Positions 1 through 64,000 of a DNA stretch of 64,000 nucleotides are shown here, one piece after another. Each line of letters begins with the position of its first letter. Position 1 is the first letter of the stretch. The notes below the pieces were generated by a model. The model was not told the origin of the DNA and did no database searches. It was given only the letters and a program-made list of their open reading frames with translations. Both the position numbers and the translations under genes were made by a program. Source of the stretch: Acidisoma silvae (lineage in GTDB: Bacteria; Pseudomonadota; Alphaproteobacteria; Acetobacterales; Acetobacteraceae); assembly GCF_020618775.1 (NCBI RefSeq), contig NZ_JAESVB010000003.1, forward strand, positions 248,001 to 312,000. The letters run 5' to 3'.

Positions 1-181
1 GATGCTGGTCGATGATCTGCTGCAGCCATGTCGTGCCCGAACGGGGCGCACCGCCAACAAAAAATATTTGGCGCGTCGCGATCCGGCGCAATTCCTCGTT
101 GATTTGAAACCAGTCTGTCACAGCGTTACGCGCTTCCCTCACCAAACTGTGATCATGCCTTAAACCCGTCAGCTTGACCAT
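1..181 (-). CDS. Sulfotransferase-like protein, N-terminal fragment (runs off left edge)
   Basis: Reading the minus strand from an ATG at 181 gives an open frame of 60 codons to the window edge. It begins MVKLTGLRHDHS and contains FFVGGAPRSGTTWLQQ at about residues 41-56. G-x-PRSGTT-WL is the 5'-phosphosulfate-binding loop of the PAPS-dependent sulfotransferase family, so the protein would move a sulfuryl group from PAPS to an unknown acceptor. Only the N-terminus is inside the window, so the substrate class and the 3'-phosphate loop cannot be seen. It is divergent from the MerR-type gene to its right. Confidence 0.75.
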   Translation of the reverse strand, partial: MVKLTGLRHDHSLVREARNAVTDWFQINEELRRIATRQIFFVGGAPRSGTTWLQQIIDQH

Positions 182-250
182 GCACCGGGCGCGTCAAACC
201 CGACCCGTTCGTTGACCGCTATCGGCTCCAAATCTATCCTTCCCACCATG

Positions 251-658
251 ATGAATATCGGTGAAGCCTCGGCGGCATCGGGCGTCTCAGCCAAGATGAT
301 CCGCTATTATGAACGCGTGACCCTGATCGCGCCGGCCGGCCGCTCCGCCGCCGGCTATCGCCGCTATGGCGAGATGGATGTGCAGACGCTGCGATTCCTC
401 AAACGGGCCCGCAATCTCGGCTTCTCCGTGCAGCAGATGCGTGACCTGCTTGCTCTATGGCGGGACGAAAGCCGCTCCAAGCCGGAAGTTCAGAAACTCG
501 CCTTGTCTCATGCCGCCGCGCTTGAAGTGAAAGCCCGGGAGATCGCGGAAATCAGCGCGGCTTTGCGCTCCCTCGCCCATGCCTGTGAAACCAGCGATCG
601 TCCGGGCTGCCCGATCATCGAGGAACTGGCCGACCAGGCAGGCCCCATCGCCGCCTGA
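251..658 (+). CDS. MerR-family regulator, CueR-like (copper/monovalent metal sensor)
   Basis: The N-terminus MNIGEASAASGVSAKMIRYYE is the winged-helix DNA-binding domain of the MerR family, followed by a dimerisation helix. Near the C-terminus the stretch CETSDRPGCPIIEEL has two cysteines separated by seven residues, which matches the metal-binding loop of CueR (Cys112/Cys120 in E. coli). This suggests a Cu(I)/Ag(I)/Au(I)-type activator. I chose the ATG at 251 because CueR proteins start MNI; ATG 248 is equally possible, and a TTG further upstream adds residues with no family counterpart. No copper ATPase, chaperone or oxidase gene is adjacent, so its targets lie elsewhere. Confidence 0.82.
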   Translation: MNIGEASAASGVSAKMIRYYERVTLIAPAGRSAAGYRRYGEMDVQTLRFLKRARNLGFSVQQMRDLLALWRDESRSKPEVQKLALSHAAALEVKAREIAEISAALRSLAHACETSDRPGCPIIEELADQAGPIAA

Positions 659-765
659 AACAAGGCCGCTCGTCGCCATAAACTGGCCATTCCCGGCCTT
701 ACGCTTGCCATGCTGCATTGCGATACCACTTCCCGGCGGATGGTCTGACCGCGAAAGGATTGCTT

Positions 766-2316
766 GTGCCCAATTTGCTGCGTCGGGATTTGGTTCAGGG
801 TGGCCTCGGTCTGTCCGGTATCGCATTCCTGTCTTCTCTCGGCTTGCGGCCGAGCCAGGCAGCGTCCGCGCCCCGCACCGCGCCGGAAGCAGGGCCTTTC
901 GACGGGTCCACGGTGCAACATCTGGCGCAGAAGATGGCGACCGAACCCTATCAGGCGCCGAATACCACGCTGCCCAGCGCCATCGCCCATATGACCTGGG
1001 ATGATTTCCGTGGCGTCAATTATCGCCCGGACCAGGCGCTGTGGCATGACCAGAAACTGGGCTTTCAGGCGCAGTTCTTTCCGCGCGGATTTTTGTATCC
1101 GGCCAAGGTCGACATGTTCGAAGTGGCGGACGGCAAGGCAGCCCCCGTTCCTTACACACCCGACCTGTTCAACTATGACAATCCCAAGCTGAAAGTGCCG
1201 GATAATCTTGGCTATTCCGGGCTGCGCATCCTGAGCCCGATCAACAAGCCCGATGTCTTCGAGGAATTCTGCGTCTTCCTCGGCGCCAGCTATTTTCGCG
1301 CCGTCGCCAAAGGGCAGGTGTACGGCCTGTCCGCGCGCGGGCTTGCCATCGGCACCGGTGACCCGAAGGGCGAGGAATTCGCCCGCTTCAGCGCCTTCTG
1401 GCTGGTGCGGCCACCGGCCGGCCAGAACTCCCTTGTCGTCTATGCGCTGCTCGACAGCCAGAGCGTCACGGGCGCCTTCAAATTCACCATCACGCCAGGC
1501 AATGAGACCGTCTTCGACGTCGAAAGCAGCCTGTTTCCGCGCGTCGACATTACCGAACCCGGCATCGCGACGCTGACCGGCATGTTCTATTTCGATGCCA
1601 ATAACCGCAACAAGGTGAATGACTGGCGGCCGGCTGCCCATGACTCGGAGGGGCTGTCGATGTGGACGGGGTCCGGCGCGCAGCTCTGGCGGCCGCTGAA
1701 TGACCCGGCGGCGCTGCAATTCAGCGCCTTCCAGGATTCCAGCCCACACGGCTTCGGCCTCATGCAGCGCAAGCGCGCCTTTTTCGATTACCAGGACGTC
1801 GCGCTGCAATACGAGAAGCGGCCCAGCCTCTGGATCGAACCGATCGGCGACTGGGGCCAGGGCGCGGTCGATCTGGTCGAAATCCCAAGCCCGAACGAGG
1901 TCAACGACAATATCGTCAGTTTCTGGCGGCCGAAGGACAAGCTGGCCGCCAAGGGCCAGTATAATTTCACGTATCGCATGCATTGGGGCTGGGATAATCC
2001 GCAGCCGACCCAGCTCGGCCGTATCGTCGACACCCGCATCGGCAATTCCGACGACCATTCCGGCTTGGAAATCGTCCTCGATATCGTGGGCGACGCGGTG
2101 AAGACCCTGCCGGCGGACGCCAAGCCGCATGCCCAGCTTTCCGCCAGCGCCGGCAAGATCAGCGCGGTGGTGGTGGAGCCCAATCCGGCCACCGGCGGCC
2201 AGCGCATCATGTTTACGCTGGAGCCGGGCGACGCCAAGCTTATCGAACTCAGCGGCGTGCTGATGAACGACCAGACGCCGCTGTCTGAAACCTGGCTCTA
2301 CCGCTGGACACCATGA
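766..2316 (+). CDS. opgG: Periplasmic glucan biosynthesis protein OpgG/MdoG
   Basis: The family (OpgG/OpgD, pfam MdoG) acts in the periplasm on the beta-glucan backbone of osmoregulated periplasmic glucans. The frame shows typical blocks such as DDFRGVNYRPDQALW, RFSAFWLVRPP and TYRMHWGWDNP and ends in a C-terminal Ig-like domain. The start is placed at GTG 766, which has AAAGGA six bases upstream; this gives MPNLLRRDLVQGG followed by a hydrophobic stretch, a twin-arginine type signal. A longer TTG start at 718 would bury that signal. The stop overlaps the start of opgH (ATGA), so the two are translationally coupled. Confidence 0.92.
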   Translation: MPNLLRRDLVQGGLGLSGIAFLSSLGLRPSQAASAPRTAPEAGPFDGSTVQHLAQKMATEPYQAPNTTLPSAIAHMTWDDFRGVNYRPDQALWHDQKLGFQAQFFPRGFLYPAKVDMFEVADGKAAPVPYTPDLFNYDNPKLKVPDNLGYSGLRILSPINKPDVFEEFCVFLGASYFRAVAKGQVYGLSARGLAIGTGDPKGEEFARFSAFWLVRPPAGQNSLVVYALLDSQSVTGAFKFTITPGNETVFDVESSLFPRVDITEPGIATLTGMFYFDANNRNKVNDWRPAAHDSEGLSMWTGSGAQLWRPLNDPAALQFSAFQDSSPHGFGLMQRKRAFFDYQDVALQYEKRPSLWIEPIGDWGQGAVDLVEIPSPNEVNDNIVSFWRPKDKLAAKGQYNFTYRMHWGWDNPQPTQLGRIVDTRIGNSDDHSGLEIVLDIVGDAVKTLPADAKPHAQLSASAGKISAVVVEPNPATGGQRIMFTLEPGDAKLIELSGVLMNDQTPLSETWLYRWTP

Positions 2317-4460
2317 CCATGACCTTGCCCGGTTACCTGCCTGCGGAGGCGCCGCTGGCGATGCCGGTGCAGTCGCTGGGCGTGGCCCCCAAGCGCGGCC
2401 CGCGCCCGGTCACGGCACCGCGCGGCCTTTTTTTCCGGCGGCTTTTCGTCATCGGCGGTGCCGTCATCATGACCGCCGGTGGCGGCGCCGAAATGTACAA
2501 GGTCTTCAACGGCAATGGGCCGAGCGTCCTCGGCATCCTGATCCTGATCCTGTTCCTTGTGCTCTTCGCCTGGATTGCGCTGTCCTTCATGAGCGCGGTC
2601 GGCGGATTTTTCGCGAGCCTCGCCGGCGGGGGCCTGGGCCTCGGCATCACCAGAAACGGCCCGCTGCCGCAGTTGCGCCATCGCACGGCGCTGCTGATGC
2701 CGACCTATAATGAGGAACCGGCCCGGGTCATGGCCGGACTTAAGGCCATCCACCACTCCTTGGCGGCGACCGGCCAAGGCGAAAACTTCGACATCTTCAT
2801 CCTCAGCGACACGACGGACCCGGATGTCTGGATCGCCGAGGAGGCTGCCTTCCTCGCCTTCCGCGCCGAGATCGGTGCGGGCGCGCCGCGCCTGTTTTAC
2901 CGGCGCCGCGCCAAAAACATCGATCGCAAGGCGGGCAATATCGCGGAATGGGTGCGCCGCTTCGGGGCTGCCTATCCGCAGATGCTGACGCTGGACGCCG
3001 ACAGCCTGATGGAAGGCGAGACCGTGCTGCGCATGGCCGCCGCCATGGAAGCCCATCCCGGCGTCGGTCTTCTCCAGACCCTGCCCGTCATCGCCGGCGG
3101 CACATCCCTTTTCGCCCGGATGCAGCAATTCGCCGGCCGGATTTACGGGCCGGTGATCGCCCAGGGCATTGCCTGGTGGCACGGGTCGGAAGGCAATTAC
3201 TGGGGCCATAACGCTGTCATCCGCACCCAGGCTTTCGCCGAACAGGCCGGCCTGCCGCATCTCAAGGGACGAAAGCCTTTCGGCGGCGCAGTGTTGAGCC
3301 ATGATTTCGTCGAAGCAGCCCTGATGCGGCGTGGCGGCTGGGCCATTCATATGGTCCCGGCCTTGGGGGGTAGTTACGAGGAAAGCCCGCCGTCGCTGAC
3401 CGATGTCGCCATTCGCGACCGGCGTTGGGCGCAGGGCAATCTGCAACATGTCGGCGTGCTGCCGGCGCGCGGGCTGCACTGGGTCAGCCGCCTGCATCTG
3501 CTCATGGGCATCGGCAGCTACGTCACCGCACCGCTCTGGCTGCTGTTCCTGCTCGTCGGCGTATTGGTCTCGCTGCAATCGCGCTTCGTGCAGCCGCAAT
3601 ATTTCGGCGCCACCAAATCCCTGTTTCCGCGCTGGCCGCAGGTCGATCCGGTGCTCGCGAAATGGGTTTTCATCGGCACCATGGCGGTGCTGCTGGCGCC
3701 GAAACTCTTCGCCTATATCCTGCTGCTGGTGAACGGCCCGCTGCGGCGGGGCGCGGGCGGTGCCTTCCGTGCGCTGCTCAGCCTGCTGCTGGAAACACTG
3801 ATCGGCGGGTTGATCGCGCCCGTCGCCATGCTGATCCAGACGGAAGGCGTGATGCAGATATTAGCTGGGCGAGACAGCGGCTGGAACGCGCAAAAGCGGG
3901 ACGGCGATGCCGTGCCGCTGCGTCTGGTCTGGCGGCAATATTGGCGATTCATGGCGACGGGCGTCATTCTGGCCGTCATCGCCTATGCCGTCTCCCCGGC
4001 CCTGTTTCTCTGGATGACGCCCGTTCTGCTCGGCCTTGTGCTGGCCGTGCCGCTGGTGATGCTGACGGCGTCGAGCCGTGTCGGTGTCGCGCTGCAACGG
4101 ATGGGCCTGCTCAGCATTCCTGAGGAGCGGCAGCCCAATGCCATTCTGCAAAGTGCCGCCGCATTGCGGAGCGGCAGCACGCCGCCGATCCCCCATGCCA
4201 TCCGGCATCTGCTGGGGGATGCGGCGCTGCTGGCCGCCCATCGCGCCATGCTGCCGCCGGCCCGCCGGCCGGGCCAAGACCCGATCGACGTGCCGCTGCT
4301 GGTGGGGCTGACCAAGCTCGCCGAGACCGACAGCTTGCAGAAGGCGATCGATCAATTGTCGAAACAGGAAACCGCCGCCGTGCTCGGCTCCGCCGAGGGG
4401 CTGGATCGGTTGCAGGCAATGGCGAGGGACTTCGCTGTGCTCAGTCTGGGGGATGGTTAG
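2313..4460 (+). CDS. opgH: Glucans biosynthesis glucosyltransferase OpgH/MdoH (GT2)
   Basis: This is the inner-membrane glucosyltransferase that polymerises UDP-glucose into the linear beta-glucan backbone and extrudes it to the periplasm. The GT-A domain contains PTYNEEPARVMAGL, ILSDTTDPDVW, the D-x-D motif LDADSLM at about residue 227, the acceptor-site SHDFVEAALMRRGGW and the RRWAQGN variant of QxxRW at about residue 370. Two membrane helices precede the catalytic domain (about 45-95) and several follow it (395-590). At 715 residues it lacks part of the long cytoplasmic N-terminus of the E. coli protein. It overlaps opgG by 4 bp. Confidence 0.95.
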   Translation: MTMTLPGYLPAEAPLAMPVQSLGVAPKRGPRPVTAPRGLFFRRLFVIGGAVIMTAGGGAEMYKVFNGNGPSVLGILILILFLVLFAWIALSFMSAVGGFFASLAGGGLGLGITRNGPLPQLRHRTALLMPTYNEEPARVMAGLKAIHHSLAATGQGENFDIFILSDTTDPDVWIAEEAAFLAFRAEIGAGAPRLFYRRRAKNIDRKAGNIAEWVRRFGAAYPQMLTLDADSLMEGETVLRMAAAMEAHPGVGLLQTLPVIAGGTSLFARMQQFAGRIYGPVIAQGIAWWHGSEGNYWGHNAVIRTQAFAEQAGLPHLKGRKPFGGAVLSHDFVEAALMRRGGWAIHMVPALGGSYEESPPSLTDVAIRDRRWAQGNLQHVGVLPARGLHWVSRLHLLMGIGSYVTAPLWLLFLLVGVLVSLQSRFVQPQYFGATKSLFPRWPQVDPVLAKWVFIGTMAVLLAPKLFAYILLLVNGPLRRGAGGAFRALLSLLLETLIGGLIAPVAMLIQTEGVMQILAGRDSGWNAQKRDGDAVPLRLVWRQYWRFMATGVILAVIAYAVSPALFLWMTPVLLGLVLAVPLVMLTASSRVGVALQRMGLLSIPEERQPNAILQSAAALRSGSTPPIPHAIRHLLGDAALLAAHRAMLPPARRPGQDPIDVPLLVGLTKLAETDSLQKAIDQLSKQETAAVLGSAEGLDRLQAMARDFAVLSLGDG

Positions 4461-4499
4461 AAGTCTCGCAAGTTTGCCTGTTACTTGCGACGAAGGGTA

Positions 4500-4582
4500 G
4501 ATCCCCGGGACAAGCCCTGGGATGACAAAATTAAGATGACCTATCAATTATTTCGTCATCCTCGGGCTTGACCCGAGGATCC
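4500..4582. repeat. Pair of intergenic palindromic repeats (locus A)
   Basis: Two related imperfect palindromes lie head to head: about 4500-4526 (gatccccgggacaagccc...) and about 4555-4582 (tcctcgggcttgacccgagg). The second in reverse reads as MDPRVKPEDD, a translation often seen for intergenic repeats in alphaproteobacteria. Related copies occur at 34671-34750 and 39446-39551. Confidence 0.7.
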
Positions 4583-4585
4583 ATC

Positions 4586-4677
4586 CGCTTCCGCGCAATA
4601 AACGCTTCAACGTCAAACTCCGTCGTTAGTCCGCTTTCCTCGCCTTCACGCAAAGCTGCGCGTAGGGCCGCTAATTT
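4586..4677 (-). pseudogene. Remnant of a ParD/CopG-type antitoxin, C-terminal part only
   Basis: The minus frame encodes KLAALRAALREGEESG followed by FDVEAFIARKR, which strongly resembles the C-terminal toxin-binding tail of ParD-type antitoxins. The ribbon-helix-helix DNA-binding domain expected upstream is absent: the frame (open from 4770 to 4531) instead runs backwards into the end of the glycosyltransferase gene. The last 16 or so codons of the frame are supplied by the palindromic repeat. No ParE toxin is present. I read it as a decayed fragment, although a short GTG-started peptide (from about 4710) cannot be excluded. Confidence 0.5.
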
Positions 4678-4718
4678 CGTGGGCTTTGGCGCGTTCGGAT
4701 TAACCACCGATCGTCTCC

Positions 4719-6281
4719 CTACTTCGCTGACTTCCGACGATACACCACCATCGTATCGTAGCGCTTCCACACCGTATAATCTGCCGCCAGTGCAGCATTC
4801 ATGGCGGCGTAGACGTCCAGATTGCGGGTCGCCGCGTCCTTGTCATCCGGATTGGTGCGGCGGATGATGAACATCGGCTTGGCCGCCAGGATGCGGTTCA
4901 ACTCGGCCAGCGGGTCGATGCCGACCGTATGGGCCAGGAGTTTTGAGAGCAGAAAAGACGGAAAAACGAATTTCGTCGGCAGAGGTTCGCGCAGCAGCGC
5001 GTAGAGGATCGGCTCGCCGTCGAAGGCATAGGCCTCAGCCCCTGGCACGGCCGCCAGCGCTGGTTTGAGGTCAGCGGCAAGCTGGGCCGGGGTATCGCGC
5101 AGCGGCGCGAAGCCTGGGACAGGCGGCCGCTCCATATTGGCGACCATGCGGCCCATATCGGCACTGCTGCGGGACAGCATGGGGATCAGGTTGAGCACGA
5201 ACAAAACACCAACGGCAACGCGGACCGAACGCGGCAGGTTACGGAAAAGCCAAGCCAGCATCAGCGCCGTTGTGATGCAGAGCACCGGCAGCAGTTGCAG
5301 AAAGTAATGGCTGAAATACAGCCCGCCGGAGGCGACGCCGACCGCACTGGTGACCAGCCAAGCAACCAGCACAAGAGTTTGACGTGGCGCGCGGATCACG
5401 CGTGCCGCAAGCCAGACCAGGGACAGGAACAGCGCCGGGAATAGCATCGCTTGCGCCCGGTAGGCGCGCTCCGCCAGATTGCCCGACACCGGCAAAGCGA
5501 CACGCCGCGTATTGGACAGAAGGCTCGCCTCGACCATCACCGGCAGCTTGCCCTGCGCGGCATAAAGCAGAACCGTCGCCAGAAAGGGTGCCAGCGCGCC
5601 GAGGCTGAACAGCAGCCCCAGCCGGATTGCGTCCCACAATCCGGCCACGCCGCGCCGCAGACGCCCCGGCAGGATCAGCATGGCGGCGTAAACCGCGAAC
5701 ATGTCGAAAACTGCGACATATTTGACCATGAAGGCAAAGCCGAGGGCGAGGCCGATGCCGACCGCGCGACCGGCGCGGATCGGCCCTTGCGCCGTCAACG
5801 CCCACAGCATGCCGAGGAGCGTGAAACACTCCATGAAGATTTCGGTATTGGCGGCGATGCCGTCATCCGGGATCGTCGTGCCGATCACCAGCAGACCGGC
5901 GATGCCGGCAAAAAGCTCCGCCGCCACGGCCGGTTGATCGCGCAAACAATATCGCGCGATGCGCCATGTCAGCAAGGCCATGCCGGCAATCGCCGCCACG
6001 CCGGCCAGGCGCATGGACAGGACGCTGTCGCCGAACACGCTCTGAAAGACAGCGAAAATCGCGTAGATGCCGACCGGCTTATTATCCCAGACGGCGGTAT
6101 AGGGCAGATGCCCGGCCCGCCATTGCTGGGCCATGATGAAATACAGGCTCTCGTCCCAATCCACCACGCTCATGACGAAGCTCGGCGCGCGGGTCAGGAC
6201 GGTGACCAGAACCAGCCCAGCCGGGATCAGCCAAGGCAGAGGGCGCCATCGCCCTTCAGGTCGCGAAGCAGCAGCGCTCAT
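4719..6281 (-). CDS. GT39/PMT_2-family membrane glycosyltransferase (ArnT-like fold)
   Basis: A polytopic protein of 520 residues with 10 or more hydrophobic segments. The first periplasmic loop carries VVDWDESLYF (Asp41/Asp43) and YTAVWDNKPVG, the acidic catalytic signature of dolichyl/undecaprenyl-phosphate-sugar dependent transferases in the PMT_2 family. Such enzymes move a sugar from a lipid-phosphate carrier to lipid A, glycan or protein; the acceptor cannot be told from sequence. Its ATG overlaps the stop of aspA by 4 bp, so it is co-translated downstream of aspA, an unusual pairing. Confidence 0.8.
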   Translation of the reverse strand: MSAAASRPEGRWRPLPWLIPAGLVLVTVLTRAPSFVMSVVDWDESLYFIMAQQWRAGHLPYTAVWDNKPVGIYAIFAVFQSVFGDSVLSMRLAGVAAIAGMALLTWRIARYCLRDQPAVAAELFAGIAGLLVIGTTIPDDGIAANTEIFMECFTLLGMLWALTAQGPIRAGRAVGIGLALGFAFMVKYVAVFDMFAVYAAMLILPGRLRRGVAGLWDAIRLGLLFSLGALAPFLATVLLYAAQGKLPVMVEASLLSNTRRVALPVSGNLAERAYRAQAMLFPALFLSLVWLAARVIRAPRQTLVLVAWLVTSAVGVASGGLYFSHYFLQLLPVLCITTALMLAWLFRNLPRSVRVAVGVLFVLNLIPMLSRSSADMGRMVANMERPPVPGFAPLRDTPAQLAADLKPALAAVPGAEAYAFDGEPILYALLREPLPTKFVFPSFLLSKLLAHTVGIDPLAELNRILAAKPMFIIRRTNPDDKDAATRNLDVYAAMNAALAADYTVWKRYDTMVVYRRKSAK

Positions 6282-7798
6282 CCCTTCGTGGCGGCCACGG
6301 CGCGCGGCGTGATGTGACGGGACGGCCGGGTCATCGCCTCAATCCGCAGCAGCTCATCCAGCACGCGCTCCTCCAGCAAACCCTCTTCCAGCACAATCTC
6401 CCGCACGCCGCGCCCTTCCGCCAGAGCCCGCTTGGCGATGCGCGACGTCACCTCATAGCCCAGCGTCGGCGCCAGTGCCGTCACCAGCCCGATACTGTGG
6501 TTGACCAGGTCCAGGCAATGCTCCCGATTGGCGGTAATGCCGGTGATGCAGTTCTGGGTCAGGCTGTCGATGGCCGAGGTCAGCATGCGCAGGCTTGTCA
6601 TGATGCTATAGGCGATGGTCGGCTCGAAGGCGTTCAGCTGCAACTGCCCGCCCTCGGCGCACATCGTCACCGTCAGGTCATGCCCGATGACGAGATAGGC
6701 GACCTGGCTGACGACTTCCGGGATCACCGGATTGACCTTGCCCGGCATGATGGAAGACCCCGCCTGCCGCGCCGGCAGGTTGATTTCGCCGATCCCCGTG
6801 CGCGGACCGCTGGAGAGCAGCCGCAGGTCATTGCAGATTTTGGAAAGCTTCACGGCAATCCGCTTCAGCACGCCGGAAAACAGCACGAAGGCGCCCATAT
6901 CGGACGTGGCTTCAATCAAATTGGGGGCGAGCGACAATGGATGGCCGCTGATCGCCGCCAGTTCCTCCACCACCAAAGGCGCGTAGCGCGGATCGGCATT
7001 GATGCCGGTGCCGATGGCCGTCGCCCCCAGATTGACCTCATGAAACAGCGCCGCGACCTCGCCCAGGCGCTGCACGTCTTCTTTGACGGTGACATGGAAG
7101 GCGTCGAATTCCTGGCCCAGCGTCATCGGCACCGCGTCCTGCAACTGGGTACGGCCCATCTTCAGGACATCGGCGAATTCCGCGCCCTTCTTCTTCAGGG
7201 CCAGCGACAGGTCGCGCAGCGCCCGCTGCAAGGGCTTCACGCCTTCCAAGGTCGCCACGCGCAAAGCGGTGGGATAGGCGTCATTGGTGGACTGCGCCAT
7301 GTTGACGTCGTCATTGGGGTGCAGCAGGTCGTAACGACCGCGCTTATACCCGGCCAGAACCAGGGCCAGGTTCGCGACAACCTCATTGGCATTCATATTG
7401 GTGGATGTGCCGGCGCCACCCTGCACGGCATCGACCACGAACTGGTCATGATAATCACGGCTGGCCAGCAGCGCCTCGCAGGCGCGCTCGATCATGGCGG
7501 CCTTCTCGGCCGGAAGATCGCCCAGCATCCTGTTCGTGCGCGCCGCCGCCTGTTTCACCATGGCCAGCGCCCGCACCAGATCCGGGAAATGCCCGACTGC
7601 CACGCCGGTTATCGGAAAATTCTCGACCGCGCGCAGGGAATGCACGCCCCAATAGGCGGAGGCCGGCACCGCGGCCTCCCCCAGCAGATCATGCTCGATG
7701 CGGGTCTCGATGTCCGACAGGGTCACTTGCCGCGTGGTCGCCAAGTGCAGCGTGTCTGTAGGGGTGGTGTCGTCCTGGGTTTCGAAATCGGCCGTCAT
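6278..7798 (-). CDS. aspA: Aspartate ammonia-lyase (aspartase)
   Basis: Converts L-aspartate to fumarate and ammonia in the cytoplasm. The fumarase/aspartase superfamily signature GSSIMPGKVNPVIPE is intact, with GTSTNMNANEV and the NDAYPTA region upstream, and the C-terminal block ITANREHCLDLVNHSIG matches aspartases more than class II fumarases. The 506-residue length exceeds E. coli AspA (478) because of an N-terminal extension of about 30 residues before the family-typical IEHDLLGEAAVP. It is first in a two-gene unit with the GT39 gene, which it overlaps by 4 bp. Confidence 0.92.
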   Translation of the reverse strand: MTADFETQDDTTPTDTLHLATTRQVTLSDIETRIEHDLLGEAAVPASAYWGVHSLRAVENFPITGVAVGHFPDLVRALAMVKQAAARTNRMLGDLPAEKAAMIERACEALLASRDYHDQFVVDAVQGGAGTSTNMNANEVVANLALVLAGYKRGRYDLLHPNDDVNMAQSTNDAYPTALRVATLEGVKPLQRALRDLSLALKKKGAEFADVLKMGRTQLQDAVPMTLGQEFDAFHVTVKEDVQRLGEVAALFHEVNLGATAIGTGINADPRYAPLVVEELAAISGHPLSLAPNLIEATSDMGAFVLFSGVLKRIAVKLSKICNDLRLLSSGPRTGIGEINLPARQAGSSIMPGKVNPVIPEVVSQVAYLVIGHDLTVTMCAEGGQLQLNAFEPTIAYSIMTSLRMLTSAIDSLTQNCITGITANREHCLDLVNHSIGLVTALAPTLGYEVTSRIAKRALAEGRGVREIVLEEGLLEERVLDELLRIEAMTRPSRHITPRAVAATKG

Positions 7799-7878
7799 GG
7801 AACTGGCTCGTTTTTATGATTGCAGCCCAGCGACTCTGCCGCCGTCCGACGGGCCGTTGAAGCCCTTTCCGCCCTCAC

Positions 7879-8166
7879 TCAGGCATGCACGTTCATCGGC
7901 ACATGAAAGCCGGGCATGAGCAGGTTCAGGATCATCAGGATCAGCAGCACGGTAATCAGCAGGCCGAAGATGCCGCCCAGCAGGCGCAGCGCGCCGACGA
8001 TGACCAGGATGGCCGCCACCACCAGCACGGCGGATTGCGTCTGGCCGTGAATGCCCGCCTGTTCCAGCAGATGGCGCAAAGCATTCTCGATGAGGATGAT
8101 CACCGCCATGACGACGCCGACCAGCCGCAGGATCAAGGTAAGCACGAAATCGATGGCGGAATTCAT
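7879..8166 (-). CDS. Small membrane protein of unknown function
   Basis: A 95-residue protein with three hydrophobic stretches (roughly residues 6-27, 44-62 and 64-84) and short hydrophilic turns. I do not recognise a family. It sits between queC and aspA on the same strand, 60 bp after queC, and so may be the last gene of the decarboxylase-queC unit. Codon use looks like that of its neighbours. Confidence 0.65.
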   Translation of the reverse strand: MNSAIDFVLTLILRLVGVVMAVIILIENALRHLLEQAGIHGQTQSAVLVVAAILVIVGALRLLGGIFGLLITVLLILMILNLLMPGFHVPMNVHA

Positions 8167-8225
8167 TCAGAACCGTCCTTCCGGGCAAGCCCTATAGCTG
8201 GCATCCCGCGTGCGCGTGCCAAGGG

Positions 8226-8945
8226 TCAGACGGGCTGCGGAGCATCCGCCACGAAGCGCGCCCAACCCTCCGCCCGCAGGTTGCAGGCGGGGCAATGGCC
8301 GCAGCCATAGCCCCAAGGGTGCCGCGTACTGCGGTCCCCCAGATAGCAGGTATGGGTGTCCTGGTTGATAAGCCGTACCAGCGCGTCGCCGCCGAGGCCA
8401 GACGCCAGCGCCCAGGTGGCGGCCTTGTCGATCCACATGAGCGGCGTATGCAGCACGAAGCGCCGGTCCATGCCGAGGTTCAGGGCCAATTGCAGCGCCT
8501 TAACGGTATCGTCCCGGCAATCGGGATAGCCTGAGAAATCGGTCTCGCAGACGCCGGTGACGATATGCTTGATGCCCCGGCGATAGGCGGTGACGGCCGC
8601 CATGGTCAGGAACAGCAGGTTGCGCCCGGGCACGAAAGTATTGGGCAGCCCGTCCGCCTGCATGGCGATTTCGGTCTCCTGCGTCAGCGCCGTCTCGCTG
8701 AGCTTGCCGACGATGCCGGCATCGATCAGGTGATCGGCCCCCAGCTTCCCCGCCCAGGCGGGAAAATCAGCCCGCAGCGCGTCCAGGAAGGCCGGGCGGA
8801 CATCCAATTCCACCCGATGGCGCTGGCCGTAATCGAAGCCGATGGTCTCCACCGACCCGAAACGGTCGAGCGCCCAGGCGAGGCAGGTCGCCGAATCCTG
8901 CCCGCCCGAAAAGAGAACCAGAGCCTTGTCGTCCGCTGCCGTCAC
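8226..8945 (-). CDS. queC: 7-cyano-7-deazaguanine (preQ0) synthase QueC
   Basis: QueC makes preQ0 from 7-carboxy-7-deazaguanine with ATP and ammonia, in queuosine synthesis. The N-terminus has the PP-loop ATP-binding motif [15 protein letters not shown]. The C-terminus carries the zinc-binding cysteines in [19 protein letters not shown] with CPAC. The 239-residue length fits. It starts at GTG 8945 and overlaps the stop of the decarboxylase by 4 bp (GTGA), so it is translationally coupled to it. Its pathway partner folE is also in this window (58.1 kb), but queD and queE are not. Confidence 0.95.
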
Positions 8946-11305
8946 GCCGCACCCTTCTCCCGGATCACATAGGTGTAGAAGCGCATAACCCCATCCTTCG
9001 TCTCCCGATAGAGGCCCTGAACCTCGGATTCGAAGCCCGGGAAGAGGTTGGACGCGCGCTCGAAGACCTTCAGATAGTCGATCATCGGCTGGGCGCGGCC
9101 GCCGACGCGCTCACCCGGCACCACGGTCGCGATGCCCGGCGGATAGACCAGCCACAGGGTGGCGGCGATGCGCCCGGCGGCCTCGTCCAGCGGCACATAA
9201 TCGACATTGTTGCGCACCAGTTCCCGCGTCGCCTCATGCGGATGCATGGCCATTTCGGGCAGATGCTCGGCGCGGAACTGCGCCGCCTGCAAGGCGCTGG
9301 TGCCGCTCCGACGATAAAAGGCGTGCATTTCGGCGCAGAGGTCGCGCAGACCGACACCGGTATAGCGGGCCGGGCGGCGCGCAACGAAGCCGGGGAAGAC
9401 GTCTTCCAGCGGCCGGTTCTCGTCATGCAGCTTCTTGAAGGTGACGAGATGGGACAGCAGCGTGCCGGCCTTGCTGCTTTCCACGCCCGGCGTCAGCAGG
9501 AACAGCAGGGAGTTGAGGTCGTTCTTTTCCGGCACGATACGGTTTTCGCGCAGATATTCGGCGACGACCGGGGCCGGAATGCCGTGATCGGCATAGCGGT
9601 CCTCAGTGCTGTCCGAAAAACCCGGCGTCAGAATGGTCAGCTTATTGGGGTCGGTGATGGCCCAGCCTTTTTCCAGGCTGGGGAAGCCGTGCCAGAATTC
9701 ATCCGGCACCAATTCCCACTGCGCCGGATCGCTAGCCAGAAGATCGGTCTCGGCATCTTCCCAGCGCATCCCTTCCGAGCTGCGCGCAGCCTCCGACGGC
9801 TGCACGAAACGCGGCACGAAGGGCTCGAAGAACCAGCGGCGGGTCGGGTCCGTCTCATGCTCGCCATATTCCCGCGCCGCGAGGCGGATTTTCTTGCGGA
9901 GCTCGATGCCGAGACGAACGGTATCGTCCCACAGAACTTCGCCCGAGCGGCCCTTCATCATCTGCGCGCCGACATCCAGCGAGGCGAAGAGCGGATAGAA
10001 GGGGCTGGTGGAAGCGTGGAGCAGAAAGAACTCGTTGAAGCGTTGCGAGGTCACCTGACGGCGCTGCCCGGCGAGGTGGCTGTCCTTCACATGGATTTGG
10101 CTCGCCTGGCTGAAACTGGCCAGCTGCTTGTGACTGCTTTGGGTGACGATGATGCCGGGGTCATTCGGACCCAGCTTGTCCAGCCCCATGCCGAAGCGGC
10201 CACGGAAGAGCGGGTGGAACTTCATGAAGCCGGCCCAGGCTTCGTCGAACAGCACGTAATCGCAAAGATGGCCGATGCGGGCGATGATTTCCTCGGCCGA
10301 AACGATGGTGCCGTCATAGGTGCATTGTTCCACCACCGCCGCGCGGAAGGGCCGCTCCCGCAGCCAGGCGTCGGGGTCTTTCACGGCCGGGTTGTCGCGG
10401 ATCGCTTCGCGCAGGCGCGTCTCATCCAGCGCGGCCAGGCTCATCGGCCCGATCATGCCATGCGGATTGCGCGCGGTTTCGATATAGACGGGCGTGGCAC
10501 CCGCCAGCAGCAAGGCGCCGTGATGCGCCGCCTTATGGTTATTGCGGTCGAAGAGCACCAGATCGCCCTCGGCCAGAAGAGCGTTGAGCACGATCTTGTT
10601 GGAGGCCGAGGTGCCGTTGAGCACGAAATAGGTGCGCTCGGCCCCGAAGATTTTGGCGGCCTCCTGCTCGGCGCGCAGAGCCGGGCCTTCATGGGTCAGC
10701 AGGTCACCCAGTTGCAGCACGGAATTGTCGAGATCGTCGCGGAAGACGGCTTCGCCTAAGTGTTCCACGAAGATGCGGCCGATGGGGCTGCGGCGATAGA
10801 AGGCGCCGCCATTATGGCCCGGGCAGGTCCACAGCATATTGCCCTGCTCGGCATAGTCCACCAGCGTGCCGAAGAAGGGCGTCTTCAGGCTGTCGGCATA
10901 TTGCCGCAGGCGGGCGACGAGGTTTTTGGCGATGAAGTCCGGCGTTTCTTCCGCCAGGAAGATAAAGCCGTCGACATTGTCCAGCACCTCCACCGGGATC
11001 TGCTCCAGCGTCTGGCGCCGCACCAGGATGATGATCGGCACGTCCAGCCCGCGCTTGCGCACGAGGTCGATCAGCGCCGAGGATTTGCCGCTGACGCCCT
11101 TCTTGCCCCAGTCGACCACGATACAGCCGAGCGCCGCGTCGGTGCGGATGACGAGCTCGGCATCCTCCTCCCGCCGGGCGCGCAGGACCGCGTAACCGTC
11201 CTGCTCGATCTCCTGCACGATCTGGGTGAGGCGCGCGCCCTCCATATCGCTCTCATTGAACGACGGAACGCAGATGAGGAACTTGAAGCGGCGCGAATAT
11301 TCCAT
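8942..11305 (-). CDS. Orn/Lys/Arg decarboxylase, class I fold (PLP-dependent)
   Basis: A 787-residue enzyme of the major Orn/Lys/Arg decarboxylase family: an N-terminal wing (response-regulator-like) domain (about 1-135), the PLP-binding large domain, and a C-terminal domain. [16 protein letters not shown] at about residues 390-406 holds the PLP Schiff-base lysine; [11 protein letters not shown] and [10 protein letters not shown] are the other cofactor-contact motifs. The length suits inducible arginine, lysine or ornithine decarboxylases; I cannot separate these by eye. Products are polyamines or acid-stress diamines. It is the first gene of a unit with queC. Confidence 0.88.
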
Positions 11306-11431
11306 CCGATTATCCTTCAGACGCGTGGACCGACGAGGCTCGACGGCACTGCCCGCAGGCGCATAGCGCTATCGACCGCGACTGTGTGACAAATTTCTTT
11401 CATAAAGAACGATTTTCAATCGGTGTATCGT

Positions 11432-11458
11432 TTGACGGCCCGATTTTCCCCGTATATT
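11432..11458 (+). promoter_or_regulatory. Possible sigma-70 type promoter for the sulfonate-binding protein gene
   Basis: TTGACG at 11432-11437 and TATATT at 11453-11458 are separated by 15 bp, shorter than the ideal 17. The start codon follows 28 bp after the -10 element, with gggag upstream of the ATG. The region 11306-11486 is the only divergent space between the decarboxylase and this gene. Confidence 0.35.
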
Positions 11459-11486
11459 CAGCCTTAGGAAGCGGGAGAACCGGTCA

Positions 11487-12428
11487 ATGACGATTTCACG
11501 CCGTAGAATATTGCAGGCATCCGGCGCGCTTCTGCCGGCCTTGGCCCTGGGGACTGAGGCGCAGGCCGGTGACCGCGTGCTGAAGGTCGGCTACCAGAAG
11601 GCCTCCGTGGCCCTCTCGTTGCTAAAGGCGCAAGGCCTGCTGGAAAAGCGGCTGAAGCCACTGGGCTATGGCGTGAGCTGGGCCATTTTCACCTCCGGCC
11701 CGCCGATCCTGGAAGCCCTGAATGACGGCGCGGTCGACCTGGCCTTTACGGGTGAGCCGCCGCCGATCTTCGCTCAAGCGGCCGGCGTGCCTGTCGTCTA
11801 TGCCGCCGCGACGCAACCCTCCCCGCGCTCCGTCGCCATTCTGGTGCAGCCGGGCAGTAGCGTGAAGACGGTGGCCGACCTGCGCGGGAAAAAGGTCGCG
11901 GTCGCGAAAGGGTCCAGCGCCAATTATCTGGTGGTGGCGGCCATCCGCCATGCCGGCCTCGCCTGGTCCGATATCACGCCGGTCTATCTGCAGCCGTCGG
12001 ACGGGCGCGTGGCCCTGCAATCAGGCGCGGTGGACGCCTGGGCCGTGTGGGACCCGTTCGAGGCATCGGCCCAGGTGGCGGGTGCCAAGATTCTGACAGA
12101 CGGCACGGGGCTGATGCCCAACCGCGCCTTCTATCTGTCGAGCCATGACTTCGCGACGCAGAACGCCCCGGCGCTGAAGGCCGCCATCGGTGCCATTCAG
12201 GAGATCGAGGCCTGGGAACCGAAGCATGTCGATCAGATCGCGACCGACCTGTCCAAGACCATCGGCGTCTCGCCCGAAATTCTGAAGGTTTGGTTCACGC
12301 GGCAGAAATACGGGGTCGAGCCGGTGACTCCGGCGATTGTGGCGGACCAGCAGAAGATCGCGGATACGTTTGCAGCGCTGCACCTGATTCCGAGGAAGAT
12401 TGATGTGTCACAGGCGGTGCTGGGATAG
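11487..12428 (+). CDS. ABC transporter substrate-binding protein, SsuA-type (aliphatic sulfonate)
   Basis: A periplasmic binding protein of the SsuA/TauA/NrtA-type family (313 residues). The N-terminus MTISRRRILQASGALLPALA looks like a twin-arginine signal peptide with cleavage around AQA-GD. Family blocks are LKVGYQKASVALSLLK, GPPILEALNDGAVDLAFTGE, LRGKKVAVAKGSSANY and DAWAVWDPFEA. No permease or ATPase gene (SsuB/SsuC) is adjacent, so it either serves a transporter encoded elsewhere or is an orphan receptor. Its last 134 bp overlap the 3' end of a convergent gene. Confidence 0.85.
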   Translation: MTISRRRILQASGALLPALALGTEAQAGDRVLKVGYQKASVALSLLKAQGLLEKRLKPLGYGVSWAIFTSGPPILEALNDGAVDLAFTGEPPPIFAQAAGVPVVYAAATQPSPRSVAILVQPGSSVKTVADLRGKKVAVAKGSSANYLVVAAIRHAGLAWSDITPVYLQPSDGRVALQSGAVDAWAVWDPFEASAQVAGAKILTDGTGLMPNRAFYLSSHDFATQNAPALKAAIGAIQEIEAWEPKHVDQIATDLSKTIGVSPEILKVWFTRQKYGVEPVTPAIVADQQKIADTFAALHLIPRKIDVSQAVLG

Positions 12429-12897
12429 AGGCAGGCACTGGCTCCGACGACTTCTGAATGTCGGGGCGAGCCAATATATCATGAGGGTCGAAAATACCGA
12501 TCACAATCAGCGTCGTCGCCGCGACCGCGATAATGACGAGCCGCACGATCGGCAGTCTTGTTCGTGAGCGCGGTGGCGCGGTTGGGCCTCTAACCTCTTT
12601 CCCACGCGATATAAATCCGGCTTCTGCATGGGAAGTACCACTCTTCTCCTGCCGCGCCAACGACAGCATCCTCGCCAGCCGGGCGGCGATAGCCTTTGCC
12701 GCTTCTGCATTAGCAAGTTCCAGCCCCGATGCTCTGATCTGCGCGGCTAACTGGCTTGTGGCTTCCAGGACAGGCATATTTTGCAAACGGGCCGTTTCGT
12801 CCCAAGGGTCAATACCTTGCTGAGCAAGCATTGAGTTGACCGTCAGAACCATGCCGCTCGGCAGCGTTCCTATCTCGGCAAACAAGAAGCCGTTCAT
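12295..12897 (-). CDS. Hypothetical protein with one transmembrane helix
   Basis: I do not assign a function. From ATG 12897 the frame gives about 200 residues: a soluble N-terminal part beginning MNGFLFAEIGTLPSGM, with a QQGIDPWDETARL block that seems a conserved feature of uncharacterised proteins with an N-terminal 'GIDPW-E-A-RLA' region; a linker; a single hydrophobic helix (about 113-134); and a Pro/Ser-rich tail. The tail overlaps the 3' end of the convergent ssuA-like gene by 134 bp, so the true C-terminus is uncertain. It lies at the edge of an AT-richer stretch. Confidence 0.5.
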   Translation of the reverse strand: MNGFLFAEIGTLPSGMVLTVNSMLAQQGIDPWDETARLQNMPVLEATSQLAAQIRASGLELANAEAAKAIAARLARMLSLARQEKSGTSHAEAGFISRGKEVRGPTAPPRSRTRLPIVRLVIIAVAATTLIVIGIFDPHDILARPDIQKSSEPVPASIPAPPVTHQSSSESGAALQTYPRSSAGPPQSPESPARPRISAA

Positions 12898-13011
12898 CGC
12901 TTGGCCCGACCTTATGCCGCGCCTTTGCCGAGATAGATTGCGGCTACTGCGAGAATTATAGCGCACGATCACGATCGCTCCGCCAGAAATGGTTAAATGC
13001 AAATATATGAA

Positions 13012-13923
13012 TCAATCACGACCGCGCCGCGCCGCGCGATCCAAGTTTTGCAAGGCCGCCACCGCGTGGAGAAGCGTGCTTTCCGCCGTTTGATGAAGAC
13101 AGCGCAGCGGCGCGCGCACTGAACCGTCCGCAATGCCGCTTTTCTTGAGAATAGCCTTCAAACCCACAGAAGGATGGACAGCATTCAAAGCGCACGAAGA
13201 TGATATCAAGACATCGCGAATCGTACGAAACTGTCCGACATCGCTTAAATTCCAGGTAGAAACGAGTTGAGCGCAGGCACGGGGGGCGACATTGCCTATT
13301 GGGCTGATCCAGCCCTGGCCGCCCGCCGCGATATGGCAAGCCGCCAGGCGGTCATCCGCTATCAATTGTACAAAAGTTTCCCCCAGTATCGACTGTCGGC
13401 GCGAAAAACGAATTGGATCCAGGTGGTTGAGAACCAGACCGTAGATGAGATCAGAGCGGAAAAGGGATTCAATCATGTCTTCCGAAATATGTGGGCGGAG
13501 GAGCGCATCGCCATGCTCGACGAAGACAGGCCTATCGATGGCATGGCTCACGCGCCGGATACAGCTTTGCGCTTCCTCCGGTCCAAAGGATGATGAATGT
13601 GGCAAACGACAAATAAGCGCGTCTGCACCGCCGCGAATCAAAAGCTGCGCCAAATCATCCGTTTGCCGATGCATAGAAAAATCGAGATAGGCCAAAACCA
13701 GACTGCGGCGTCGCGAGGTATCGTTTGCGATCTCGACAAGCCGCAGCAATTCAGATTCACCCAGGCTGAGGCCTTCACCAATGTCTGAACCGATAACAAG
13801 ATCTGTCCTAGCCTCAAGCTGCTTATCACATAATATTTGAAACGCTTCCTCGTCGATGCGACCGTCACGGAATGGCGTCACGAGTGCAGTGTAAACGCGA
13901 TTGTAATCCAATAAGACAGACAT
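13012..13923 (-). CDS. Dihydrodipicolinate synthase (DapA/NanA) superfamily protein, catalytic residues apparently lost
   Basis: The 303-residue frame from ATG 13923 follows the DHDPS/N-acetylneuraminate lyase fold: YTALVTPFRDGRIDEEAF at the start, VIGSDIGEGLSLGESE in place of the GTTGE loop, and AGGQGWISPIGNVAPRACAQ near the end, matching the GG-GVISV-aNvaP segment. Where E. coli DapA has the Schiff-base Lys161 (GIKEATG) this protein reads GLVLNHLDP, and where it has Tyr133 (YNVPSR) it reads FVEHGDALLR. The aldolase chemistry therefore looks lost, suggesting a binding, regulatory or structural role. It lies in the AT-richer island, divergent from the GT-like gene. Confidence 0.7.
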   Translation of the reverse strand: MSVLLDYNRVYTALVTPFRDGRIDEEAFQILCDKQLEARTDLVIGSDIGEGLSLGESELLRLVEIANDTSRRRSLVLAYLDFSMHRQTDDLAQLLIRGGADALICRLPHSSSFGPEEAQSCIRRVSHAIDRPVFVEHGDALLRPHISEDMIESLFRSDLIYGLVLNHLDPIRFSRRQSILGETFVQLIADDRLAACHIAAGGQGWISPIGNVAPRACAQLVSTWNLSDVGQFRTIRDVLISSSCALNAVHPSVGLKAILKKSGIADGSVRAPLRCLHQTAESTLLHAVAALQNLDRAARRGRD

Positions 13924-14412
13924 GAGACGCCATCCAAAAGCAGGGAATACTGTCGTGCAACAGCAGGTGCGGCAAATCCTGCGAGCGCTTTCGACTATCT
14001 GCAATCGGCAGGTTCGCAGGCCTGACAAGAAATAGAAAAATCCATATCAATCAATATATTACGGGCTTTTATATCTTTTAAATGCAGAAAACCCTTTTTT
14101 ACTATGGATTTTTAACGGCAGCCGCTACCAGCCTTGTGAGGGGTCAATACAACACTGACGAGGACACCGCTTGCGATGATTTCGCGATATATTTTTCAGC
14201 CTTTTATTCTTCTTATACTGTGATTCATTGCTGAAACTTCCCTCTATTTTAAATGAGTTTTCAGAGATCCGCTGATAGCGCAGCAAGGCTCGTAGCATTT
14301 CAGAAAATGTCCAGTAATACGCATGATGAGCGACGCTCTATTCGTATTCGCACCGCTACTATCATGCGTAGTCGTGCCATCTTCTCTTTTCTAAAAAAAA
14401 TCTGAACATAGA
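13924..14412. other. AT-rich divergent intergenic region (489 bp)
   Basis: No credible gene is visible. The stretch separates the divergent DHDPS-like and glycosyltransferase-like genes and is much richer in A+T than the rest of the window, with runs such as ccctttttt and ctaaaaaaaatc. It contains an inverted repeat (tatggattttt at about 14103-14113 against its complement at about 14035-14045) and a 10-bp inverted repeat at 14319-14370. Both promoters must lie here. Confidence 0.6.
14319..14370. repeat. 10-bp perfect inverted repeat upstream of the glycosyltransferase-like gene
   Basis: The arms tacgcatgat (14318-14327) and atcatgcgta (14361-14370) are perfect reverse complements separated by 33 bases. 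The right arm ends 42 bp before the ATG at 14413. It could be a paired operator half-site or a leader hairpin. Confidence 0.5.
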
Positions 14413-15852
14413 ATGACACAAAATACTTTATATTTCGGCATTCCTACCAACAGGCTGCGCGATGTCTCAGACACCGTAACGGCCTACGACGAAAATTTTT
14501 GGCATAACGGCCATTCCGTACCGATCATGATATTCGACGATTCATCCATCGCAAATCACGAAAAATATTTTCCTAATCTTGAAGAAATAAAGACTTACAA
14601 CGAGGTATTTTATATCGGTCCAGCCGAGAAAGAGCAGTTCATCGGTCTGATCTGTCGCAGATTACGCGATCGCAAACTCGAGGCACTTGTCCGTAATCTG
14701 TTCAGGCCCAGCTACGGCGGCAACCGCAACTTCAGCCTGATGTACACGATTGGCGACCATTTCGTCAGTTCTGACGATGATATGCGACCCTTTGCCCTCA
14801 TTGAGGATAGCCCGGAATCCCTGGGTGAAGGGGAGATCAGTCGCGGCAAGCTTATTAATCGCCGTGCAAACGGCCATACGCGGCGAAGTTTCGATATCAT
14901 TCAGTCCTTCCGCGATATCCTTGGCAAGACCGCTTTTGAAGCACCATCGAATTATGAACGCGGCGAATTGCTGATCGACAGCAGTATGGATCTGGAATCC
15001 AATACCTCACTCGGTTTCGTTCGGGAAAATTCACTCGGCCTGCAGGCCGGAAAAGTCCCAAAACATGCCTTGGTTAAAATAGCCCAGACATTCCGAACAG
15101 GAACAAATGATATTGACGCCGTCGATTATCTCTCCATTTTTTTAGAGGATGAATCAAGTCTTGATCCAGAAGCGCTGAACGATTCCTACGTGCTGGTAAA
15201 TTTCCGTCCCTGTGTCACCAATAGAAATTGGCGCATGGATTGCGGTGTCGCTGGTTATGATAATTCTCATGGCTTGCCGCCGTTTTTCCCAATCCGCCTA
15301 CGTTTTGAGGATTACATTTACCGACTCTGGATTCAACAGCCCAATGTCATCTCGGCGCATGTGGATTCCGCGCAAACGCATATCAAGAGCAACTACATGC
15401 GCAGCCCGCTGGCAGCGGAGATTTTTAATGAGTCAATTTGCAGTCTTCTGAAAAACAAAATCCGTATGACGCTAAGTCGTGTCGAAGAACACGGCATCCA
15501 ATTCGACTATGATGGTTACGTCAGTCTACAGGATAGCGCTGATCTTCTGGATCAAGCCAATCATCTGCTCGATCGTATCGCCAAGGCTGCTCAAGAGACC
15601 GAGGCACCAGATCGCGTGATTGCCCTCAAGAGCTTCAGTGAAAATCTGCGCCGCTCTCTCTATGATCTGGAGCCAGACTTCTTTCAGCAAAATGTCAGCC
15701 GAATTGTGAGCGAAGAGGTGAGCCTCATCAAATCGGCGCTCGAACTCTGGCCGACATTGCTGGAAATCGCCTATTTTCAACGTAAGGGTAAGGCGCTGCC
15801 AATGCGCCGCGTGAAAACCAAAGCAAAGGTGGCGCAGCGAGCCGCCAGCTGA
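14413..15852 (+). CDS. Unassigned GT-A glycosyltransferase-like protein
   Basis: A 479-residue soluble-looking protein I cannot place in a named family. The N-terminal part resembles a GT-A nucleotide-sugar domain: a first strand at LYFGIPTNRL, VPIMIFDDSS with Asp42/Asp43, YGGNRNFSLMYTIGD at about 101-115, and SSDDDMRPF with Asp121-123 as a likely D-x-D metal site. The middle region contains GVAGYDNSHGLPPFFPIRLRFED, and the C-terminal third (about 350-460) is helical and charged without membrane helices. Codon use is AT-richer than in flanking genes, as in the neighbouring DHDPS-like gene, which suggests acquisition of the island by transfer. Donor and acceptor are unknown. Confidence 0.6.
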   Translation: MTQNTLYFGIPTNRLRDVSDTVTAYDENFWHNGHSVPIMIFDDSSIANHEKYFPNLEEIKTYNEVFYIGPAEKEQFIGLICRRLRDRKLEALVRNLFRPSYGGNRNFSLMYTIGDHFVSSDDDMRPFALIEDSPESLGEGEISRGKLINRRANGHTRRSFDIIQSFRDILGKTAFEAPSNYERGELLIDSSMDLESNTSLGFVRENSLGLQAGKVPKHALVKIAQTFRTGTNDIDAVDYLSIFLEDESSLDPEALNDSYVLVNFRPCVTNRNWRMDCGVAGYDNSHGLPPFFPIRLRFEDYIYRLWIQQPNVISAHVDSAQTHIKSNYMRSPLAAEIFNESICSLLKNKIRMTLSRVEEHGIQFDYDGYVSLQDSADLLDQANHLLDRIAKAAQETEAPDRVIALKSFSENLRRSLYDLEPDFFQQNVSRIVSEEVSLIKSALELWPTLLEIAYFQRKGKALPMRRVKTKAKVAQRAAS

Positions 15853-15890
15853 AGCGACCATGCGCAACACGCCGACTGAAGCGCACCGGC

Positions 15891-16877
15891 TCACCCCCTG
15901 CCCACAACCCGCGCCGCCGCGCCCAGAATGTCGAACAGGTCCAGCAGCCGGGCCACGTAATGGTCATGCACGGCGAAGCCCTGGGCAGTGGGGTCAAAGA
16001 ACTGCCGTTCCAGGGCGTCCACCATCTTCGTCAATCGTTTCTGGTGCAATCCTAATCGCCGCTGCACCGGGTCGGCGATGATGCCGGCGAAGGCGGCCAG
16101 TGACGCCGAGGCCAGCATCAGCCCGCCCGTCGTGCCCATCACCAGCCCCGCCGCCGGGGGGGCGATGGGGAAGACCACATACCAGGCGGACGCCGCCCAG
16201 GCGCCCAGCGGAAAGCTGGACGCCGCCACATGTTGCGAAATCACCCCGGCCAGCGCGGGGCCCAGCGTCGCCGCCCCCGGCGTCAGCTTCTGCACGGCCA
16301 GCGCGCCGGCGCCGAGGTTGAGCAGTCCCGTCGTAATCTCGGCCGCCGCGCCGCGCGTCAGCCCGTATTCGGCCATCGCTTCCCGCAGCCGCGCCGCGAA
16401 GGCAGGGTCCGCCCGATGCCGGCCGATCTCAGCCAGCAGGGTCTCAATCGTCCCTTCCAGAACCGGGCTTTCCAGAATGGCATCCGTCAGGGCGTTGCGA
16501 TTGCTGACCCGATGCTTCTGCGCCATCGGCAGGCCCAGCAGCACGGTCATGATCCGCCACTCAATCTCCTCCGCCACATCGGTGGGCAGCAGAATGGAAC
16601 GGTCCAGCAGCTTTTCCACCCGCTTGGCGCGCAGCCTGCGGGCAGCCTTCGCCCCCAGTTGCATCGCCACCTGCGGCAACGCCAGCGTCAGGTTCAGCGG
16701 CGCGCGGGCGATATCCCAACCCACCGCCGCGCGGTGCAAGGCGAGCGACCCGGTGAAGGAAAAATTCGCATCCACGAAAGGCCCGATCATCGTGCGCCGG
16801 GCCGCGAAATAGCGGCGCGCCCCGTCTTCCACGGCGGCGCGGGCGGCTGTCAGGTCCAGCGTCTGATTATCCGTCAT
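15891..16877 (-). CDS. Conserved hypothetical membrane-associated protein (DUF6635-like)
   Basis: A 328-residue alanine-rich protein. The N-terminal block ARRYFAARRTMIGPFVD and the central hydrophobic part (about 190-265, including GLVMGTTGGLMLASASLAAF) suggest a membrane-associated protein. It resembles what I recall as DUF6635, but I cannot confirm this and give no function. It follows ppa on the same strand but is separated from it by a terminator-like hairpin, so it probably has its own promoter. Confidence 0.65.
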   Translation of the reverse strand: MTDNQTLDLTAARAAVEDGARRYFAARRTMIGPFVDANFSFTGSLALHRAAVGWDIARAPLNLTLALPQVAMQLGAKAARRLRAKRVEKLLDRSILLPTDVAEEIEWRIMTVLLGLPMAQKHRVSNRNALTDAILESPVLEGTIETLLAEIGRHRADPAFAARLREAMAEYGLTRGAAAEITTGLLNLGAGALAVQKLTPGAATLGPALAGVISQHVAASSFPLGAWAASAWYVVFPIAPPAAGLVMGTTGGLMLASASLAAFAGIIADPVQRRLGLHQKRLTKMVDALERQFFDPTAQGFAVHDHYVARLLDLFDILGAAARVVGRG

Positions 16878-16893
16878 GCCGTCAAGTCAAAGA

Positions 16894-16919
16894 AAAAGGG
16901 CGGCTCGCGCCACCCTTTT
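16894..16919 (-). terminator. Rho-independent terminator after ppa
   Basis: Stem AAAAGGG/CCCTTTT with an inner GGC/GCC pair and a tetraloop. On the minus strand it is followed by a T-rich run (cccTTTTTCTTTG), 35 bp beyond the ppa stop codon. Confidence 0.7.
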
Positions 16920-16953
16920 CATTAGCCCAGCCGATCACAAAATGGACCGGTGA

Positions 16954-17487
16954 TCAGGCCTTGGCGGCCTCATGCGCGGCCATGCCGTCCAGGATCGCCT
17001 TTTCGGCGGCCGCGCGGTCACCCCAGCCCACGACCTTCACCCATTTGCCGGGTTCCAGATCCTTGTAGCGGGTGAAGAAATGCTCGATCACCTTGCGGGT
17101 GATTTCCGGCAGGGTCGATAGTTCGGTGTGATCCTTGAACTGCGGATGCACCTTGTCATGCGGCACGCAGACGATCTTCTCGTCCTTGCCGGATTCGTCT
17201 TCCATGAACAGCACGCCGATGGGCCGCGCGCGGATAACGGCGCCGGGCACAACCTGGGCCGGAACCAGCACCAGCGCGTCCGCCGGGTCACCGTCCTCGG
17301 ACAGCGTGCCGGGGATGAAGCCGTAGGCGGCCGGATAGGCCATGGGCGTGAACAGGAAACGGTCGACGAAGATGGCGCCGCTCTCCTTGTCGACCTCGTA
17401 TTTCACGGCCGAACCCTGCGGGATTTCGATCACCACATTGACGTCGCCCGGCGGGGCCTTACCCGTGGGAATCTTGGTCACATCCAT
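16954..17487 (-). CDS. ppa: Inorganic pyrophosphatase (family I)
   Basis: Cytoplasmic soluble pyrophosphatase, hydrolysing PPi to two phosphates with Mg2+. The family signature [13 protein letters not shown] with its three aspartates is present, with [16 protein letters not shown] before it and [13 protein letters not shown] after. The 177-residue length matches bacterial Ppa. It is followed by a hairpin terminator and is probably monocistronic. Confidence 0.96.
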
Positions 17488-17565
17488 GACGGTCTCCGGA
17501 CTGCTATCAAAGTTAAATCGGGGCGCACCCTCGTCTATTCGCGCGCCACTGCCAAGTCTAAACCC

Positions 17566-18882
17566 TTACCGATCGGCAAGATCACGCCGAGATGTCTCGG
17601 ACATGGACAGGACGGCGATCAGGCTGACGACGGCCGCGATGGTGATGTAATGGCCCACCCAGGCCAGGCCGCCATAGGCCACCAGCCGCTGCGCGATATA
17701 GGGGGCCAGCGATCCGCCCAGGATTCCGCCCAGGCTATAGGCGGCCGAAGCGCCGGAGTAGCGCAGGTTGGTCGGGAACAATTCCGGCAGCAGCGCGCCC
17801 ATGGGCGCGAAGGTGAAGCCCATCAGCACCAGTTCGATCACCAGAAACAGCAGCACCAGATCGGGCTGGCCGCTGCCCAGCAGCGGCCCGATGAGAAAGC
17901 CCGAGAGGCCGGCGGCAATGGCCGCCACCGCCAGCACCGGGCGGCGGCCGAAGCGGTCTGCCAGCAGGGCGGCAATGGGGGTCGCGATTGCCATGCCCAG
18001 AATCGCGATGCACAGCAGGCCGAGGAAGGTCTGGCGCGGGATATGGCCGATCTTGGTGCCGTAACCCAGCGCGAAGACGGTCGAGATATAGAAAAGCGCG
18101 TAGCAGACGACCATGGCGAAGGCGCCCTGCAACAGCGGCACCCATTGCCGGGTGATGACGTCACGCACCGGCAAGGCCACGCGCTCGGCACGGTCCAGCG
18201 TTTTCTGGAAGGCGATCGTCTCCGGCAGGCGGCCACGGATGTAGAGGCCGATACCGACCAGCACGGCGCTGCCCAGGAAGGGTATGCGCCAGCCCCAGTC
18301 CAGAAACTGCTGTTCCGTCAGCACGCTGAACAGGAGGAGGAAAAGTCCGTTCGACAGCAGAAAGCCGATGGATGGCCCTAGCTGCGGAAACATGCCGAAC
18401 CAGGCGCGGCGTCCGGCGGGCGCATTCTCGGTCGCGAGCAAAGCCGCACCACCCCATTCGCCGCCCAGGCCGATGCCCTGGCCCAGCCGCATGATGCAGA
18501 GCAGGATGGGGGCGATAAAGCCGGCGGTCGCATAGCCCGGCAGCAGGCCGATCAGCACCGTCGACAGGCCCATCACCAGCATCGAGGCGACGAGGGTGGA
18601 TTTGCGGCCGACGCGGTCACCGAAATGGCCGAACAGGAAGGCGCCCACGGGCCGCGCCAGAAAGGCGATGCCGAAGGTCAGGAAGGCCGCCAGCTGTTCC
18701 GCCTGCGGCACATGGGCCGGAAAGAACACCGGCCCCAGCACCAGCGCCGCCGCCGTGCCGTAGATATAGAAGTCATAGAATTCGACCGTGGTGCCGATCA
18801 GGCTGGCCAGGACAATGCGGCCGGTGCCGGCGGGCGCCATGGCAGGCGCGGCCTGCCCCGTCCGTGTGGACGTGAAAGACAT
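17566..18882 (-). CDS. MFS transporter, metabolite:H+ symporter (MHS) type
   Basis: About 438 residues with 12 predicted membrane helices. LIGTTVEFYDFYIYGTAAAL and the loop 2-3 motif GHFGDRVGRKS are typical of the MHS subfamily (ShiA, ProP, KgtP, CitA), and RLGQGIGLGGEWGGA is the conserved helix 4 block. The substrate cannot be told; dicarboxylates, shikimate, osmolytes and aromatic acids are all carried by this subfamily. The start is placed at ATG 18882 because a longer frame would run through the complement of the tRNA gene at 19005-19077. Confidence 0.88.
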   Translation of the reverse strand: MSFTSTRTGQAAPAMAPAGTGRIVLASLIGTTVEFYDFYIYGTAAALVLGPVFFPAHVPQAEQLAAFLTFGIAFLARPVGAFLFGHFGDRVGRKSTLVASMLVMGLSTVLIGLLPGYATAGFIAPILLCIMRLGQGIGLGGEWGGAALLATENAPAGRRAWFGMFPQLGPSIGFLLSNGLFLLLFSVLTEQQFLDWGWRIPFLGSAVLVGIGLYIRGRLPETIAFQKTLDRAERVALPVRDVITRQWVPLLQGAFAMVVCYALFYISTVFALGYGTKIGHIPRQTFLGLLCIAILGMAIATPIAALLADRFGRRPVLAVAAIAAGLSGFLIGPLLGSGQPDLVLLFLVIELVLMGFTFAPMGALLPELFPTNLRYSGASAAYSLGGILGGSLAPYIAQRLVAYGGLAWVGHYITIAAVVSLIAVLSMSETSRRDLADR

Positions 18883-19004
18883 GAAAAGGTTTCTCTCCCC
18901 AGATTGACCGAAAGTTTCGCCCAACCCGGGGTTACACGAAAGAGGTTCTATGCGCATGGCAGAGCTTGCCAAGCGGCCCCCCTTCGGGGGATATGCGGTC
19001 CTCT

Positions 19005-19077
19005 GCGCCTGTAGCTCAACGGTTAGAGCGGGCCGCTCATAACGGCTTGGTTGCGGGTTCGATTCCTGCCAGGCGCA
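19005..19077 (+). tRNA. tRNA with CAT anticodon, probably tRNA-Ile2 (lysidine-modified)
   Basis: A 73-nt cloverleaf: acceptor GCGCCTG/CAGGCGC with discriminator A, D arm GCTC-AACGGTTA-GAGC, anticodon stem GGCCG/CGGCT around loop CTCATAA, and T arm GCGGG-TTCGATT-CCTGC. The CCA end is not encoded (GTG follows). A CAT anticodon fits initiator Met, elongator Met or Ile2; the acceptor pairs normally at position 1, arguing against initiator, and the CTTGGT variable region matches tRNA-Ile2 genes (read by TilS). Confidence 0.92.
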
Positions 19078-19165
19078 GTGAAGCAGCCCTCGCTTGATGG
19101 TTGCCCCTAACCCCGACATTGCCTAGAGCAGCAGCCACGTCCCCGCGCGCATTCGGAGCATCGCC

Positions 19166-20845
19166 ATGGCCGCCTACCAGTATGTCTATGTGATGAAGGA
19201 CGTGACCAAGGCCTATCCGGGCGGTCGCGAGGTCTTCAAGGGCATCACCCTCTCCTTCCTGCCAGGCGTGAAGATCGGCGTGCTGGGCGTGAACGGCGCC
19301 GGTAAGTCGACGCTGCTCAAAATCATGGCCGGCATCGAAAAGGAATTCGGTGGCGAGGCCTGGGCGGCGGACGGCGTGCGCATCGGCTATCTGGAGCAGG
19401 AGCCGCAGCTCGACCCCACCAAGACCGTGGGCGAGAATGTGGCCGAGGCCTTCGCCGTGGTGAAGGCGGCGCTGACCCGCTTCAACGAAATCTCCGAAAA
19501 GTTCATGGAGCCGATGGAGGAGGATGAGATGAACGCTCTCCTCTCCGAACAGGCGGCCTTGCAGGAAAAGATCGACGCCGGCGACGGCTGGGAAATGGAC
19601 CGCAGGATTGAAATCGCGCTCGACGCGCTGCGCTGCCCGCCGGCCGATTCCGAGGTAACGAAGCTTTCGGGCGGTGAGCGCCGCCGCGTGGCCCTGTGCC
19701 GCCTGCTGCTGGAAAAGCCCGACCTGCTGCTGCTCGACGAACCGACCAACCATCTGGACGCCGAAAGCGTCGCTTGGCTGGAACATACGCTGCGGGAATT
19801 CGCCGGCACGGTGATGATCATCACCCATGACCGCTACTTCCTGGACAACGTGACCAACTGGATTCTGGAAATCGAGCGCGGCCGCGGCTACCCGTTCGAG
19901 GGCAATTACTCCTCCTGGCTGGATCAGAAGCGCAAGCGCCTGGCCCAGGAAGAGAAGGAAGAGAGCGCCCGCCAGCGCGCGCTCGCGGCCGAAGCCGAGT
20001 GGATTTCCTCCTCGCCCCGCGCCCGCCAGTCCAAGAGCCAGGCGCGTATCAAGCGCTATGAGGAGATGCAGCAGGCGAGCCAGGAACGCGCCGGCGGCGT
20101 CGCCGAAATCGTCATCCCGCCCGGCCCCCGCCTGGGCGGCGTGGTGATCGAGGCGACCGACCTCAAAAAGGGTTTCGGCGACCGCATGCTGGTCGACGGG
20201 CTGAACTTCAAACTGCCGCCGGGCGGCATCGTCGGCGTCATCGGGCCGAACGGCGCCGGCAAGTCCACCCTGTTTCGCATGATCCTGGGTCAGGAACAGC
20301 CGGACGAGGGCAGCTTGCGCATCGGCGAGACCGTGAAGCTCGGCTATGTCGACCAGTCGCGCGACAGCCTGGACCCGAATAAGAACGTCTGGGAGGAAAT
20401 CTCAGGCGGCACCGACGTTATCCATCTCGGCAAGCGCACCATCGCGAGCCGCGCCTATGTCGGCGCCTTCAACTTCAAGGGCTCGGACCAGCAGAAGAAG
20501 GTCGGCATCCTCTCGGGCGGTGAGCGCAACCGCGTGCATCTGGCCAAGATGCTACAGAGCGAAGCCAACGTCATTCTGCTCGATGAGCCGACCAACGATT
20601 TGGACGTCGATACGCTGCGCGCCCTGGAAGAGGCCTTGGCCGAATATCCCGGCTGCGCCGTTATCATCAGCCATGATCGCTGGTTCCTCGATCGCCTGGC
20701 CACCCATATCCTGGCCTTCGAAGGCGACAGCCATGTCGAGTGGTTCGAGGGTAACTTCCAGGACTACGAAGAGGACAAGCGACGTCGACTGGGCGCCCAG
20801 GCGACCGAGCCGCATCGCATCAAGTATCGTCCCCTCGCCCGCTGA
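19166..20845 (+). CDS. ettA: Energy-dependent translational throttle protein EttA (ABC-F)
   Basis: A 559-residue ABC-F ATPase without membrane helices that binds the ribosomal E site and gates the first elongation steps according to ATP/ADP level. Two nucleotide-binding domains are seen: Walker [10 protein letters not shown] (about residue 40) with signature [11 protein letters not shown], and GPNGAGKST (about 360) with [11 protein letters not shown]; both have [21 protein letters not shown] Walker B motifs. The charged linker with [16 protein letters not shown] is typical of EttA. Length equals that of E. coli EttA (555). Confidence 0.95.
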
Positions 20846-20908
20846 GGCGGCAGGCGGCCAGCGCGAGATAATCGCCTTGGCCAGCCCTTCCGCTGGAAGG
20901 CCTGCATC

Positions 20909-21508
20909 GTGACTGATCCCTGGACCATCCCGCCCGCGACGGACGGCTGGAATCCCGCATGGGTTCTGCGTACCGGGCGGCTGATCATGCGGCCCGTCTC
21001 CGGCCGTGACGCGGCCGAAATCGCGGCGCTCAAGGCCGATCCGCGCGAATACGCCATGATGCTGGGCGGGGTCCGCAGCCCCGAACAAGCGACGGAGGAA
21101 CTGGCCGCCGATGTCCGCGCCTGGGGCGCCTACGGCATCGGCATGTGGTCGGCGCGCGACCGCCTGACGGACGAATTCCACGGCATCGCCGGCATCATGC
21201 GGCGGCCGGACGGGCGCGGCATGGCGCTGCGCTTCGCCTTCGAGACGGAGGCGCGGGGTCGTGGCTATGCGCGGGAAGCCGCCGTCGCCGCCCTTCATTT
21301 CGCGCATGAGCGCGCCGGCATTTCCCGCGTCATCGCCGTCGCCCGCGAAACGAATGCCGCGTCTTCCATGCTGCTAACGAGTATCGGCATGCATGAGGCC
21401 CCCGAACTGGCCTTCACGCGCGATGATTACCGGATGCTGGTCTTCGTCAGCGAACCCAGCCTCTATACCGTTGAAAACTGGCACTGGGACCGCAGCAGCC
21501 AAGACTGA
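20909..21508 (+). CDS. GNAT acetyltransferase, RimJ/RimL type
   Basis: A 199-residue Gcn5-related N-acetyltransferase. LRTGRLIMRPVSGRDAAEI is the usual opening of the Acetyltransf_3 (RimJ/RimL) group, and the acetyl-CoA site is seen in FAFETEARGRGYAREA. Substrates of this group are protein N-termini, small amines or antibiotics and cannot be inferred. The GTG start at 20909 has GGAAGG nine bases upstream. It follows ettA by 63 bp and may be co-transcribed. Confidence 0.8.
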   Translation: MTDPWTIPPATDGWNPAWVLRTGRLIMRPVSGRDAAEIAALKADPREYAMMLGGVRSPEQATEELAADVRAWGAYGIGMWSARDRLTDEFHGIAGIMRRPDGRGMALRFAFETEARGRGYAREAAVAALHFAHERAGISRVIAVARETNAASSMLLTSIGMHEAPELAFTRDDYRMLVFVSEPSLYTVENWHWDRSSQD

Positions 21509-21688
21509 GAAACGCGCGCCGAGGGTTGAACGCAGGCGGCTTGCCCCGGTTTTGTGGCCTCTGCCCCTCTATCATAACAGAGTTTCGCGACTTGACCGGC
21601 GAAGGGGCGGACGTCCATATCGGCTTTGATCCGGACATGAACCGCTTACCTCACATCCGCTCTGCGGGTGATTCTAGGTGTTTCGACA

Positions 21689-22270
21689 ATGACCCTTCCT
21701 CTGATGCCTAAAGCCACCGCCGTCTGGCTGATCGACAAGACCGCCCTGACCTTCGAGCAGGTCGCGGAATTCTGCGGCATGCATCCGCTGGAAGTGCAGG
21801 CCATTGCCGATGGCGAAGTGGCCCAGGGCATCATGGGCTATGATCCGGTCGCCAATAGCCAGGTGACGGCTGAGGATATCGCCCGTTGCGAGCGCGATTC
21901 GAATGCCCGCCTGCGCATCCTGGCCTCGGCCGTACCGGCCACGAAAAAGACCCGTGGCGGCCGCTATACGCCGGTCGCAAAGCGCAATGACCGCCCGGAC
22001 GCCATCGCCTTCCTGCTGCGCAACTATCCGCAGCTGTCGGAACTGCAACTGTCGAAGCTGCTCGGCACGACCAAGGAAACGATCCAGAAGGTGCGCGAGC
22101 GCAGCCATTGGAACAGCGCCAATATCAAGCCGCGCGACCCCGTCATCCTCGGCCTCTGCAAGCAGAGCGACCTGAACGAGGCCATCGCCCAGGCGAATGA
22201 CCGGCTGCTGAAGGAAGGCCGCCAGGTGCCGCCGCCGCCGCCGCCGATGACCGAAAACGACGCGGCCTGA
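21689..22270 (+). CDS. trcR: Cell-cycle transcriptional regulator TrcR (DUF1013)
   Basis: A 193-residue protein of the DUF1013 family, described in Caulobacter as the cell-cycle regulator TrcR and restricted mainly to alphaproteobacteria. Visible are TAVWLIDKTALTFEQVAEFC, a helix-turn-helix-like region at about 20-50, the central YTPVAKRNDRPDAIAFLLRN block with a second HTH-like LSKLLGTTKETIQKVRERSH, and a poly-proline tail. The ATG at 21689 is preferred over a GTG at 21668. A TTGACC box at 21592 could belong to its promoter. It ends before a strong terminator. Confidence 0.88.
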   Translation: MTLPLMPKATAVWLIDKTALTFEQVAEFCGMHPLEVQAIADGEVAQGIMGYDPVANSQVTAEDIARCERDSNARLRILASAVPATKKTRGGRYTPVAKRNDRPDAIAFLLRNYPQLSELQLSKLLGTTKETIQKVRERSHWNSANIKPRDPVILGLCKQSDLNEAIAQANDRLLKEGRQVPPPPPPMTENDAA

Positions 22271-22293
22271 TCAGCGCTTCCGCGTTCAGGACA

Positions 22294-22326
22294 AAAAAAG
22301 GGTAGGCGATGCGCCTACCCTTTTTT
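22294..22326. terminator. Strong bidirectional terminator after trcR
   Basis: A 15-bp perfect stem with the core ggtaggcg/cgcctacc and a 3-base loop, flanked by an A run on the left and TTTTTT on the right, which serves both trcR and the convergent DUF465 gene. Confidence 0.9.
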
Positions 22327-22368
22327 CATTCTGGTCTCTCATTCTGGGGGATTGTGCCGATCCCGGAG

Positions 22369-22545
22369 CTAATGGCCGCTACTGGCTGAAAGCCGGGCCA
22401 TTTCTTCCTTTAATCGAAGTTTTTCGCGTTTGAGAGTGCCGATGGTCTCAGTATCCCGGGCCGGTCTGCGGTCCTCGGATGCCAAACGCGCTTCCAGGCT
22501 GGCATGGCGATCTTTAAGGCTATCAATACGGGCCTGTAGAGACAT
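22369..22545 (-). CDS. YdcH/DUF465-family small protein
   Basis: A 58-codon frame from ATG 22545, beginning MSLQARIDSLKDRHASLEAR and ending with RLKEEMARLSASSGH. The pattern of two short coiled-coil helices (LKDRHASLEARL and LKREKLRLKEEM) is that of DUF465 (YdcH), small proteins of unknown function common in proteobacteria. A good ribosome-binding site (GGGAG, about 6 bases before the ATG) supports it. It is divergent from a second DUF465 gene 185 bp away. Confidence 0.8.
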   Translation of the reverse strand: MSLQARIDSLKDRHASLEARLASEDRRPARDTETIGTLKREKLRLKEEMARLSASSGH

Positions 22546-22730
22546 GGGATCTCCCTTCTAACAAGCACTTAGGGTCATAAGCCCGCCCATCCAGGACGGA
22601 ACCGGGCGGACCTCCAAACGCTACTGCCATCGGCTTGTCATATTCCAGCGGAAACGCACACAATATCGCGATTGCCTTGCCGCAACCGCGAAGGGTATGA
22701 GCGACCAGGACCTCATGCTAAACAGGCACC

Positions 22731-22934
22731 ATGCTCTCTGATCGTGACACCGTGCTACGCCGCCTGCATGAGCTTCGGAGCGAGCACCGCGACCTCGATA
22801 CCGTCATCGTCCGGATGATCGATATCGGGGCGGTGGACCTGCTCAATGTCCAGCGCCTCAAGAAGCGCAAGCTTTCTCTGAAGGATGAGATCGCCCGGCT
22901 GGAAAGCCGCCTCATCCCCGACAATATCGCCTAG
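22731..22934 (+). CDS. YdcH/DUF465-family small protein
   Basis: A 67-residue protein, MLSDRDTVLRRLHELRSEHR followed by LDTVIVRM and LKKRKLSLKDEIARLESRL, the DUF465 (YdcH) signature of an N-terminal helix with HRDLD and a C-terminal LKKRKL-LKDEI helix. Function is unknown. It precedes purE by 42 bp on the same strand. Confidence 0.85.
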   Translation: MLSDRDTVLRRLHELRSEHRDLDTVIVRMIDIGAVDLLNVQRLKKRKLSLKDEIARLESRLIPDNIA

Positions 22935-22976
22935 TGTTCTGATACAGAACGCTTCTTTTTGCTCGCACGGATCAAG

Positions 22977-23516
22977 ATGACGTCTCAGCCCTCTGCCCAT
23001 CCCTCTCATGACGCTGAGAAACAGCCGCCTTTGGTCGGCGTCATCATGGGCAGCCAGTCCGACTGGGCAACCATGCGCCACACGACGGAAACCCTGGCCG
23101 CCCTGCATATTCCGTATGAAACGCGGATCGTCTCGGCCCATCGCACGCCGGACCGGCTCGCCGAATATGCCAAGGCGGCGCGTGGGCGTGGGCTGAAGGT
23201 CGTCATCGCCGGTGCCGGCGGCGCGGCCCATCTGCCCGGCATGTGCGCTGCCTGGACCATCCTGCCCGTCCTCGGCGTGCCGGTCGAAAGCCATGCGCTG
23301 AAGGGCATGGATAGTCTTCTCTCCATCGTGCAGATGCCGGGCGGCGTGCCGGTCAGCACTTTCGCCATCGGCCGGGCCGGCGCCATCAATGCCGCCCTGA
23401 CCGCCGCCGCCATTCTGTCCCTGTCCAATCCGCATCTGGCGGAAGCGCTGGAAGCCTGGCGGGCGGCGCAGACGGCGGCCGTCGGCCATGAACCGGTCGA
23501 GGAGCCGGCGGCGTGA
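22977..23516 (+). CDS. purE: N5-carboxyaminoimidazole ribonucleotide mutase PurE
   Basis: Purine biosynthesis: converts N5-CAIR to CAIR. The motifs [23 protein letters not shown] (active-site His) and [12 protein letters not shown] are all present, so this is the class I (bacterial) type that works with PurK. The ATG at 22977 is chosen over an upstream TTG. Its stop overlaps the GTG of purK by 4 bp. Confidence 0.96.
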
Positions 23517-24670
23517 GCCTTCTGGCGAAAAGTCTGGCGCCCGGAAGCACCATCGGCATCGTCGGCGGCGGCCAGCTTGGCCGCATGTCGGCCATGGCCG
23601 CAGCCCGGCTCGGCTATCGCGCGCATATCCTGACCCAGGAAGCGGACGGCCCGGCGGCTCAGGTCGCGGCCGGCATCACGCCCGGCGGCTATGACGATCC
23701 GGCTACCCTTCGCGCCTTCGCCGCCGCCGTCGATGTCGTGACCTTCGAATTCGAGAATGTCAGCGCCGAGGGCCTTTCGCTCCTCGCCGACCTCAAGCCG
23801 GTGCACCCCTCGCCCAAAATCCTCGGCATCAGCCAGGACCGGGTGCTGGAAAAATCCTTCCTCAACGGCGCCGGTGTCGCCACCGCGCCCTGGGCGGAAG
23901 TGACCGATGAGGCCAGCCTGAGGGCGGCTATCGAGACGATCGGCCTGCCCGCCATCCTGAAGACCAGCCGGCTTGGCTATGACGGGCGCGGCCAGGCGCG
24001 GGTGGCCACACCCGAGGAGGCGCTGGCCGCCTTCCATCGCCTGGAACCGAAGCCTTTGGTGCTGGAAGGCCTGGTAAATTTCGCCTGCGAGGTCAGCGTT
24101 GTCGTCGCGCGCGGCGCGGACGGCCAGATGGCGAGTTTCGACACGGTCGAGAACCACCACAAGAACGGCATTCTGGACCTGACCTTCGCCCCGGCCCGGA
24201 TTACCGAAGAGGCTGCGGCCAGCGCCCAGGCGCTCGGCCGTCAGGTCGCGGAAGCGTTGGACCTCGTCGGGCTTCTGGCCGTCGAAATGTTTGTCGATGC
24301 CGATGGCAGTCTGCGGGTGAATGAAATCGCGCCGCGCCCGCATAATTCCGGCCATTGGACCATGGATGCCTGCCCGGCCAGCCAGTTCGAAATGCATATC
24401 CGCGCCGTTGCCGGCTTGCCGCTGCCGGCCGCTGGTCGGCATTCCGACGCCATGATGAAGAACCTCATCGGGCCGGATGACATGGCGCTGTGGCCTGAAA
24501 TCGTCGCGGCCGAAGGCCTGATCCCGCATCACTACGGCAAGGCGGAAGCACGGGCAGGCCGCAAGATGGGCCATGTGAACCGGCTTTTCCCCAAAGGCAG
24601 CCTGCCCGGCCCCTTCGGCATCAATGCCGCCCTGGGACCGCTGGCCGAACCAACCGCTCAGCAGGACTGA
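23513..24670 (+). CDS. purK: N5-carboxyaminoimidazole ribonucleotide synthase PurK
   Basis: ATP-grasp enzyme that carboxylates AIR to N5-CAIR using bicarbonate. [16 protein letters not shown] opens the N-terminal Rossmann-like domain, [13 protein letters not shown] follows, and [13 protein letters not shown] and [13 protein letters not shown] are the ATP-grasp and metal-binding motifs. The protein has 385 residues and a GTG start overlapping purE (translational coupling). Confidence 0.96.
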
Positions 24671-24753
24671 GCGGCTGAGGGTTGCCGGCCATGGGGCCTG
24701 CACCCTAGATAGGCGCCCTTATCCATCGCGGCCCTTAAACCGGAAGATTTGCC

Positions 24754-26700
24754 ATGCCCGCCATCACCCTGCCTGACGGCTCCGTGCGACATTTCGCAGG
24801 CCCCGTCACCGGCACTACGGTGGCGGCGGATATCGGACCGGGTCTGGCCCGCGCGGCGCTGGCCATGCGCGTCGACGGCAAGATTCTCGACCTCGCCCGC
24901 GAAATCGATTCCGATGTGAGCCTCGCCTTCATCACCCGCAAAGACCCGGAAGCGCTGGAGATGATCCGCCACGATACGGCGCATGTCCTGGCCGAGGCCG
25001 TGCAGGCGCTGTACCCCGGCACGCAGGTGACCATCGGCCCGTCCATCGAAAACGGCTTCTATTACGATTTCGCCCGCAACGAGCCCTTCACGCTGGAAGA
25101 TCTGCCCAAGATCGAAGCGAAGATGCGCGAGATCATTGCGGCCAACGCGCCCTTCACGCGCGAAGTCTGGGACCGCGACGAGGCCATCGCCTTCTTCCGG
25201 GAGAAGGGCGAACGCTACAAGGCCGAGCTGATCCAGGACCTGCCGCCGACCGAGACCATCACCCTCTACAAGCAGGGTGACTGGATCGACCTGTGCCGTG
25301 GCCCGCATATGCGCGGCACCGGCGATGTCGGCACCGCCTTCAAGCTGCAGAAGGTCGCCGGGGCCTATTGGCGCGGCGATCATCGCAACGCCATGCTCAG
25401 CCGCATCTACGGCACCGCCTGGCGCGACCAGAAAGAGCTCGACGCCTATCTGAAGATGCTGGAAGAGGCCGAGCGCCGCGACCATCGCCGCATCGGCAAA
25501 GCCATGGACCTTTTCCACATGCAATCCGAAGCCCAAGGATCGGTGTTCTGGCATTCCAAAGGCTGGCGCCTGTACCGGACGCTGGAAGCCTATATGCGCC
25601 GCCGCCTGGATGCCAACGGCTATGCCGAGGTGAAGACGCCGCAGCTGGTTGACCGCACCCTGTGGGAACATTCCGGCCACTGGGAAAAGTATCGCCAGAA
25701 CATGTTCGTGGCGACGGTCGACGAAGAGCCTGACGTCACGCTGGCGCTGAAGCCGATGAACTGCCCCTGCCATGTGCAGATTTTCAACCAGGGCCTGCGC
25801 TCCTACCGCGAGCTGCCGATGCGCATGGCCGAATTCGGCGCTTGCCACCGCTACGAGCCTTCGGGCGCGCTGCATGGCATCATGCGCGTGCGCGCCTTCA
25901 CGCAGGACGACGCGCATATCTTCTGCACGGAAGACCAGATCGGCTCCGAAACGGTGCGGTTCGTCACCCTGCTTTCGGCGATCTATCGCGACCTCGGCTT
26001 CGAGGAATTCCGCGTGAAGTTCTCCGACCGTCCGGATGCCCGCGCCGGAACCGATGAGCAGTGGGATCGCGCCGAAAAGGCCCTGCACGAAGCCTGCCGC
26101 GAAGCCGGCATCGCCTATGAGGACAATCCCGGCGAAGGCGCCTTCTATGGTCCGAAGCTGGAATTCGTGCTGCGCGACGCCATCGGCCGCGACTGGCAGT
26201 GCGGCACTTTGCAGGTCGATTATATCCTGCCGGAGCGTCTGGACGCCGAATTCATCGGCGAGGACGGGGCCAAGCATCGCCCGGTCATGCTGCATCGCGC
26301 GATCCTGGGCAGTTTCGAGCGCTTCCTTGGCATCCTGATCGAGCAATATGCCGGCCGCTTCCCGCTCTGGCTGGCGCCGGTGCAGGTGGTGGTCGCCCCA
26401 ATCGTGTCGGACGCCAATGACTATGCCGAGGAAGTCGCGGCCCTGTTGCGGGCGCGCGGCCTTTCCGTGCAGACCGACCTGCGCAATGAGAAGATCAACG
26501 CCAAGGTGCGCGAACACTCGCTTGCGCATGTGCCGGTGATTGCGGTGGTCGGCCGCCGCGAGGCGGAGCTGGAACAGGTCAGCCTGCGCCGCCTGGGCGA
26601 CGACAAGCAGACGGTGATGGGACTGATGGAAGCCGTCGATCTGCTCGGCGCCGAGGCATTGCCGCCCGACCTGCGCCCGGCCGAGCCTACGGCCGCATAA
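24754..26700 (+). CDS. thrS: Threonyl-tRNA synthetase
   Basis: A 648-residue class II synthetase. In order: the TGS domain (about 1-62), the editing domain with [11 protein letters not shown], the catalytic core with [10 protein letters not shown] (zinc Cys), [20 protein letters not shown] (motif 2) and [17 protein letters not shown] (motif 3), and the anticodon-binding domain starting at [12 protein letters not shown]. Length and order match E. coli ThrS (642). It precedes infC, a common bacterial neighbour. Confidence 0.97.
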
Positions 26701-26735
26701 CCGCCGCCTCGATCCGGACAAAGCTGGCTTGATCC

Positions 26736-26760
26736 CGGCGCCTCTTGCGAAGAGGCGCCG
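26736..26760. other. 11-bp perfect hairpin between thrS and infC
   Basis: Stem cggcgcctctt/aagaggcgccg with loop GCG. No T run follows on the + strand, so it is not a canonical terminator; it may modulate read-through from thrS or the infC leader. Confidence 0.6.
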
Positions 26761-26878
26761 CCATCATTGATATATGCTGCGTCTGGGTGGATGTGATTGC
26801 ATCCCGCCGTGCGGAGCGCTATCCGTTCCACCCCATCAACATTGCCTACCAAGTCCTACACATCGACAGGAGAGCTCC

Positions 26879-27418
26879 ATCCCTAGGCCACCCCAAGCGC
26901 CCCAACCGCCGCGTAACGACGGTCCGCGTGTGAATGAAGAAATCCGCTCGCCGCAGGTCCGCCTTATCGACCAGGACGGCGAGATGATCGGCGTGATGAG
27001 CGCCCGCGACGCGATGCAGCGTGCGTTTCAGGTGGGTCTCGACCTGCTGGAAATCAGCCCGAATGCTGAACCGCCGGTCGTGAAGATCCTGGATTTCGGC
27101 AAGTTCAAATACGAACAACAAAAAAAGAAGAACGAAGCCAAGAAGCGCCAGAAGGTCGTCGAGATTAAAGAGGTCAAGGTTCGGCCGAATATCGACGAGA
27201 ACGACTACCAGGTGAAGCTTCGCGCCATGAAGTCCTTCATCGGCGAGGGCGACAAGGTGAAGGTCACCCTGCGCTTCCGTGGTCGTGAAATGGCGCATCA
27301 GGACATCGGCGTGAAGGTGCTGGAACGTATCCGTGGCGACATGGACGATCAAAGCAAGGTCGAGCAGATGCCCAAGATGGAAAACCGTCAGATGGTCATG
27401 GTGCTGACTCCGCGCTGA
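26879..27418 (+). CDS. infC: Translation initiation factor IF-3, with a non-canonical ATC start
   Basis: IF-3 binds the 30S subunit and checks initiator tRNA and start codon. The C-domain is clear ([19 protein letters not shown]) and the N-domain holds [18 protein letters not shown]. The frame is preceded by AGGAG at 26868-26872 exactly six bases before an ATC codon at 26879, giving a 179-residue protein (E. coli 180). infC is known in many bacteria to start with AUU or AUC as an autoregulatory device; no ATG fits this position. A GTG at 26930 would give a truncated protein. Confidence 0.9.
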
Positions 27419-27502
27419 GCGCGGATCGCATCGTCAGGCCTTCCAGAGCCGGTTTGGTCTTGACCGCTGGCCCTGATCTTGAATGGCCCCGATCTTGTAT
27501 AT

Positions 27503-27532
27503 ATCGACCCCGATTATCCGATCGGGGTCGAT
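27503..27532. promoter_or_regulatory. 12-bp perfect palindrome overlapping the atzF leader and ribosome-binding site
   Basis: ATCGACCCCGAT (27503-27514) and ATCGGGGTCGAT (27521-27532) are perfect complements with a 6-base loop. The right arm contains GGGG, the likely ribosome-binding site for ATG 27534, and the left arm overlaps a TATATAT -10-like sequence (27498-27504). It could be an operator or a translation-blocking hairpin. Confidence 0.6.
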
Positions 27533-27533
27533 T

Positions 27534-29348
27534 ATGCCTGGAATGTCCTTTGATATCGCCCATCTGCGTGCCGCTTATCTGAGCGGCAGCCTGACGCCCG
27601 TGCAGGTCATCGCCGAGGCGCTGCGGCGTATCGCCGCCATCGACGATCCCGCCATCTGGATTTCCCGCGCCACGGATGACGTGCTGATGGTCGAGGCTGA
27701 GGCACTCACCGCGCGCCTGGGCGACATTGCCGCTCTGCCGCTTTACGGCATTCCCTTCGCCGTCAAAGACAATATCGATGTCGCGGGCCTGCCCACGACC
27801 GCCGCCTGCCCGGCCTTCGAATATCATCCTCCGACCTCGGCGGCGGTGGTGGACAAGCTGGTGGCTGCCGGCGCCATTGTTATCGGCAAGACCAATCTGG
27901 ACCAGTTCGCAACTGGGCTGGTCGGCGTCCGCTCCCCCTATGGCATTCCCCGCAATACGTTTGACCCGGCGATGGTGCCGGGCGGATCAAGCTCCGGCTC
28001 GGCCGTCTCAGTCGCGGCCGGGCTGGTGAGCTTCGCGCTCGGCACAGATACGGCCGGGTCCGGCCGGGTGCCGGCCGCCTTCAATAATCTCGTTGGCTTG
28101 AAACCGACGCGCGGCCTGATCAGCAATACCGGCATGGTGCCGGCCTGCCGCTCCATCGACTGCGTCTCCATCTTCGCGCTGACGGTGCCGGATGCGTTAT
28201 CCGTCCTCGACGTGGCGGGTGGGTTCGACGCGGCTGACGCCTATTCCGTCGCTGCTCCGGCCGGGTTCAAGGCCGCGCTGCGCGCCGCGCCGGCGGCCTT
28301 CACCTTCGCCGTGCCGCATCAGGCGGAGCTGAAGTTTTTTGGCGACGAAGACGCGCGGACGCTATTCGCCGAAGCCGTCGCCCGCGCGGAAGCCTTGGGC
28401 GGCACCAAGATCGAAATCGATTTCTTGCCCTGGGTGGAGACCGCGAATCTGCTTTACGGGCCCTGGACCGCCGAGCGCACGGCCGCCGTCGGCCCGCTTC
28501 TGGCGGTCGAACCCAATGTGCTGCACCCGGTCACGCGCAAGATCGTGGAAGTCGGGCTGGCTCCCACGGCGGTCGAGATCTTCCAGGCGCAATACCGGCT
28601 GCAAGAGCTACGGCAGACGATTGCCCCCGTGTGGCAGTCGGCCGATTTTCTGCTCGTGCCGACCACGGGTAGCGCCTTCAGCCTGGCGGATCTGGAGGCC
28701 GAGCCGGTCGCCCGCAATACCGACCTCGGCTACTACACCAACTTCACCAATCTGTTGGACCTTGCCGCCATCGCCGTGCCGAGCGGCTTCAAGCCGAATG
28801 GCTTTCCGGCTGGCGTGACGCTGATCGGCCCAGCCTGGCATGACGCGAAACTGGCTGCCGTCGCATACAGCATGCACAAGGCCACGGGCGCCCCGTTGGG
28901 TGCCACCGGCCTGCCGCAACCTGATGCCGCCGTCGTGCCGGCCGTGAGCAGCCAGCCGGAGATCGAAATCGCGGTCTTCGGTGCTCATCTGACCGGCCAG
29001 CCGCTGAACCCGCAGCTGCGCGGTCTCGGCGGCCGCTTTCAGCGCGCCTGCCACACCGCCGCATGCTACAAAATGGTCGCCATTCCAGGCCGCATTCTTC
29101 GCCCCGGCCTGATCGATATCGGCGACGGCGGCGCGGTGATCGAGGGCGAAATCTGGTCTCTGCCGAGCGCCGCCCTCGGCGCCTTCCTGGCGACCATCAC
29201 ATCCCCGCTCGGCCTTGGCACCGTCAGACTGGCGGAAGGGCAATCCTCGCTCGGCTTCATCTGCGAAGGCGGCGTTTCGACGGCGGCCGCGCCAGATGTC
29301 AGCGGATTCGGCTATTGGCCCCGCTATCTGCGGTCGCTTGCCCAGTAG
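27534..29348 (+). CDS. atzF: Allophanate hydrolase (AtzF/DUR1-type amidase)
   Basis: Hydrolyses allophanate to CO2 and ammonia. The amidase-signature domain shows the catalytic Lys in FAVKDNIDVAG, the Ser motif GGSSSGSAVSVAAG and FALGTDTAGSGRVPA (nucleophile Ser). The C-terminal part (about 450-604) contains LGGRFQRACHTAACYKM and YWPRYLRSL, the typical allophanate hydrolase C-domain, so it is the two-domain family member of normal length. Urea carboxylase is not adjacent, so the substrate must come from elsewhere (for example cyanurate/biuret or a distant urea carboxylase). A long palindrome precedes it. Confidence 0.9.
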   Translation: MPGMSFDIAHLRAAYLSGSLTPVQVIAEALRRIAAIDDPAIWISRATDDVLMVEAEALTARLGDIAALPLYGIPFAVKDNIDVAGLPTTAACPAFEYHPPTSAAVVDKLVAAGAIVIGKTNLDQFATGLVGVRSPYGIPRNTFDPAMVPGGSSSGSAVSVAAGLVSFALGTDTAGSGRVPAAFNNLVGLKPTRGLISNTGMVPACRSIDCVSIFALTVPDALSVLDVAGGFDAADAYSVAAPAGFKAALRAAPAAFTFAVPHQAELKFFGDEDARTLFAEAVARAEALGGTKIEIDFLPWVETANLLYGPWTAERTAAVGPLLAVEPNVLHPVTRKIVEVGLAPTAVEIFQAQYRLQELRQTIAPVWQSADFLLVPTTGSAFSLADLEAEPVARNTDLGYYTNFTNLLDLAAIAVPSGFKPNGFPAGVTLIGPAWHDAKLAAVAYSMHKATGAPLGATGLPQPDAAVVPAVSSQPEIEIAVFGAHLTGQPLNPQLRGLGGRFQRACHTAACYKMVAIPGRILRPGLIDIGDGGAVIEGEIWSLPSAALGAFLATITSPLGLGTVRLAEGQSSLGFICEGGVSTAAAPDVSGFGYWPRYLRSLAQ

Positions 29349-29480
29349 CAGGCCCTGCAACGGCTGATTGACAGCCCTGTTAGTACCAGGTCTCGGCAAG
29401 ATGAGGGAAAGCTTGACCGGAACGAGGCGGCACGCCATTTACGGCAGTACCGACGACAATAAGAGGAATATTACCGATCT

Positions 29481-29699
29481 ATGTCAAAAGAGGACATGAT
29501 CGAGTTCAGCGGTATGGTTGCGGAGCTTCTGCCCAACGCCATGTTTCGCGTGAAACTCGACAATGACCACGTCATCCTGGCCCATACCAGCGGCAAGATG
29601 CGCAAGAACCGCATCCGCGTGCTCGCCGGCGATCGCGTCAATGTTGAAATGACGCCCTACGACCTCACCAAGGGTCGCATCACCTTCCGGTTCAAATAA
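29481..29699 (+). CDS. infA: Translation initiation factor IF-1
   Basis: 72 residues, the invariant IF-1 length, an OB-fold: [19 protein letters not shown] and the [18 protein letters not shown] segment with [10 protein letters not shown] at the end. It binds the A site of the 30S subunit during initiation. It is followed immediately by a Maf-family frame, a common alphaproteobacterial arrangement. Confidence 0.97.
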
Positions 29700-29722
29700 T
29701 AAGAACCCAGCCTGATCGCGGC

Positions 29723-30268
29723 CTGGTTCTGGCCTCTGCCAGTCCCCGCCGCCTTGAGCTTCTCGCCCAGCTTGGTCTGACGCCCGATCGTATTCTCGCC
29801 CCCGATGTCGATGAGACACCGGTTCGGGGTGAGTTGCCGCGCGTCTATGCCAGGCGCGTCGCCAGGGCCAAGGCTTTGGCCGTCGCCCAGTTGCTCCCTG
29901 ACGCTCGCATTCTGGCTGCCGATACCGTGGTCGCCGCCGGGCGGCGCATTCTGCCCAAAGCAGAAACGGAAGAGCAGGCGCGGCATTGCCTGACCTTCCT
30001 ATCAGGCCGCCGGCATCGCGTGCTGACGGCGGTTGCCGTCTGCGACGGCGGAGCGATACGGGAGAAGCTGGTCGAAACCGTGGTGATCTTCGCCCGCCTC
30101 TCCCAATCCGAGATCGACGCCTATATCGCGACCGGCGAATGGCAGGGCAAAGCTGGCGGCTATGCCATTCAAGGCCAGGCCGCAGCCTTCATCCGTTATA
30201 TCGCGGGCAGCTATTCCGGCGTCGTCGGCCTGCCGCTGCATGAGACGGCGCAGTTGCTGGGGCTTTGA
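29723..30268 (+). CDS. maf: Maf-family nucleotide pyrophosphatase, start uncertain
   Basis: Maf proteins hydrolyse non-canonical or modified nucleoside triphosphates (dTTP/UTP or m7GTP type). The frame reads [18 protein letters not shown] at its start, then [14 protein letters not shown], and [17 protein letters not shown], the conserved Maf motifs. No ATG, GTG or TTG lies upstream of the SASPRR motif in frame (the first is TTG 29834, which would delete it; a TGA closes the frame at 29645). I place the start at CTG 29723, giving [10 protein letters not shown]; an ATA at 29696 or 29699 overlapping the infA stop is another option. Confidence 0.8.
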
Positions 30269-30291
30269 CGCCCCTCACCGCTTCGGCACAA

Positions 30292-30321
30292 AAAAGGCGG
30301 CCCCGTGAGGGACCGCCTTTT
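30292..30321. terminator. Bidirectional terminator between maf and ahcY
   Basis: Stem aaaaggcgg/ccgcctttt with an inner ccc/ggg extension and a GTGA loop, A run on the left and T run on the right, between convergent genes. Confidence 0.85.
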
Positions 30322-30344
30322 GTCGTCTCCGGCGAAAGCCGGTC

Positions 30345-31664
30345 TTAGTAGCGATAAAGATCGTGCTTGAAGGGGCCGCTGACGGAACCGGCGCCGATGT
30401 AATCGGCCTGCTTCTGGCTCAGTTTGGTCAGCACGGCACCGACTTTGGCGAGATGCAACGCTGCGACCTTCTCATCCAGCACCTTCGGCAGGGTATAGAC
30501 CTTCTTCTCATAGGCGCCGGGCTTCGCCTGCCACAGTTCCAGCTGCGCCAGAACCTGGTTGGTGAAGGAGGCGGACATCACGAAGCTCGGGTGACCCGTG
30601 GCATTGCCGAGGTTCACGAGGCGGCCTTCGCTAAGCACGATCAGGCGCTTGCCGTCCGGGAAGATGACCTCGTCGACCTGCGGCTTCACATTGTCCCACT
30701 GCAGGTTGCGCAGCGCGTCGATCTGAATTTCCGAGTCGAAATGGCCGATATTGCAGACAATGGCGCGGTGCTTCATGGCGCGCATATGCTCGATGGTGAT
30801 GACATCGACATTGCCGGTCGCGGTCACGAAGATATCGCCGCGCGGGGCGGCGTCTTCCATGGTCACGACCTCATAGCCTTCCATCGCCGCCTGCAAGGCG
30901 CAGATCGGGTCGGCTTCGGTCACCAGCACGCGGCAGCCGCCGTTGCGGAGAGACGCGGCCGAACCCTTGCCGACATCGCCGAAGCCGGCGACGACGGCGA
31001 CCTTGCCGGCCATCATGACGTCGGTGCCACGGCGGATGGCGTCCACCAGGCTTTCACGGCAGCCATAGAGATTGTCGAATTTCGACTTGGTGACGCTGTC
31101 GTTGACGTTGATGGCGGGCACCAGCAGCTTGCCGGCCTTGGCCATTTCCCACAGGCGATGCACGCCCGTCGTCGTTTCCTCGGAAATGCCACGCACATCG
31201 GCCAGCATTTCAGGATATTTGTCGTGCATCAGTACCGTGAGATCGCCGCCATCATCCAGGATCATGTTCGGGGTCCAGCCGTCCGGACCGCGCACCGTCT
31301 GCTCGATGCACCACCAGAACTCTTCCTCGTTCATGCCTTTCCAGGCGAAGACCGGGATGCCTGCGGCGGCGACGCCGGCGGCGGCATGGTCCTGGGTCGA
31401 GAAGATATTGCAGGAAGACCAGCGCACGGTCGCGCCCAGCGCCACCAGCGTCTCGATCAGCACAGCGGTCTGAATGGTCATATGCAGGCAGCCGGCAATG
31501 CGGGCGCCGGCCAGCGGCTTGCTGGCACCATATTCCGCGCGAAGGGCCATCAGGCCGGGCATTTCGTCCTCGGCCATCGAGATTTCTTTCCGGCCCCAAT
31601 CGGCCAGGCTGAAATCACGGACCTTGTAATCTCCGGCTGGGGAGGTGATGGCAGTATCGGGCAT
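30345..31664 (-). CDS. ahcY: S-adenosylhomocysteine hydrolase
   Basis: Reversibly cleaves S-adenosylhomocysteine to adenosine and homocysteine, keeping methylation going. NAD-binding [14 protein letters not shown], substrate motifs [12 protein letters not shown] and [20 protein letters not shown], and the family-terminal YRY are present. 439 residues from ATG 31664; a longer in-frame ATG at 31766 adds unsupported residues. The upstream sequence shows no match to SAH riboswitch consensus that I can see. Confidence 0.96.
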
Positions 31665-31838
31665 GGGTGTTCGTTCCGTTCGATATCTAAAGGCGGAATA
31701 GCCGAGCGCCCGCCTGAGGGAAAGTTTTTCCGAGCAGGGCCGACAGGCGCAGGCGTCACATCCCATGCCTGATCGCGCCCGTATGAAGCGAAGCGCCCCG
31801 AAACACGATGCCGGGAGCGCCGAGGAGACCGCTGGACT

Positions 31839-34661
31839 ATGATACGATCGCTACTGACAGCCCGCCGTTTCGCGCCTCTGTTCTGGTGCCAGTTCTTCGC
31901 CGCCTTCAACGACAATTTTCTGAAGAACGCGCTTCTGTTCCTCATCCTGTGGGGTGCCATCGGTGCCGGCAACCATGGCGGGGAACCGCCGCATGCGGCC
32001 AATGCGCTGATCACGCTGGCCGGCGCCATTTTCATCCTGCCGTTCTTCCTGCTCTCGGCCATCGGCGGCGAAATGGCGGATCGTTACGACAAGGCGCGCC
32101 TGTGCCAGCGAATCAAACTGGTTGAAATTGCAGTCGCTGTTCTCGCGGTTGTGGGCTTTCTGCTGCAGAGCATCCCGATCCTGTTCGTCGCGCTCTTTGC
32201 CTTCGGCACGCTCAGCGCCCTGTTCGGTCCCGTGAAATACGGCATCCTGCCCGACCAGTTGCAGGCGGAAGCGCTGCCGACGGCGAATGCACTGGTGGAG
32301 GGTGCCACCTTCCTGGCCATCATCGGCGGCACGGCGGCCGGCGGTTTTGTCTCCACCCTGCCGCATGGGCGGCTGGTCCTGGCCGGCACCGTTCTGGTCT
32401 TCGCGCTGGCGAGCTGGGCCTGTGCCAGGCTCATTCCCCAAACCGGCGAAGCTGCACCCGATCTGAGGATCGAACGCAATATCTTCGCCTCCACCTTCTC
32501 CCTTGTCGCCCATCTGCGCGACGAGCGGCGCATCTGGTGGGTGGCGCTGGCCAATGCCTGGTTCTGGCTGGTGGGCGCCATTGCCCTCGGCCTGCTGCCC
32601 GGGCTGATCAAACTGTCGCTCGGCGCCGACCGGCAGACGGCAACGCTTGCCTTGCTGCTGTTCTGTGTCGGCATCGCCGTGGGGTCGCTTCTGGCCGCGC
32701 GACTGACGGGTGGGCGCGCGAAACTGATGCCCTCCGTCATTGGCACGGCCCTGGTCGGCGTCTTCCTGCTCGACCTGGCGCGCGTGACCCTGGGTGTTAA
32801 AGACCACCCGAACCTGACCGCCCATGTCTTCACCGATCTGGTTCTTATCTCGATCTCGGGCGGCTTGCTGGCCGTGCCGACCTTCGCCGCGTTGCAGGCC
32901 TGGGCGAAGCCCGACCATCGGGCGCGCATCGTGGCCGGGGCGAATGTCATCGGCGCCGGCGCCATGGCGATCGGTGCTATCCTGACGGCGGCGCTGCTGG
33001 GGACGGGGCTTGCCGTGCCGGTGATCTTCGGCCTGCTCGGCATCGCCTGTCTGTTGGTCGCCGTCTGGATGCTGGCTACGCTACCTTCAACCCTCACTCA
33101 GCCGAAAGAAGCTGCGATGGACATGACCGTATTCGAGGCGACGGCCCGAGCCGCGCGCATCCATGGCAAAAACCGTGTTGCGGCCGAGGATGCGACCTCC
33201 GGCACCATTACCTACAAGCGCCTGCTGCTGGGCGCGGCCATTCTGGGCCGCAAGCTCAGCCCCCTATCCGCCCCCGGTGAAGCGGTGGGCGTGCTGATGC
33301 CCAATGCCAATGCAACCATGGCCCTGGTGCTGGGCCTGATCTCCTCGGGCCGCGTGCCCACCATGCTCAACTTCACGGCGGGCGCGGCGAATCTGCTGCA
33401 TGCCTGCAAGGCTGCGAAAGTGCGCAGCATTGTTACCTCCCGCGCCTTCATCCAGAAGGGCGAGCTTGAAAAGCTCATCCAAGGGCTGGAAGCCTCGCCG
33501 GACGGCGAGCAGCTGCGCATCGTCTATCTGGAAGACGTCCGTAAGCAGATCGGTACCGTCGACAAGCTGCGCGGCCTTCTGCAAGGCAACCGGCCCATGG
33601 CGAAGCGGCGCGCGGACGATACCGCCGCCATCGTCTTCACTTCGGGCTCGGAAGGCGTGCCGAAAGGCGTCGCCATCAGTCACCGCAATATGCTGGCCAA
33701 TATCGCGCAGGTCGCGACCGTCATCGAATTCAATAGTTCGGACAAGATCTTTAACGTCCTGCCGATGTTCCATTCCTTCGGCCTGACCGCCGGGGTCGTG
33801 CTGCCACTCTATTACGGCGTGCAGGTGTTCCAGTATCCCTCGCCGCTGCATTACAAGACCATCCCAGACCTGATCCGCAAAACCGGCGCGACGGCGCTGA
33901 TCGGCACCGATACCTTCCTTGCTGGCTATGCGCGTCAGGCGAAACCGGACGATTTCCGCACGTTGCGCTACGTCGTGGCCGGGGCTGAGCCGGTGAAGGC
34001 CGCGACGCGCGCGCTGTATCAGGACAAATTCGGCATCCAGCTGCTGGAAGGCTATGGCGTGACCGAGACTGGGCCGGTACTGGCGCTGAATACGCCGACC
34101 TTCAGCCGCATCGGCACTGTCGGGCAGATGCTGCCGGATATCGAGATGCGGCTTGATCCGGTGCCGGGCATTGCCGAGGGCGGCAGGCTGGTGGTGCGCG
34201 GACCCAATATCATGCTCGGCTATCTGCGGGTCGATGCGCCAGGCGTGATCGAGCCGCTGCCGGAAGGCTGGCACGATACCGGCGATATCGTAACGATCGA
34301 TGCCGACGGCTATATCACCATCAAGGGCCGCGCGAAGCGTTTCGCCAAGCTGGGTGGCGAGATGATCTCGCTACAAGTCGTCGATATGCTGGCGGCTGAG
34401 CTTTGGCCGGAGGCGGTATCGGTCGCGGCTGCCATCCCCGACGCCCGCAAGGGCGAGAGAATTATTCTGTTCACGGAACAGGTCGATGCCGACCGCGCGA
34501 GCTTTCTGACCTTCGCCCGCGCCCAAGGTGCGACGGAGCTGACGGTGCCGGCGGAAATCCGTGTGATTGCCGCCGTGCCCGTGCTGGGCTCAGGCAAGGT
34601 CGATTTCGCCGGGGTTCAGCGCCTGGCGCTGAGCACCGTCGCCAGCGGCCAGGCTGCCTGA
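31839..34661 (+). CDS. Fusion of LplT-like MFS transporter with an AMP-binding acyl-ACP synthetase
   Basis: A single 940-residue frame. Residues 1-410 form a 12-helix MFS domain like the lysophospholipid transporter LplT ([20 protein letters not shown]). From about 430 on it is an AMP-forming ligase: [18 protein letters not shown] (P-loop), [30 protein letters not shown] and [13 protein letters not shown]. In Aas-type proteins a PlsC acyltransferase domain with HxxxxD separates these parts; I find none here. It probably imports and re-acylates lysophospholipids or activates fatty acids, but the acyl transfer step must be done elsewhere. Divergent from ahcY. Confidence 0.85.
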
Positions 34662-34670
34662 GAGAACAAT

Positions 34671-34750
34671 CCTCGTCCTCGGGCTTGACTCTGAGACCCA
34701 GCTTGTAGCGCTGAAATGGGTAGACCCGCGGCATGAAGCCGCGGGCGACC
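34671..34750. repeat. Intergenic palindromic repeat pair (locus B)
   Basis: Copies of the family seen at 4.5 kb: a tcctcgggcttgactctgag unit (34678-34697) and an opposite unit gtagacccgcggc...gccgcgggcgac, whose arms cccgcggc (34725-34732) and gccgcggg (34738-34745) form a hairpin. It lies between two convergent genes. Confidence 0.6.
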
Positions 34751-34759
34751 CTCTGAAAT

Positions 34760-36163
34760 CTAAAGCGCCTCGATCGCCGCCGCGATGGAGAGAACGTCGC
34801 CGTCCTCTCCACGCGGACCGATGACTTGCAACCCAACCGGTAGGCCATTCGGCAGAATCTCGGAGCGGATGATGGCCGCCGGCGCCTGGGCAAGATTGAC
34901 CGGGTAGCTGAAGCCCGCCCATTCCGTCCAACGGCCGAGGCCGGAGCCCAGCGGCACTTCCTCCCCCGCCGTGAAGGGCAGAACCGAACAGGCCGGGGAA
35001 ATGATGGCGTCGAAACCGTCCAGCAGCATGTCGAAAGCCGCACCGAAAGCAGCCCGGCGGCCATGCGCCTTGATGAGATCGACGGCGCTGTATTCAGCGC
35101 CCTGAGCCGCGATCTGCCGCAGGCCGGGATCGACATTGGCGAGATCGGCTTCCGACAGCGCGGACAGGCGCGCTGCCGCGCCCGCGAACCAGTGGCGGTG
35201 AAACAGATCGAGCAGGTTCTCGTCCACCGGCAGGTCGACAGGGACAAGTTCCACCCCGGCTGCTGCCAGCCGCGCCAGAGCGCGCTCGAAAGCCGCCGCG
35301 ATCTCAGGATCGACATAGCCGGAGGGCGGCGTGCGCCAGACACCGAAGATCATGCCCTTGAGGTCGGTCGGCGGGGCGGCATCGGCTGGGGAGAAGGACA
35401 GCGGGTTCTGGAACCAGTCGCGCAGATCGCGCCCGGACATGACCTGTAGCATCAGCTGCGCGTCGGCCACGGTACGCGTCATCGGACCGATATGGGCGAC
35501 TGTGCCGAAAGCACTGGCCGGATAGGCCGGCACGCGGCTGAAGGTGGGCTTATGGCCGACGATGCCGGTGAAGGCCGCCGGCACGCGAATGGAACCCCCG
35601 CCATCGGTGCCCAGATGCAGCGCGCCCGCGCCGGTTGCGGCTGCAACGGCGGCCCCGCCGGAGGAGCCGCCCGGCGTGAGATCGGGATTCCAGGGATTGC
35701 GGGTAATGCCGGTCAGCGGACCGTCGGTCAGCGCTTTCCAGCCGAATTCGGGAGTCGTGGTCAGACCGAGAAACACTGCGCCGGCTTGGCGCAGCAGAGC
35801 CACCGAAGGGGCATCAGCCGGGGAGGTCACGCCCGGTGAGCGCGACCCGTACTGGGCAAGGCTGTCCTTGACGTAGACGATATCCTTGATGGTCGTCGGA
35901 ATACCGTCCAGCTGGCCGATCGGATTTCCGTCATGCCAGCGCGCCTCGGACTCAGCGGCCGCGGCGAGTGCGGTTTCGTGATCAATGCGGACGAAGGCGT
36001 TGAAACGGTCCTGCACCACCTCGGCGCGTGCGAGCGCCGCGCGTGTGACATCAACCGGGGAAAGCTCTCGTTTTTCGTAAAGTGCGAGCAGCTCTGTCGC
36101 GCTCAGGCGGCAAAGCGCGTCGGCGTCATCCAGAGGGGTCGCCGGCAGAGAAGGCTGGGCCAT
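34760..36163 (-). CDS. Amidase-signature family hydrolase
   Basis: A 467-residue amidase. The Ser-cisSer-Lys triad is present: Lys in TTIKDIVYVKD (about residue 94), LTPGGSSGGAAVAAAT (about 163-178) and LHLGTDGGGSIRVPAAF with the nucleophile Ser. It resembles GatA-like and indole-acetamide hydrolases, but no gatB/gatC is adjacent and GatA-specific regions are not obvious, so a free small-molecule amidase is more likely. The substrate is unknown. Confidence 0.85.
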   Translation of the reverse strand: MAQPSLPATPLDDADALCRLSATELLALYEKRELSPVDVTRAALARAEVVQDRFNAFVRIDHETALAAAAESEARWHDGNPIGQLDGIPTTIKDIVYVKDSLAQYGSRSPGVTSPADAPSVALLRQAGAVFLGLTTTPEFGWKALTDGPLTGITRNPWNPDLTPGGSSGGAAVAAATGAGALHLGTDGGGSIRVPAAFTGIVGHKPTFSRVPAYPASAFGTVAHIGPMTRTVADAQLMLQVMSGRDLRDWFQNPLSFSPADAAPPTDLKGMIFGVWRTPPSGYVDPEIAAAFERALARLAAAGVELVPVDLPVDENLLDLFHRHWFAGAAARLSALSEADLANVDPGLRQIAAQGAEYSAVDLIKAHGRRAAFGAAFDMLLDGFDAIISPACSVLPFTAGEEVPLGSGLGRWTEWAGFSYPVNLAQAPAAIIRSEILPNGLPVGLQVIGPRGEDGDVLSIAAAIEAL

Positions 36164-36215
36164 GCGGTGCTAGTCCTTTCCAAGCACCCGACCCCGCCTC
36201 GCTGCCGGACGAGCG

Positions 36216-37490
36216 TCAGGTATTCATCGCGTCGAAGAAGTCCTGGTTCGTCTTGCTGTATTTCAGCTTGTCGAGCAGGAACTCCATACCGTCCGTCGAA
36301 CCCATCGGGTTGAGGATGCGGCGCAGCACCCACATCTTGGACAAGGTCGCGCGCTCCACCAAGAGCTCTTCTTTGCGGGTGCCCGATTTGGTGATGTCGA
36401 TGGCCGGGAAGGTGCGCTTGTCGGAGATCTTGCGGTCGAGAATGATTTCCGAGTTACCGGTGCCCTTGAACTCTTCGAAGATGACTTCGTCCATGCGGCT
36501 GCCGGTATCGATCAGCGCAGTCGCGATGATGGTCAGGCTGCCGCCTTCCTCGATATTGCGGGCCGCACCGAAGAAGCGCTTGGGACGCTGCAACGCATTG
36601 CTGTCGACACCGCCGGTGAGCACCTTGCCCGAGCTGGGCACGACCGCGTTATAGGCGCGGGCCAGACGGGTGATGCTGTCGAGCAAGATAACGACGTCAC
36701 GCTTATGCTCGACCAGGCGCTTGGCCTTTTCGATTACCATCTCCGTCACCTGAACATGGCGGGTCGCCGGCTCGTCGAAGGTTGAGCTGATAACCTCACC
36801 CTTCACGCTGCGCGCCATGTCGGTCACTTCCTCGGGCCGCTCATCGATGAGCAGAACGATCAGGAAGACTTCCGGGTGATTGGTGGAAATCGCGGTCGCG
36901 ATGCTCTGCAACATCACGGTCTTGCCGGTGCGCGGCGGCGCCACGATCAGCGCGCGCTGGCCCTTGCCGATCGGGGAGATGAGGTCGATGACGCGCGGCG
37001 TATAATCCTTCGCCGCCCCTTTGACGGGGGAGGGCGGCAGCTCCATTTCCATCTTCAGGCGGTCGTTTGGATAAAGCGGCGTCAGATTATCGAAATTGGT
37101 GCGGTGCCGAACCGCTTCGGGCGCCTCGTAATTGATCGTATTGATCTTATACATCGCGAAATAGCGTTCGCCGTCCTTCGGCGCCCGGATCTGCCCTTCG
37201 ACCGAATCGCCCGTACGCAGACCGAAGCGACGGACCTGATGCGGGCTGACATAGATGTCGTCCGGGCCCGGCAGATAATTGGACTGCGGGCTGCGCAGGA
37301 AGCCGAAGCCGTCGGGGAGGATTTCGAGTGTGCCTTCGCCATGAATGGCCTGATCATTCTCCGCAAGGCTTTTGAGAATGGCGAACATCATTTCCTGCTT
37401 GCGCAGCGATGACGCGTTCTCGATCTGCAAAGACTCAGCAAGGCTGAGGAGATCGGTGGGGCTTTTGGCTTTAAGCTCGGCGAGATGCAT
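36216..37490 (-). CDS. rho: Transcription termination factor Rho
   Basis: A 424-residue hexameric RNA helicase that ends transcription. The N-terminal RNA-binding domain includes [15 protein letters not shown], and the ATPase domain has the Walker A APPRTGKT, Walker [13 protein letters not shown], the secondary RNA site in [11 protein letters not shown] and the RRILNPMG end. Length equals E. coli Rho (419). The upstream 410 bp is likely its leader, as rho is usually autoregulated. Confidence 0.97.
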
Positions 37491-37902
37491 AGGAACGCCT
37501 TCGGGGGATCAGATCGGCCGGGATTTTATGGCCTACAAGCGACGGGACGTGCTTGGGGGTTGATTGGACGGGTATGATACGGGAGGCGGCTGATACCGGT
37601 TAAAGACGCGGCCGCTCTATGGCTGGAAGAACACCAACCACTCATATAGCTTTCAACTGGCCTGTCAGGCGGCACAAGTCAAGACCCCGTGTAGCCGTGA
37701 AAAGCTCATCCCACGAAAAAGAGCTGACCTGCCGCAGACGCCAATTGCAGTCGCCCCGTTCGGCCTGATAGCCTGATCTCCGCTCGGCAAGATTAAAAAA
37801 CAGCAAACAATTGCCGGCTTAAACCTGTCAAAGGGCAAATCTGTCAAAAGACAGGCAAGTAAAACGAGCGAAAACGACAAACGCTCAAGGGAGAGACAAA
37901 AG
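37491..37902. other. Divergent intergenic region between rho and the aldehyde dehydrogenase gene
   Basis: 412 bp without a credible gene. It must hold both promoters. Near the aldehyde dehydrogenase start, ctgtcaaa is repeated (about 37826 and 37843), the second copy being part of ctgtcaaaagacag, a small inverted repeat, and a good ribosome site (aagggagaga) precedes ATG 37903. I found no -24/-12 sigma-54 promoter. Confidence 0.5.
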
Positions 37903-39423
37903 ATGGACCAGATGGCTCCGAACAGCCTGCTACAGGCTCCGCCTTTCGCAAAGCGTTATGAAAACTTCATCGGCGGCAAATGGGTCGCGCCCGTCGGTGG
38001 CCGCTATTTCGAAAATACATCATCCATCAATGGCCGCGTCGTCTGCGAGGTTCCCCGGTCGGACAAGGACGATATCGAGTTGGCACTCGATGCCGCCCAT
38101 GCCGCGAAGGACGCCTGGGGACGCACCCCGGCCGCCGACCGCGCCCTGATCCTGCTGCGCATCGCGCAGGTGCTGGAAGACAATCTGGACAAGCTGGCTT
38201 TGGCCGAAGCCTGGGACAACGGCAAGCCCATCCGGGAAACGACAGCCGCCGATATTCCGCTCGCCATCGACCATTTCCGCTATTTCGCAAGTTGCGTGCG
38301 GGCCCAGGAAGGGTCGCTGAGCGAAATCGACCATGACACCATCGCCTATCATTTCCATGAACCGCTCGGTGTCGTCGGCCAGATCATTCCCTGGAACTTC
38401 CCTATCCTGATGGCTTGCTGGAAGCTGGCCCCGGCGCTCGCCGCCGGGAACTGCGTGGTTCTGAAGCCGGCCGAACAGACCCCGGCCAGCATCCTTGTGC
38501 TGGCCGAGCTGATCGGCGACCTGCTGCCGCCCGGCGTGCTGAACATCGTGAATGGTTTCGGTCTCGAAGCCGGCAAACCGCTGGCATCCAGCCCGCGCAT
38601 CGCCAAAATCGCCTTCACGGGCGAAACGACGACAGGCCGGCTGATCATGCAGTATGCCAGCCAGAATCTCATTCCGGTGACGCTGGAACTGGGCGGCAAA
38701 TCGCCGAACATCTTCTTCGCCGATGTCGCGAACGAGGATGACGCCTTCTTCGACAAGGCGCTGGAAGGCTTCACCATGTTCGCCTTGAACCAGGGCGAGG
38801 TCTGCACCTGTCCCAGCCGTGCGCTGATCCAGGAATCGGTTTACGACCGCTTCATGGAACGCGCGATCAAGCGGGTGGAGGCGATCCGCCAGGGCAATCC
38901 GCTTGACCCCAGCACGATGATCGGTGCCCAGGCCTCATCGGAACAGCTTGAGAAGATCCTCAGCTATTTCGATATCGGCCGCCAGGAAGGCGCCAAGATC
39001 CTGACGGGTGGTGAGCGCAACGTGCTCGACGGCGACCTGAAGGATGGTTTCTACATCAAACCGACAATCCTTCAGGGCCATAACAAAATGCGGGTCTTCC
39101 AGGAGGAGATTTTCGGACCGGTCGTGTCCGTCACCACCTTCAAGACCGAGGCGGAAGCGCTGGAAATGGCCAATGACACGCTCTACGGCCTCGGCGCCGG
39201 GGTCTGGACCCGCGACGGCAGCCGTGCCTATCGCTTCGGCCGTGGCATTCAGGCCGGCCGCGTCTGGACCAACTGCTATCATGCCTATCCGGCCCATGCC
39301 GCTTTCGGCGGCTACAAACAGTCCGGCATCGGGCGCGAGACGCATAAGATGATGCTGGATCACTACCAGCAGACCAAGAACCTTCTGGTCAGCTATAGCC
39401 CGAAGGCGCTTGGGTTCTTCTGA
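37903..39423 (+). CDS. Aldehyde dehydrogenase, AldB/ExaC type
   Basis: A 506-residue NAD(P)-dependent aldehyde dehydrogenase. [18 protein letters not shown] (cofactor site), [12 protein letters not shown] (catalytic Glu) and [14 protein letters not shown] (nucleophile Cys at about residue 302) are present. The CTCPSR variant after the catalytic cysteine is characteristic of the AldB/ExaC-type acetaldehyde dehydrogenases of alcohol metabolism. It is monocistronic and divergent from rho; a direct repeat lies in the upstream region. Confidence 0.93.
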
Positions 39424-39445
39424 TAGGGGTATCCCACCGCAGCAG

Positions 39446-39551
39446 GTAGGTCCCCGGCACAAGCCGAGGGCGGCCCCGCCCGGGGATGACGGGTTTAAGA
39501 TTCGACGTCCTGCCTGTCACCCGCGGACTTGTTCCGCGGGTGACAGGCAGG
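39446..39551. repeat. Intergenic palindromic repeats (locus C), including a 19-bp perfect palindrome
   Basis: A unit of the same family as at 4.5 and 34.7 kb (gtaggtccccggcacaag...ggggatgac, 39446-39490) is followed by a perfect hairpin whose 19-bp arms lie at 39509-39527 and 39533-39551 around a CTTGT loop. It sits between two convergent genes, has no T run and may still end transcription. Confidence 0.7.
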
Positions 39552-39565
39552 GTGAGGCGACCGCC

Positions 39566-40009
39566 TCAGAACGGCTTCACAATGACCATGATGACGATGA
39601 TGATCATCAGAACCGTCGGCACCTCATTGGCGATACGATAGAATTTCTCAGGCCGCTTATTGCGGTCGTTCAGGAAATCCTTGCGCCATTTTGATTGCGC
39701 ACCGTGAAAACCGGTGAGTGCGAGAACCGAGACCAGCTTCACATACCACCAGCCGGTGCTCCAGACGACAACGCCCGGCGTCGCCAGCAGGATAATGCCG
39801 AAGATCCAGGTCGCGATCATGGCCGGGTTCATGATCTGCTTCAGCAGCCGCCGCTCCATGATCTTGAAGCGCTCGCTTTCCGTAGAGCCCACCGGCACCT
39901 GACAGTGATAGACATAGAGGCGCGGCAGATAGAAGGTCGCGGCCATCCAGGCGACCATGCTGATAACGTGGAAGGCCTTGATCCACGGATAGAGGCTGAT
40001 CAGCAGCAT
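39566..40009 (-). CDS. hemJ: Protoporphyrinogen oxidase HemJ
   Basis: A 147-residue membrane protein of the HemJ (UPF0093) family, the non-HemY/HemG oxidase used by many alphaproteobacteria. His14 in IKAFHVISMVAWMA and Lys91 in WYVKLVS match the conserved His and Lys of the family, and YLPRLYVYH is a typical block. Four hydrophobic helices are visible. It overlaps the HAD gene by 1 bp and ends the hemE-hemH-HAD-hemJ unit. Confidence 0.93.
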   Translation of the reverse strand: MLLISLYPWIKAFHVISMVAWMAATFYLPRLYVYHCQVPVGSTESERFKIMERRLLKQIMNPAMIATWIFGIILLATPGVVVWSTGWWYVKLVSVLALTGFHGAQSKWRKDFLNDRNKRPEKFYRIANEVPTVLMIIIVIMVIVKPF

Positions 40010-40719
40010 CAGACGGAGACCTTCGCCAGTCCAAGCAAAGCCGGCAATTGCGCCATGTCCTTGAAAATCCCAGCACCTTCCACGACCAGTTCCTGACCGG
40101 GGGCATGCGGCGAAAAGCCGAGGCAGGTCATGCCGGCCAAGCGGGCGGCGCGCGAACCGGGTACCGAATCCTCGATCACCACGCAGCGCTCCGGCGGCAC
40201 GCCGCCGGCTTCGGCCGCGGCCAGAAACAGATGCGGATCAGGCTTGCCGTTCAGGCCGATCCTGATCATGTCCTCGGCGCTGTGCTGACGGTCACCGACC
40301 AGATGCGCCATGCCCGTGCGGCCGAATTTGACCGCCATCTCGGCATGGCTGGAATTGGAGGCCACGCGCCACTTCATGCCGGCCTCGGTCAGTTGCTCCA
40401 GCGCCTCGGCGGCGCCGGGAATAGCACCGACCTCGTCACCCAGAGCCTTGACCATGGCGGCCGAGAAAGTCGCCCCGAAATCTGCCGGCACCGGGCGGCC
40501 GATCACCGCTTCCGTGCGCCGGATAATGTCCTTCAGCGAAGTGCCCATGAAGGTGTGCATGCAGTCCTCGGCGGTGATCATCCAGCCGAGATCATTCAGC
40601 TGCCGCGACAGCACAACGGCGGCCAGGCCTTCACTGTCGATCAGAACACCGTCACAGTCGAAAATGACCAGGTCGATCGGTTGATCGCGCCGGGCGAGAA
40701 CTTCAGAAGCCGTCAGCAT
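40009..40719 (-). CDS. HAD-superfamily phosphatase, beta-phosphoglucomutase-like
   Basis: A 236-residue HAD hydrolase with the nucleophile motif VIFDCDGVLIDSEG (Asp21/Asp23), a helical cap, the SNSSHAEM motif II and the VVIEDSVPGSRAA motif IV. The cap type fits phosphatases of phosphoglycolate or sugar phosphates; the substrate is unknown. It overlaps hemH by 7 bp and hemJ by 1 bp, so it is co-translated with heme genes. Confidence 0.85.
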   Translation of the reverse strand: MLTASEVLARRDQPIDLVIFDCDGVLIDSEGLAAVVLSRQLNDLGWMITAEDCMHTFMGTSLKDIIRRTEAVIGRPVPADFGATFSAAMVKALGDEVGAIPGAAEALEQLTEAGMKWRVASNSSHAEMAVKFGRTGMAHLVGDRQHSAEDMIRIGLNGKPDPHLFLAAAEAGGVPPERCVVIEDSVPGSRAARLAGMTCLGFSPHAPGQELVVEGAGIFKDMAQLPALLGLAKVSV

Positions 40720-41846
40720 GCGGGTATCGCCATCCTTGAGGTCGTGTCATGCCCGGCCTGGGCGAAAGGGCAGTTGCCATGTGGCGTCGGGCAAATACGG
40801 CCACCGGCCGTGCTACAGAGGCCTGGGCCCCTAGACTGCGCATGGCGGGCGACACCCGCCAGGGCCGCGATGAACCCAGGATCGTCATTCTGCACCGGCG
40901 CCCGGAAATAGCCCGGCACCCCGTGCTTCTCCGCCAGATCGCGATATTCCATATCAAGCTCGACCAGCGTCTCTGAATGATCGGAGACGAAGGCGACGGG
41001 CACCACGACCAGCGCCACCCCGTCCCGTCCCGCTTCCATCACCGCATCATCCGTGCTGGGCGCCAGCCATTGCTGCGGCGTGGCGCGGGATTGGTAGCAG
41101 ACAAGACTGTCGATCGCAGGATCGGTGAGGTATCGCCGCAGACCGGCCACATAGGCTTCGATCTGGAACTGATAGGGATCGCCACGGTCGACGATGACCT
41201 GGGGCAGCCCATGGGCCGAAAATAGCACTCTGAGGGGCGTGCCGGGGGGCAGGGCGGCTTTTGCGGCGTCGATGGTCCCTTGCGCCAGCGCCGCCGCATT
41301 GGCCAGCACAGCCTCATCCTCGAACCAGCAGCAGAGGGTCGTGGTTTTGACGGCGAGGCCCGCCTTGGCGGCGGCCTCCCGCCACGCCACCAGAGAACTA
41401 CCTGTGGTTGTGCTGGAATACTGCGCATAGAGCGGCAGGAGAAGAATTTCCTCCGGCTGCCATGCCTTGACCGCTGCGACCGCCGCCTCGCTGAACGGAT
41501 GCCAATAGCGCATGGCGATGAAGCATTTGGCGTCCCAATCCTGCTTAAGGTCCGCTTCAAGCGCGCTTGCCTGTCGTTCTGTCAAAGGCAGAAGCGGGGA
41601 TCCGCCCCCCATCAGCCGATAATTCTCCTGGGCCGCCGGCACGCGCTTATGCGCGATATAGCGCGCCAGAAAAGGGCGGATGAAAGGCGGCACCCGCAAA
41701 ATCGCAGGATCCGTGAAGAGGTTCATCAGGAAGGGACGAACCGCGTCCTGATTGTCCGGGCCGCCGAGATTGAACAGGACGACCGCAACCCGCGGCCGAG
41801 CCGGTTTTACCGATGCATCGGCCTGGCGGGTTGAAATCTGATCCAC
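40713..41846 (-). CDS. hemH: Ferrochelatase HemH
   Basis: Inserts Fe2+ into protoporphyrin IX. VVLFNLGGPDNQDAV, LFSAHGLPQV (metal-site His) and VAFVSDHSETLVELDMEY (catalytic Glu) are intact. The C-terminus carries four cysteines (CSTAGGRIC, NCPF and a terminal Cys), which could hold the [2Fe-2S] cluster known from Caulobacter-type ferrochelatases. The GTG start at 41846 directly abuts the hemE stop. Confidence 0.95.
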   Translation of the reverse strand: MDQISTRQADASVKPARPRVAVVLFNLGGPDNQDAVRPFLMNLFTDPAILRVPPFIRPFLARYIAHKRVPAAQENYRLMGGGSPLLPLTERQASALEADLKQDWDAKCFIAMRYWHPFSEAAVAAVKAWQPEEILLLPLYAQYSSTTTGSSLVAWREAAAKAGLAVKTTTLCCWFEDEAVLANAAALAQGTIDAAKAALPPGTPLRVLFSAHGLPQVIVDRGDPYQFQIEAYVAGLRRYLTDPAIDSLVCYQSRATPQQWLAPSTDDAVMEAGRDGVALVVVPVAFVSDHSETLVELDMEYRDLAEKHGVPGYFRAPVQNDDPGFIAALAGVARHAQSRGPGLCSTAGGRICPTPHGNCPFAQAGHDTTSRMAIPAC

Positions 41847-42878
41847 TCACTGACCTCGAACGAAATCGACCAGGTGCGCCACATGATCGGGGGGTGTCGG
41901 CGGCATCACGCCATGGCCGAGATTGAAGACGAAGGGGCGACCCTTCATGGCATCCAGGATAGCACGCGCTTCCTGTTCCATCACCTCTCCCCCGCTTAGA
42001 AGAGCAAAGGGATCAAGGTTGCCCTGCAGCCCTACCGTCGAAGGCACCAACTGCCTGACGAGATTGAGGTCTGCCGCCGTATCGACGCCCATGGTGCTGA
42101 CCCCTGTCTTTTCCGCATAGGCTGCCGCCATGGTGCCGGCGAGGCGCGGAAAGCCCACGATCGGGATATCGGGGTGATGCTGACGGATAGCGGCCACGAT
42201 GCGCGCTGTCGGCTGGATGACATGTTTCTCGAAGCTGGTCGGCGACAGCAAACCGGCCCAGCTGTCGAACAGCATCACCGCTTCCGCTCCGGCTGCGATC
42301 TGAGCCAGCAGGTAGGTGATGCTGGCCTGGGTGATCCGGTCAATCAGCCCATCGAACAGAGCGGGATCTTGGGCGGCCATTTTACGCGTCTCGGCAAAAT
42401 CCTTCGAACCGCCCCCTTCGACCATGTAGCAGGCCACCGTGAAGGGCGCGCCGACGAAGCCGATCAGCGCGGTGTCGGGATGCTCGGCCGCAAGCCTGGC
42501 GCGGGTCAGCCGGATGGTTTCCAGGACCGGCGTTACCTTTTCCAGGAATCCTTGAACCTGCAGGTTTTGCAATTCATCCACAGTCCGGAGTGGCGGCAGG
42601 CGTGGGCCATGGCCTTCATCAAAACGTAGCTCCCGTCCCAGAGCCCAGGGCAGGATCAGGATGTCGCTGAAGAGGATCGCGCCATCCATGCCGAAGCGGC
42701 GGATAGGCTGCAAGGTCGCCTCGGAAGCCCGTGTCGGATCCAGACAAAAACTAACAAAATCAGTAGTTTGAGAACGAAGTTCCCGATACTCCGGGAGGTA
42801 TCTTCCAGCCTGCCGCATCAGCCAAATGGGCGGTGGCCAGACGGTTTTCCCCAGAAATGCGTCCAAAAGTCTTTTCAC
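41847..42878 (-). CDS. hemE: Uroporphyrinogen decarboxylase HemE
   Basis: Decarboxylates uroporphyrinogen III to coproporphyrinogen III. The signature PIWLMRQAGRYLPEYRELR, ILFSDILILPWALG and GFVGAPFTVACYMVEG are present. I place the start at GTG 42878, which has GGGGA five bases upstream; a TTG at 42890 adds four residues. The RBS itself lies in a DnaA-box-like TTATCCCCA. In alphaproteobacteria such as Caulobacter this gene borders oriC. Confidence 0.96.
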   Translation of the reverse strand: MKRLLDAFLGKTVWPPPIWLMRQAGRYLPEYRELRSQTTDFVSFCLDPTRASEATLQPIRRFGMDGAILFSDILILPWALGRELRFDEGHGPRLPPLRTVDELQNLQVQGFLEKVTPVLETIRLTRARLAAEHPDTALIGFVGAPFTVACYMVEGGGSKDFAETRKMAAQDPALFDGLIDRITQASITYLLAQIAAGAEAVMLFDSWAGLLSPTSFEKHVIQPTARIVAAIRQHHPDIPIVGFPRLAGTMAAAYAEKTGVSTMGVDTAADLNLVRQLVPSTVGLQGNLDPFALLSGGEVMEQEARAILDAMKGRPFVFNLGHGVMPPTPPDHVAHLVDFVRGQ

Positions 42879-43186
42879 GGTTATCCCCAAAGAAGGTCGG
42901 TCTCCCTACTAACTCAGAATAGAATTTTAAGTAGGTGGGGGTAGTAGATGGGGTGTGGAAAAGCGGGGTACCCGGTCGGCCCAGTTTTTCTCCCCAGAGT
43001 TTTCCACAGGCTTGAGAGGGATTAGCGCGCTGTTTTTTCTCAAGACTCTGTGACCGCCCCGTTACAGCCCGGTTAGGGCCGTACACATCTTCACATGTAC
43101 GCTGGAATTGCAGGCTGTCCCCGCATGGCGCGCCGCCCAGCCGAAGCGCTCTCCCTTATCCCCACTTATCCCGTTATGATCCCGAG
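42879..43186. other. oriC: Chromosomal replication origin (oriC)
   Basis: A 308-bp gap between divergent hemE and ppsR, the classic oriC place of Caulobacter (Cori) and Rickettsia. It contains DnaA-box-like 9-mers: TTATCCCCA at 42881-42889 and 43156-43164, TTATCCCGT at 43166-43174, TTTTCCACA at 43000-43008, and its complement TGTGGAAAA at 42954-42962. TCCCCA (the Caulobacter W-box) occurs at 42884, 42991 and 43159 here and at 42848 inside hemE. AT-rich patches lie at 42911-42932 and 43031-43041. Flanking genes are transcribed outward, away from the origin on both sides. Confidence 0.85.
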
Positions 43187-44068
43187 ATGTCCACGCACAG
43201 ATTGAACCTCCATCTGGTCTCGGATGCGACCGGCGAGACGCTCAACGCTATCGCCCGCGCGACCACCGTTCAGTTCGAGCATCTGGCCATCGTGCCCCAT
43301 CGCTGGAGCCTGATCCGGACGCGGTTTCAGCTGCATCGGGTGCTGGACGGATTGCAGGCCGAGCCCGGTCCGGTGCTGTCCAGCCTGGTCGATCGCGCGC
43401 TGCGCAGCGAGCTGGATATGGCCTGCGACCGCTTGGGCGTGCCGATCGTGCACGTGCTGGATCAGGTCATGACGATGCTGCAGGACCATCTGGGCGAGCA
43501 GGCCTCTGCCCGGCCGGGGCGACAGTATATACTGGATGCCGATTATTTCCGGCGGATCGACGCCATTCATTATGTTCTGGCGCATGATGACGGGCAGGCT
43601 CAGGCCGGGATTGCAGAGGCCGATATCATTCTGGTCGGCGTCTCGCGCTCGTCCAAAACCCCGACCTCCTTCTATCTGGCCAATCGCGGCATCAAGGCGG
43701 GCAATATTCCACTGGTGCCGGGCATCGCGCTGTCTGATGCGCTGGATAATCCGCGCTGCCCTGTCGTGGGGCTGACGCTGGATCCGCAATCGCTGATCGA
43801 TATCCGCCGTCATCGCCTGCGGATGCTGGGCACGCATCAAGCGATAGGCCAGGCGCCGGATCGGGGCGATTACACCGACCTGGAGGCCGTCACGGCCGAA
43901 CTGCTATGGGCCAAGCGGCTTTGCACCAGCCGCGGCTGGCCGGTGATCGATGTCAGCCGCCGGTCCATCGAGGAGACGGCGGCGACGATCATTCAACTGA
44001 TGGAATCCTGGACCGAACGCCGGCTGAAGGCAGAGGCTGAACGCCGATCCGGCACGATTACACCTTGA
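43187..44068 (+). CDS. ppsR: Pyruvate, water/phosphate dikinase regulatory protein (DUF299)
   Basis: A 293-residue bifunctional kinase/pyrophosphorylase that inactivates PEP synthase or PPDK by ADP-dependent phosphorylation. [18 protein letters not shown] opens the family, and [18 protein letters not shown] is the P-loop region. DUF299 is the gene flanking oriC in Caulobacter and Rickettsia, so its position here supports the origin call. Which target (PpsA or PpdK) it controls is not visible. Confidence 0.94.
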
Positions 44069-44157
44069 GTTTATCACCTTTGCCGCGCCAGATGGCATAA
44101 GGCCAAAACCAAACTTCCATAGTATGAGCCCATCATTGGCCTTTACACGGACCGACC

Positions 44158-44601
44158 ATGCTATCCAGCCGCGCTAAATATGCCCTCCGTGCCATTTTGA
44201 TCCTTGTGGAGGAGGCTGAGGCTGATCACTGGACCAGTGCGCAGACCATTGCCGAGCGCAGCGACACACCCAGGAAATTCCTTGAAGCAATCCTGGTGCA
44301 GCTGCGCGACCAAGGTTTCATTCAAAGCCGCCGGGGCCCGGTCGGCGGCCATAAGCTGCTAATGCCGGCCAGCCAGATATCGGTTGCCGATGTCATGCGG
44401 ATCATCGATGGGCCCATCGCGCTGACACCTTGCGCCAGCAAGACCCGCTTCGGTGTCTGCAAGGATTGCAAGGATATCGAGACCTGCCAGCTGACCGACC
44501 TCATGAAACGGGTGCGCGATGCGGCGGCCGCGGTTCTGGAGGGCTGCACCATCGCCGATCTGGCTAAGGTGCCGCAGGCGGGAGCGATGCTTTCTCTTTG
44601 A
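44158..44601 (+). CDS. Rrf2-family transcriptional regulator with cysteine cluster
   Basis: A 147-residue winged-helix regulator: MLSSRAKYALRAILILVEE, GFIQSRRGPVGGHKLLMPA (wing) and four cysteines at 92, 101, 104 and 110 (ALTPCASKTRFGVCKDC...C), a set that could ligate an Fe-S cluster as in IscR/NsrR/RirA or act as redox thiols. The adjacent flavoprotein gene and a palindrome between them suggest local control. The signal sensed cannot be told. Confidence 0.87.
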   Translation: MLSSRAKYALRAILILVEEAEADHWTSAQTIAERSDTPRKFLEAILVQLRDQGFIQSRRGPVGGHKLLMPASQISVADVMRIIDGPIALTPCASKTRFGVCKDCKDIETCQLTDLMKRVRDAAAAVLEGCTIADLAKVPQAGAMLSL

Positions 44602-44617
44602 CCGCCCTGATGGAGGG

Positions 44618-44646
44618 CTATTTTCTACTTGACCAATAGGAAATAG
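44618..44646. promoter_or_regulatory. Candidate Rrf2 operator between the regulator and the flavoprotein gene
   Basis: An inverted repeat CTATTTTCTA (44618-44627) / TAGGAAATAG (44637-44646), 9 of 10 pairs, with a 9-bp centre. It is AT-rich relative to its surroundings and lies between the Rrf2 gene and ATG 44800. Confidence 0.4.
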
Positions 44647-44799
44647 ATGCTGGCATAATGGGGCATGAAAGCGCATGCTATTTTCGAGCTTGCGCCGATC
44701 TGGCTGCGTGTCATCTGCTGTTGGCCTACCACCATCGGGCCGTGACGTTTGTCGCAAAGATTGCAGTCCGCGAAACGGTCTTTTCGGAAGGGAGACAGG

Positions 44800-46233
44800 A
44801 TGACCCAACAGACCATCGCCATTGTCGGCGCGGGCTTCAGTGGCACCCTGCTGGCGCTGCATTTGATGCGGCAATGCTCACCCGAGACCCGCATCGTCCT
44901 GATCGAGCGCAACCAGCATTTCGGGCGCGGCGCCGCCTATTCCACTGGCAATTCCTCGCATCTTCTGAATGTCCCGGCTGCCAAGATGAGCGCCTTCCAG
45001 GCGCGGCCCTCCGATTTCCTGGACTGGCTGAAAGCCTGTCCGCCCGAACTGCTGGACGGCCTGCAACCGCTGCCCACGACCTTCGTTCCCCGCGCGATTT
45101 TTGGCCGCTATATCAGCGATCTTCTTGAAAACGAGATGAAGTCCACCCTTCATTGCGGACAGCTTGAATTGCTGCGGGCCGATGTCACTGATATCGCACC
45201 CGGATCGGGCGGCATGGTGGTGACGCTCGGCAATGGCGAAGCCCTGCCGGTCGACCGCGCGGTGCTGGCGGTGGGTAATTTCCCGCCCTCGCCGCCGCCC
45301 GTCGCCGATGCGAGTTTCTATGATACCGAGCATTATCGCCCTGACCCCTGGGCGCCTGACCTGCTCGATAATCTGGACCCGGAAGCCCCGCTGCTGCTGA
45401 TCGGCACCGGTCTGACGACCGTCGATACCGTCGTCTCGCTGCTCGACCGCGCCCATCGCGGCCCGATCGTCGCTTTGTCCCGCCGTGGATTGCTGCCGCA
45501 GAATCATCTTCTGGGCCCGGTCAAAACGGCGCTGCCGGAAACCGAGGAATTTCCGACGCGGCTCAGCAATCTCGCGCGTTTTCTGCGGGATCGCAGCGGC
45601 CAGGCACGGGAGGCCGGCGGATCCTGGCAGGCGGTGATCGACGAATTGCGGCCGATGACGACGGAAATCTGGCAGGCCATGCCGCATGAGGACCGTCTGC
45701 GCTTCCTGCGTCATCTGCGTCCCTGGTGGGATACGCATCGCCATCGCATTTCCGGCCCGGTCGCGGCGCGCATCGCGGAGGCTCGCCGCACTGGCCAGTT
45801 GCGCATTCAGGCCGGACGCATCCGGGGTTACAGCGTGACGCCGGACGGGGTGGAAGTGACCTATCGGCCGCGCTTCAAGGACGAGCTGGACAGCTTGACC
45901 GTCGGACGCGTGATCAACTGTTCCGGGCCGGAAAGCGATTTCGGCCGCATTCGTGACCCGCTGGTCCGCCGCATGCTGGATCAGGGGATGGTGCGGCCGG
46001 ATGCGCTGTCGTTGGGTCTTGATATTACCCGGACCTGCGCGCTGCTGGGCCGCGACGGCGGCATTTCCCGTCGCTTGTTCGCCATCGGCCCTGTCACCAA
46101 GGGCGCCTTCTGGGAAATGACGGCGGTGCCCGATATCCGCCAGCAGGCTGAATTCCTGGCCGGGCAATTGGCAGCACTGGTCAAGCCGCCTGCGGTGGCG
46201 GCCCAATCATCGGACGTATCCTGGTCGATCTGA
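44800..46233 (+). CDS. FAD/NAD(P)-binding protein, YdhS-like
   Basis: A 477-residue flavoprotein of the FAD-NAD(P)-binding family (E. coli YdhS, pfam NAD_binding_9). MTQQTIAIVGAGFSGTLLAL is the FAD Rossmann motif, GRGAAYSTGNSSHLLNVPA is characteristic of the family, and LLIGTGLTTVDTVVSLLDRA is a second dinucleotide-binding site. The ATG at 44800 has GGAAGGGAG upstream. Its substrate is unknown; the upstream Rrf2 gene suggests redox or sulfur/iron-linked control. Confidence 0.8.
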   Translation: MTQQTIAIVGAGFSGTLLALHLMRQCSPETRIVLIERNQHFGRGAAYSTGNSSHLLNVPAAKMSAFQARPSDFLDWLKACPPELLDGLQPLPTTFVPRAIFGRYISDLLENEMKSTLHCGQLELLRADVTDIAPGSGGMVVTLGNGEALPVDRAVLAVGNFPPSPPPVADASFYDTEHYRPDPWAPDLLDNLDPEAPLLLIGTGLTTVDTVVSLLDRAHRGPIVALSRRGLLPQNHLLGPVKTALPETEEFPTRLSNLARFLRDRSGQAREAGGSWQAVIDELRPMTTEIWQAMPHEDRLRFLRHLRPWWDTHRHRISGPVAARIAEARRTGQLRIQAGRIRGYSVTPDGVEVTYRPRFKDELDSLTVGRVINCSGPESDFGRIRDPLVRRMLDQGMVRPDALSLGLDITRTCALLGRDGGISRRLFAIGPVTKGAFWEMTAVPDIRQQAEFLAGQLAALVKPPAVAAQSSDVSWSI

Positions 46234-46308
46234 CGGCCGGCCGCTTGCGCTCAGGCGCGGATCGCGGCTTCCTGAGTCTTGCATTGAGATTGGGCAAGGA
46301 CGGGCAAG

Positions 46309-47094
46309 ATGGCGCATCTGGGATTTGTGGGTACGGGCACATTGGCGGACGCGGTGATCCGCGGGCTGCAAACGACAGCCGCCGCCGAACATACTTACCA
46401 TCTCTCGCCACGGTCTGAGGGCCGGTCGAAGGCTCTGGCCGCCGACTTTCCGCAGAATACGGTGCGGGAAGAGAGCAATGAGGCCGTCGTCGAGAAAAGC
46501 GACATCGTTCTCATCGGTGTGCTGCCCAAGCAGATTTCCGATCTGGGCCGGCTGCCGTTCCGGGCCGATCAGATCATCGTCAGCTTTCTGGCCGGCGTCC
46601 CGGTGGATGTGCTGTTGCAGCAGGTCGCGCCCGCTACCCGCGTCGTGCGCATGATCCCGCTGCCCGGCGTCGAGTTCTGCAAAGGGCCGATCCTGATGAC
46701 GCCGTCCGACGCCTCGGTTGAGGAACTGTTCGGTGGCGTCGGCGAACTCGTGATTCCTGCGCGGGAATCGGACCTCGATACGATAAGCATGGCGACGGGC
46801 CTCATGTCCGCCACCTTCCAGTTGCAAAATACGGTGATCGACTGGATGAAAAGCCGGAATATCGCTGACGGTGTCGCGACGCCTTTCGTGCGCTCGCTCT
46901 ATTCCGGCCTCGCTGAACTGGCGCTCGCCGCCGAACGGCAGGGCCACGGCCTGCCGCCGCAGAATTATGAGACGCCCGGCGGGTTGAACGAGACGGTGCG
47001 CGCCTATTTCAACCGCACCGGCTGGTTCGATGAGATGACAAAGGCGCTGGACGTGGTCGAAGCCCATCGCCGTACGTTGATGAAGAAAAGCTAA
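46309..47094 (+). CDS. Pyrroline-5-carboxylate reductase-like NAD(P)-binding protein
   Basis: A 261-residue two-domain reductase-like protein. MAHLGFVGTGTLADAVIRGL is the NAD(P)-binding motif and AGVPVDVLLQQV lies in the ProC-like region; however the substrate-site PGGTT motif of ProC is replaced by TPGGLNETVRAYF. It is therefore a ProC paralogue rather than proline synthesis proper. It converges with the alcohol dehydrogenase gene, with a 4-bp overlap. Confidence 0.78.
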   Translation: MAHLGFVGTGTLADAVIRGLQTTAAAEHTYHLSPRSEGRSKALAADFPQNTVREESNEAVVEKSDIVLIGVLPKQISDLGRLPFRADQIIVSFLAGVPVDVLLQQVAPATRVVRMIPLPGVEFCKGPILMTPSDASVEELFGGVGELVIPARESDLDTISMATGLMSATFQLQNTVIDWMKSRNIADGVATPFVRSLYSGLAELALAAERQGHGLPPQNYETPGGLNETVRAYFNRTGWFDEMTKALDVVEAHRRTLMKKS

Positions 47095-48101
47095 ACTTCC
47101 AGCAGCGCCTTGATGACCCCGGTCTCGGGTTTCGCCCAGACCGGAATGGCGGCGGCACCTTCCGTCATCGGCGCACGGTGGGTGGCAAGGGCGGCGGTCG
47201 GCACCTGCCCTGCCGCCATGGCGCGCATCACCTCGGCGAAATCATCCGTCAGCGCGTTGCGGCTGGCGATCAGCGTCGTCTCACGCTTGTGAAATTCCGG
47301 ATCGGGAAAGGAAATATCGGCTGGCACGATGCTGAGCAGCACATAGCGTCCGCCATGGCCGAGATAGAACAGCCCGGCATTCATCGACGGCGGATGCCCG
47401 GTGGCGTCGATCACGACATCGAAGAACTCGCCTTCGGTCATCGCTTCAAGCTGCGCCTTTGTATCCGGGCCGGCGGTGACGATATGGGTCGCACCCAGTT
47501 CCCGCTTGGCGAAATCCAGCCGGTTCTGCCGCAGGTCCATGACCGTCACCTCCGCGCCGCGCGCGCGGGCGAAGATGGTGGCGGCAATGCCAATTGGCCC
47601 CGCGCCCACCACCAGAACACGATCCTCCGCTTGCACGGCGCCGCGACGGATGCCATGCGCGCCGATGGCCAGAAACTCCACCATCGCCGCCTGATCCAGC
47701 GTCAGTTCAGGGGCCGCGATGACGTTCTGCGCCGGTACGGCGATGTATTCCGCCATGCCGCCATCCTGATGCACGCCGAGCACACTGACGCGGCGGCAGC
47801 AATTCGTCAGGCCCCGCTGGCAGGCGCGGCATTGCCCGCAACTGAGATAGGGGACGACGACGGCGGTGGTGCCGGTGGCCAGGCTTGAACCGGCCGGTGC
47901 TTCCACGATCTCGGCACCCAGTTCATGGCCCATGACGCGCGGATAGCTGAGATAGGGCTGCGTGCCACCGAGGATATGGTAATCGGTGCCGCAGATGCCG
48001 ACACGGCGGACGCGCAGAAGCACGTCGCCCGGACCCCGTTTGGGTTCGTCGCGATCGATCAGGCGCAGCGCGCCGGGCTCGGGACAGATCAATGTTTTCA
48101 T
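47091..48101 (-). CDS. Zinc-dependent medium-chain alcohol dehydrogenase
   Basis: 336 residues. VGICGTDYHILGG and MGHELGAEIVE hold the catalytic zinc ligands, CGQCRACQRGLTNCC the structural-zinc cysteines, and LVVGAGPIGIAATIFARARG the NAD site. Related to sugar-acid and polyol dehydrogenases such as sorbitol, L-galactonate or L-idonate dehydrogenase. It is in tandem with the SDR gene, 25 bp apart, under a divergent FadR-type GntR regulator, which fits a sugar-acid route. Confidence 0.85.
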   Translation of the reverse strand: MKTLICPEPGALRLIDRDEPKRGPGDVLLRVRRVGICGTDYHILGGTQPYLSYPRVMGHELGAEIVEAPAGSSLATGTTAVVVPYLSCGQCRACQRGLTNCCRRVSVLGVHQDGGMAEYIAVPAQNVIAAPELTLDQAAMVEFLAIGAHGIRRGAVQAEDRVLVVGAGPIGIAATIFARARGAEVTVMDLRQNRLDFAKRELGATHIVTAGPDTKAQLEAMTEGEFFDVVIDATGHPPSMNAGLFYLGHGGRYVLLSIVPADISFPDPEFHKRETTLIASRNALTDDFAEVMRAMAAGQVPTAALATHRAPMTEGAAAIPVWAKPETGVIKALLEV

Positions 48102-48126
48102 CGTGTTTGATCCGGCAACCGGCGCG

Positions 48127-48867
48127 TCAGATCGACCAGCCCCCGTCGATGATCTGTGCCGTGCCGGTGGTGTAGCTGCTTTCGTCCGACGCCAGATACA
48201 GCGCGAGATAGGCGATTTCCTCGGTCGAACCCAGGCGTCCCATTGGCTGGCGGCGCACGAAGCCGGCACGGGCGTCATCCTCGGAGATATGCCCGGCATC
48301 GGCCTGCGCCTTGATCCGGTCATTGAGAGAGGGCGACTGCACGGTGCCCGGGCAGATGGCGTTGCAACGAATGCCGCGCGTCACATAATCGGCGGCGACG
48401 GATTTCGTCAGCCCGATGACGGCGGCTTTCGATGCGCCGTAAGCGGCGCGGTTGGGCGCGCCTTTCTCGGAGGAGGCGATGGACGCCATATTGACGATCG
48501 AGCCTCGCCCGGCATCCAGCATGGCCGGCAGGAAGGCGCGGATCATCCGATACATGGCGGTGACGTTGAGATCGAAGGAGAAAGCCCAGGCCTTCTCGTC
48601 GCAATCGAGAATGGAACCCTGATGCACATAGCCCGCGCAATTGAACAGGATATCGACGGTGCCGATATCCGCCGCCGCCTTCTGCACGGCCTCGGGTGAG
48701 AGCACGTCCAGCACCAGGGTACGTGCGCCCTGCAAAGTCTCAAGCGCTGCCGCGTTGATGTCACTCGCGATCACCTCCGCCCCTTCGCGGATGAAGAGCT
48801 CGGCCGTGGTGCGGCCAATGCCTTGCCCGGCGGCCGTAATGAAGGCGCGCTTTCCCTGAAGTCTCAT
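48127..48867 (-). CDS. Short-chain dehydrogenase, 2-keto-3-deoxy-L-fuconate dehydrogenase-like
   Basis: A 246-residue SDR. AAGQGIGRTTAELF is the TGxxxGIG cofactor motif, NCAGYVHQGSI and SIVNMASIAS precede the active-site YGASKAAVIGLTK. The stretch ILDCDEKAWAFSFDLNV is typical of the 2-keto-3-deoxy-L-fuconate dehydrogenase/cytosolic BDH group. The start at ATG 48867 has GGAGAG upstream. With the zinc dehydrogenase it makes a two-gene unit, with a FadR-type regulator divergent. Confidence 0.8.
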   Translation of the reverse strand: MRLQGKRAFITAAGQGIGRTTAELFIREGAEVIASDINAAALETLQGARTLVLDVLSPEAVQKAAADIGTVDILFNCAGYVHQGSILDCDEKAWAFSFDLNVTAMYRMIRAFLPAMLDAGRGSIVNMASIASSEKGAPNRAAYGASKAAVIGLTKSVAADYVTRGIRCNAICPGTVQSPSLNDRIKAQADAGHISEDDARAGFVRRQPMGRLGSTEEIAYLALYLASDESSYTTGTAQIIDGGWSI

Positions 48868-48958
48868 CTTGCGTCTCTCCATAATCCGGCTGGGCTATTG
48901 GTGATTAGCGATCGTTTGTCTGTCGTTTATCTATCGTTCTTGGGTCCTGAAGGACCAA

Positions 48959-48969
48959 TGGCCGGACCA
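48959..48969. promoter_or_regulatory. Candidate FadR-subfamily GntR operator TGGCCGGACCA
   Basis: A near-perfect match to the TGGTCnGACCA pattern of FadR-subfamily GntR regulators (C for T at position 4), 47 bp before the ATG of the regulator and about 92 bp before the SDR gene. Just upstream, ggtcctgaaggacc (about 48943-48956) is a second palindrome. Confidence 0.45.
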
Positions 48970-49016
48970 TCCGATCTGTTGTAGTAGTTCGGTAAAGTCC
49001 TGCCAAGCGGAACCAA

Positions 49017-49781
49017 ATGGGAAAAAGAATGGCACTCGAAGCCATCCAGAAGGGCCGGCTGTACAGCCAGATCGCAGATCGGCTCTGTGAACTCATCCGC
49101 AGCGGGGATTATCCGCCCGGCAGCTTTCTGCCCTCCGAACGCGAATTGGCGGCAGCGCTTGAGGTCAGCCGATCCTCCGTGCGCGAGGCTTTGATCGCGC
49201 TGGAAGTGCTGGGCGTGGTCGATGTCCGCGTGGGCGCCGGCATGGAAGTGCTGCGCGTGCCGGATGCCTCGGCCACGCGTGACATCATGGCTCAGCTGGT
49301 CCGCATCAATCTCGCGGAACCCGATCCGGAACTGCCGGTAACGCTGGATCTGTCGGCGGAGATTCCGCCCTTCGCTTTGCTGCAAGCGCGAAGACTGGTT
49401 GAGCCGGAAACGGCTGCCTTGGCCGCGCGTCATGCGACCTCCGTGCAGATCGACACGCTGCGCATCGCTTTCGCGCGCAACCAGCGCGATAATCGCGAGG
49501 GTTCGCGGACCAATCCGGGGGACCGGCAATTCCATATTGCCATCGCTCAGGCCAGCGCCAATCCCGCGTACGAGATGCTGATCACGCTGCTGCTCGGTCA
49601 TCGCTACAGCCCGTTGTTCCGGCATTTGCAGCATCTTTATACGCCGGAGGACATGGCGTTTCGATCGGAGCGCGAGCATGGCGCGGTGCTGGATGCGATT
49701 GTCGCGCGCGATGCCGATCTGGCGCGGGCACGCATGGCGACGCATCTCGATTCCGTCATCGCAATATTCGACCGCGAATAG
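49017..49781 (+). CDS. GntR-family regulator, FadR subfamily
   Basis: A 254-residue regulator with an N-terminal winged HTH (IRSGDYPPGSFLPSERELA, EVSRSSVREALIALEVLG) and a C-terminal all-helical FCD domain with the metal-ligand pattern. These proteins respond to sugar acids, hydroxy-acids or amino acids. It is divergent from the SDR/alcohol dehydrogenase pair, with a candidate operator between them. An in-frame ATG at 49029 is an alternative start. Confidence 0.87.
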   Translation: MGKRMALEAIQKGRLYSQIADRLCELIRSGDYPPGSFLPSERELAAALEVSRSSVREALIALEVLGVVDVRVGAGMEVLRVPDASATRDIMAQLVRINLAEPDPELPVTLDLSAEIPPFALLQARRLVEPETAALAARHATSVQIDTLRIAFARNQRDNREGSRTNPGDRQFHIAIAQASANPAYEMLITLLLGHRYSPLFRHLQHLYTPEDMAFRSEREHGAVLDAIVARDADLARARMATHLDSVIAIFDRE

Positions 49782-49856
49782 GAAAGGCGCATAAACCCTT
49801 GCCACCAGGCGCCGGAGGTCTCTTTCTATCCGCCCTGCGCCCCTAGGAGCCTGCCG

Positions 49857-51416
49857 ATGACCGTCTCGACCGCCGCACTTGATCATGTCCTGGCCGCTGT
49901 GCCGCAGCGCTATGCGGGGCCTGGCGGCGCGGTCGCGGTGGTCAAGGATGGCGTGGTGCTGGCCCGTCATACATGGGGCTGGGCCGATGCCGAACGCCGC
50001 ATCCCTTTCACGCCGCAAACGATCAGCCTGATCTGCTCGATCTCCAAGCAATTCACCTGTGCCGCGCTGCTGGACCAGTTTCCGGACCCGACCGTGCTGG
50101 ACGGTGACCTGCACCGCCGCCTGCCGCTGCTGGAATGCGAGAAACCCGGCATTCTCGACTTGGCCCATAACCAGTCAGGTCTGCGCGACTATTGGGCTGT
50201 TGCCATGCTGTATGGCGCGCCGGTGGAAGGGCTGTTCACGCGACAGGATGCCGAGCGCATCATCAGCCGCACGCGCAGCCTGCATTTCAGCCCTGGCACG
50301 CGCTATTCCTACGTGAACCAGAATTTCCGGCTGATCTCGGACATCCTGGAAGAGCGGGCGGGGCTTGATTTCGGCACGATCCTGCGCCGCCGCATCTTTG
50401 ATCCTGCCGGCATGCCCTATGCGCTGCTCAATGCCGATACCTCCTGGGTCGCCGGTGGCACGGTCGGCTATGAGGGCAGCGTCGAGGCAGGGTTTCGCCC
50501 GGCGGTGAACCGCATCCAGTGGACTGGGGATGCCGGCATCGGCGCGTCGCTGGACGATATGATCGCCTGGGAGCAGCATATCGATGCGACGCGGAACGAC
50601 CCGGAGGCGCTCTACAGCCGTCTCTCCGCGCCTGTCACCTTCCGCGATGGCGCAGCGGCCTCCTATGGGTTCGGCCTGGCGCGGACACAGTTTTTTGGGC
50701 GGGATGCGACCTGTCATGGGGGCGCCCTGCGGGGCTTCCGCAGCTTCCGGGCCTATATCCCGAGCGAGCGCATTTCGGTCGTGACGCTGTTCAATCATAT
50801 GGCCGATCCGCGCGGTCCGGTTGTGGATATCCTGGCCGCCATGCTGGGCGAGGATGCGCCCGCGCCGCGCGCCAACGCAGATACCGGGCCTTTTGTCGGC
50901 CAGTATCTGGAGCCGGAAACCGGCATTGCGACGCGGATCGAAGCTGCGGCCGGCGGCAAGCTGCGGCTCGATTTCGGACACGGGGCTGAGATTCTGTCGC
51001 CCACCGGCGCGGATAATTTCGCCTCCGCCTCCGTCCGTCTGACGCGGCGGAATGGCGCGCTGCATATGGCGCGGGCGGGTGAGAACCTCAGCACGACGCT
51101 GACGCCGCATGAGGGCGAGCCGTCTGTCGATGTCGATGGCGTCTTCCGGTCGGACGAGCTTGGCGCCGAGGTCACCGTGATCGCCGCCGGCGGCACGCTG
51201 TATGGCGCCTTTTCCGGCTTTCTGGGTCAGGGCGCTATGCAGCTTTTGCAGTCTTTCGGACCAGATTGCTGGCTGCTGCCCTGCCCCCGCGCGCTGGACC
51301 ACACGCCGCCCGGGGATTGGACGCTGCATTTCACGCGGGATGGCTCGGGCCGTGTGGATAGTCTGACGGTCGGCTGCTGGCTGGCGCGGCAGATCGTCTA
51401 TCGCCGCGTCGGCTGA
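49857..51416 (+). CDS. dap: D-aminopeptidase (DAP), beta-lactamase-like serine hydrolase
   Basis: 519 residues; the Ochrobactrum anthropi D-aminopeptidase has 520 and is built from a penicillin-recognising catalytic domain plus two beta-barrel domains. The catalytic motifs align in place: SISK (Ser61/Lys64), YVN at about residue 153 and HGG at about 286. It would release N-terminal D-amino acids from peptides. The LysR gene right downstream starts 9 bp after its stop and may control it. Also similar to other class C beta-lactamase-like esterases, but the overall length and order favour DAP. Confidence 0.87.
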   Translation: MTVSTAALDHVLAAVPQRYAGPGGAVAVVKDGVVLARHTWGWADAERRIPFTPQTISLICSISKQFTCAALLDQFPDPTVLDGDLHRRLPLLECEKPGILDLAHNQSGLRDYWAVAMLYGAPVEGLFTRQDAERIISRTRSLHFSPGTRYSYVNQNFRLISDILEERAGLDFGTILRRRIFDPAGMPYALLNADTSWVAGGTVGYEGSVEAGFRPAVNRIQWTGDAGIGASLDDMIAWEQHIDATRNDPEALYSRLSAPVTFRDGAAASYGFGLARTQFFGRDATCHGGALRGFRSFRAYIPSERISVVTLFNHMADPRGPVVDILAAMLGEDAPAPRANADTGPFVGQYLEPETGIATRIEAAAGGKLRLDFGHGAEILSPTGADNFASASVRLTRRNGALHMARAGENLSTTLTPHEGEPSVDVDGVFRSDELGAEVTVIAAGGTLYGAFSGFLGQGAMQLLQSFGPDCWLLPCPRALDHTPPGDWTLHFTRDGSGRVDSLTVGCWLARQIVYRRVG

Positions 51417-51425
51417 GTGCGCGCG

Positions 51426-52331
51426 ATGCGCCATCAGCTCAACCTGGAACAGTTGCGCATCTTCGTCGCCGCAGCCGAACGTCAGCATATGACGCGGGCG
51501 GCAGAGGCGCTCAATCTGGCGCAATCGGCGGTCAGCGGCGCTATCGCCAATCTGGAGCAGCGCTACGGCACGAAACTGTTCCATCGCGTCGGGCGCGGCA
51601 TCGCGCTGACGGAAGCGGGCGGGCTGTTCCTGCCTGAGGCGCAGGCCGTGCTGGTGCGGGCCGAAAGAGCCGAGCTGGTCCTATCGGAACTCGGCGATCT
51701 CAAGCGCGGAACCCTGACGGTGCAGGCCAGCCAGACTATCGCAAGCTATTGGCTGCCGCGTTTTCTGGTGCGCTTCCGCCACGCGCATCCGGGCGTCGAG
51801 ATCAGGCTGTCCATCGGCAATACCGCGCAGGTGGCGGCGGCCGTCCATGAAGGCACGGCGGAACTGGGCTTCATCGAAGGGGCCATCAACGACACGGCGC
51901 TGATCGCCGATGAGGTGGCGCGGGATCAGCTGGTCGTCCTCGTCGCGCCCAGCCATCCCTGGGTCGCGGCCGAAAGCCTGACGCTGGACCAGTTGGCCGA
52001 CGGTCCATGGGTGCTACGGGAGCAGGGGTCCGGCACACGTTCGGCTTTCGAGGCGGCCATGAGCAGCTTCGGTGTCTTTTCAGGCTCGCTGAAAGTGTTG
52101 CTGGAACTGCCGTCGAACGAGGCGGTGCGCGCGGCGGTTGAGGCCGGGCTGGGTGCCACGGCCCTGTCCGCTTCCGTTGCCGCGCCCAGCCTGGAAGCCG
52201 GACTGTTGCAGACCATCGATCTGAAACTGCCTGACCGGCCCTTTTACGTGCTGCGCCGGACCGAGCGCTATCTCAGCCGCGCGGCCGAAGCCTTGATCAC
52301 CATCATCGGCAGCGCGGTGCCAAGGAATTAG
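51426..52331 (+). CDS. LysR-family transcriptional regulator (CysB/CbbR-like)
   Basis: About 301 residues with the N-terminal HTH LEQLRIFVAAAERQHMTRAA, NLAQSAVSGAIANLEQRYG, followed by the periplasmic-binding-like effector domain. A GTG at 51417 directly after the stop of the D-aminopeptidase gene is an alternative start; ATG 51426 is preferred. Effector unknown; its position just behind the D-aminopeptidase gene suggests co-transcription. Confidence 0.86.
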   Translation: MRHQLNLEQLRIFVAAAERQHMTRAAEALNLAQSAVSGAIANLEQRYGTKLFHRVGRGIALTEAGGLFLPEAQAVLVRAERAELVLSELGDLKRGTLTVQASQTIASYWLPRFLVRFRHAHPGVEIRLSIGNTAQVAAAVHEGTAELGFIEGAINDTALIADEVARDQLVVLVAPSHPWVAAESLTLDQLADGPWVLREQGSGTRSAFEAAMSSFGVFSGSLKVLLELPSNEAVRAAVEAGLGATALSASVAAPSLEAGLLQTIDLKLPDRPFYVLRRTERYLSRAAEALITIIGSAVPRN

Positions 52332-52954
52332 GGTGACCGGGGCCTGATCAACGGAATCTGCGGTGCGGCGTCTTCCGGCAGATCGCCGGTCAGGCGCGGA
52401 TCGGTGTGAACCTCGACCTGCATCGCATAGGGCGTGAAGCCCATACGCTGGTAGAAGCCGAGCGCCGCCGGGGAATCGAAAGAACAGGTATGTAGCCAGA
52501 AGCGGCTGATGGGCTTGGCCCAGGCGCGGGCTATGGCAGCCCTCATCAGGGCGCCGCCGAGACCCTTGGCCGTGAAACCGGGGGCAAGGCCGAAAAAGAG
52601 CAGCTCGCAGGCCTCTGCCTCCCGGAAGTCGAGCTGAAGGATGCCGATCGCCTCTCCGTCCTGCCGCAAAGCAAAGCTTTCTATCTGCGGATCGGCCAGA
52701 AGCGCCGCCAGTTCCGCATCCGGCAGGGCGGCCTGGGAAAACCACAGCCAGGGGTCGCCGACGCGGCGGAACAGGGCCCTATAGCCGGCGAGGTCGGCAG
52801 GATCGAACGAGGTGAGCGTGACCTCGGGCGGGAAGAGGGCGGCAGGCAGCGGGTCAGGTTTCGCGCCCATTTCCAGAAACGTCACGATATTGGCGAGATG
52901 CCCGGGCGGTAGCGGAGAATAGCCCGGTGGCAGGGGCGTGGTGTGGGTCGTCAT
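52328..52954 (-). CDS. GNAT acetyltransferase
   Basis: A 208-residue Gcn5-related N-acetyltransferase: LLFFGLAPGFTAKGLGGALM holds the acetyl-CoA Q/RxxGxG/A-like loop and LGFYQRMGFTPYAMQ the C-terminal motif. The protein starts with a proline-rich segment. It overlaps the LysR gene by 4 bp tail to tail. Substrate unknown. Confidence 0.78.
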   Translation of the reverse strand: MTTHTTPLPPGYSPLPPGHLANIVTFLEMGAKPDPLPAALFPPEVTLTSFDPADLAGYRALFRRVGDPWLWFSQAALPDAELAALLADPQIESFALRQDGEAIGILQLDFREAEACELLFFGLAPGFTAKGLGGALMRAAIARAWAKPISRFWLHTCSFDSPAALGFYQRMGFTPYAMQVEVHTDPRLTGDLPEDAAPQIPLIRPRSP

Positions 52955-52989
52955 GAGCGGTCAGGCTTTCGGCTGATGGGTTGGGGGCG

Positions 52990-53778
52990 TCATTTGCCGA
53001 GAAAGGCGGGTTTTCGCTTTTCGGTGAAGGCCGTCATGCCCTCTTTCTGGTCTTCGGTCGCGAAGGCCGCGTGAAAGGTCCGCCGCTCCTGCTTGATGCC
53101 CTGCGCCAGCGGCGTCTCGTAGGCCGCATTGACCAGCTCTTTCGCCAGCTGAACGGCGACCGGCGGCAAGGCGGCCAATTTGGCGGCGACAGCCTTCGCC
53201 TCTTCGATGAGCTTGTCCGCCGGCACGACGCGGCTGACGAGACCGGCGCGCTCGGCCTCCTCCGCGCCGATCATCCGGGCCGTCAGGATCATTTCCATGG
53301 CCTTCGCCTTGCCAACCGCGCGCGGCAGGCGCTGGGTGCCGCCCGCGCCGGGCGGAATGCCCAGCGTGATTTCCGGCTGGGAGAAGCGGGCCGTATCGGC
53401 GGCCAGGATGATGTCGCACATCATGGCAAGCTCGCAGCCGCCGCCGAGCGCATAGCCGGCGACGGCGGCGATGACCGGTGTGCGGCAGCGCGTGACCGCC
53501 TCCCAGTTGCGGGTGATGAAATCCTCGGAGACGGCCTCGGCGAATGTCTTGGACGCCATTTCCTTGATATCGGCGCCGGCGGCGAAAGCCTTGTCCGATC
53601 CGGTGAGGATGATGGCGTGAACGGCAGGGTCGGCGTCCAGCGCCGGTATGACGGCGGAAAGCTCATCCATCATGGTGCTGTTCAAGGCATTGAGGGCTGC
53701 CGGCCGATTGAGGCGAATGACGGCAAACCCCTCCTCCCGCTCCAGGATAAGGCAAGTGAGTTCCAGTGCGAGGTCCAT
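52990..53778 (-). CDS. Enoyl-CoA hydratase/isomerase family protein
   Basis: 262 residues of the crotonase fold. [11 protein letters not shown] (oxyanion-hole region), [14 protein letters not shown] (second oxyanion Gly) and [21 protein letters not shown] with the catalytic Glu are present, so it is a catalytically intact enoyl-CoA hydratase of the FadB/EchA type acting on short or medium acyl-CoA. The ATG at 53778 is chosen; a longer frame running into the dehydratase gene is antisense shadow. It is close to the GNAT gene (35 bp). Confidence 0.9.
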
Positions 53779-53949
53779 GCGTCCGGTCCTTCTCGTTCTG
53801 CGCCAGCAGGCTGCTTTACCCTGTTTACCAGACTTCCCTCGGTTGACACGCCGATGGTCGGGGGGCAGCGTGATCTTTCTATGTTCGGACCTTAAGCCAA
53901 TCCCTAAGAATGGCGCTGCCGGACAAGACGAGACGAAGGAATAGAGTGA

Positions 53950-55746
53950 ATGGTGAGCCAAGATAACGAGAACGGGCCGAAGCGCCTGCGCAGCCGTCGT
54001 TGGTTTGACAACCCTCATGATCCCGGGATGACCGCGCTCTATCTGGAGCGCTACATGAATTTTGGCCTGACGCGGGCGGAACTTCAGTCCGACAAGCCGA
54101 TCATCGGCATCGCGCAGACGGGGTCTGACCTCTCGCCCTGCAACCGCCATCATCTCGACCTTGCGCATCGCGTGCGCGACGGCATTCGCGAAGCCGGCGG
54201 CGTGCCGCTGGAATTCCCTTGCCATCCGATTCAGGAAACCGGCAAGCGGCCGACGGCCGCTCTGGACCGCAACCTGGCCTATCTCAGCCTGGTCGAAGTG
54301 CTGCACGGCTATCCGCTGGATGGCGTGGTGCTGACGGCCGGTTGCGACAAAACCACGCCCGCTTTGCTGATGGGCGCGGCGACGGTGAATATTCCGTCGA
54401 TCGTTCTCTCCGGCGGCCCGATGCTGGACGGCTGGTTCAAAGGCAAGCTGGCCGGGTCCGGCACTGTCGTCTGGCACGCCCGCAAGCTCTATGCGGAAGG
54501 CGAGATCGGCTACGAAGAATATATGGAGATGGTCTCGGCTTCGGCGCCTTCCATCGGCCATTGCAATACCATGGGCACGGCGAGTTCGATGAATGCGCTG
54601 GCGGAAGCGCTCGGCATGTCGCTGCCTGGTTGTGCCGCCATTCCCGCGCCCTACCGCGAGCGCGGTCAGATTTCCTACGAAACCGGCCGGCGGATCGTGC
54701 AGATGGTGCATGAAAACCTGCGCCCGTCGGACATCATGACCAAAACCGCCTTCGACAATGCGGTGGTCGCCGCCGCGGCGCTGGGCGCGTCTTCCAACTG
54801 CCCGATCAGCATGATCGCCATCGCGCGCCATATGGGTGTCGATCACAGCCTGGACGACTGGCAGCGTCTGGGGCCGGAGATTCCGCTGCTGGTGGATATG
54901 CAGCCGGCCGGCCGCTTCCTGGGCGAGTCTTTCCATCGCGCCGGCGGCGTGCCGGCCGTGATGAAGGAGCTGCTGGCCAAGGGGAAGATCGACGGTTCGG
55001 CACTGACGGTCACCGGCAAGTCCATTGCCGAGAATCTGGCCGCGACCGAGGACGGCGACCGCGAGGTCATCCGCGCCTATGACGCGCCGCTCAAGGAACA
55101 CGCCGGCTATATCGTCCTGTCCGGCAATATTTTCGACACGGCGGTGATGAAGACCAGCGTCATCGACGCGGAGTTCCGCGAGCGCTTCCTCAGCAACCCC
55201 GCGCATCCGAATGTGTTTCTTGGCAAGGCCGTGATCTTCGAGGGGCCGGAAGACTATCACGAGCGGATCGAGAATCCGGATCTGGGCGTGGACGAGGATT
55301 CCGTCCTCATCATCCGCAATGTCGGGCCGGTCGGCTATCCGGGCAGCGCCGAGGTGGTGAATATGCAGCCGCCGGCGGTGCTGCTGAAGCGCGGCGTCAA
55401 TGCCCTGCCGACGATGGGTGATGGCCGCCAGTCCGGCACCTCCGGCAGTCCGTCGATCCTCAATATCTCCCCGGAAGCCGCTGTCGGCGGCAATCTGGCG
55501 CTATTGAAGAACGGCGACCGCATCAGCATCGATCTCAATGCCCGGCGCGTCGACGTGCTGATTTCCGACGAGGAATTGGCGACGCGGCGCGCGGCCTATA
55601 AGCCGCCCGTGCTCGACAATAAGACGCCCTGGGAAGAGATCTATCGCAGCATGGTGGGGCAGATGGGTACCGGCGCCTGCCTGGAACCGGCGACCCAATA
55701 CATTAATGTGCTGGAAACCCGCGGCGAGTCCCGCAACAACCACTAA
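53950..55746 (+). CDS. IlvD/Edd-family dehydratase, xylonate dehydratase-like
   Basis: A 598-residue Fe-S dehydratase. Three cluster cysteines are seen in SPCNRHH (about 64), AGCDKTTPA (about 131) and [15 protein letters not shown] (about 204), as in the [2Fe-2S] L-arabonate/D-xylonate group. [14 protein letters not shown] and [10 protein letters not shown] and the C-terminal RNNH resemble Caulobacter XylD. It would turn a sugar acid (xylonate or similar) into a 2-keto-3-deoxy acid, which suits the sugar-acid dehydrogenases 6 kb away. Followed by a terminator. Confidence 0.88.
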
Positions 55747-55829
55747 GGCGGACGTTGAATTTCGGGCTGTCATGTCCTAAGTTCGGGGTCTATCCGCTAC
55801 GCCCGTAGGCGGGCTGCGTTATGCGATCC

Positions 55830-55862
55830 AAGCCCCTGGACCCTCAAGTCCGGGGGCTTTAT
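55830..55862 (+). terminator. Rho-independent terminator after the dehydratase gene
   Basis: A 12-bp stem (one G-T wobble), AAGCCCCTGGAC / GTCCGGGGGCTT, with loop CCTCAA and a short T run. It sits 84 bp past the stop; the space (55747-55829) could hold a small RNA or 3' UTR. Confidence 0.75.
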
Positions 55863-55872
55863 CGTTTCGTAT

Positions 55873-56460
55873 ATGATCCGAACGATAGTGATGATTGATG
55901 GCGGCCATTTGCGTGTGCAGGCAAGGCAGAACAAGCTTGCCTATGACCCGACCCTAATCGAGAAGGTCGCTCATGCCTGCATCGAGCAGGCTCAGGAAAA
56001 TCTGCTCCGGATTCTCTATTATGATTGCGCCCCTTATGTGGGAGAGGCGCGTTTACCGGTTTCCGGCAAGATGCATCAGTTTACCGGGTCAGGAGACTGG
56101 CTGCGGGCGCTGGGGCGCAAAGACCTGTTTGCCATCCGCCAAGGCGTCCTGAAATTCAGAGGTTTCAAGCCCAAGCGTATTCCGATCTCTCCCACCGCTT
56201 TGTCGGATGATGACTTCGTGCCCGACTTCGAGCAAAAAGGCGTCGATATGCGCATTGGTCTCGACATAGCGACTTATTCCGATGAGCGCCTGACGGACCG
56301 GATCGTTCTGATCACCGGGGACACGGATTGTATCCCTGCCATGAAGCATGGGCGAAAGTCAGGGATACAGATGATTTTGGTTAGTCTTCCCGGCCAGCGG
56401 CTGGCGCCTGAGCTTTTCGAACACGCGGATTTCAAGCGGACGATCGTCTGGCCGGGCTGA
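55873..56460 (+). CDS. NYN-domain (PIN-like) ribonuclease-like protein
   Basis: A 195-residue NYN/DUF88 (LabA-like) protein with the metal-binding acidic residues of the PIN-like fold: IVMIDGGHL (Asp9), EQKGVDMRIGLDIA and VLITGDTDCIPAMKHGRKSG. Such proteins are predicted RNases acting in RNA processing or stress responses. It has no fused domain. It lies just 7 bp before a GT39-type gene, possibly coupled, without an obvious functional link. Confidence 0.85.
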   Translation: MIRTIVMIDGGHLRVQARQNKLAYDPTLIEKVAHACIEQAQENLLRILYYDCAPYVGEARLPVSGKMHQFTGSGDWLRALGRKDLFAIRQGVLKFRGFKPKRIPISPTALSDDDFVPDFEQKGVDMRIGLDIATYSDERLTDRIVLITGDTDCIPAMKHGRKSGIQMILVSLPGQRLAPELFEHADFKRTIVWPG

Positions 56461-56467
56461 TCTGATC

Positions 56468-57970
56468 GTGTCTCCGCTCATTCTGCTGGTTATCGTCACC
56501 GGCCTGCTGCGCCTCCTGATGGCGTCGCTCATGGGCCTCGGCATCGACGAGACCTATATGGTGGCGGTCAGCCATCATCTGGAACTCTCCTATTTCGATC
56601 ATCCGCCGGTCGCCTGGTGGCTGACCCATGCGGCGATGTGGATCACCGGCTCGGATGCGCCGGTCATCGTGCGCCTGCCCTTCATCCTGCTTTTCGCGGT
56701 CTCGACCTGGCTGATGGCCAAGATCACCACCGCAGTGTTTCACGATAAACAAGCGGGGTTCTGGGCAGCTCTGCTGATGAACCTGTCGCCCGTCTATACG
56801 CTGACATCGGGCGGCTGGGTGCTGCCGGATGGGCCGCTGGATTGTGCGCTGCTCGGCTTTCTGTGGTTTTCGCTCTGTGCCACCGGTCTGATCCCGGATC
56901 GCCATCGCTGGGGCAGTTGGCTTGGTGCCGGCCTGTGCGCCGGTTTGGCCATGCTGTCGAAATACAACGGCGCGCTGGTGCTGATCGGCTTGCCGCTTTT
57001 TCTGGCGACAGTGCCCGGGGCCCGCGTCTGGCTCAGGCGTCCGCAGCCCTGGATCGCCGGCCTGCTTGCGGTGCTGTTATTCGCGCCTGTAGTGATCTGG
57101 AATCAGCAGCATCACTGGGCGTCCTTCGCCTTTCAGGGGGACCGCGCCGGCGGGCTGCGCTTCCAGCCCTTCGCGCCCTTCGGCGTCTGGGCCGGAGAGG
57201 CTCTGTTCGTGCTGCCCTGGATCTGGGTGCCGCTGATCCTGGTCTGGCTGCGCGCCCTGCAACGCGGCCCTGCCGCCCCCAAAAGCTGGCTGCTGGCGCT
57301 TTTCGCCGCGACGCCGGTTCTGCTCTTCGCCGTGGTGTCCCTCTGGTCGTCGCGCCATATCCTGTATCATTGGTCCGCACCCGGCACGCTGATGCTGTTT
57401 CCGCTGCTGGGCGCCGAGGTTGCGCGCCGCTTGCAGGCCGGCGCGCCTCGCCTGCGCCGCGTCATCGTCGGCACGGCCGCCTTTGTGCTGATCGCCCTGG
57501 CGCTGGTCGGCAGCCAGATGCGCTTCAACTGGCTGTCAGCCGCCTTTGGTCCTGGCATTCTCGGCAAAGGCACCGATGTCGCCGGGGGGGTGGATTGGAA
57601 CGACCTCCGCCCGCAGCTGGCCGCGCGGGGGCTGCTGAAGACCCCTGGCCTCGTCATCGCGGTGACCCGCTGGAACGACGCCGGGAAGGTTGATTATGCA
57701 TTGGGCGGTCAATTTCCCGTGACCGTTCTGGCCGAGGACACGCGGGAATACGGCATTGTCGCCCCGGCCAATCGCTTTCTGGGCCGCCCCATGCTGCTGC
57801 TGACGCCAGATACGCATCAGGCGGATATAGCGGCCCGCTTCGCGCCGCTGTTTGACACGTTGACGACGCAGCCGCCGCTGACGTTGCGCTTTGCCGGCTA
57901 TCCTTTCATGACGCTGTCGGTTCTGGCTGGCACCGGATTTCACGGCTTGCCGCCGGGAGACGTAAAATAA
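56468..57970 (+). CDS. GT39/PMT_2-family membrane glycosyltransferase
   Basis: A 500-residue polytopic protein with [20 protein letters not shown] and [13 protein letters not shown] in the first loop, the acidic signature of PMT_2 transferases, and about 10-12 membrane helices. A GTG start at 56468 lies 7 bp after the NYN gene. A second paralogue of this type is at 4.7-6.3 kb, but the two are not close copies. The acceptor is unknown. Confidence 0.82.
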
Positions 57971-57971
57971 A

Positions 57972-58019
57972 GCAACGGGATATCGGAAACCTCCCGTTGC
58001 CCGTTGCCGATATCGGCAA
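57972..58019. repeat. Hairpin followed by a 16-bp perfect palindrome upstream of folE
   Basis: The arms GCAACGGGA (57972-57980) and TCCCGTTGC (57992-58000) form a 9-bp hairpin directly after the GT39-type stop, then TTGCCGATATCGGCAA (58004-58019) is a perfect 16-bp palindrome. GATATCGG occurs twice, 30 bp apart. No long T run follows the hairpin. Confidence 0.65.
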
Positions 58020-58064
58020 TGGCGCTTAATCCTCGCTAGAAATACAGCTTACGTGGATACGGAT

Positions 58065-58682
58065 ATGGCAGAGACGCTAAACAAGACGAACAAGCCCTCC
58101 CGCGCCGAAGCTGAAGAAGCTGTCCGCGTGCTGCTTCGCTGGGCCGGCGACGATCCCGACCGCGAAGGCCTGCTGGACACGCCGGGCCGCGTCACCCGCG
58201 CCTATGAGCAGTATTTCGGCGGCTACGATATCGACCCCTATGCCGTCCTGAACCGCACCTTCTCGGAAACGGAAGGCTATGACGAGATCGTGCTGCTGCG
58301 CGACATCCGTTTCGAAAGCTGCTGCGAGCATCACATGGCGCCGATCATCGGCCGCGCCCATGTCGCTTACCTGCCGAGAAGCCGTGTCGTCGGCATCAGC
58401 AAGCTGGCCCGTGTCGTCGATGCCTATGCGCGCCGGCTGCAGATTCAGGAAAAGATGACGTCGCAGATCGCCAATACGCTGGACGAGGTGCTGCAGCCGC
58501 ATGGCGTCGCCGTGGTCATCGAAGCGACCCATCAATGCATGACGACGCGCGGCGTGCACAAGCCGGGCACCAGCCTGGTGACCAGCCGCATGCTCGGCGC
58601 CTTCCGTGATAACCCTGCGACACGCCGGGAGCTGATGGCCATGCTGCAGCGCCCGGGTATCGGCGCGGCCGCCGAAGGCTGA
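58065..58682 (+). CDS. folE: GTP cyclohydrolase I
   Basis: Converts GTP to dihydroneopterin triphosphate, first step of folate and of queuosine-base synthesis. [23 protein letters not shown] carries the zinc Cys and His ligands, and [13 protein letters not shown] the second Cys; both are intact, so this is the zinc-dependent FolE type rather than the FolE2 form. The start is ATG 58065 (GTG 58053 alternative). The upstream palindrome may regulate it. Confidence 0.95.
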
Positions 58683-58707
58683 CCGCGTCAGACGATATCA
58701 GCGCGTC

Positions 58708-59244
58708 TCAGCCCTCGTCGCGAGCGGCTGCGGCGCGCTGAAGCTTCTCGAAAATTGACGGGTCACTTTGACCGGCCGTGAGGTCGAGGGCGCTTTTGCC
58801 TTCGGCATCGGCGCGTGTCGGGTCGGCGCCGGCCTCCAACAGCAGATCCATCATCGCCAGCCGGCCGAACATGGTGGCGAACATCAGCGGCGTGCGGCCC
58901 ATGTCATTGGGCGCATCGACATCGGCGCCGGCGGCGATAAGTCGTCGGGCGATCTCCAGCTCGTTCTTGAAGGCGACCCCGGCCAGCGCCGTGGCGCCTT
59001 TGGCATCCCGCCCATCGACCACGGCACCGGCCTTGAGCAGAAGCTCCACGGCTTCGGCCTGACCATTATAGGAGGCGAGGATGAGCGGCGAAAATCCGCG
59101 GCCATCGGGCCGGTTGGGATCCGCGCCCTGGCGGAGGAATTCGGCCAGCAATTCCAGCTGACCGTCACGCGCCGCACCGTAATAGAGCTGTTCGACTTGA
59201 TCGGGCGTCAGGCTGCTGGGGCCTTTCGGTGTCTGATCGCTCAT
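58708..59244 (-). CDS. Ankyrin-repeat protein
   Basis: 178 residues with four ankyrin repeats: ...LLAEFLRQGADPNRPDGRG, FSPLILASYNGQAEAVELLL, ATALAGVAFKNELEIARRLI and TPLMFATMFGRLAMMDLLL. Such proteins bind partners without enzymatic activity. It overlaps the MOSC gene by 4 bp on the same strand, so the two are probably co-translated and may interact. Confidence 0.87.
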   Translation of the reverse strand: MSDQTPKGPSSLTPDQVEQLYYGAARDGQLELLAEFLRQGADPNRPDGRGFSPLILASYNGQAEAVELLLKAGAVVDGRDAKGATALAGVAFKNELEIARRLIAAGADVDAPNDMGRTPLMFATMFGRLAMMDLLLEAGADPTRADAEGKSALDLTAGQSDPSIFEKLQRAAAARDEG

Positions 59245-60101
59245 GCGTCCTTGGCTCCTGTGGCTGGCATGGGGACAAGATTGCTCTCCCCGATTTCCAG
59301 AATTTCGACGGGATCCCCGACCGCGATCGCGCCGGTGCCGTCCGGGATCATGTTCTGTCCGAACATGACACCGCCGGGCGCGCGCCGGATGCGGCCAAGC
59401 GTCTTCAGGGGTTCGCTTTTGTTGGGACGCTCACCGGTTTCCTGGTCGACGGTGGTGACGATGCAGCGCGCGCAGGGTTTGACGATGCGAAAGACCGCGT
59501 CGCCGATGCGAATGCGGCGCCAGCGGTCCTCCGCCCAAGGCGTGGTGCCGCTGATGATGATATTCGGCCGGAAGCGCGCCATGGGAACGCCCTCCGCCAT
59601 TTCCGCATTCAAGGCGTCGAGCGAGGCGGTATTGGCGAGCAGCACGGGAAAACCGTCATTGAAGGCGGTGCGGTCTTCCGGCCGGCTGTAATCCGGATCG
59701 ACGGGTCGCACCGTCGTATCGTCCAGATAGACGAGGCCGCAGGGAATGCCGGTGGCGGCGCTCAGCCAATCAGCGGCCGCTTGTCCCGCGTCGCGTGCCG
59801 GCACCTCGTCCCGCCACACGGTCACCTGCCGGCGCAAGGCCCGCGCATCGGGAACGGCAATCGCGAGTGCGGCGCCTGTGCCATTGCTCAGATGCAGCCC
59901 GGCTGCGGTCGCCTTCGCGCCTATGCGGGCCATGAGCGGGATGTCGCGCTGGGTCACAAAGCGGCCGTCGGGCGTCACCACCATCCAGCGCCGATCGTGC
60001 ATCAGTCCCCATGGCTCGACCAAGGCCCGGGGGACGGATCCACCTTGCAGGGCCTTCACCGGGTAGATGCAGATGTCAGCGACGACCGCGCCGCTTGTCA
60101 T
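59241..60101 (-). CDS. MOSC-domain protein (YcbX-like)
   Basis: A 286-residue protein with an N-terminal beta-barrel MOSC_N region (VADICIYPVKALQGGSV) and a C-terminal MOSC domain (MARFRPNIIISGTTPWAED, KPCARCIVTTVDQETGERP with the conserved Cys that binds molybdenum cofactor). YcbX and mARC reduce N-hydroxylated compounds with a redox partner. No ferredoxin domain is fused here, so the partner would be separate. Confidence 0.87.
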   Translation of the reverse strand: MTSGAVVADICIYPVKALQGGSVPRALVEPWGLMHDRRWMVVTPDGRFVTQRDIPLMARIGAKATAAGLHLSNGTGAALAIAVPDARALRRQVTVWRDEVPARDAGQAAADWLSAATGIPCGLVYLDDTTVRPVDPDYSRPEDRTAFNDGFPVLLANTASLDALNAEMAEGVPMARFRPNIIISGTTPWAEDRWRRIRIGDAVFRIVKPCARCIVTTVDQETGERPNKSEPLKTLGRIRRAPGGVMFGQNMIPDGTGAIAVGDPVEILEIGESNLVPMPATGAKDA

Positions 60102-60130
60102 GTCATGGCCTTTGTTCAGGATGGCGGATT

Positions 60131-61840
60131 TTAGGGCGCCAGTTCGGGCACACGGTCATAGATCGCGCGTGTCAGTTCCTCGCGCCGGTCAAGCAGGCTG
60201 CGATACCAGGCGACACGGTCGGCGACGCCATAGGCATCCATGCGGGCCTGGGCAACGGATTGGCGGGCGGCATTGCCGATGGTGATGCCAAGGCCGGGTG
60301 CCGTCACCAGGCGGATGATCTTCTCGTAAAGATCGGATTCGCTGCGGAAGATCAGGCCGGTCACGCCGTCCTCGATCGAATCCCCATAAACGGTGGGGCT
60401 GGCCAGCGGAACAACCCGGGCTGACGCGGCCTCGATATATTTCAGGTCCGACTTGGCGCGATTGAAGGCGCTGTCCAGCAGGGGCATGAAGCTGATCTCG
60501 GACTGGGCCAGCAGACTCATATAGGTGCGGTGGTCACAGAGCGGCGTGAAGGACTTATGCGGCGTTTCCAGCGCATCGAAGAAGGCCTGATCATAGACGA
60601 CCTGAAACTGCAATTGCGCGCCCAGCGCTGCCGCGGCCGCATTAAGCACCGGCATATAGGGCTGCCAGTCGACAGTGCGGTTAAGGGCACCGAAGAACAG
60701 GGTCACGCTGCCCGGCGTCATGAAATTGACGATCGGCCGTAGCTCGGAAATGCCATTCGGGAAGATGGCGACTTCAGGGTTCTGCTGGCGCAAAGCTTCG
60801 GCCAGAACAGGGGTGCTGGTCTGCACGGCATGGGCGGCGCGAAAATTCATCAGCCGCTCGTCCCGCAGCTGCGGCATGAAATCCGGCAGATCGTCGAATT
60901 CCGTGACCACCAGAAAGCCGCGCTGCATCAGATGGCGGAAGACGGCAACGCCTTCGTCGCCGACAAGCAGCGGGCGGTGCAGCACGCAGATGGCCGGCTG
61001 GCGCTCGCTGGGCTGAGGGAAGGTATCGATATCGCCGACCTGCACGGAGACGGAGGGATCGGTCTTTAAGGCGCGCATCGGATAGATGACGCGGATATCG
61101 CTGACGGCCGCGAAGGGCTTCAGCATGGTCGAGCGGATGGCGATCGGCTGGGCCGGTGTCTTGCGCGCCCGCCAGATGAACTGCATTGGTGCGCTGCGCG
61201 CGAGGAAATTTTCCCGCGACAGGCCCATGGCGGGCAGCACGTCCTTCAGCAGGTCGGCTGCGGTTTCGGCGCCTTTCTGGTCGAAGGTGCGCGGGGTCAC
61301 GTCGCAGGCCTGCAACCCGGTTTGGGCCAGGGCCTTTTCCATCGTGGCGAGGGTGAACCAGCGCAAATGCGTGCGGTCCAGCACGCCCTGGTCCTCGTAA
61401 TCGAAGGTGCCGTTGATCAGTCGGAGCGGCACGCTCCAATGCGCCGCATTGGGCACGCAGATAAGCATGACGCCGCGCGGGCTGAGAAGCTTTGCGTGTT
61501 CACGCATGATCCGCCAGGGATCGCGCAGATGTTCCAGCACATCGCCATAGATAATGCAGTCGTAACCATCGGGCACTTCGAAGGGCAACGGATCGCTTTC
61601 GATATCGATACAAGCGACTTCGCTCAATCGGCCGGCCGCGACCCGCACGGCCTCGGGCATATGATCGACGCCCAGCACGCGAGCCCGTGGATTGCGCAAG
61701 CGGTAGGCCGCGCCGAGCGCGCCTTTGTGACAGCCCACATCCAGCACTACATCGGCGTCGAGTGGAATGCGGTCGAGCAGGTCTGGGTTACCGACGTCCG
61801 GATAGTCAGGAGCAGGCGTCAAGGTGCGCGATAGGCTCAA
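60131..61840 (-). CDS. Fused SAM methyltransferase and glycosyltransferase
   Basis: 569 residues. The N-terminal domain is a class I methyltransferase (VVLDVGCHKGALGAAY, IIYGDVLEHLRDPW, PRGVMLICVPNAAHWS). The second half (about 250-569) resembles a GT-B type glycosyltransferase, with VTLFFGALNRTVDW and YIEAASARVVPLASPTVYG near a donor-binding region. The start is at TTG 61840, with GGAGG six bases upstream; a GTG at 61873 is less well supported. Combined domains suggest sugar transfer and methyl capping of a surface glycan. Divergent from icd. Confidence 0.82.
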   Translation of the reverse strand: MSLSRTLTPAPDYPDVGNPDLLDRIPLDADVVLDVGCHKGALGAAYRLRNPRARVLGVDHMPEAVRVAAGRLSEVACIDIESDPLPFEVPDGYDCIIYGDVLEHLRDPWRIMREHAKLLSPRGVMLICVPNAAHWSVPLRLINGTFDYEDQGVLDRTHLRWFTLATMEKALAQTGLQACDVTPRTFDQKGAETAADLLKDVLPAMGLSRENFLARSAPMQFIWRARKTPAQPIAIRSTMLKPFAAVSDIRVIYPMRALKTDPSVSVQVGDIDTFPQPSERQPAICVLHRPLLVGDEGVAVFRHLMQRGFLVVTEFDDLPDFMPQLRDERLMNFRAAHAVQTSTPVLAEALRQQNPEVAIFPNGISELRPIVNFMTPGSVTLFFGALNRTVDWQPYMPVLNAAAAALGAQLQFQVVYDQAFFDALETPHKSFTPLCDHRTYMSLLAQSEISFMPLLDSAFNRAKSDLKYIEAASARVVPLASPTVYGDSIEDGVTGLIFRSESDLYEKIIRLVTAPGLGITIGNAARQSVAQARMDAYGVADRVAWYRSLLDRREELTRAIYDRVPELAP

Positions 61841-62009
61841 GTCTATCCTCCGTGGGCGAAGCGGGAGCCGCACCCTTTTCCGTCCACGTCATGCGCAGCC
61901 TATGTTGCAGTGCATGATAAACCTGCATAGGTGCTTCGCCAGTAGTCTCATTTGCAGCATCGGCCGGCGGCGCGCAAATTTTAGCACCGTCACAATGCCA
62001 GGAGGCGTC

Positions 62010-63488
62010 ATGAGCGCCCAGTCCTCATATTCTTCCCACTCAACGGGTTTTCATAAAACTAAAGTGACAGCCATTCCCGGGGACGGCATCGGCCCCGAGG
62101 TGATGAAGGCGGTTCAGCGCATCCTGGCTGCGGCCGGTGCTGAGATTGACTGGGAAGAGGCCGAGGCGGGCGCGGAAGTCTTCAAGCGCGGCATCGCCAC
62201 GGGAGCGCCGCAGGAGACACTGGATTCGATCGCGCGCAACGGCATCGTCCTGAAGGGACCGCTGGAAACCCCGGTCGGTTACGGCGAGAAATCCGCCAAT
62301 GTGACCTTGCGCAAATTCTTCGAGCTTTACGGAAATATCCGGCCGGTGCGGGAACTGCCCGGCATCAAGACCCCCTTCTCAGGCCGGGGGATCGACATGG
62401 TCATCGTGCGCGAGAATGTCGAAGACCTCTATACCGGTATCGAGCATATGCAGACGGCGGGCGCCGCGCAGTGCCTGAAACTCATTACCGAGCCGGGCTC
62501 CGAGCGCATTCTGCGCCTCGCCGCCGCGCTGACGCAGGCGGAGGGCCGGAAAAAGCTCACCTGCGCCACCAAGGCGAATATCATGAAGTTCACCGAAGGC
62601 ATGATGAAGCGTGTCTTCGAGCGCATCATGCCGGACTACCCGGACCTCGAACCCTCGCACATGATCATCGACAATTGCGCGCATCAGATGGTCATCGCGC
62701 CCGAGCAGTTCGATGTTGTGGTTTCCACCAATATGAACGGCGACATCATCTCTGACCTCGCCGCCGGCCTGGTGGGCGGCCTGGGCGTGGCCCCCTCCTC
62801 CAATATCGGCGACCATGCCGCGATGTTCGAGGCGGTGCACGGCTCAGCGCCGCAGATCGCCGGTAAGGATCTCGCCAATCCGACGGCGCTTCTTCTGTCG
62901 GCCATCATGATGCTGCGCCATATCGGCGACTTCGCGGCGGCGGAAAAAGTGGAGCAGGCGCTGCTGGTGACTTTGGAGGAGGCCCGCAACCTCACCGGCG
63001 ATATCGCGCCCAAGGGCACCGGCGTCGGCACGACCGCCTATACCGATCAAGTCATCGCCAATCTGGGCCGCACCAGCGGCTTCGCTTCGCGCGCCTATCA
63101 GCCGCTGACGCTGCCGCAATGGCCGGAAGGCGTCTGGCATCATCCGCCGCAGACGCGCGAAGTGACGGGCGTGGATGTCTTCATCGAAACCGGCGCCGAG
63201 CCCCCCGCGCTCGCGGCCTCTTTGCAGACGGCGGTCGCGGGCAGCGGGCTGACGCTGAAGATGATCGAAAACCGTGGCGTCCAGGTCTGGCCGGCGCATT
63301 CCGGCCGCCCCTTCCTGGTCGATCTGTTCCGGTGCCGCTTCATGCTTGAGGCGCCGCGCGACAATGCCGACGCCGCTATCGCCCAGGCGCTGGCCGGAAT
63401 CGGTGCTGGCCATCATTGGATGCATGTCGAGAAGCTGCAACGTTTCGACGGCCGCGACGGCTATACCAAGGCGCAGGGCGAGAACTAA
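62010..63488 (+). CDS. icd: Isocitrate dehydrogenase (Thermus/Rickettsia type)
   Basis: 492 residues, close to the 496 of Thermus thermophilus IDH, which has an extra C-terminal domain. VTAIPGDGIGPEV, PLETPVGYGEKSANVTLRKF, VIVRENVEDLYTGIEHM and MNGDIISDLAAGLVGGLGVAPS are conserved substrate-metal blocks, and the C-terminal FIETGAEPPALAASLQTAV begins the small extra domain. TCA-cycle oxidation of isocitrate to 2-oxoglutarate; cofactor preference (NADP likely) is inferred. ATG 62010 follows AGGAGG. Confidence 0.93.
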   Translation: MSAQSSYSSHSTGFHKTKVTAIPGDGIGPEVMKAVQRILAAAGAEIDWEEAEAGAEVFKRGIATGAPQETLDSIARNGIVLKGPLETPVGYGEKSANVTLRKFFELYGNIRPVRELPGIKTPFSGRGIDMVIVRENVEDLYTGIEHMQTAGAAQCLKLITEPGSERILRLAAALTQAEGRKKLTCATKANIMKFTEGMMKRVFERIMPDYPDLEPSHMIIDNCAHQMVIAPEQFDVVVSTNMNGDIISDLAAGLVGGLGVAPSSNIGDHAAMFEAVHGSAPQIAGKDLANPTALLLSAIMMLRHIGDFAAAEKVEQALLVTLEEARNLTGDIAPKGTGVGTTAYTDQVIANLGRTSGFASRAYQPLTLPQWPEGVWHHPPQTREVTGVDVFIETGAEPPALAASLQTAVAGSGLTLKMIENRGVQVWPAHSGRPFLVDLFRCRFMLEAPRDNADAAIAQALAGIGAGHHWMHVEKLQRFDGRDGYTKAQGEN

Positions 63489-63501
63489 GCGCAACCCACG
63501 A

Positions 63502-63529
63502 AAAAAACGGCCTTGGGCCGCCTTTTTTG
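63502..63529. terminator. Bidirectional terminator after icd
   Basis: A CGGCC/GGCCG stem with a TTG loop flanked by an A run on the left and CCTTTTTT on the right, between icd and the convergent GGCT gene. Confidence 0.8.
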
Positions 63530-63922
63530 TCAGGCGTGGCGGGTGGAGGAGCGCTCCATCCGAATGCGCTTGAGGTCGGTCGGGTCAGACCACACGCGGC
63601 GGGTCACGGCGCGGGCCATCCATATCCCGACCATACGATGCTGTCCGTCGATCAAAGCACGGACCCGGTGCATCTCGTAGGATGACCCCTCATAGGCGAT
63701 GAGCCTGGGCTTTGCCGGGGCGGTCAGTCTCGCGACGAAACCTTCGACCAAAGACCCGGGCTGGCGTACGACGGATGCGTAGCGCGCGCTCCAGCCGCCG
63801 ATATGCACGCGCGCATAACCGCTCAGCCGCGCCGGGCGCAGGCTGCGCCCGAGACGCGGGTCACCGGCGATCTGGCCCAGTAGGACCGGATCGCGCAGCG
63901 AGCCGTAGAGGAAGATCAGCAA
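63530..63922 (-). CDS. Gamma-glutamylcyclotransferase-like (AIG2/GGCT) protein
   Basis: 130 residues. MLIFLYGSLRDPVLLGQ has the YGSLR substrate loop, and YEGSSYEMHRV contains the Glu that is catalytic in GGCT-fold enzymes. The fold acts on gamma-glutamyl amines, gamma-glutamyl peptides or similar. Its substrate here is not determined, and its C-terminal part is basic. Confidence 0.78.
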   Translation of the reverse strand: MLIFLYGSLRDPVLLGQIAGDPRLGRSLRPARLSGYARVHIGGWSARYASVVRQPGSLVEGFVARLTAPAKPRLIAYEGSSYEMHRVRALIDGQHRMVGIWMARAVTRRVWSDPTDLKRIRMERSSTRHA

Positions 63923-63957
63923 GGCGCCGAAAGTCCTGTGAAGGTAGTGGGGAAGGC

Positions 63958-64000
63958 TTAGTGGCCAGAGGCGGCGTGCTCGAAATCCGGGGCTTCGATG
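63958..64000 (-). CDS. Possible C-terminal end of a gene running off the right edge
   Basis: On the minus strand a frame from the window edge reads IEAPDFEHAASGH and stops at TAA (63958-63960). Only 13 codons are visible and no family is recognisable. It would precede the GGCT-like gene on the same strand. Confidence 0.25.
   Translation of the reverse strand, partial: IEAPDFEHAASGH

Follow-up and report, generated by a model that had tools for sequence, protein, structure and literature searches.

The replication origin of Caulobacter crescentus, Cori, has been mapped experimentally to the interval between hemE and COG1806 (PMC1914354). The predicted origins of Rickettsia prowazekii and its relatives have the same two boundary genes, while in Wolbachia and Ehrlichia the predicted origin remained beside hemE after COG1806 had separated from it (PMC1914354); there the other neighbour is COG1253, a CBS-domain gene. 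Within the Rhodospirillales, dnaA is generally not near ori (PMC8116508). According to a review, CtrA sites have not been seen in most other alphaproteobacterial origins.

We analysed a 64,000-bp stretch of Acidisoma silvae DNA, hereafter the window, which covers positions 248,001-312,000 of contig C3 in a 5.44-Mb assembly of 82 contigs (G000). An initial annotation had proposed that the gap between hemE and ppsR (DUF299/COG1806) is the chromosomal replication origin. This interpretation is supported by a cluster of DnaA boxes, a switch in strand composition, the identity of the boundary genes and conservation among relatives, and we predict with high confidence that the 308-bp gap is the chromosomal origin of this bacterium, an acidophile of soil. 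The prediction places an origin in a genus for which we found no mapped origin in the literature.

In its position and general design the gap matches the Caulobacter-type origin, and is an origin of a known kind. It shares with Cori the boundary genes, a cluster of DnaA boxes accompanied by weak TCCCCA-type sites, and an AT-rich stretch (PMC1914354, PMC4468827). It is shorter than Cori (308 against about 404 bp) and, unlike Cori, it has no CtrA, G-box or IHF sites at up to one mismatch, but carries the element GGGGTACC. The Rickettsia gaps, at 383-396 bp, are about 82% AT and are reported to contain CtrA sites, whereas the Acidisoma gap is 44.5% AT and contains none.

The locus and its boundary genes

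Profile matches (TIGR01464, NF003742) identify the flanking genes as hemE and ppsR, the pair that flanks Cori and marks the location of Cori-type origins, and both are transcribed outward, as had been claimed. Leftward of the gap the minus strand is used throughout by hemE, hemH, a HAD phosphatase gene and hemJ, with rho farther left; ppsR lies to the right on the plus strand. PpsR is 94% identical to its counterpart in Acidisoma cellulosilyticum and 85-88% identical to those in other Acidisoma-like genomes, which marks its host as an Acidisoma-like member of Acetobacteraceae. Table 1 collects the features of the gap and its borders.

Table 1. Features of the hemE–ppsR region (window coordinates)
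Feature	Position	Strand	Remarks
hemE, uroporphyrinogen decarboxylase, left boundary gene	41847..42878	-	GTG start at 42878; TIGR01464 382.6 bits, cut-off 302.95
DnaA-box-like TTTTCCCCA, within hemE 5' end	42845..42853	+	motif scan
Putative chromosomal replication origin, hemE–ppsR intergenic gap	42879..43186	none	308 bp; skew minimum, densest DnaA-box cluster, length kept in most relatives
DnaA-box-like TTATCCCCA, beside hemE start	42881..42889	+	identical in A. cellulosilyticum; CTATCCCCA in MAG G5_19
Candidate DNA unwinding element, most AT-rich 40 bp of gap	42907..42946	none	AT-rich stretch of relatives likewise here
TAGTAG, two DnaA-trio-like triplets (tentative, weak)	42942..42947	+	6 bp before box; published rule is three triplets (PMC8287927)
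Putative DnaA box TTTTCCACA	42954..42962	-	family consensus at this site TTATCCACA
GGGGTACC, Acetobacteraceae-specific conserved element	42965..42972	none	part of GGGGTACCCC palindrome in relatives
Weak DnaA-box-like TTCTCCCCA, W-box-like TCCCCA	42988..42996	+	motif scan
Putative DnaA box TTTTCCACA (TTGTCCACA in many relatives)	43000..43008	+	inverted relative to 42954-42962
TCCCCGCA, decayed form of the conserved family motif TTATCCCCGCT	43118..43125	+	column conservation
DnaA-box-like TTATCCCCA	43156..43164	+	alignment column conserved
Weak DnaA-box-like TTATCCCGT	43166..43174	+	family column conserved
ppsR (DUF299/COG1806), PEP synthase regulator, right boundary gene	43187..44068	+	NF003742 292.8 bits, cut-off 225

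Strand composition and the position of dnaA

Skew was computed along contig C2 in full, C3 almost in full and C1 in part. Along the 541 kb of C3 the cumulative (G+T)-(A+C) sum falls steadily to position 290,924, which is window position 42,924 and lies in the gap, and then rises. A one-change-point model places the switch in keto skew at 291 kb (95% block-bootstrap interval 280-301 kb), with a change-point statistic far above those of 1000 block permutations. The plain GC skew has its minimum at ∼33.9 kb of the window and its change-point at 282 kb of C3 (CI 270-291 kb). The strand-composition switch of a Cori-type origin is found inside the gap by keto skew, which favours the origin interpretation; the GC-skew minimum, 9 kb away, counts against it. 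The chromosomal parB (C3:378,003) and, at C3:380,118, a GTTTCACGTGAAAC parS site are about 87-89 kb from the gap, as is expected close to an origin.

An origin beside dnaA, as the only active one, would have counted against this interpretation. In fact dnaA is on another contig (C2:153,939), whose skew is almost uniformly negative and shows no switch at the gene. In a complete, single-contig Acetobacteraceae relative of 2.74 Mb (G089), skew is positive in each of the ten 20-kb blocks sampled as far as 1.26 Mb and negative in each of the ten sampled from 1.40 Mb onwards, so that the skew boundaries fall at the hemE/ppsR end (hemE and ppsR at 1.6-3.8 kb) and about half-way round. Its dnaA, at 187 kb, sits inside one arm, ∼185 kb from hemE/ppsR, in agreement with what has been reported for Rhodospirillales. 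From the absence of a skew switch at dnaA, and its distance from the flip in G089, we reject an origin at dnaA. In a further relative, G041, skew is weak and noisy, and its switch lies roughly 0.1-0.2 Mb away from hemE/ppsR.

DnaA boxes and a candidate unwinding region

All of the motifs named in the initial annotation are present where it had put them, including at least five DnaA-box-like 9-mers. TCCCCA occurs at 42884, 42991 and 43159, and at 42848 within hemE. The AT-rich patches it described are also real: AT content is above average, as in Cori-type origins (44.5% in the gap against 37% in the window), and the gap's best 40-mer, at 65% AT, is among the 0.7% most AT-rich of the window.

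At up to one mismatch, TTATCCMCA occurs five times in the 308-bp gap, where a stretch of this length has 0.043 on average; no other locus in the 1.6 Mb sampled reaches such a density. A pattern search of the whole 5.44-Mb assembly found 76 exact TTWTCCMCA sites, five of which fall within 320 bp here, against a Poisson expectation of 0.0045; one of the five lies barely within hemE. Elsewhere among these 76 sites, no group of three lies within 1 kb. Chance is therefore excluded as the source of the cluster, and the gap has the genome-unique set of DnaA boxes that characterises Cori-type origins.

On the basis of this anatomy and of what is generally known about oriC, DnaA would bind the inverted box pair at 42954-42962 and 43000-43008 and cooperatively occupy the weaker TTATCCCC and TCCCCA sites on both sides. 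The resulting DnaA filament would open the AT-rich stretch on the hemE side (about 42907-42935), and helicase loading would then give rise to two diverging forks. Next to the first box, the GGGGTACC element is probably bound by a second, lineage-specific factor, or else helps to position the DnaA complex.

A refinement of the origin reading, rather than a replacement for it, is that the gap holds a basal unwinding system of the Bacillus subtilis type (DnaA box, GC spacer, DnaA-trios) with its unwinding side toward hemE. The likeness is suggestive: the plus strand reads AT-rich DNA, TAGTAG, ATGGGG and TGTGGAAAA, in the order and orientation of 5'-tail trios beside a box (PMC8287927), and relatives have GGTAG and GGGCC ahead of TGTGGATAA. 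However, the search rule demands at least three NAN triplets on the 5'-tail strand, no more than 16 bp from a DnaA box, and the 42954 box has only two in register. The rule holds for some box in 30% of relatives, compared with 8.5% of shuffles; in the window this is solely the 43156 box, and weakly. We therefore put this refinement forward tentatively, as somewhat doubtful.

A TCAAGACTCTGTGAC block at 43038-43053 holds a GANTC (CcrM-type) site. It is shared with A. cellulosilyticum and MAG G5_19, has no counterpart in Acidisoma sp. L85, and may be a ppsR promoter or a methylation-sensitive site.

Comparative anatomy and a conserved palindrome in Acetobacteraceae

Where hemE lies beside ppsR in Acetobacteraceae, most gaps measure 295-350 bp, and lengths of 300-315 bp are common. 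An alignment of 54 non-redundant gaps shows conserved blocks with variable DNA between them, and TTATCCMCA (up to one mismatch) averages 3.09 per gap, compared with 0.16 in dinucleotide shuffles. The AT profile of the family peaks 20-60 bp from the hemE start codon. After this AT-rich stretch, reading away from hemE, come G-rich DNA with TAG; TGTGGATAAC and then GGGGTACC(CC); TNGTCCACAG; TTATCCCCGCT; and, directly before ppsR, TTATCCCC-GCTATCC. The comparison indicates that a hemE–ppsR origin, independent of dnaA, is general in much of the family.

Among these blocks is the composite TGTGGATAAC-GGGGTACC(CC), a DnaA box followed by a GGTACC palindrome. On the plus strand, exact GGGGTACC is present in 30 of the 54 gaps and GGTACC in 44; counting both strands, GGGGTACC is found in 76% of gaps and 2% of shuffles. 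Its start lies exactly 10 bp past the start of the best minus-strand DnaA-like word in 27 of 31 matches. The spacing is 11 in the window and in A. cellulosilyticum, apparently through a one-base slip of the box. Across 15 aligned gaps GGTACC does not vary; its presence was one of the grounds for choosing this set. Several relatives retain an intact palindrome although their box has decayed (5-6 of 9 positions), which suggests that the palindrome has a role of its own.

The element appears to be confined to the family. GGTACC is absent from all 27 hemE–ppsR gaps taken from other families, and the strict form TGTGGATNNNGGGGTACC, which the window itself does not have, finds no match in about 380 alphaproteobacterial genomes outside Acetobacteraceae. 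A looser pattern matches 87 of 200 Acetobacteraceae genomes, a figure that includes background, given that the reversed control also matches. Our literature search, which covered few subscription journals, returned no description of GGGGTACCCC in connection with a replication origin, only unrelated papers. This family-specific box-plus-palindrome element is a new part, and is worth specialist attention. It is possible, although we would not call it probable, that Acetobacteraceae origins carry a bipartite initiation element of their own lineage (box, one base, GGGGTACC(CC)), which binds a second origin protein, replaces control of the CtrA/IHF type and moves with hemE.

CtrA and IHF sites

The initial annotation had noted that CtrA sites are lacking and had suggested that control of initiation may differ. 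The absence itself stands: the gap contains no TTAA-N7-TTAA, even at one mismatch. Likewise, the G-box TGATCCACA is not found in the gap at up to one mismatch, and the IHF consensus WATCAANNNNTTR is present there only when two mismatches are allowed. Across the 54 Acetobacteraceae gaps, CtrA sites at one mismatch occur at close to the background frequency (mean 0.30; shuffles 0.15). The argument from this absence to unusual control is weak, since the absence is unsurprising: as the review states, such sites have not been seen in most other alphaproteobacterial origins. The Acidisoma genome encodes GcrA and a CtrA-like regulator (C4:216,582), the latter named by similarity only, as it scores 298 bits where the cut-off of the Rhodobacterales model is 350. 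Direct control by CtrA through a classical site is unlikely. The missing CtrA and IHF sites speak against Caulobacter-like control, and not against an origin of the hemE/COG1806 location class. For acetic acid bacteria and relatives without CtrA sites, the GGGGTACC element is a testable candidate for the target of an extra origin-binding factor.

Other possible functions for the gap

Could the gap encode a small RNA or leader, instead of or besides an origin? There is a precedent in the CcnA ncRNA of Caulobacter Cori (PMC8959179), and the length of the gap is conserved. However, the gap has no Rfam match at the gathering score, its conservation takes the form of short blocks resembling binding sites, and the consensus fold of 15 relatives (-0.52 kcal/mol) has just 5 pairs, which are the inverted DnaA boxes themselves. 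We consider this explanation improbable, and the missing Rfam match and consensus structure led us to reject an RNA element.

That the gap is instead a divergent promoter, with DnaA acting as transcription factor for hemE and ppsR and the origin lying elsewhere, for example at dnaA, is very improbable: Caulobacter DnaA does control promoters (PMC4468827) and both genes are transcribed away from the gap, but the skew switches here and not at dnaA, it flips at hemE/ppsR in the complete relative G089, no comparable box cluster occurs elsewhere in the genome, and a simple scan of the gap finds no sigma-70 promoter-like site. The same scan gave us no overlapping sigma-70 promoter, which leaves room for promoters of other types.

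Separation of hemE and ppsR

Returning to the gap as a replication origin, we consider genomes in which its boundary genes have parted. hemE and ppsR are apart in nine of 21 mostly well-assembled members of the family. In eight of these nine GGGGTACC lies upstream of hemE, and in most of the eight a DnaA-like word precedes it by ten bases. Conversely, at 13 Acetobacteraceae ppsR loci without hemE in reach, the 450 bp upstream contain neither GGTACC nor any of the DnaA-box words searched for, and we therefore reject the possibility that the origin stays with ppsR after separation. Taken together, these two results suggest that the origin element appears to stay with hemE, as the predicted origins of Wolbachia and Ehrlichia did. 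In one genome (G016), a perfect TGTGGATAACGGGGTACC lies on a contig other than that of ppsR (C110:7103-7120; L099), and may be a second copy, contamination or chance.

Elsewhere in the window, an ORF near the origin (44749-46233, 494 aa) has an FAD-NAD(P)-binding domain (PF13454) and is preceded by a gene for an Rrf2-family regulator (44158-44601). The region 13000-16000 is low in G+C (45-54% against 63%) and resembles acquired DNA; within it, a 479-aa ORF without a Pfam match (14413-15852) adjoins a dihydrodipicolinate-synthase-family gene.
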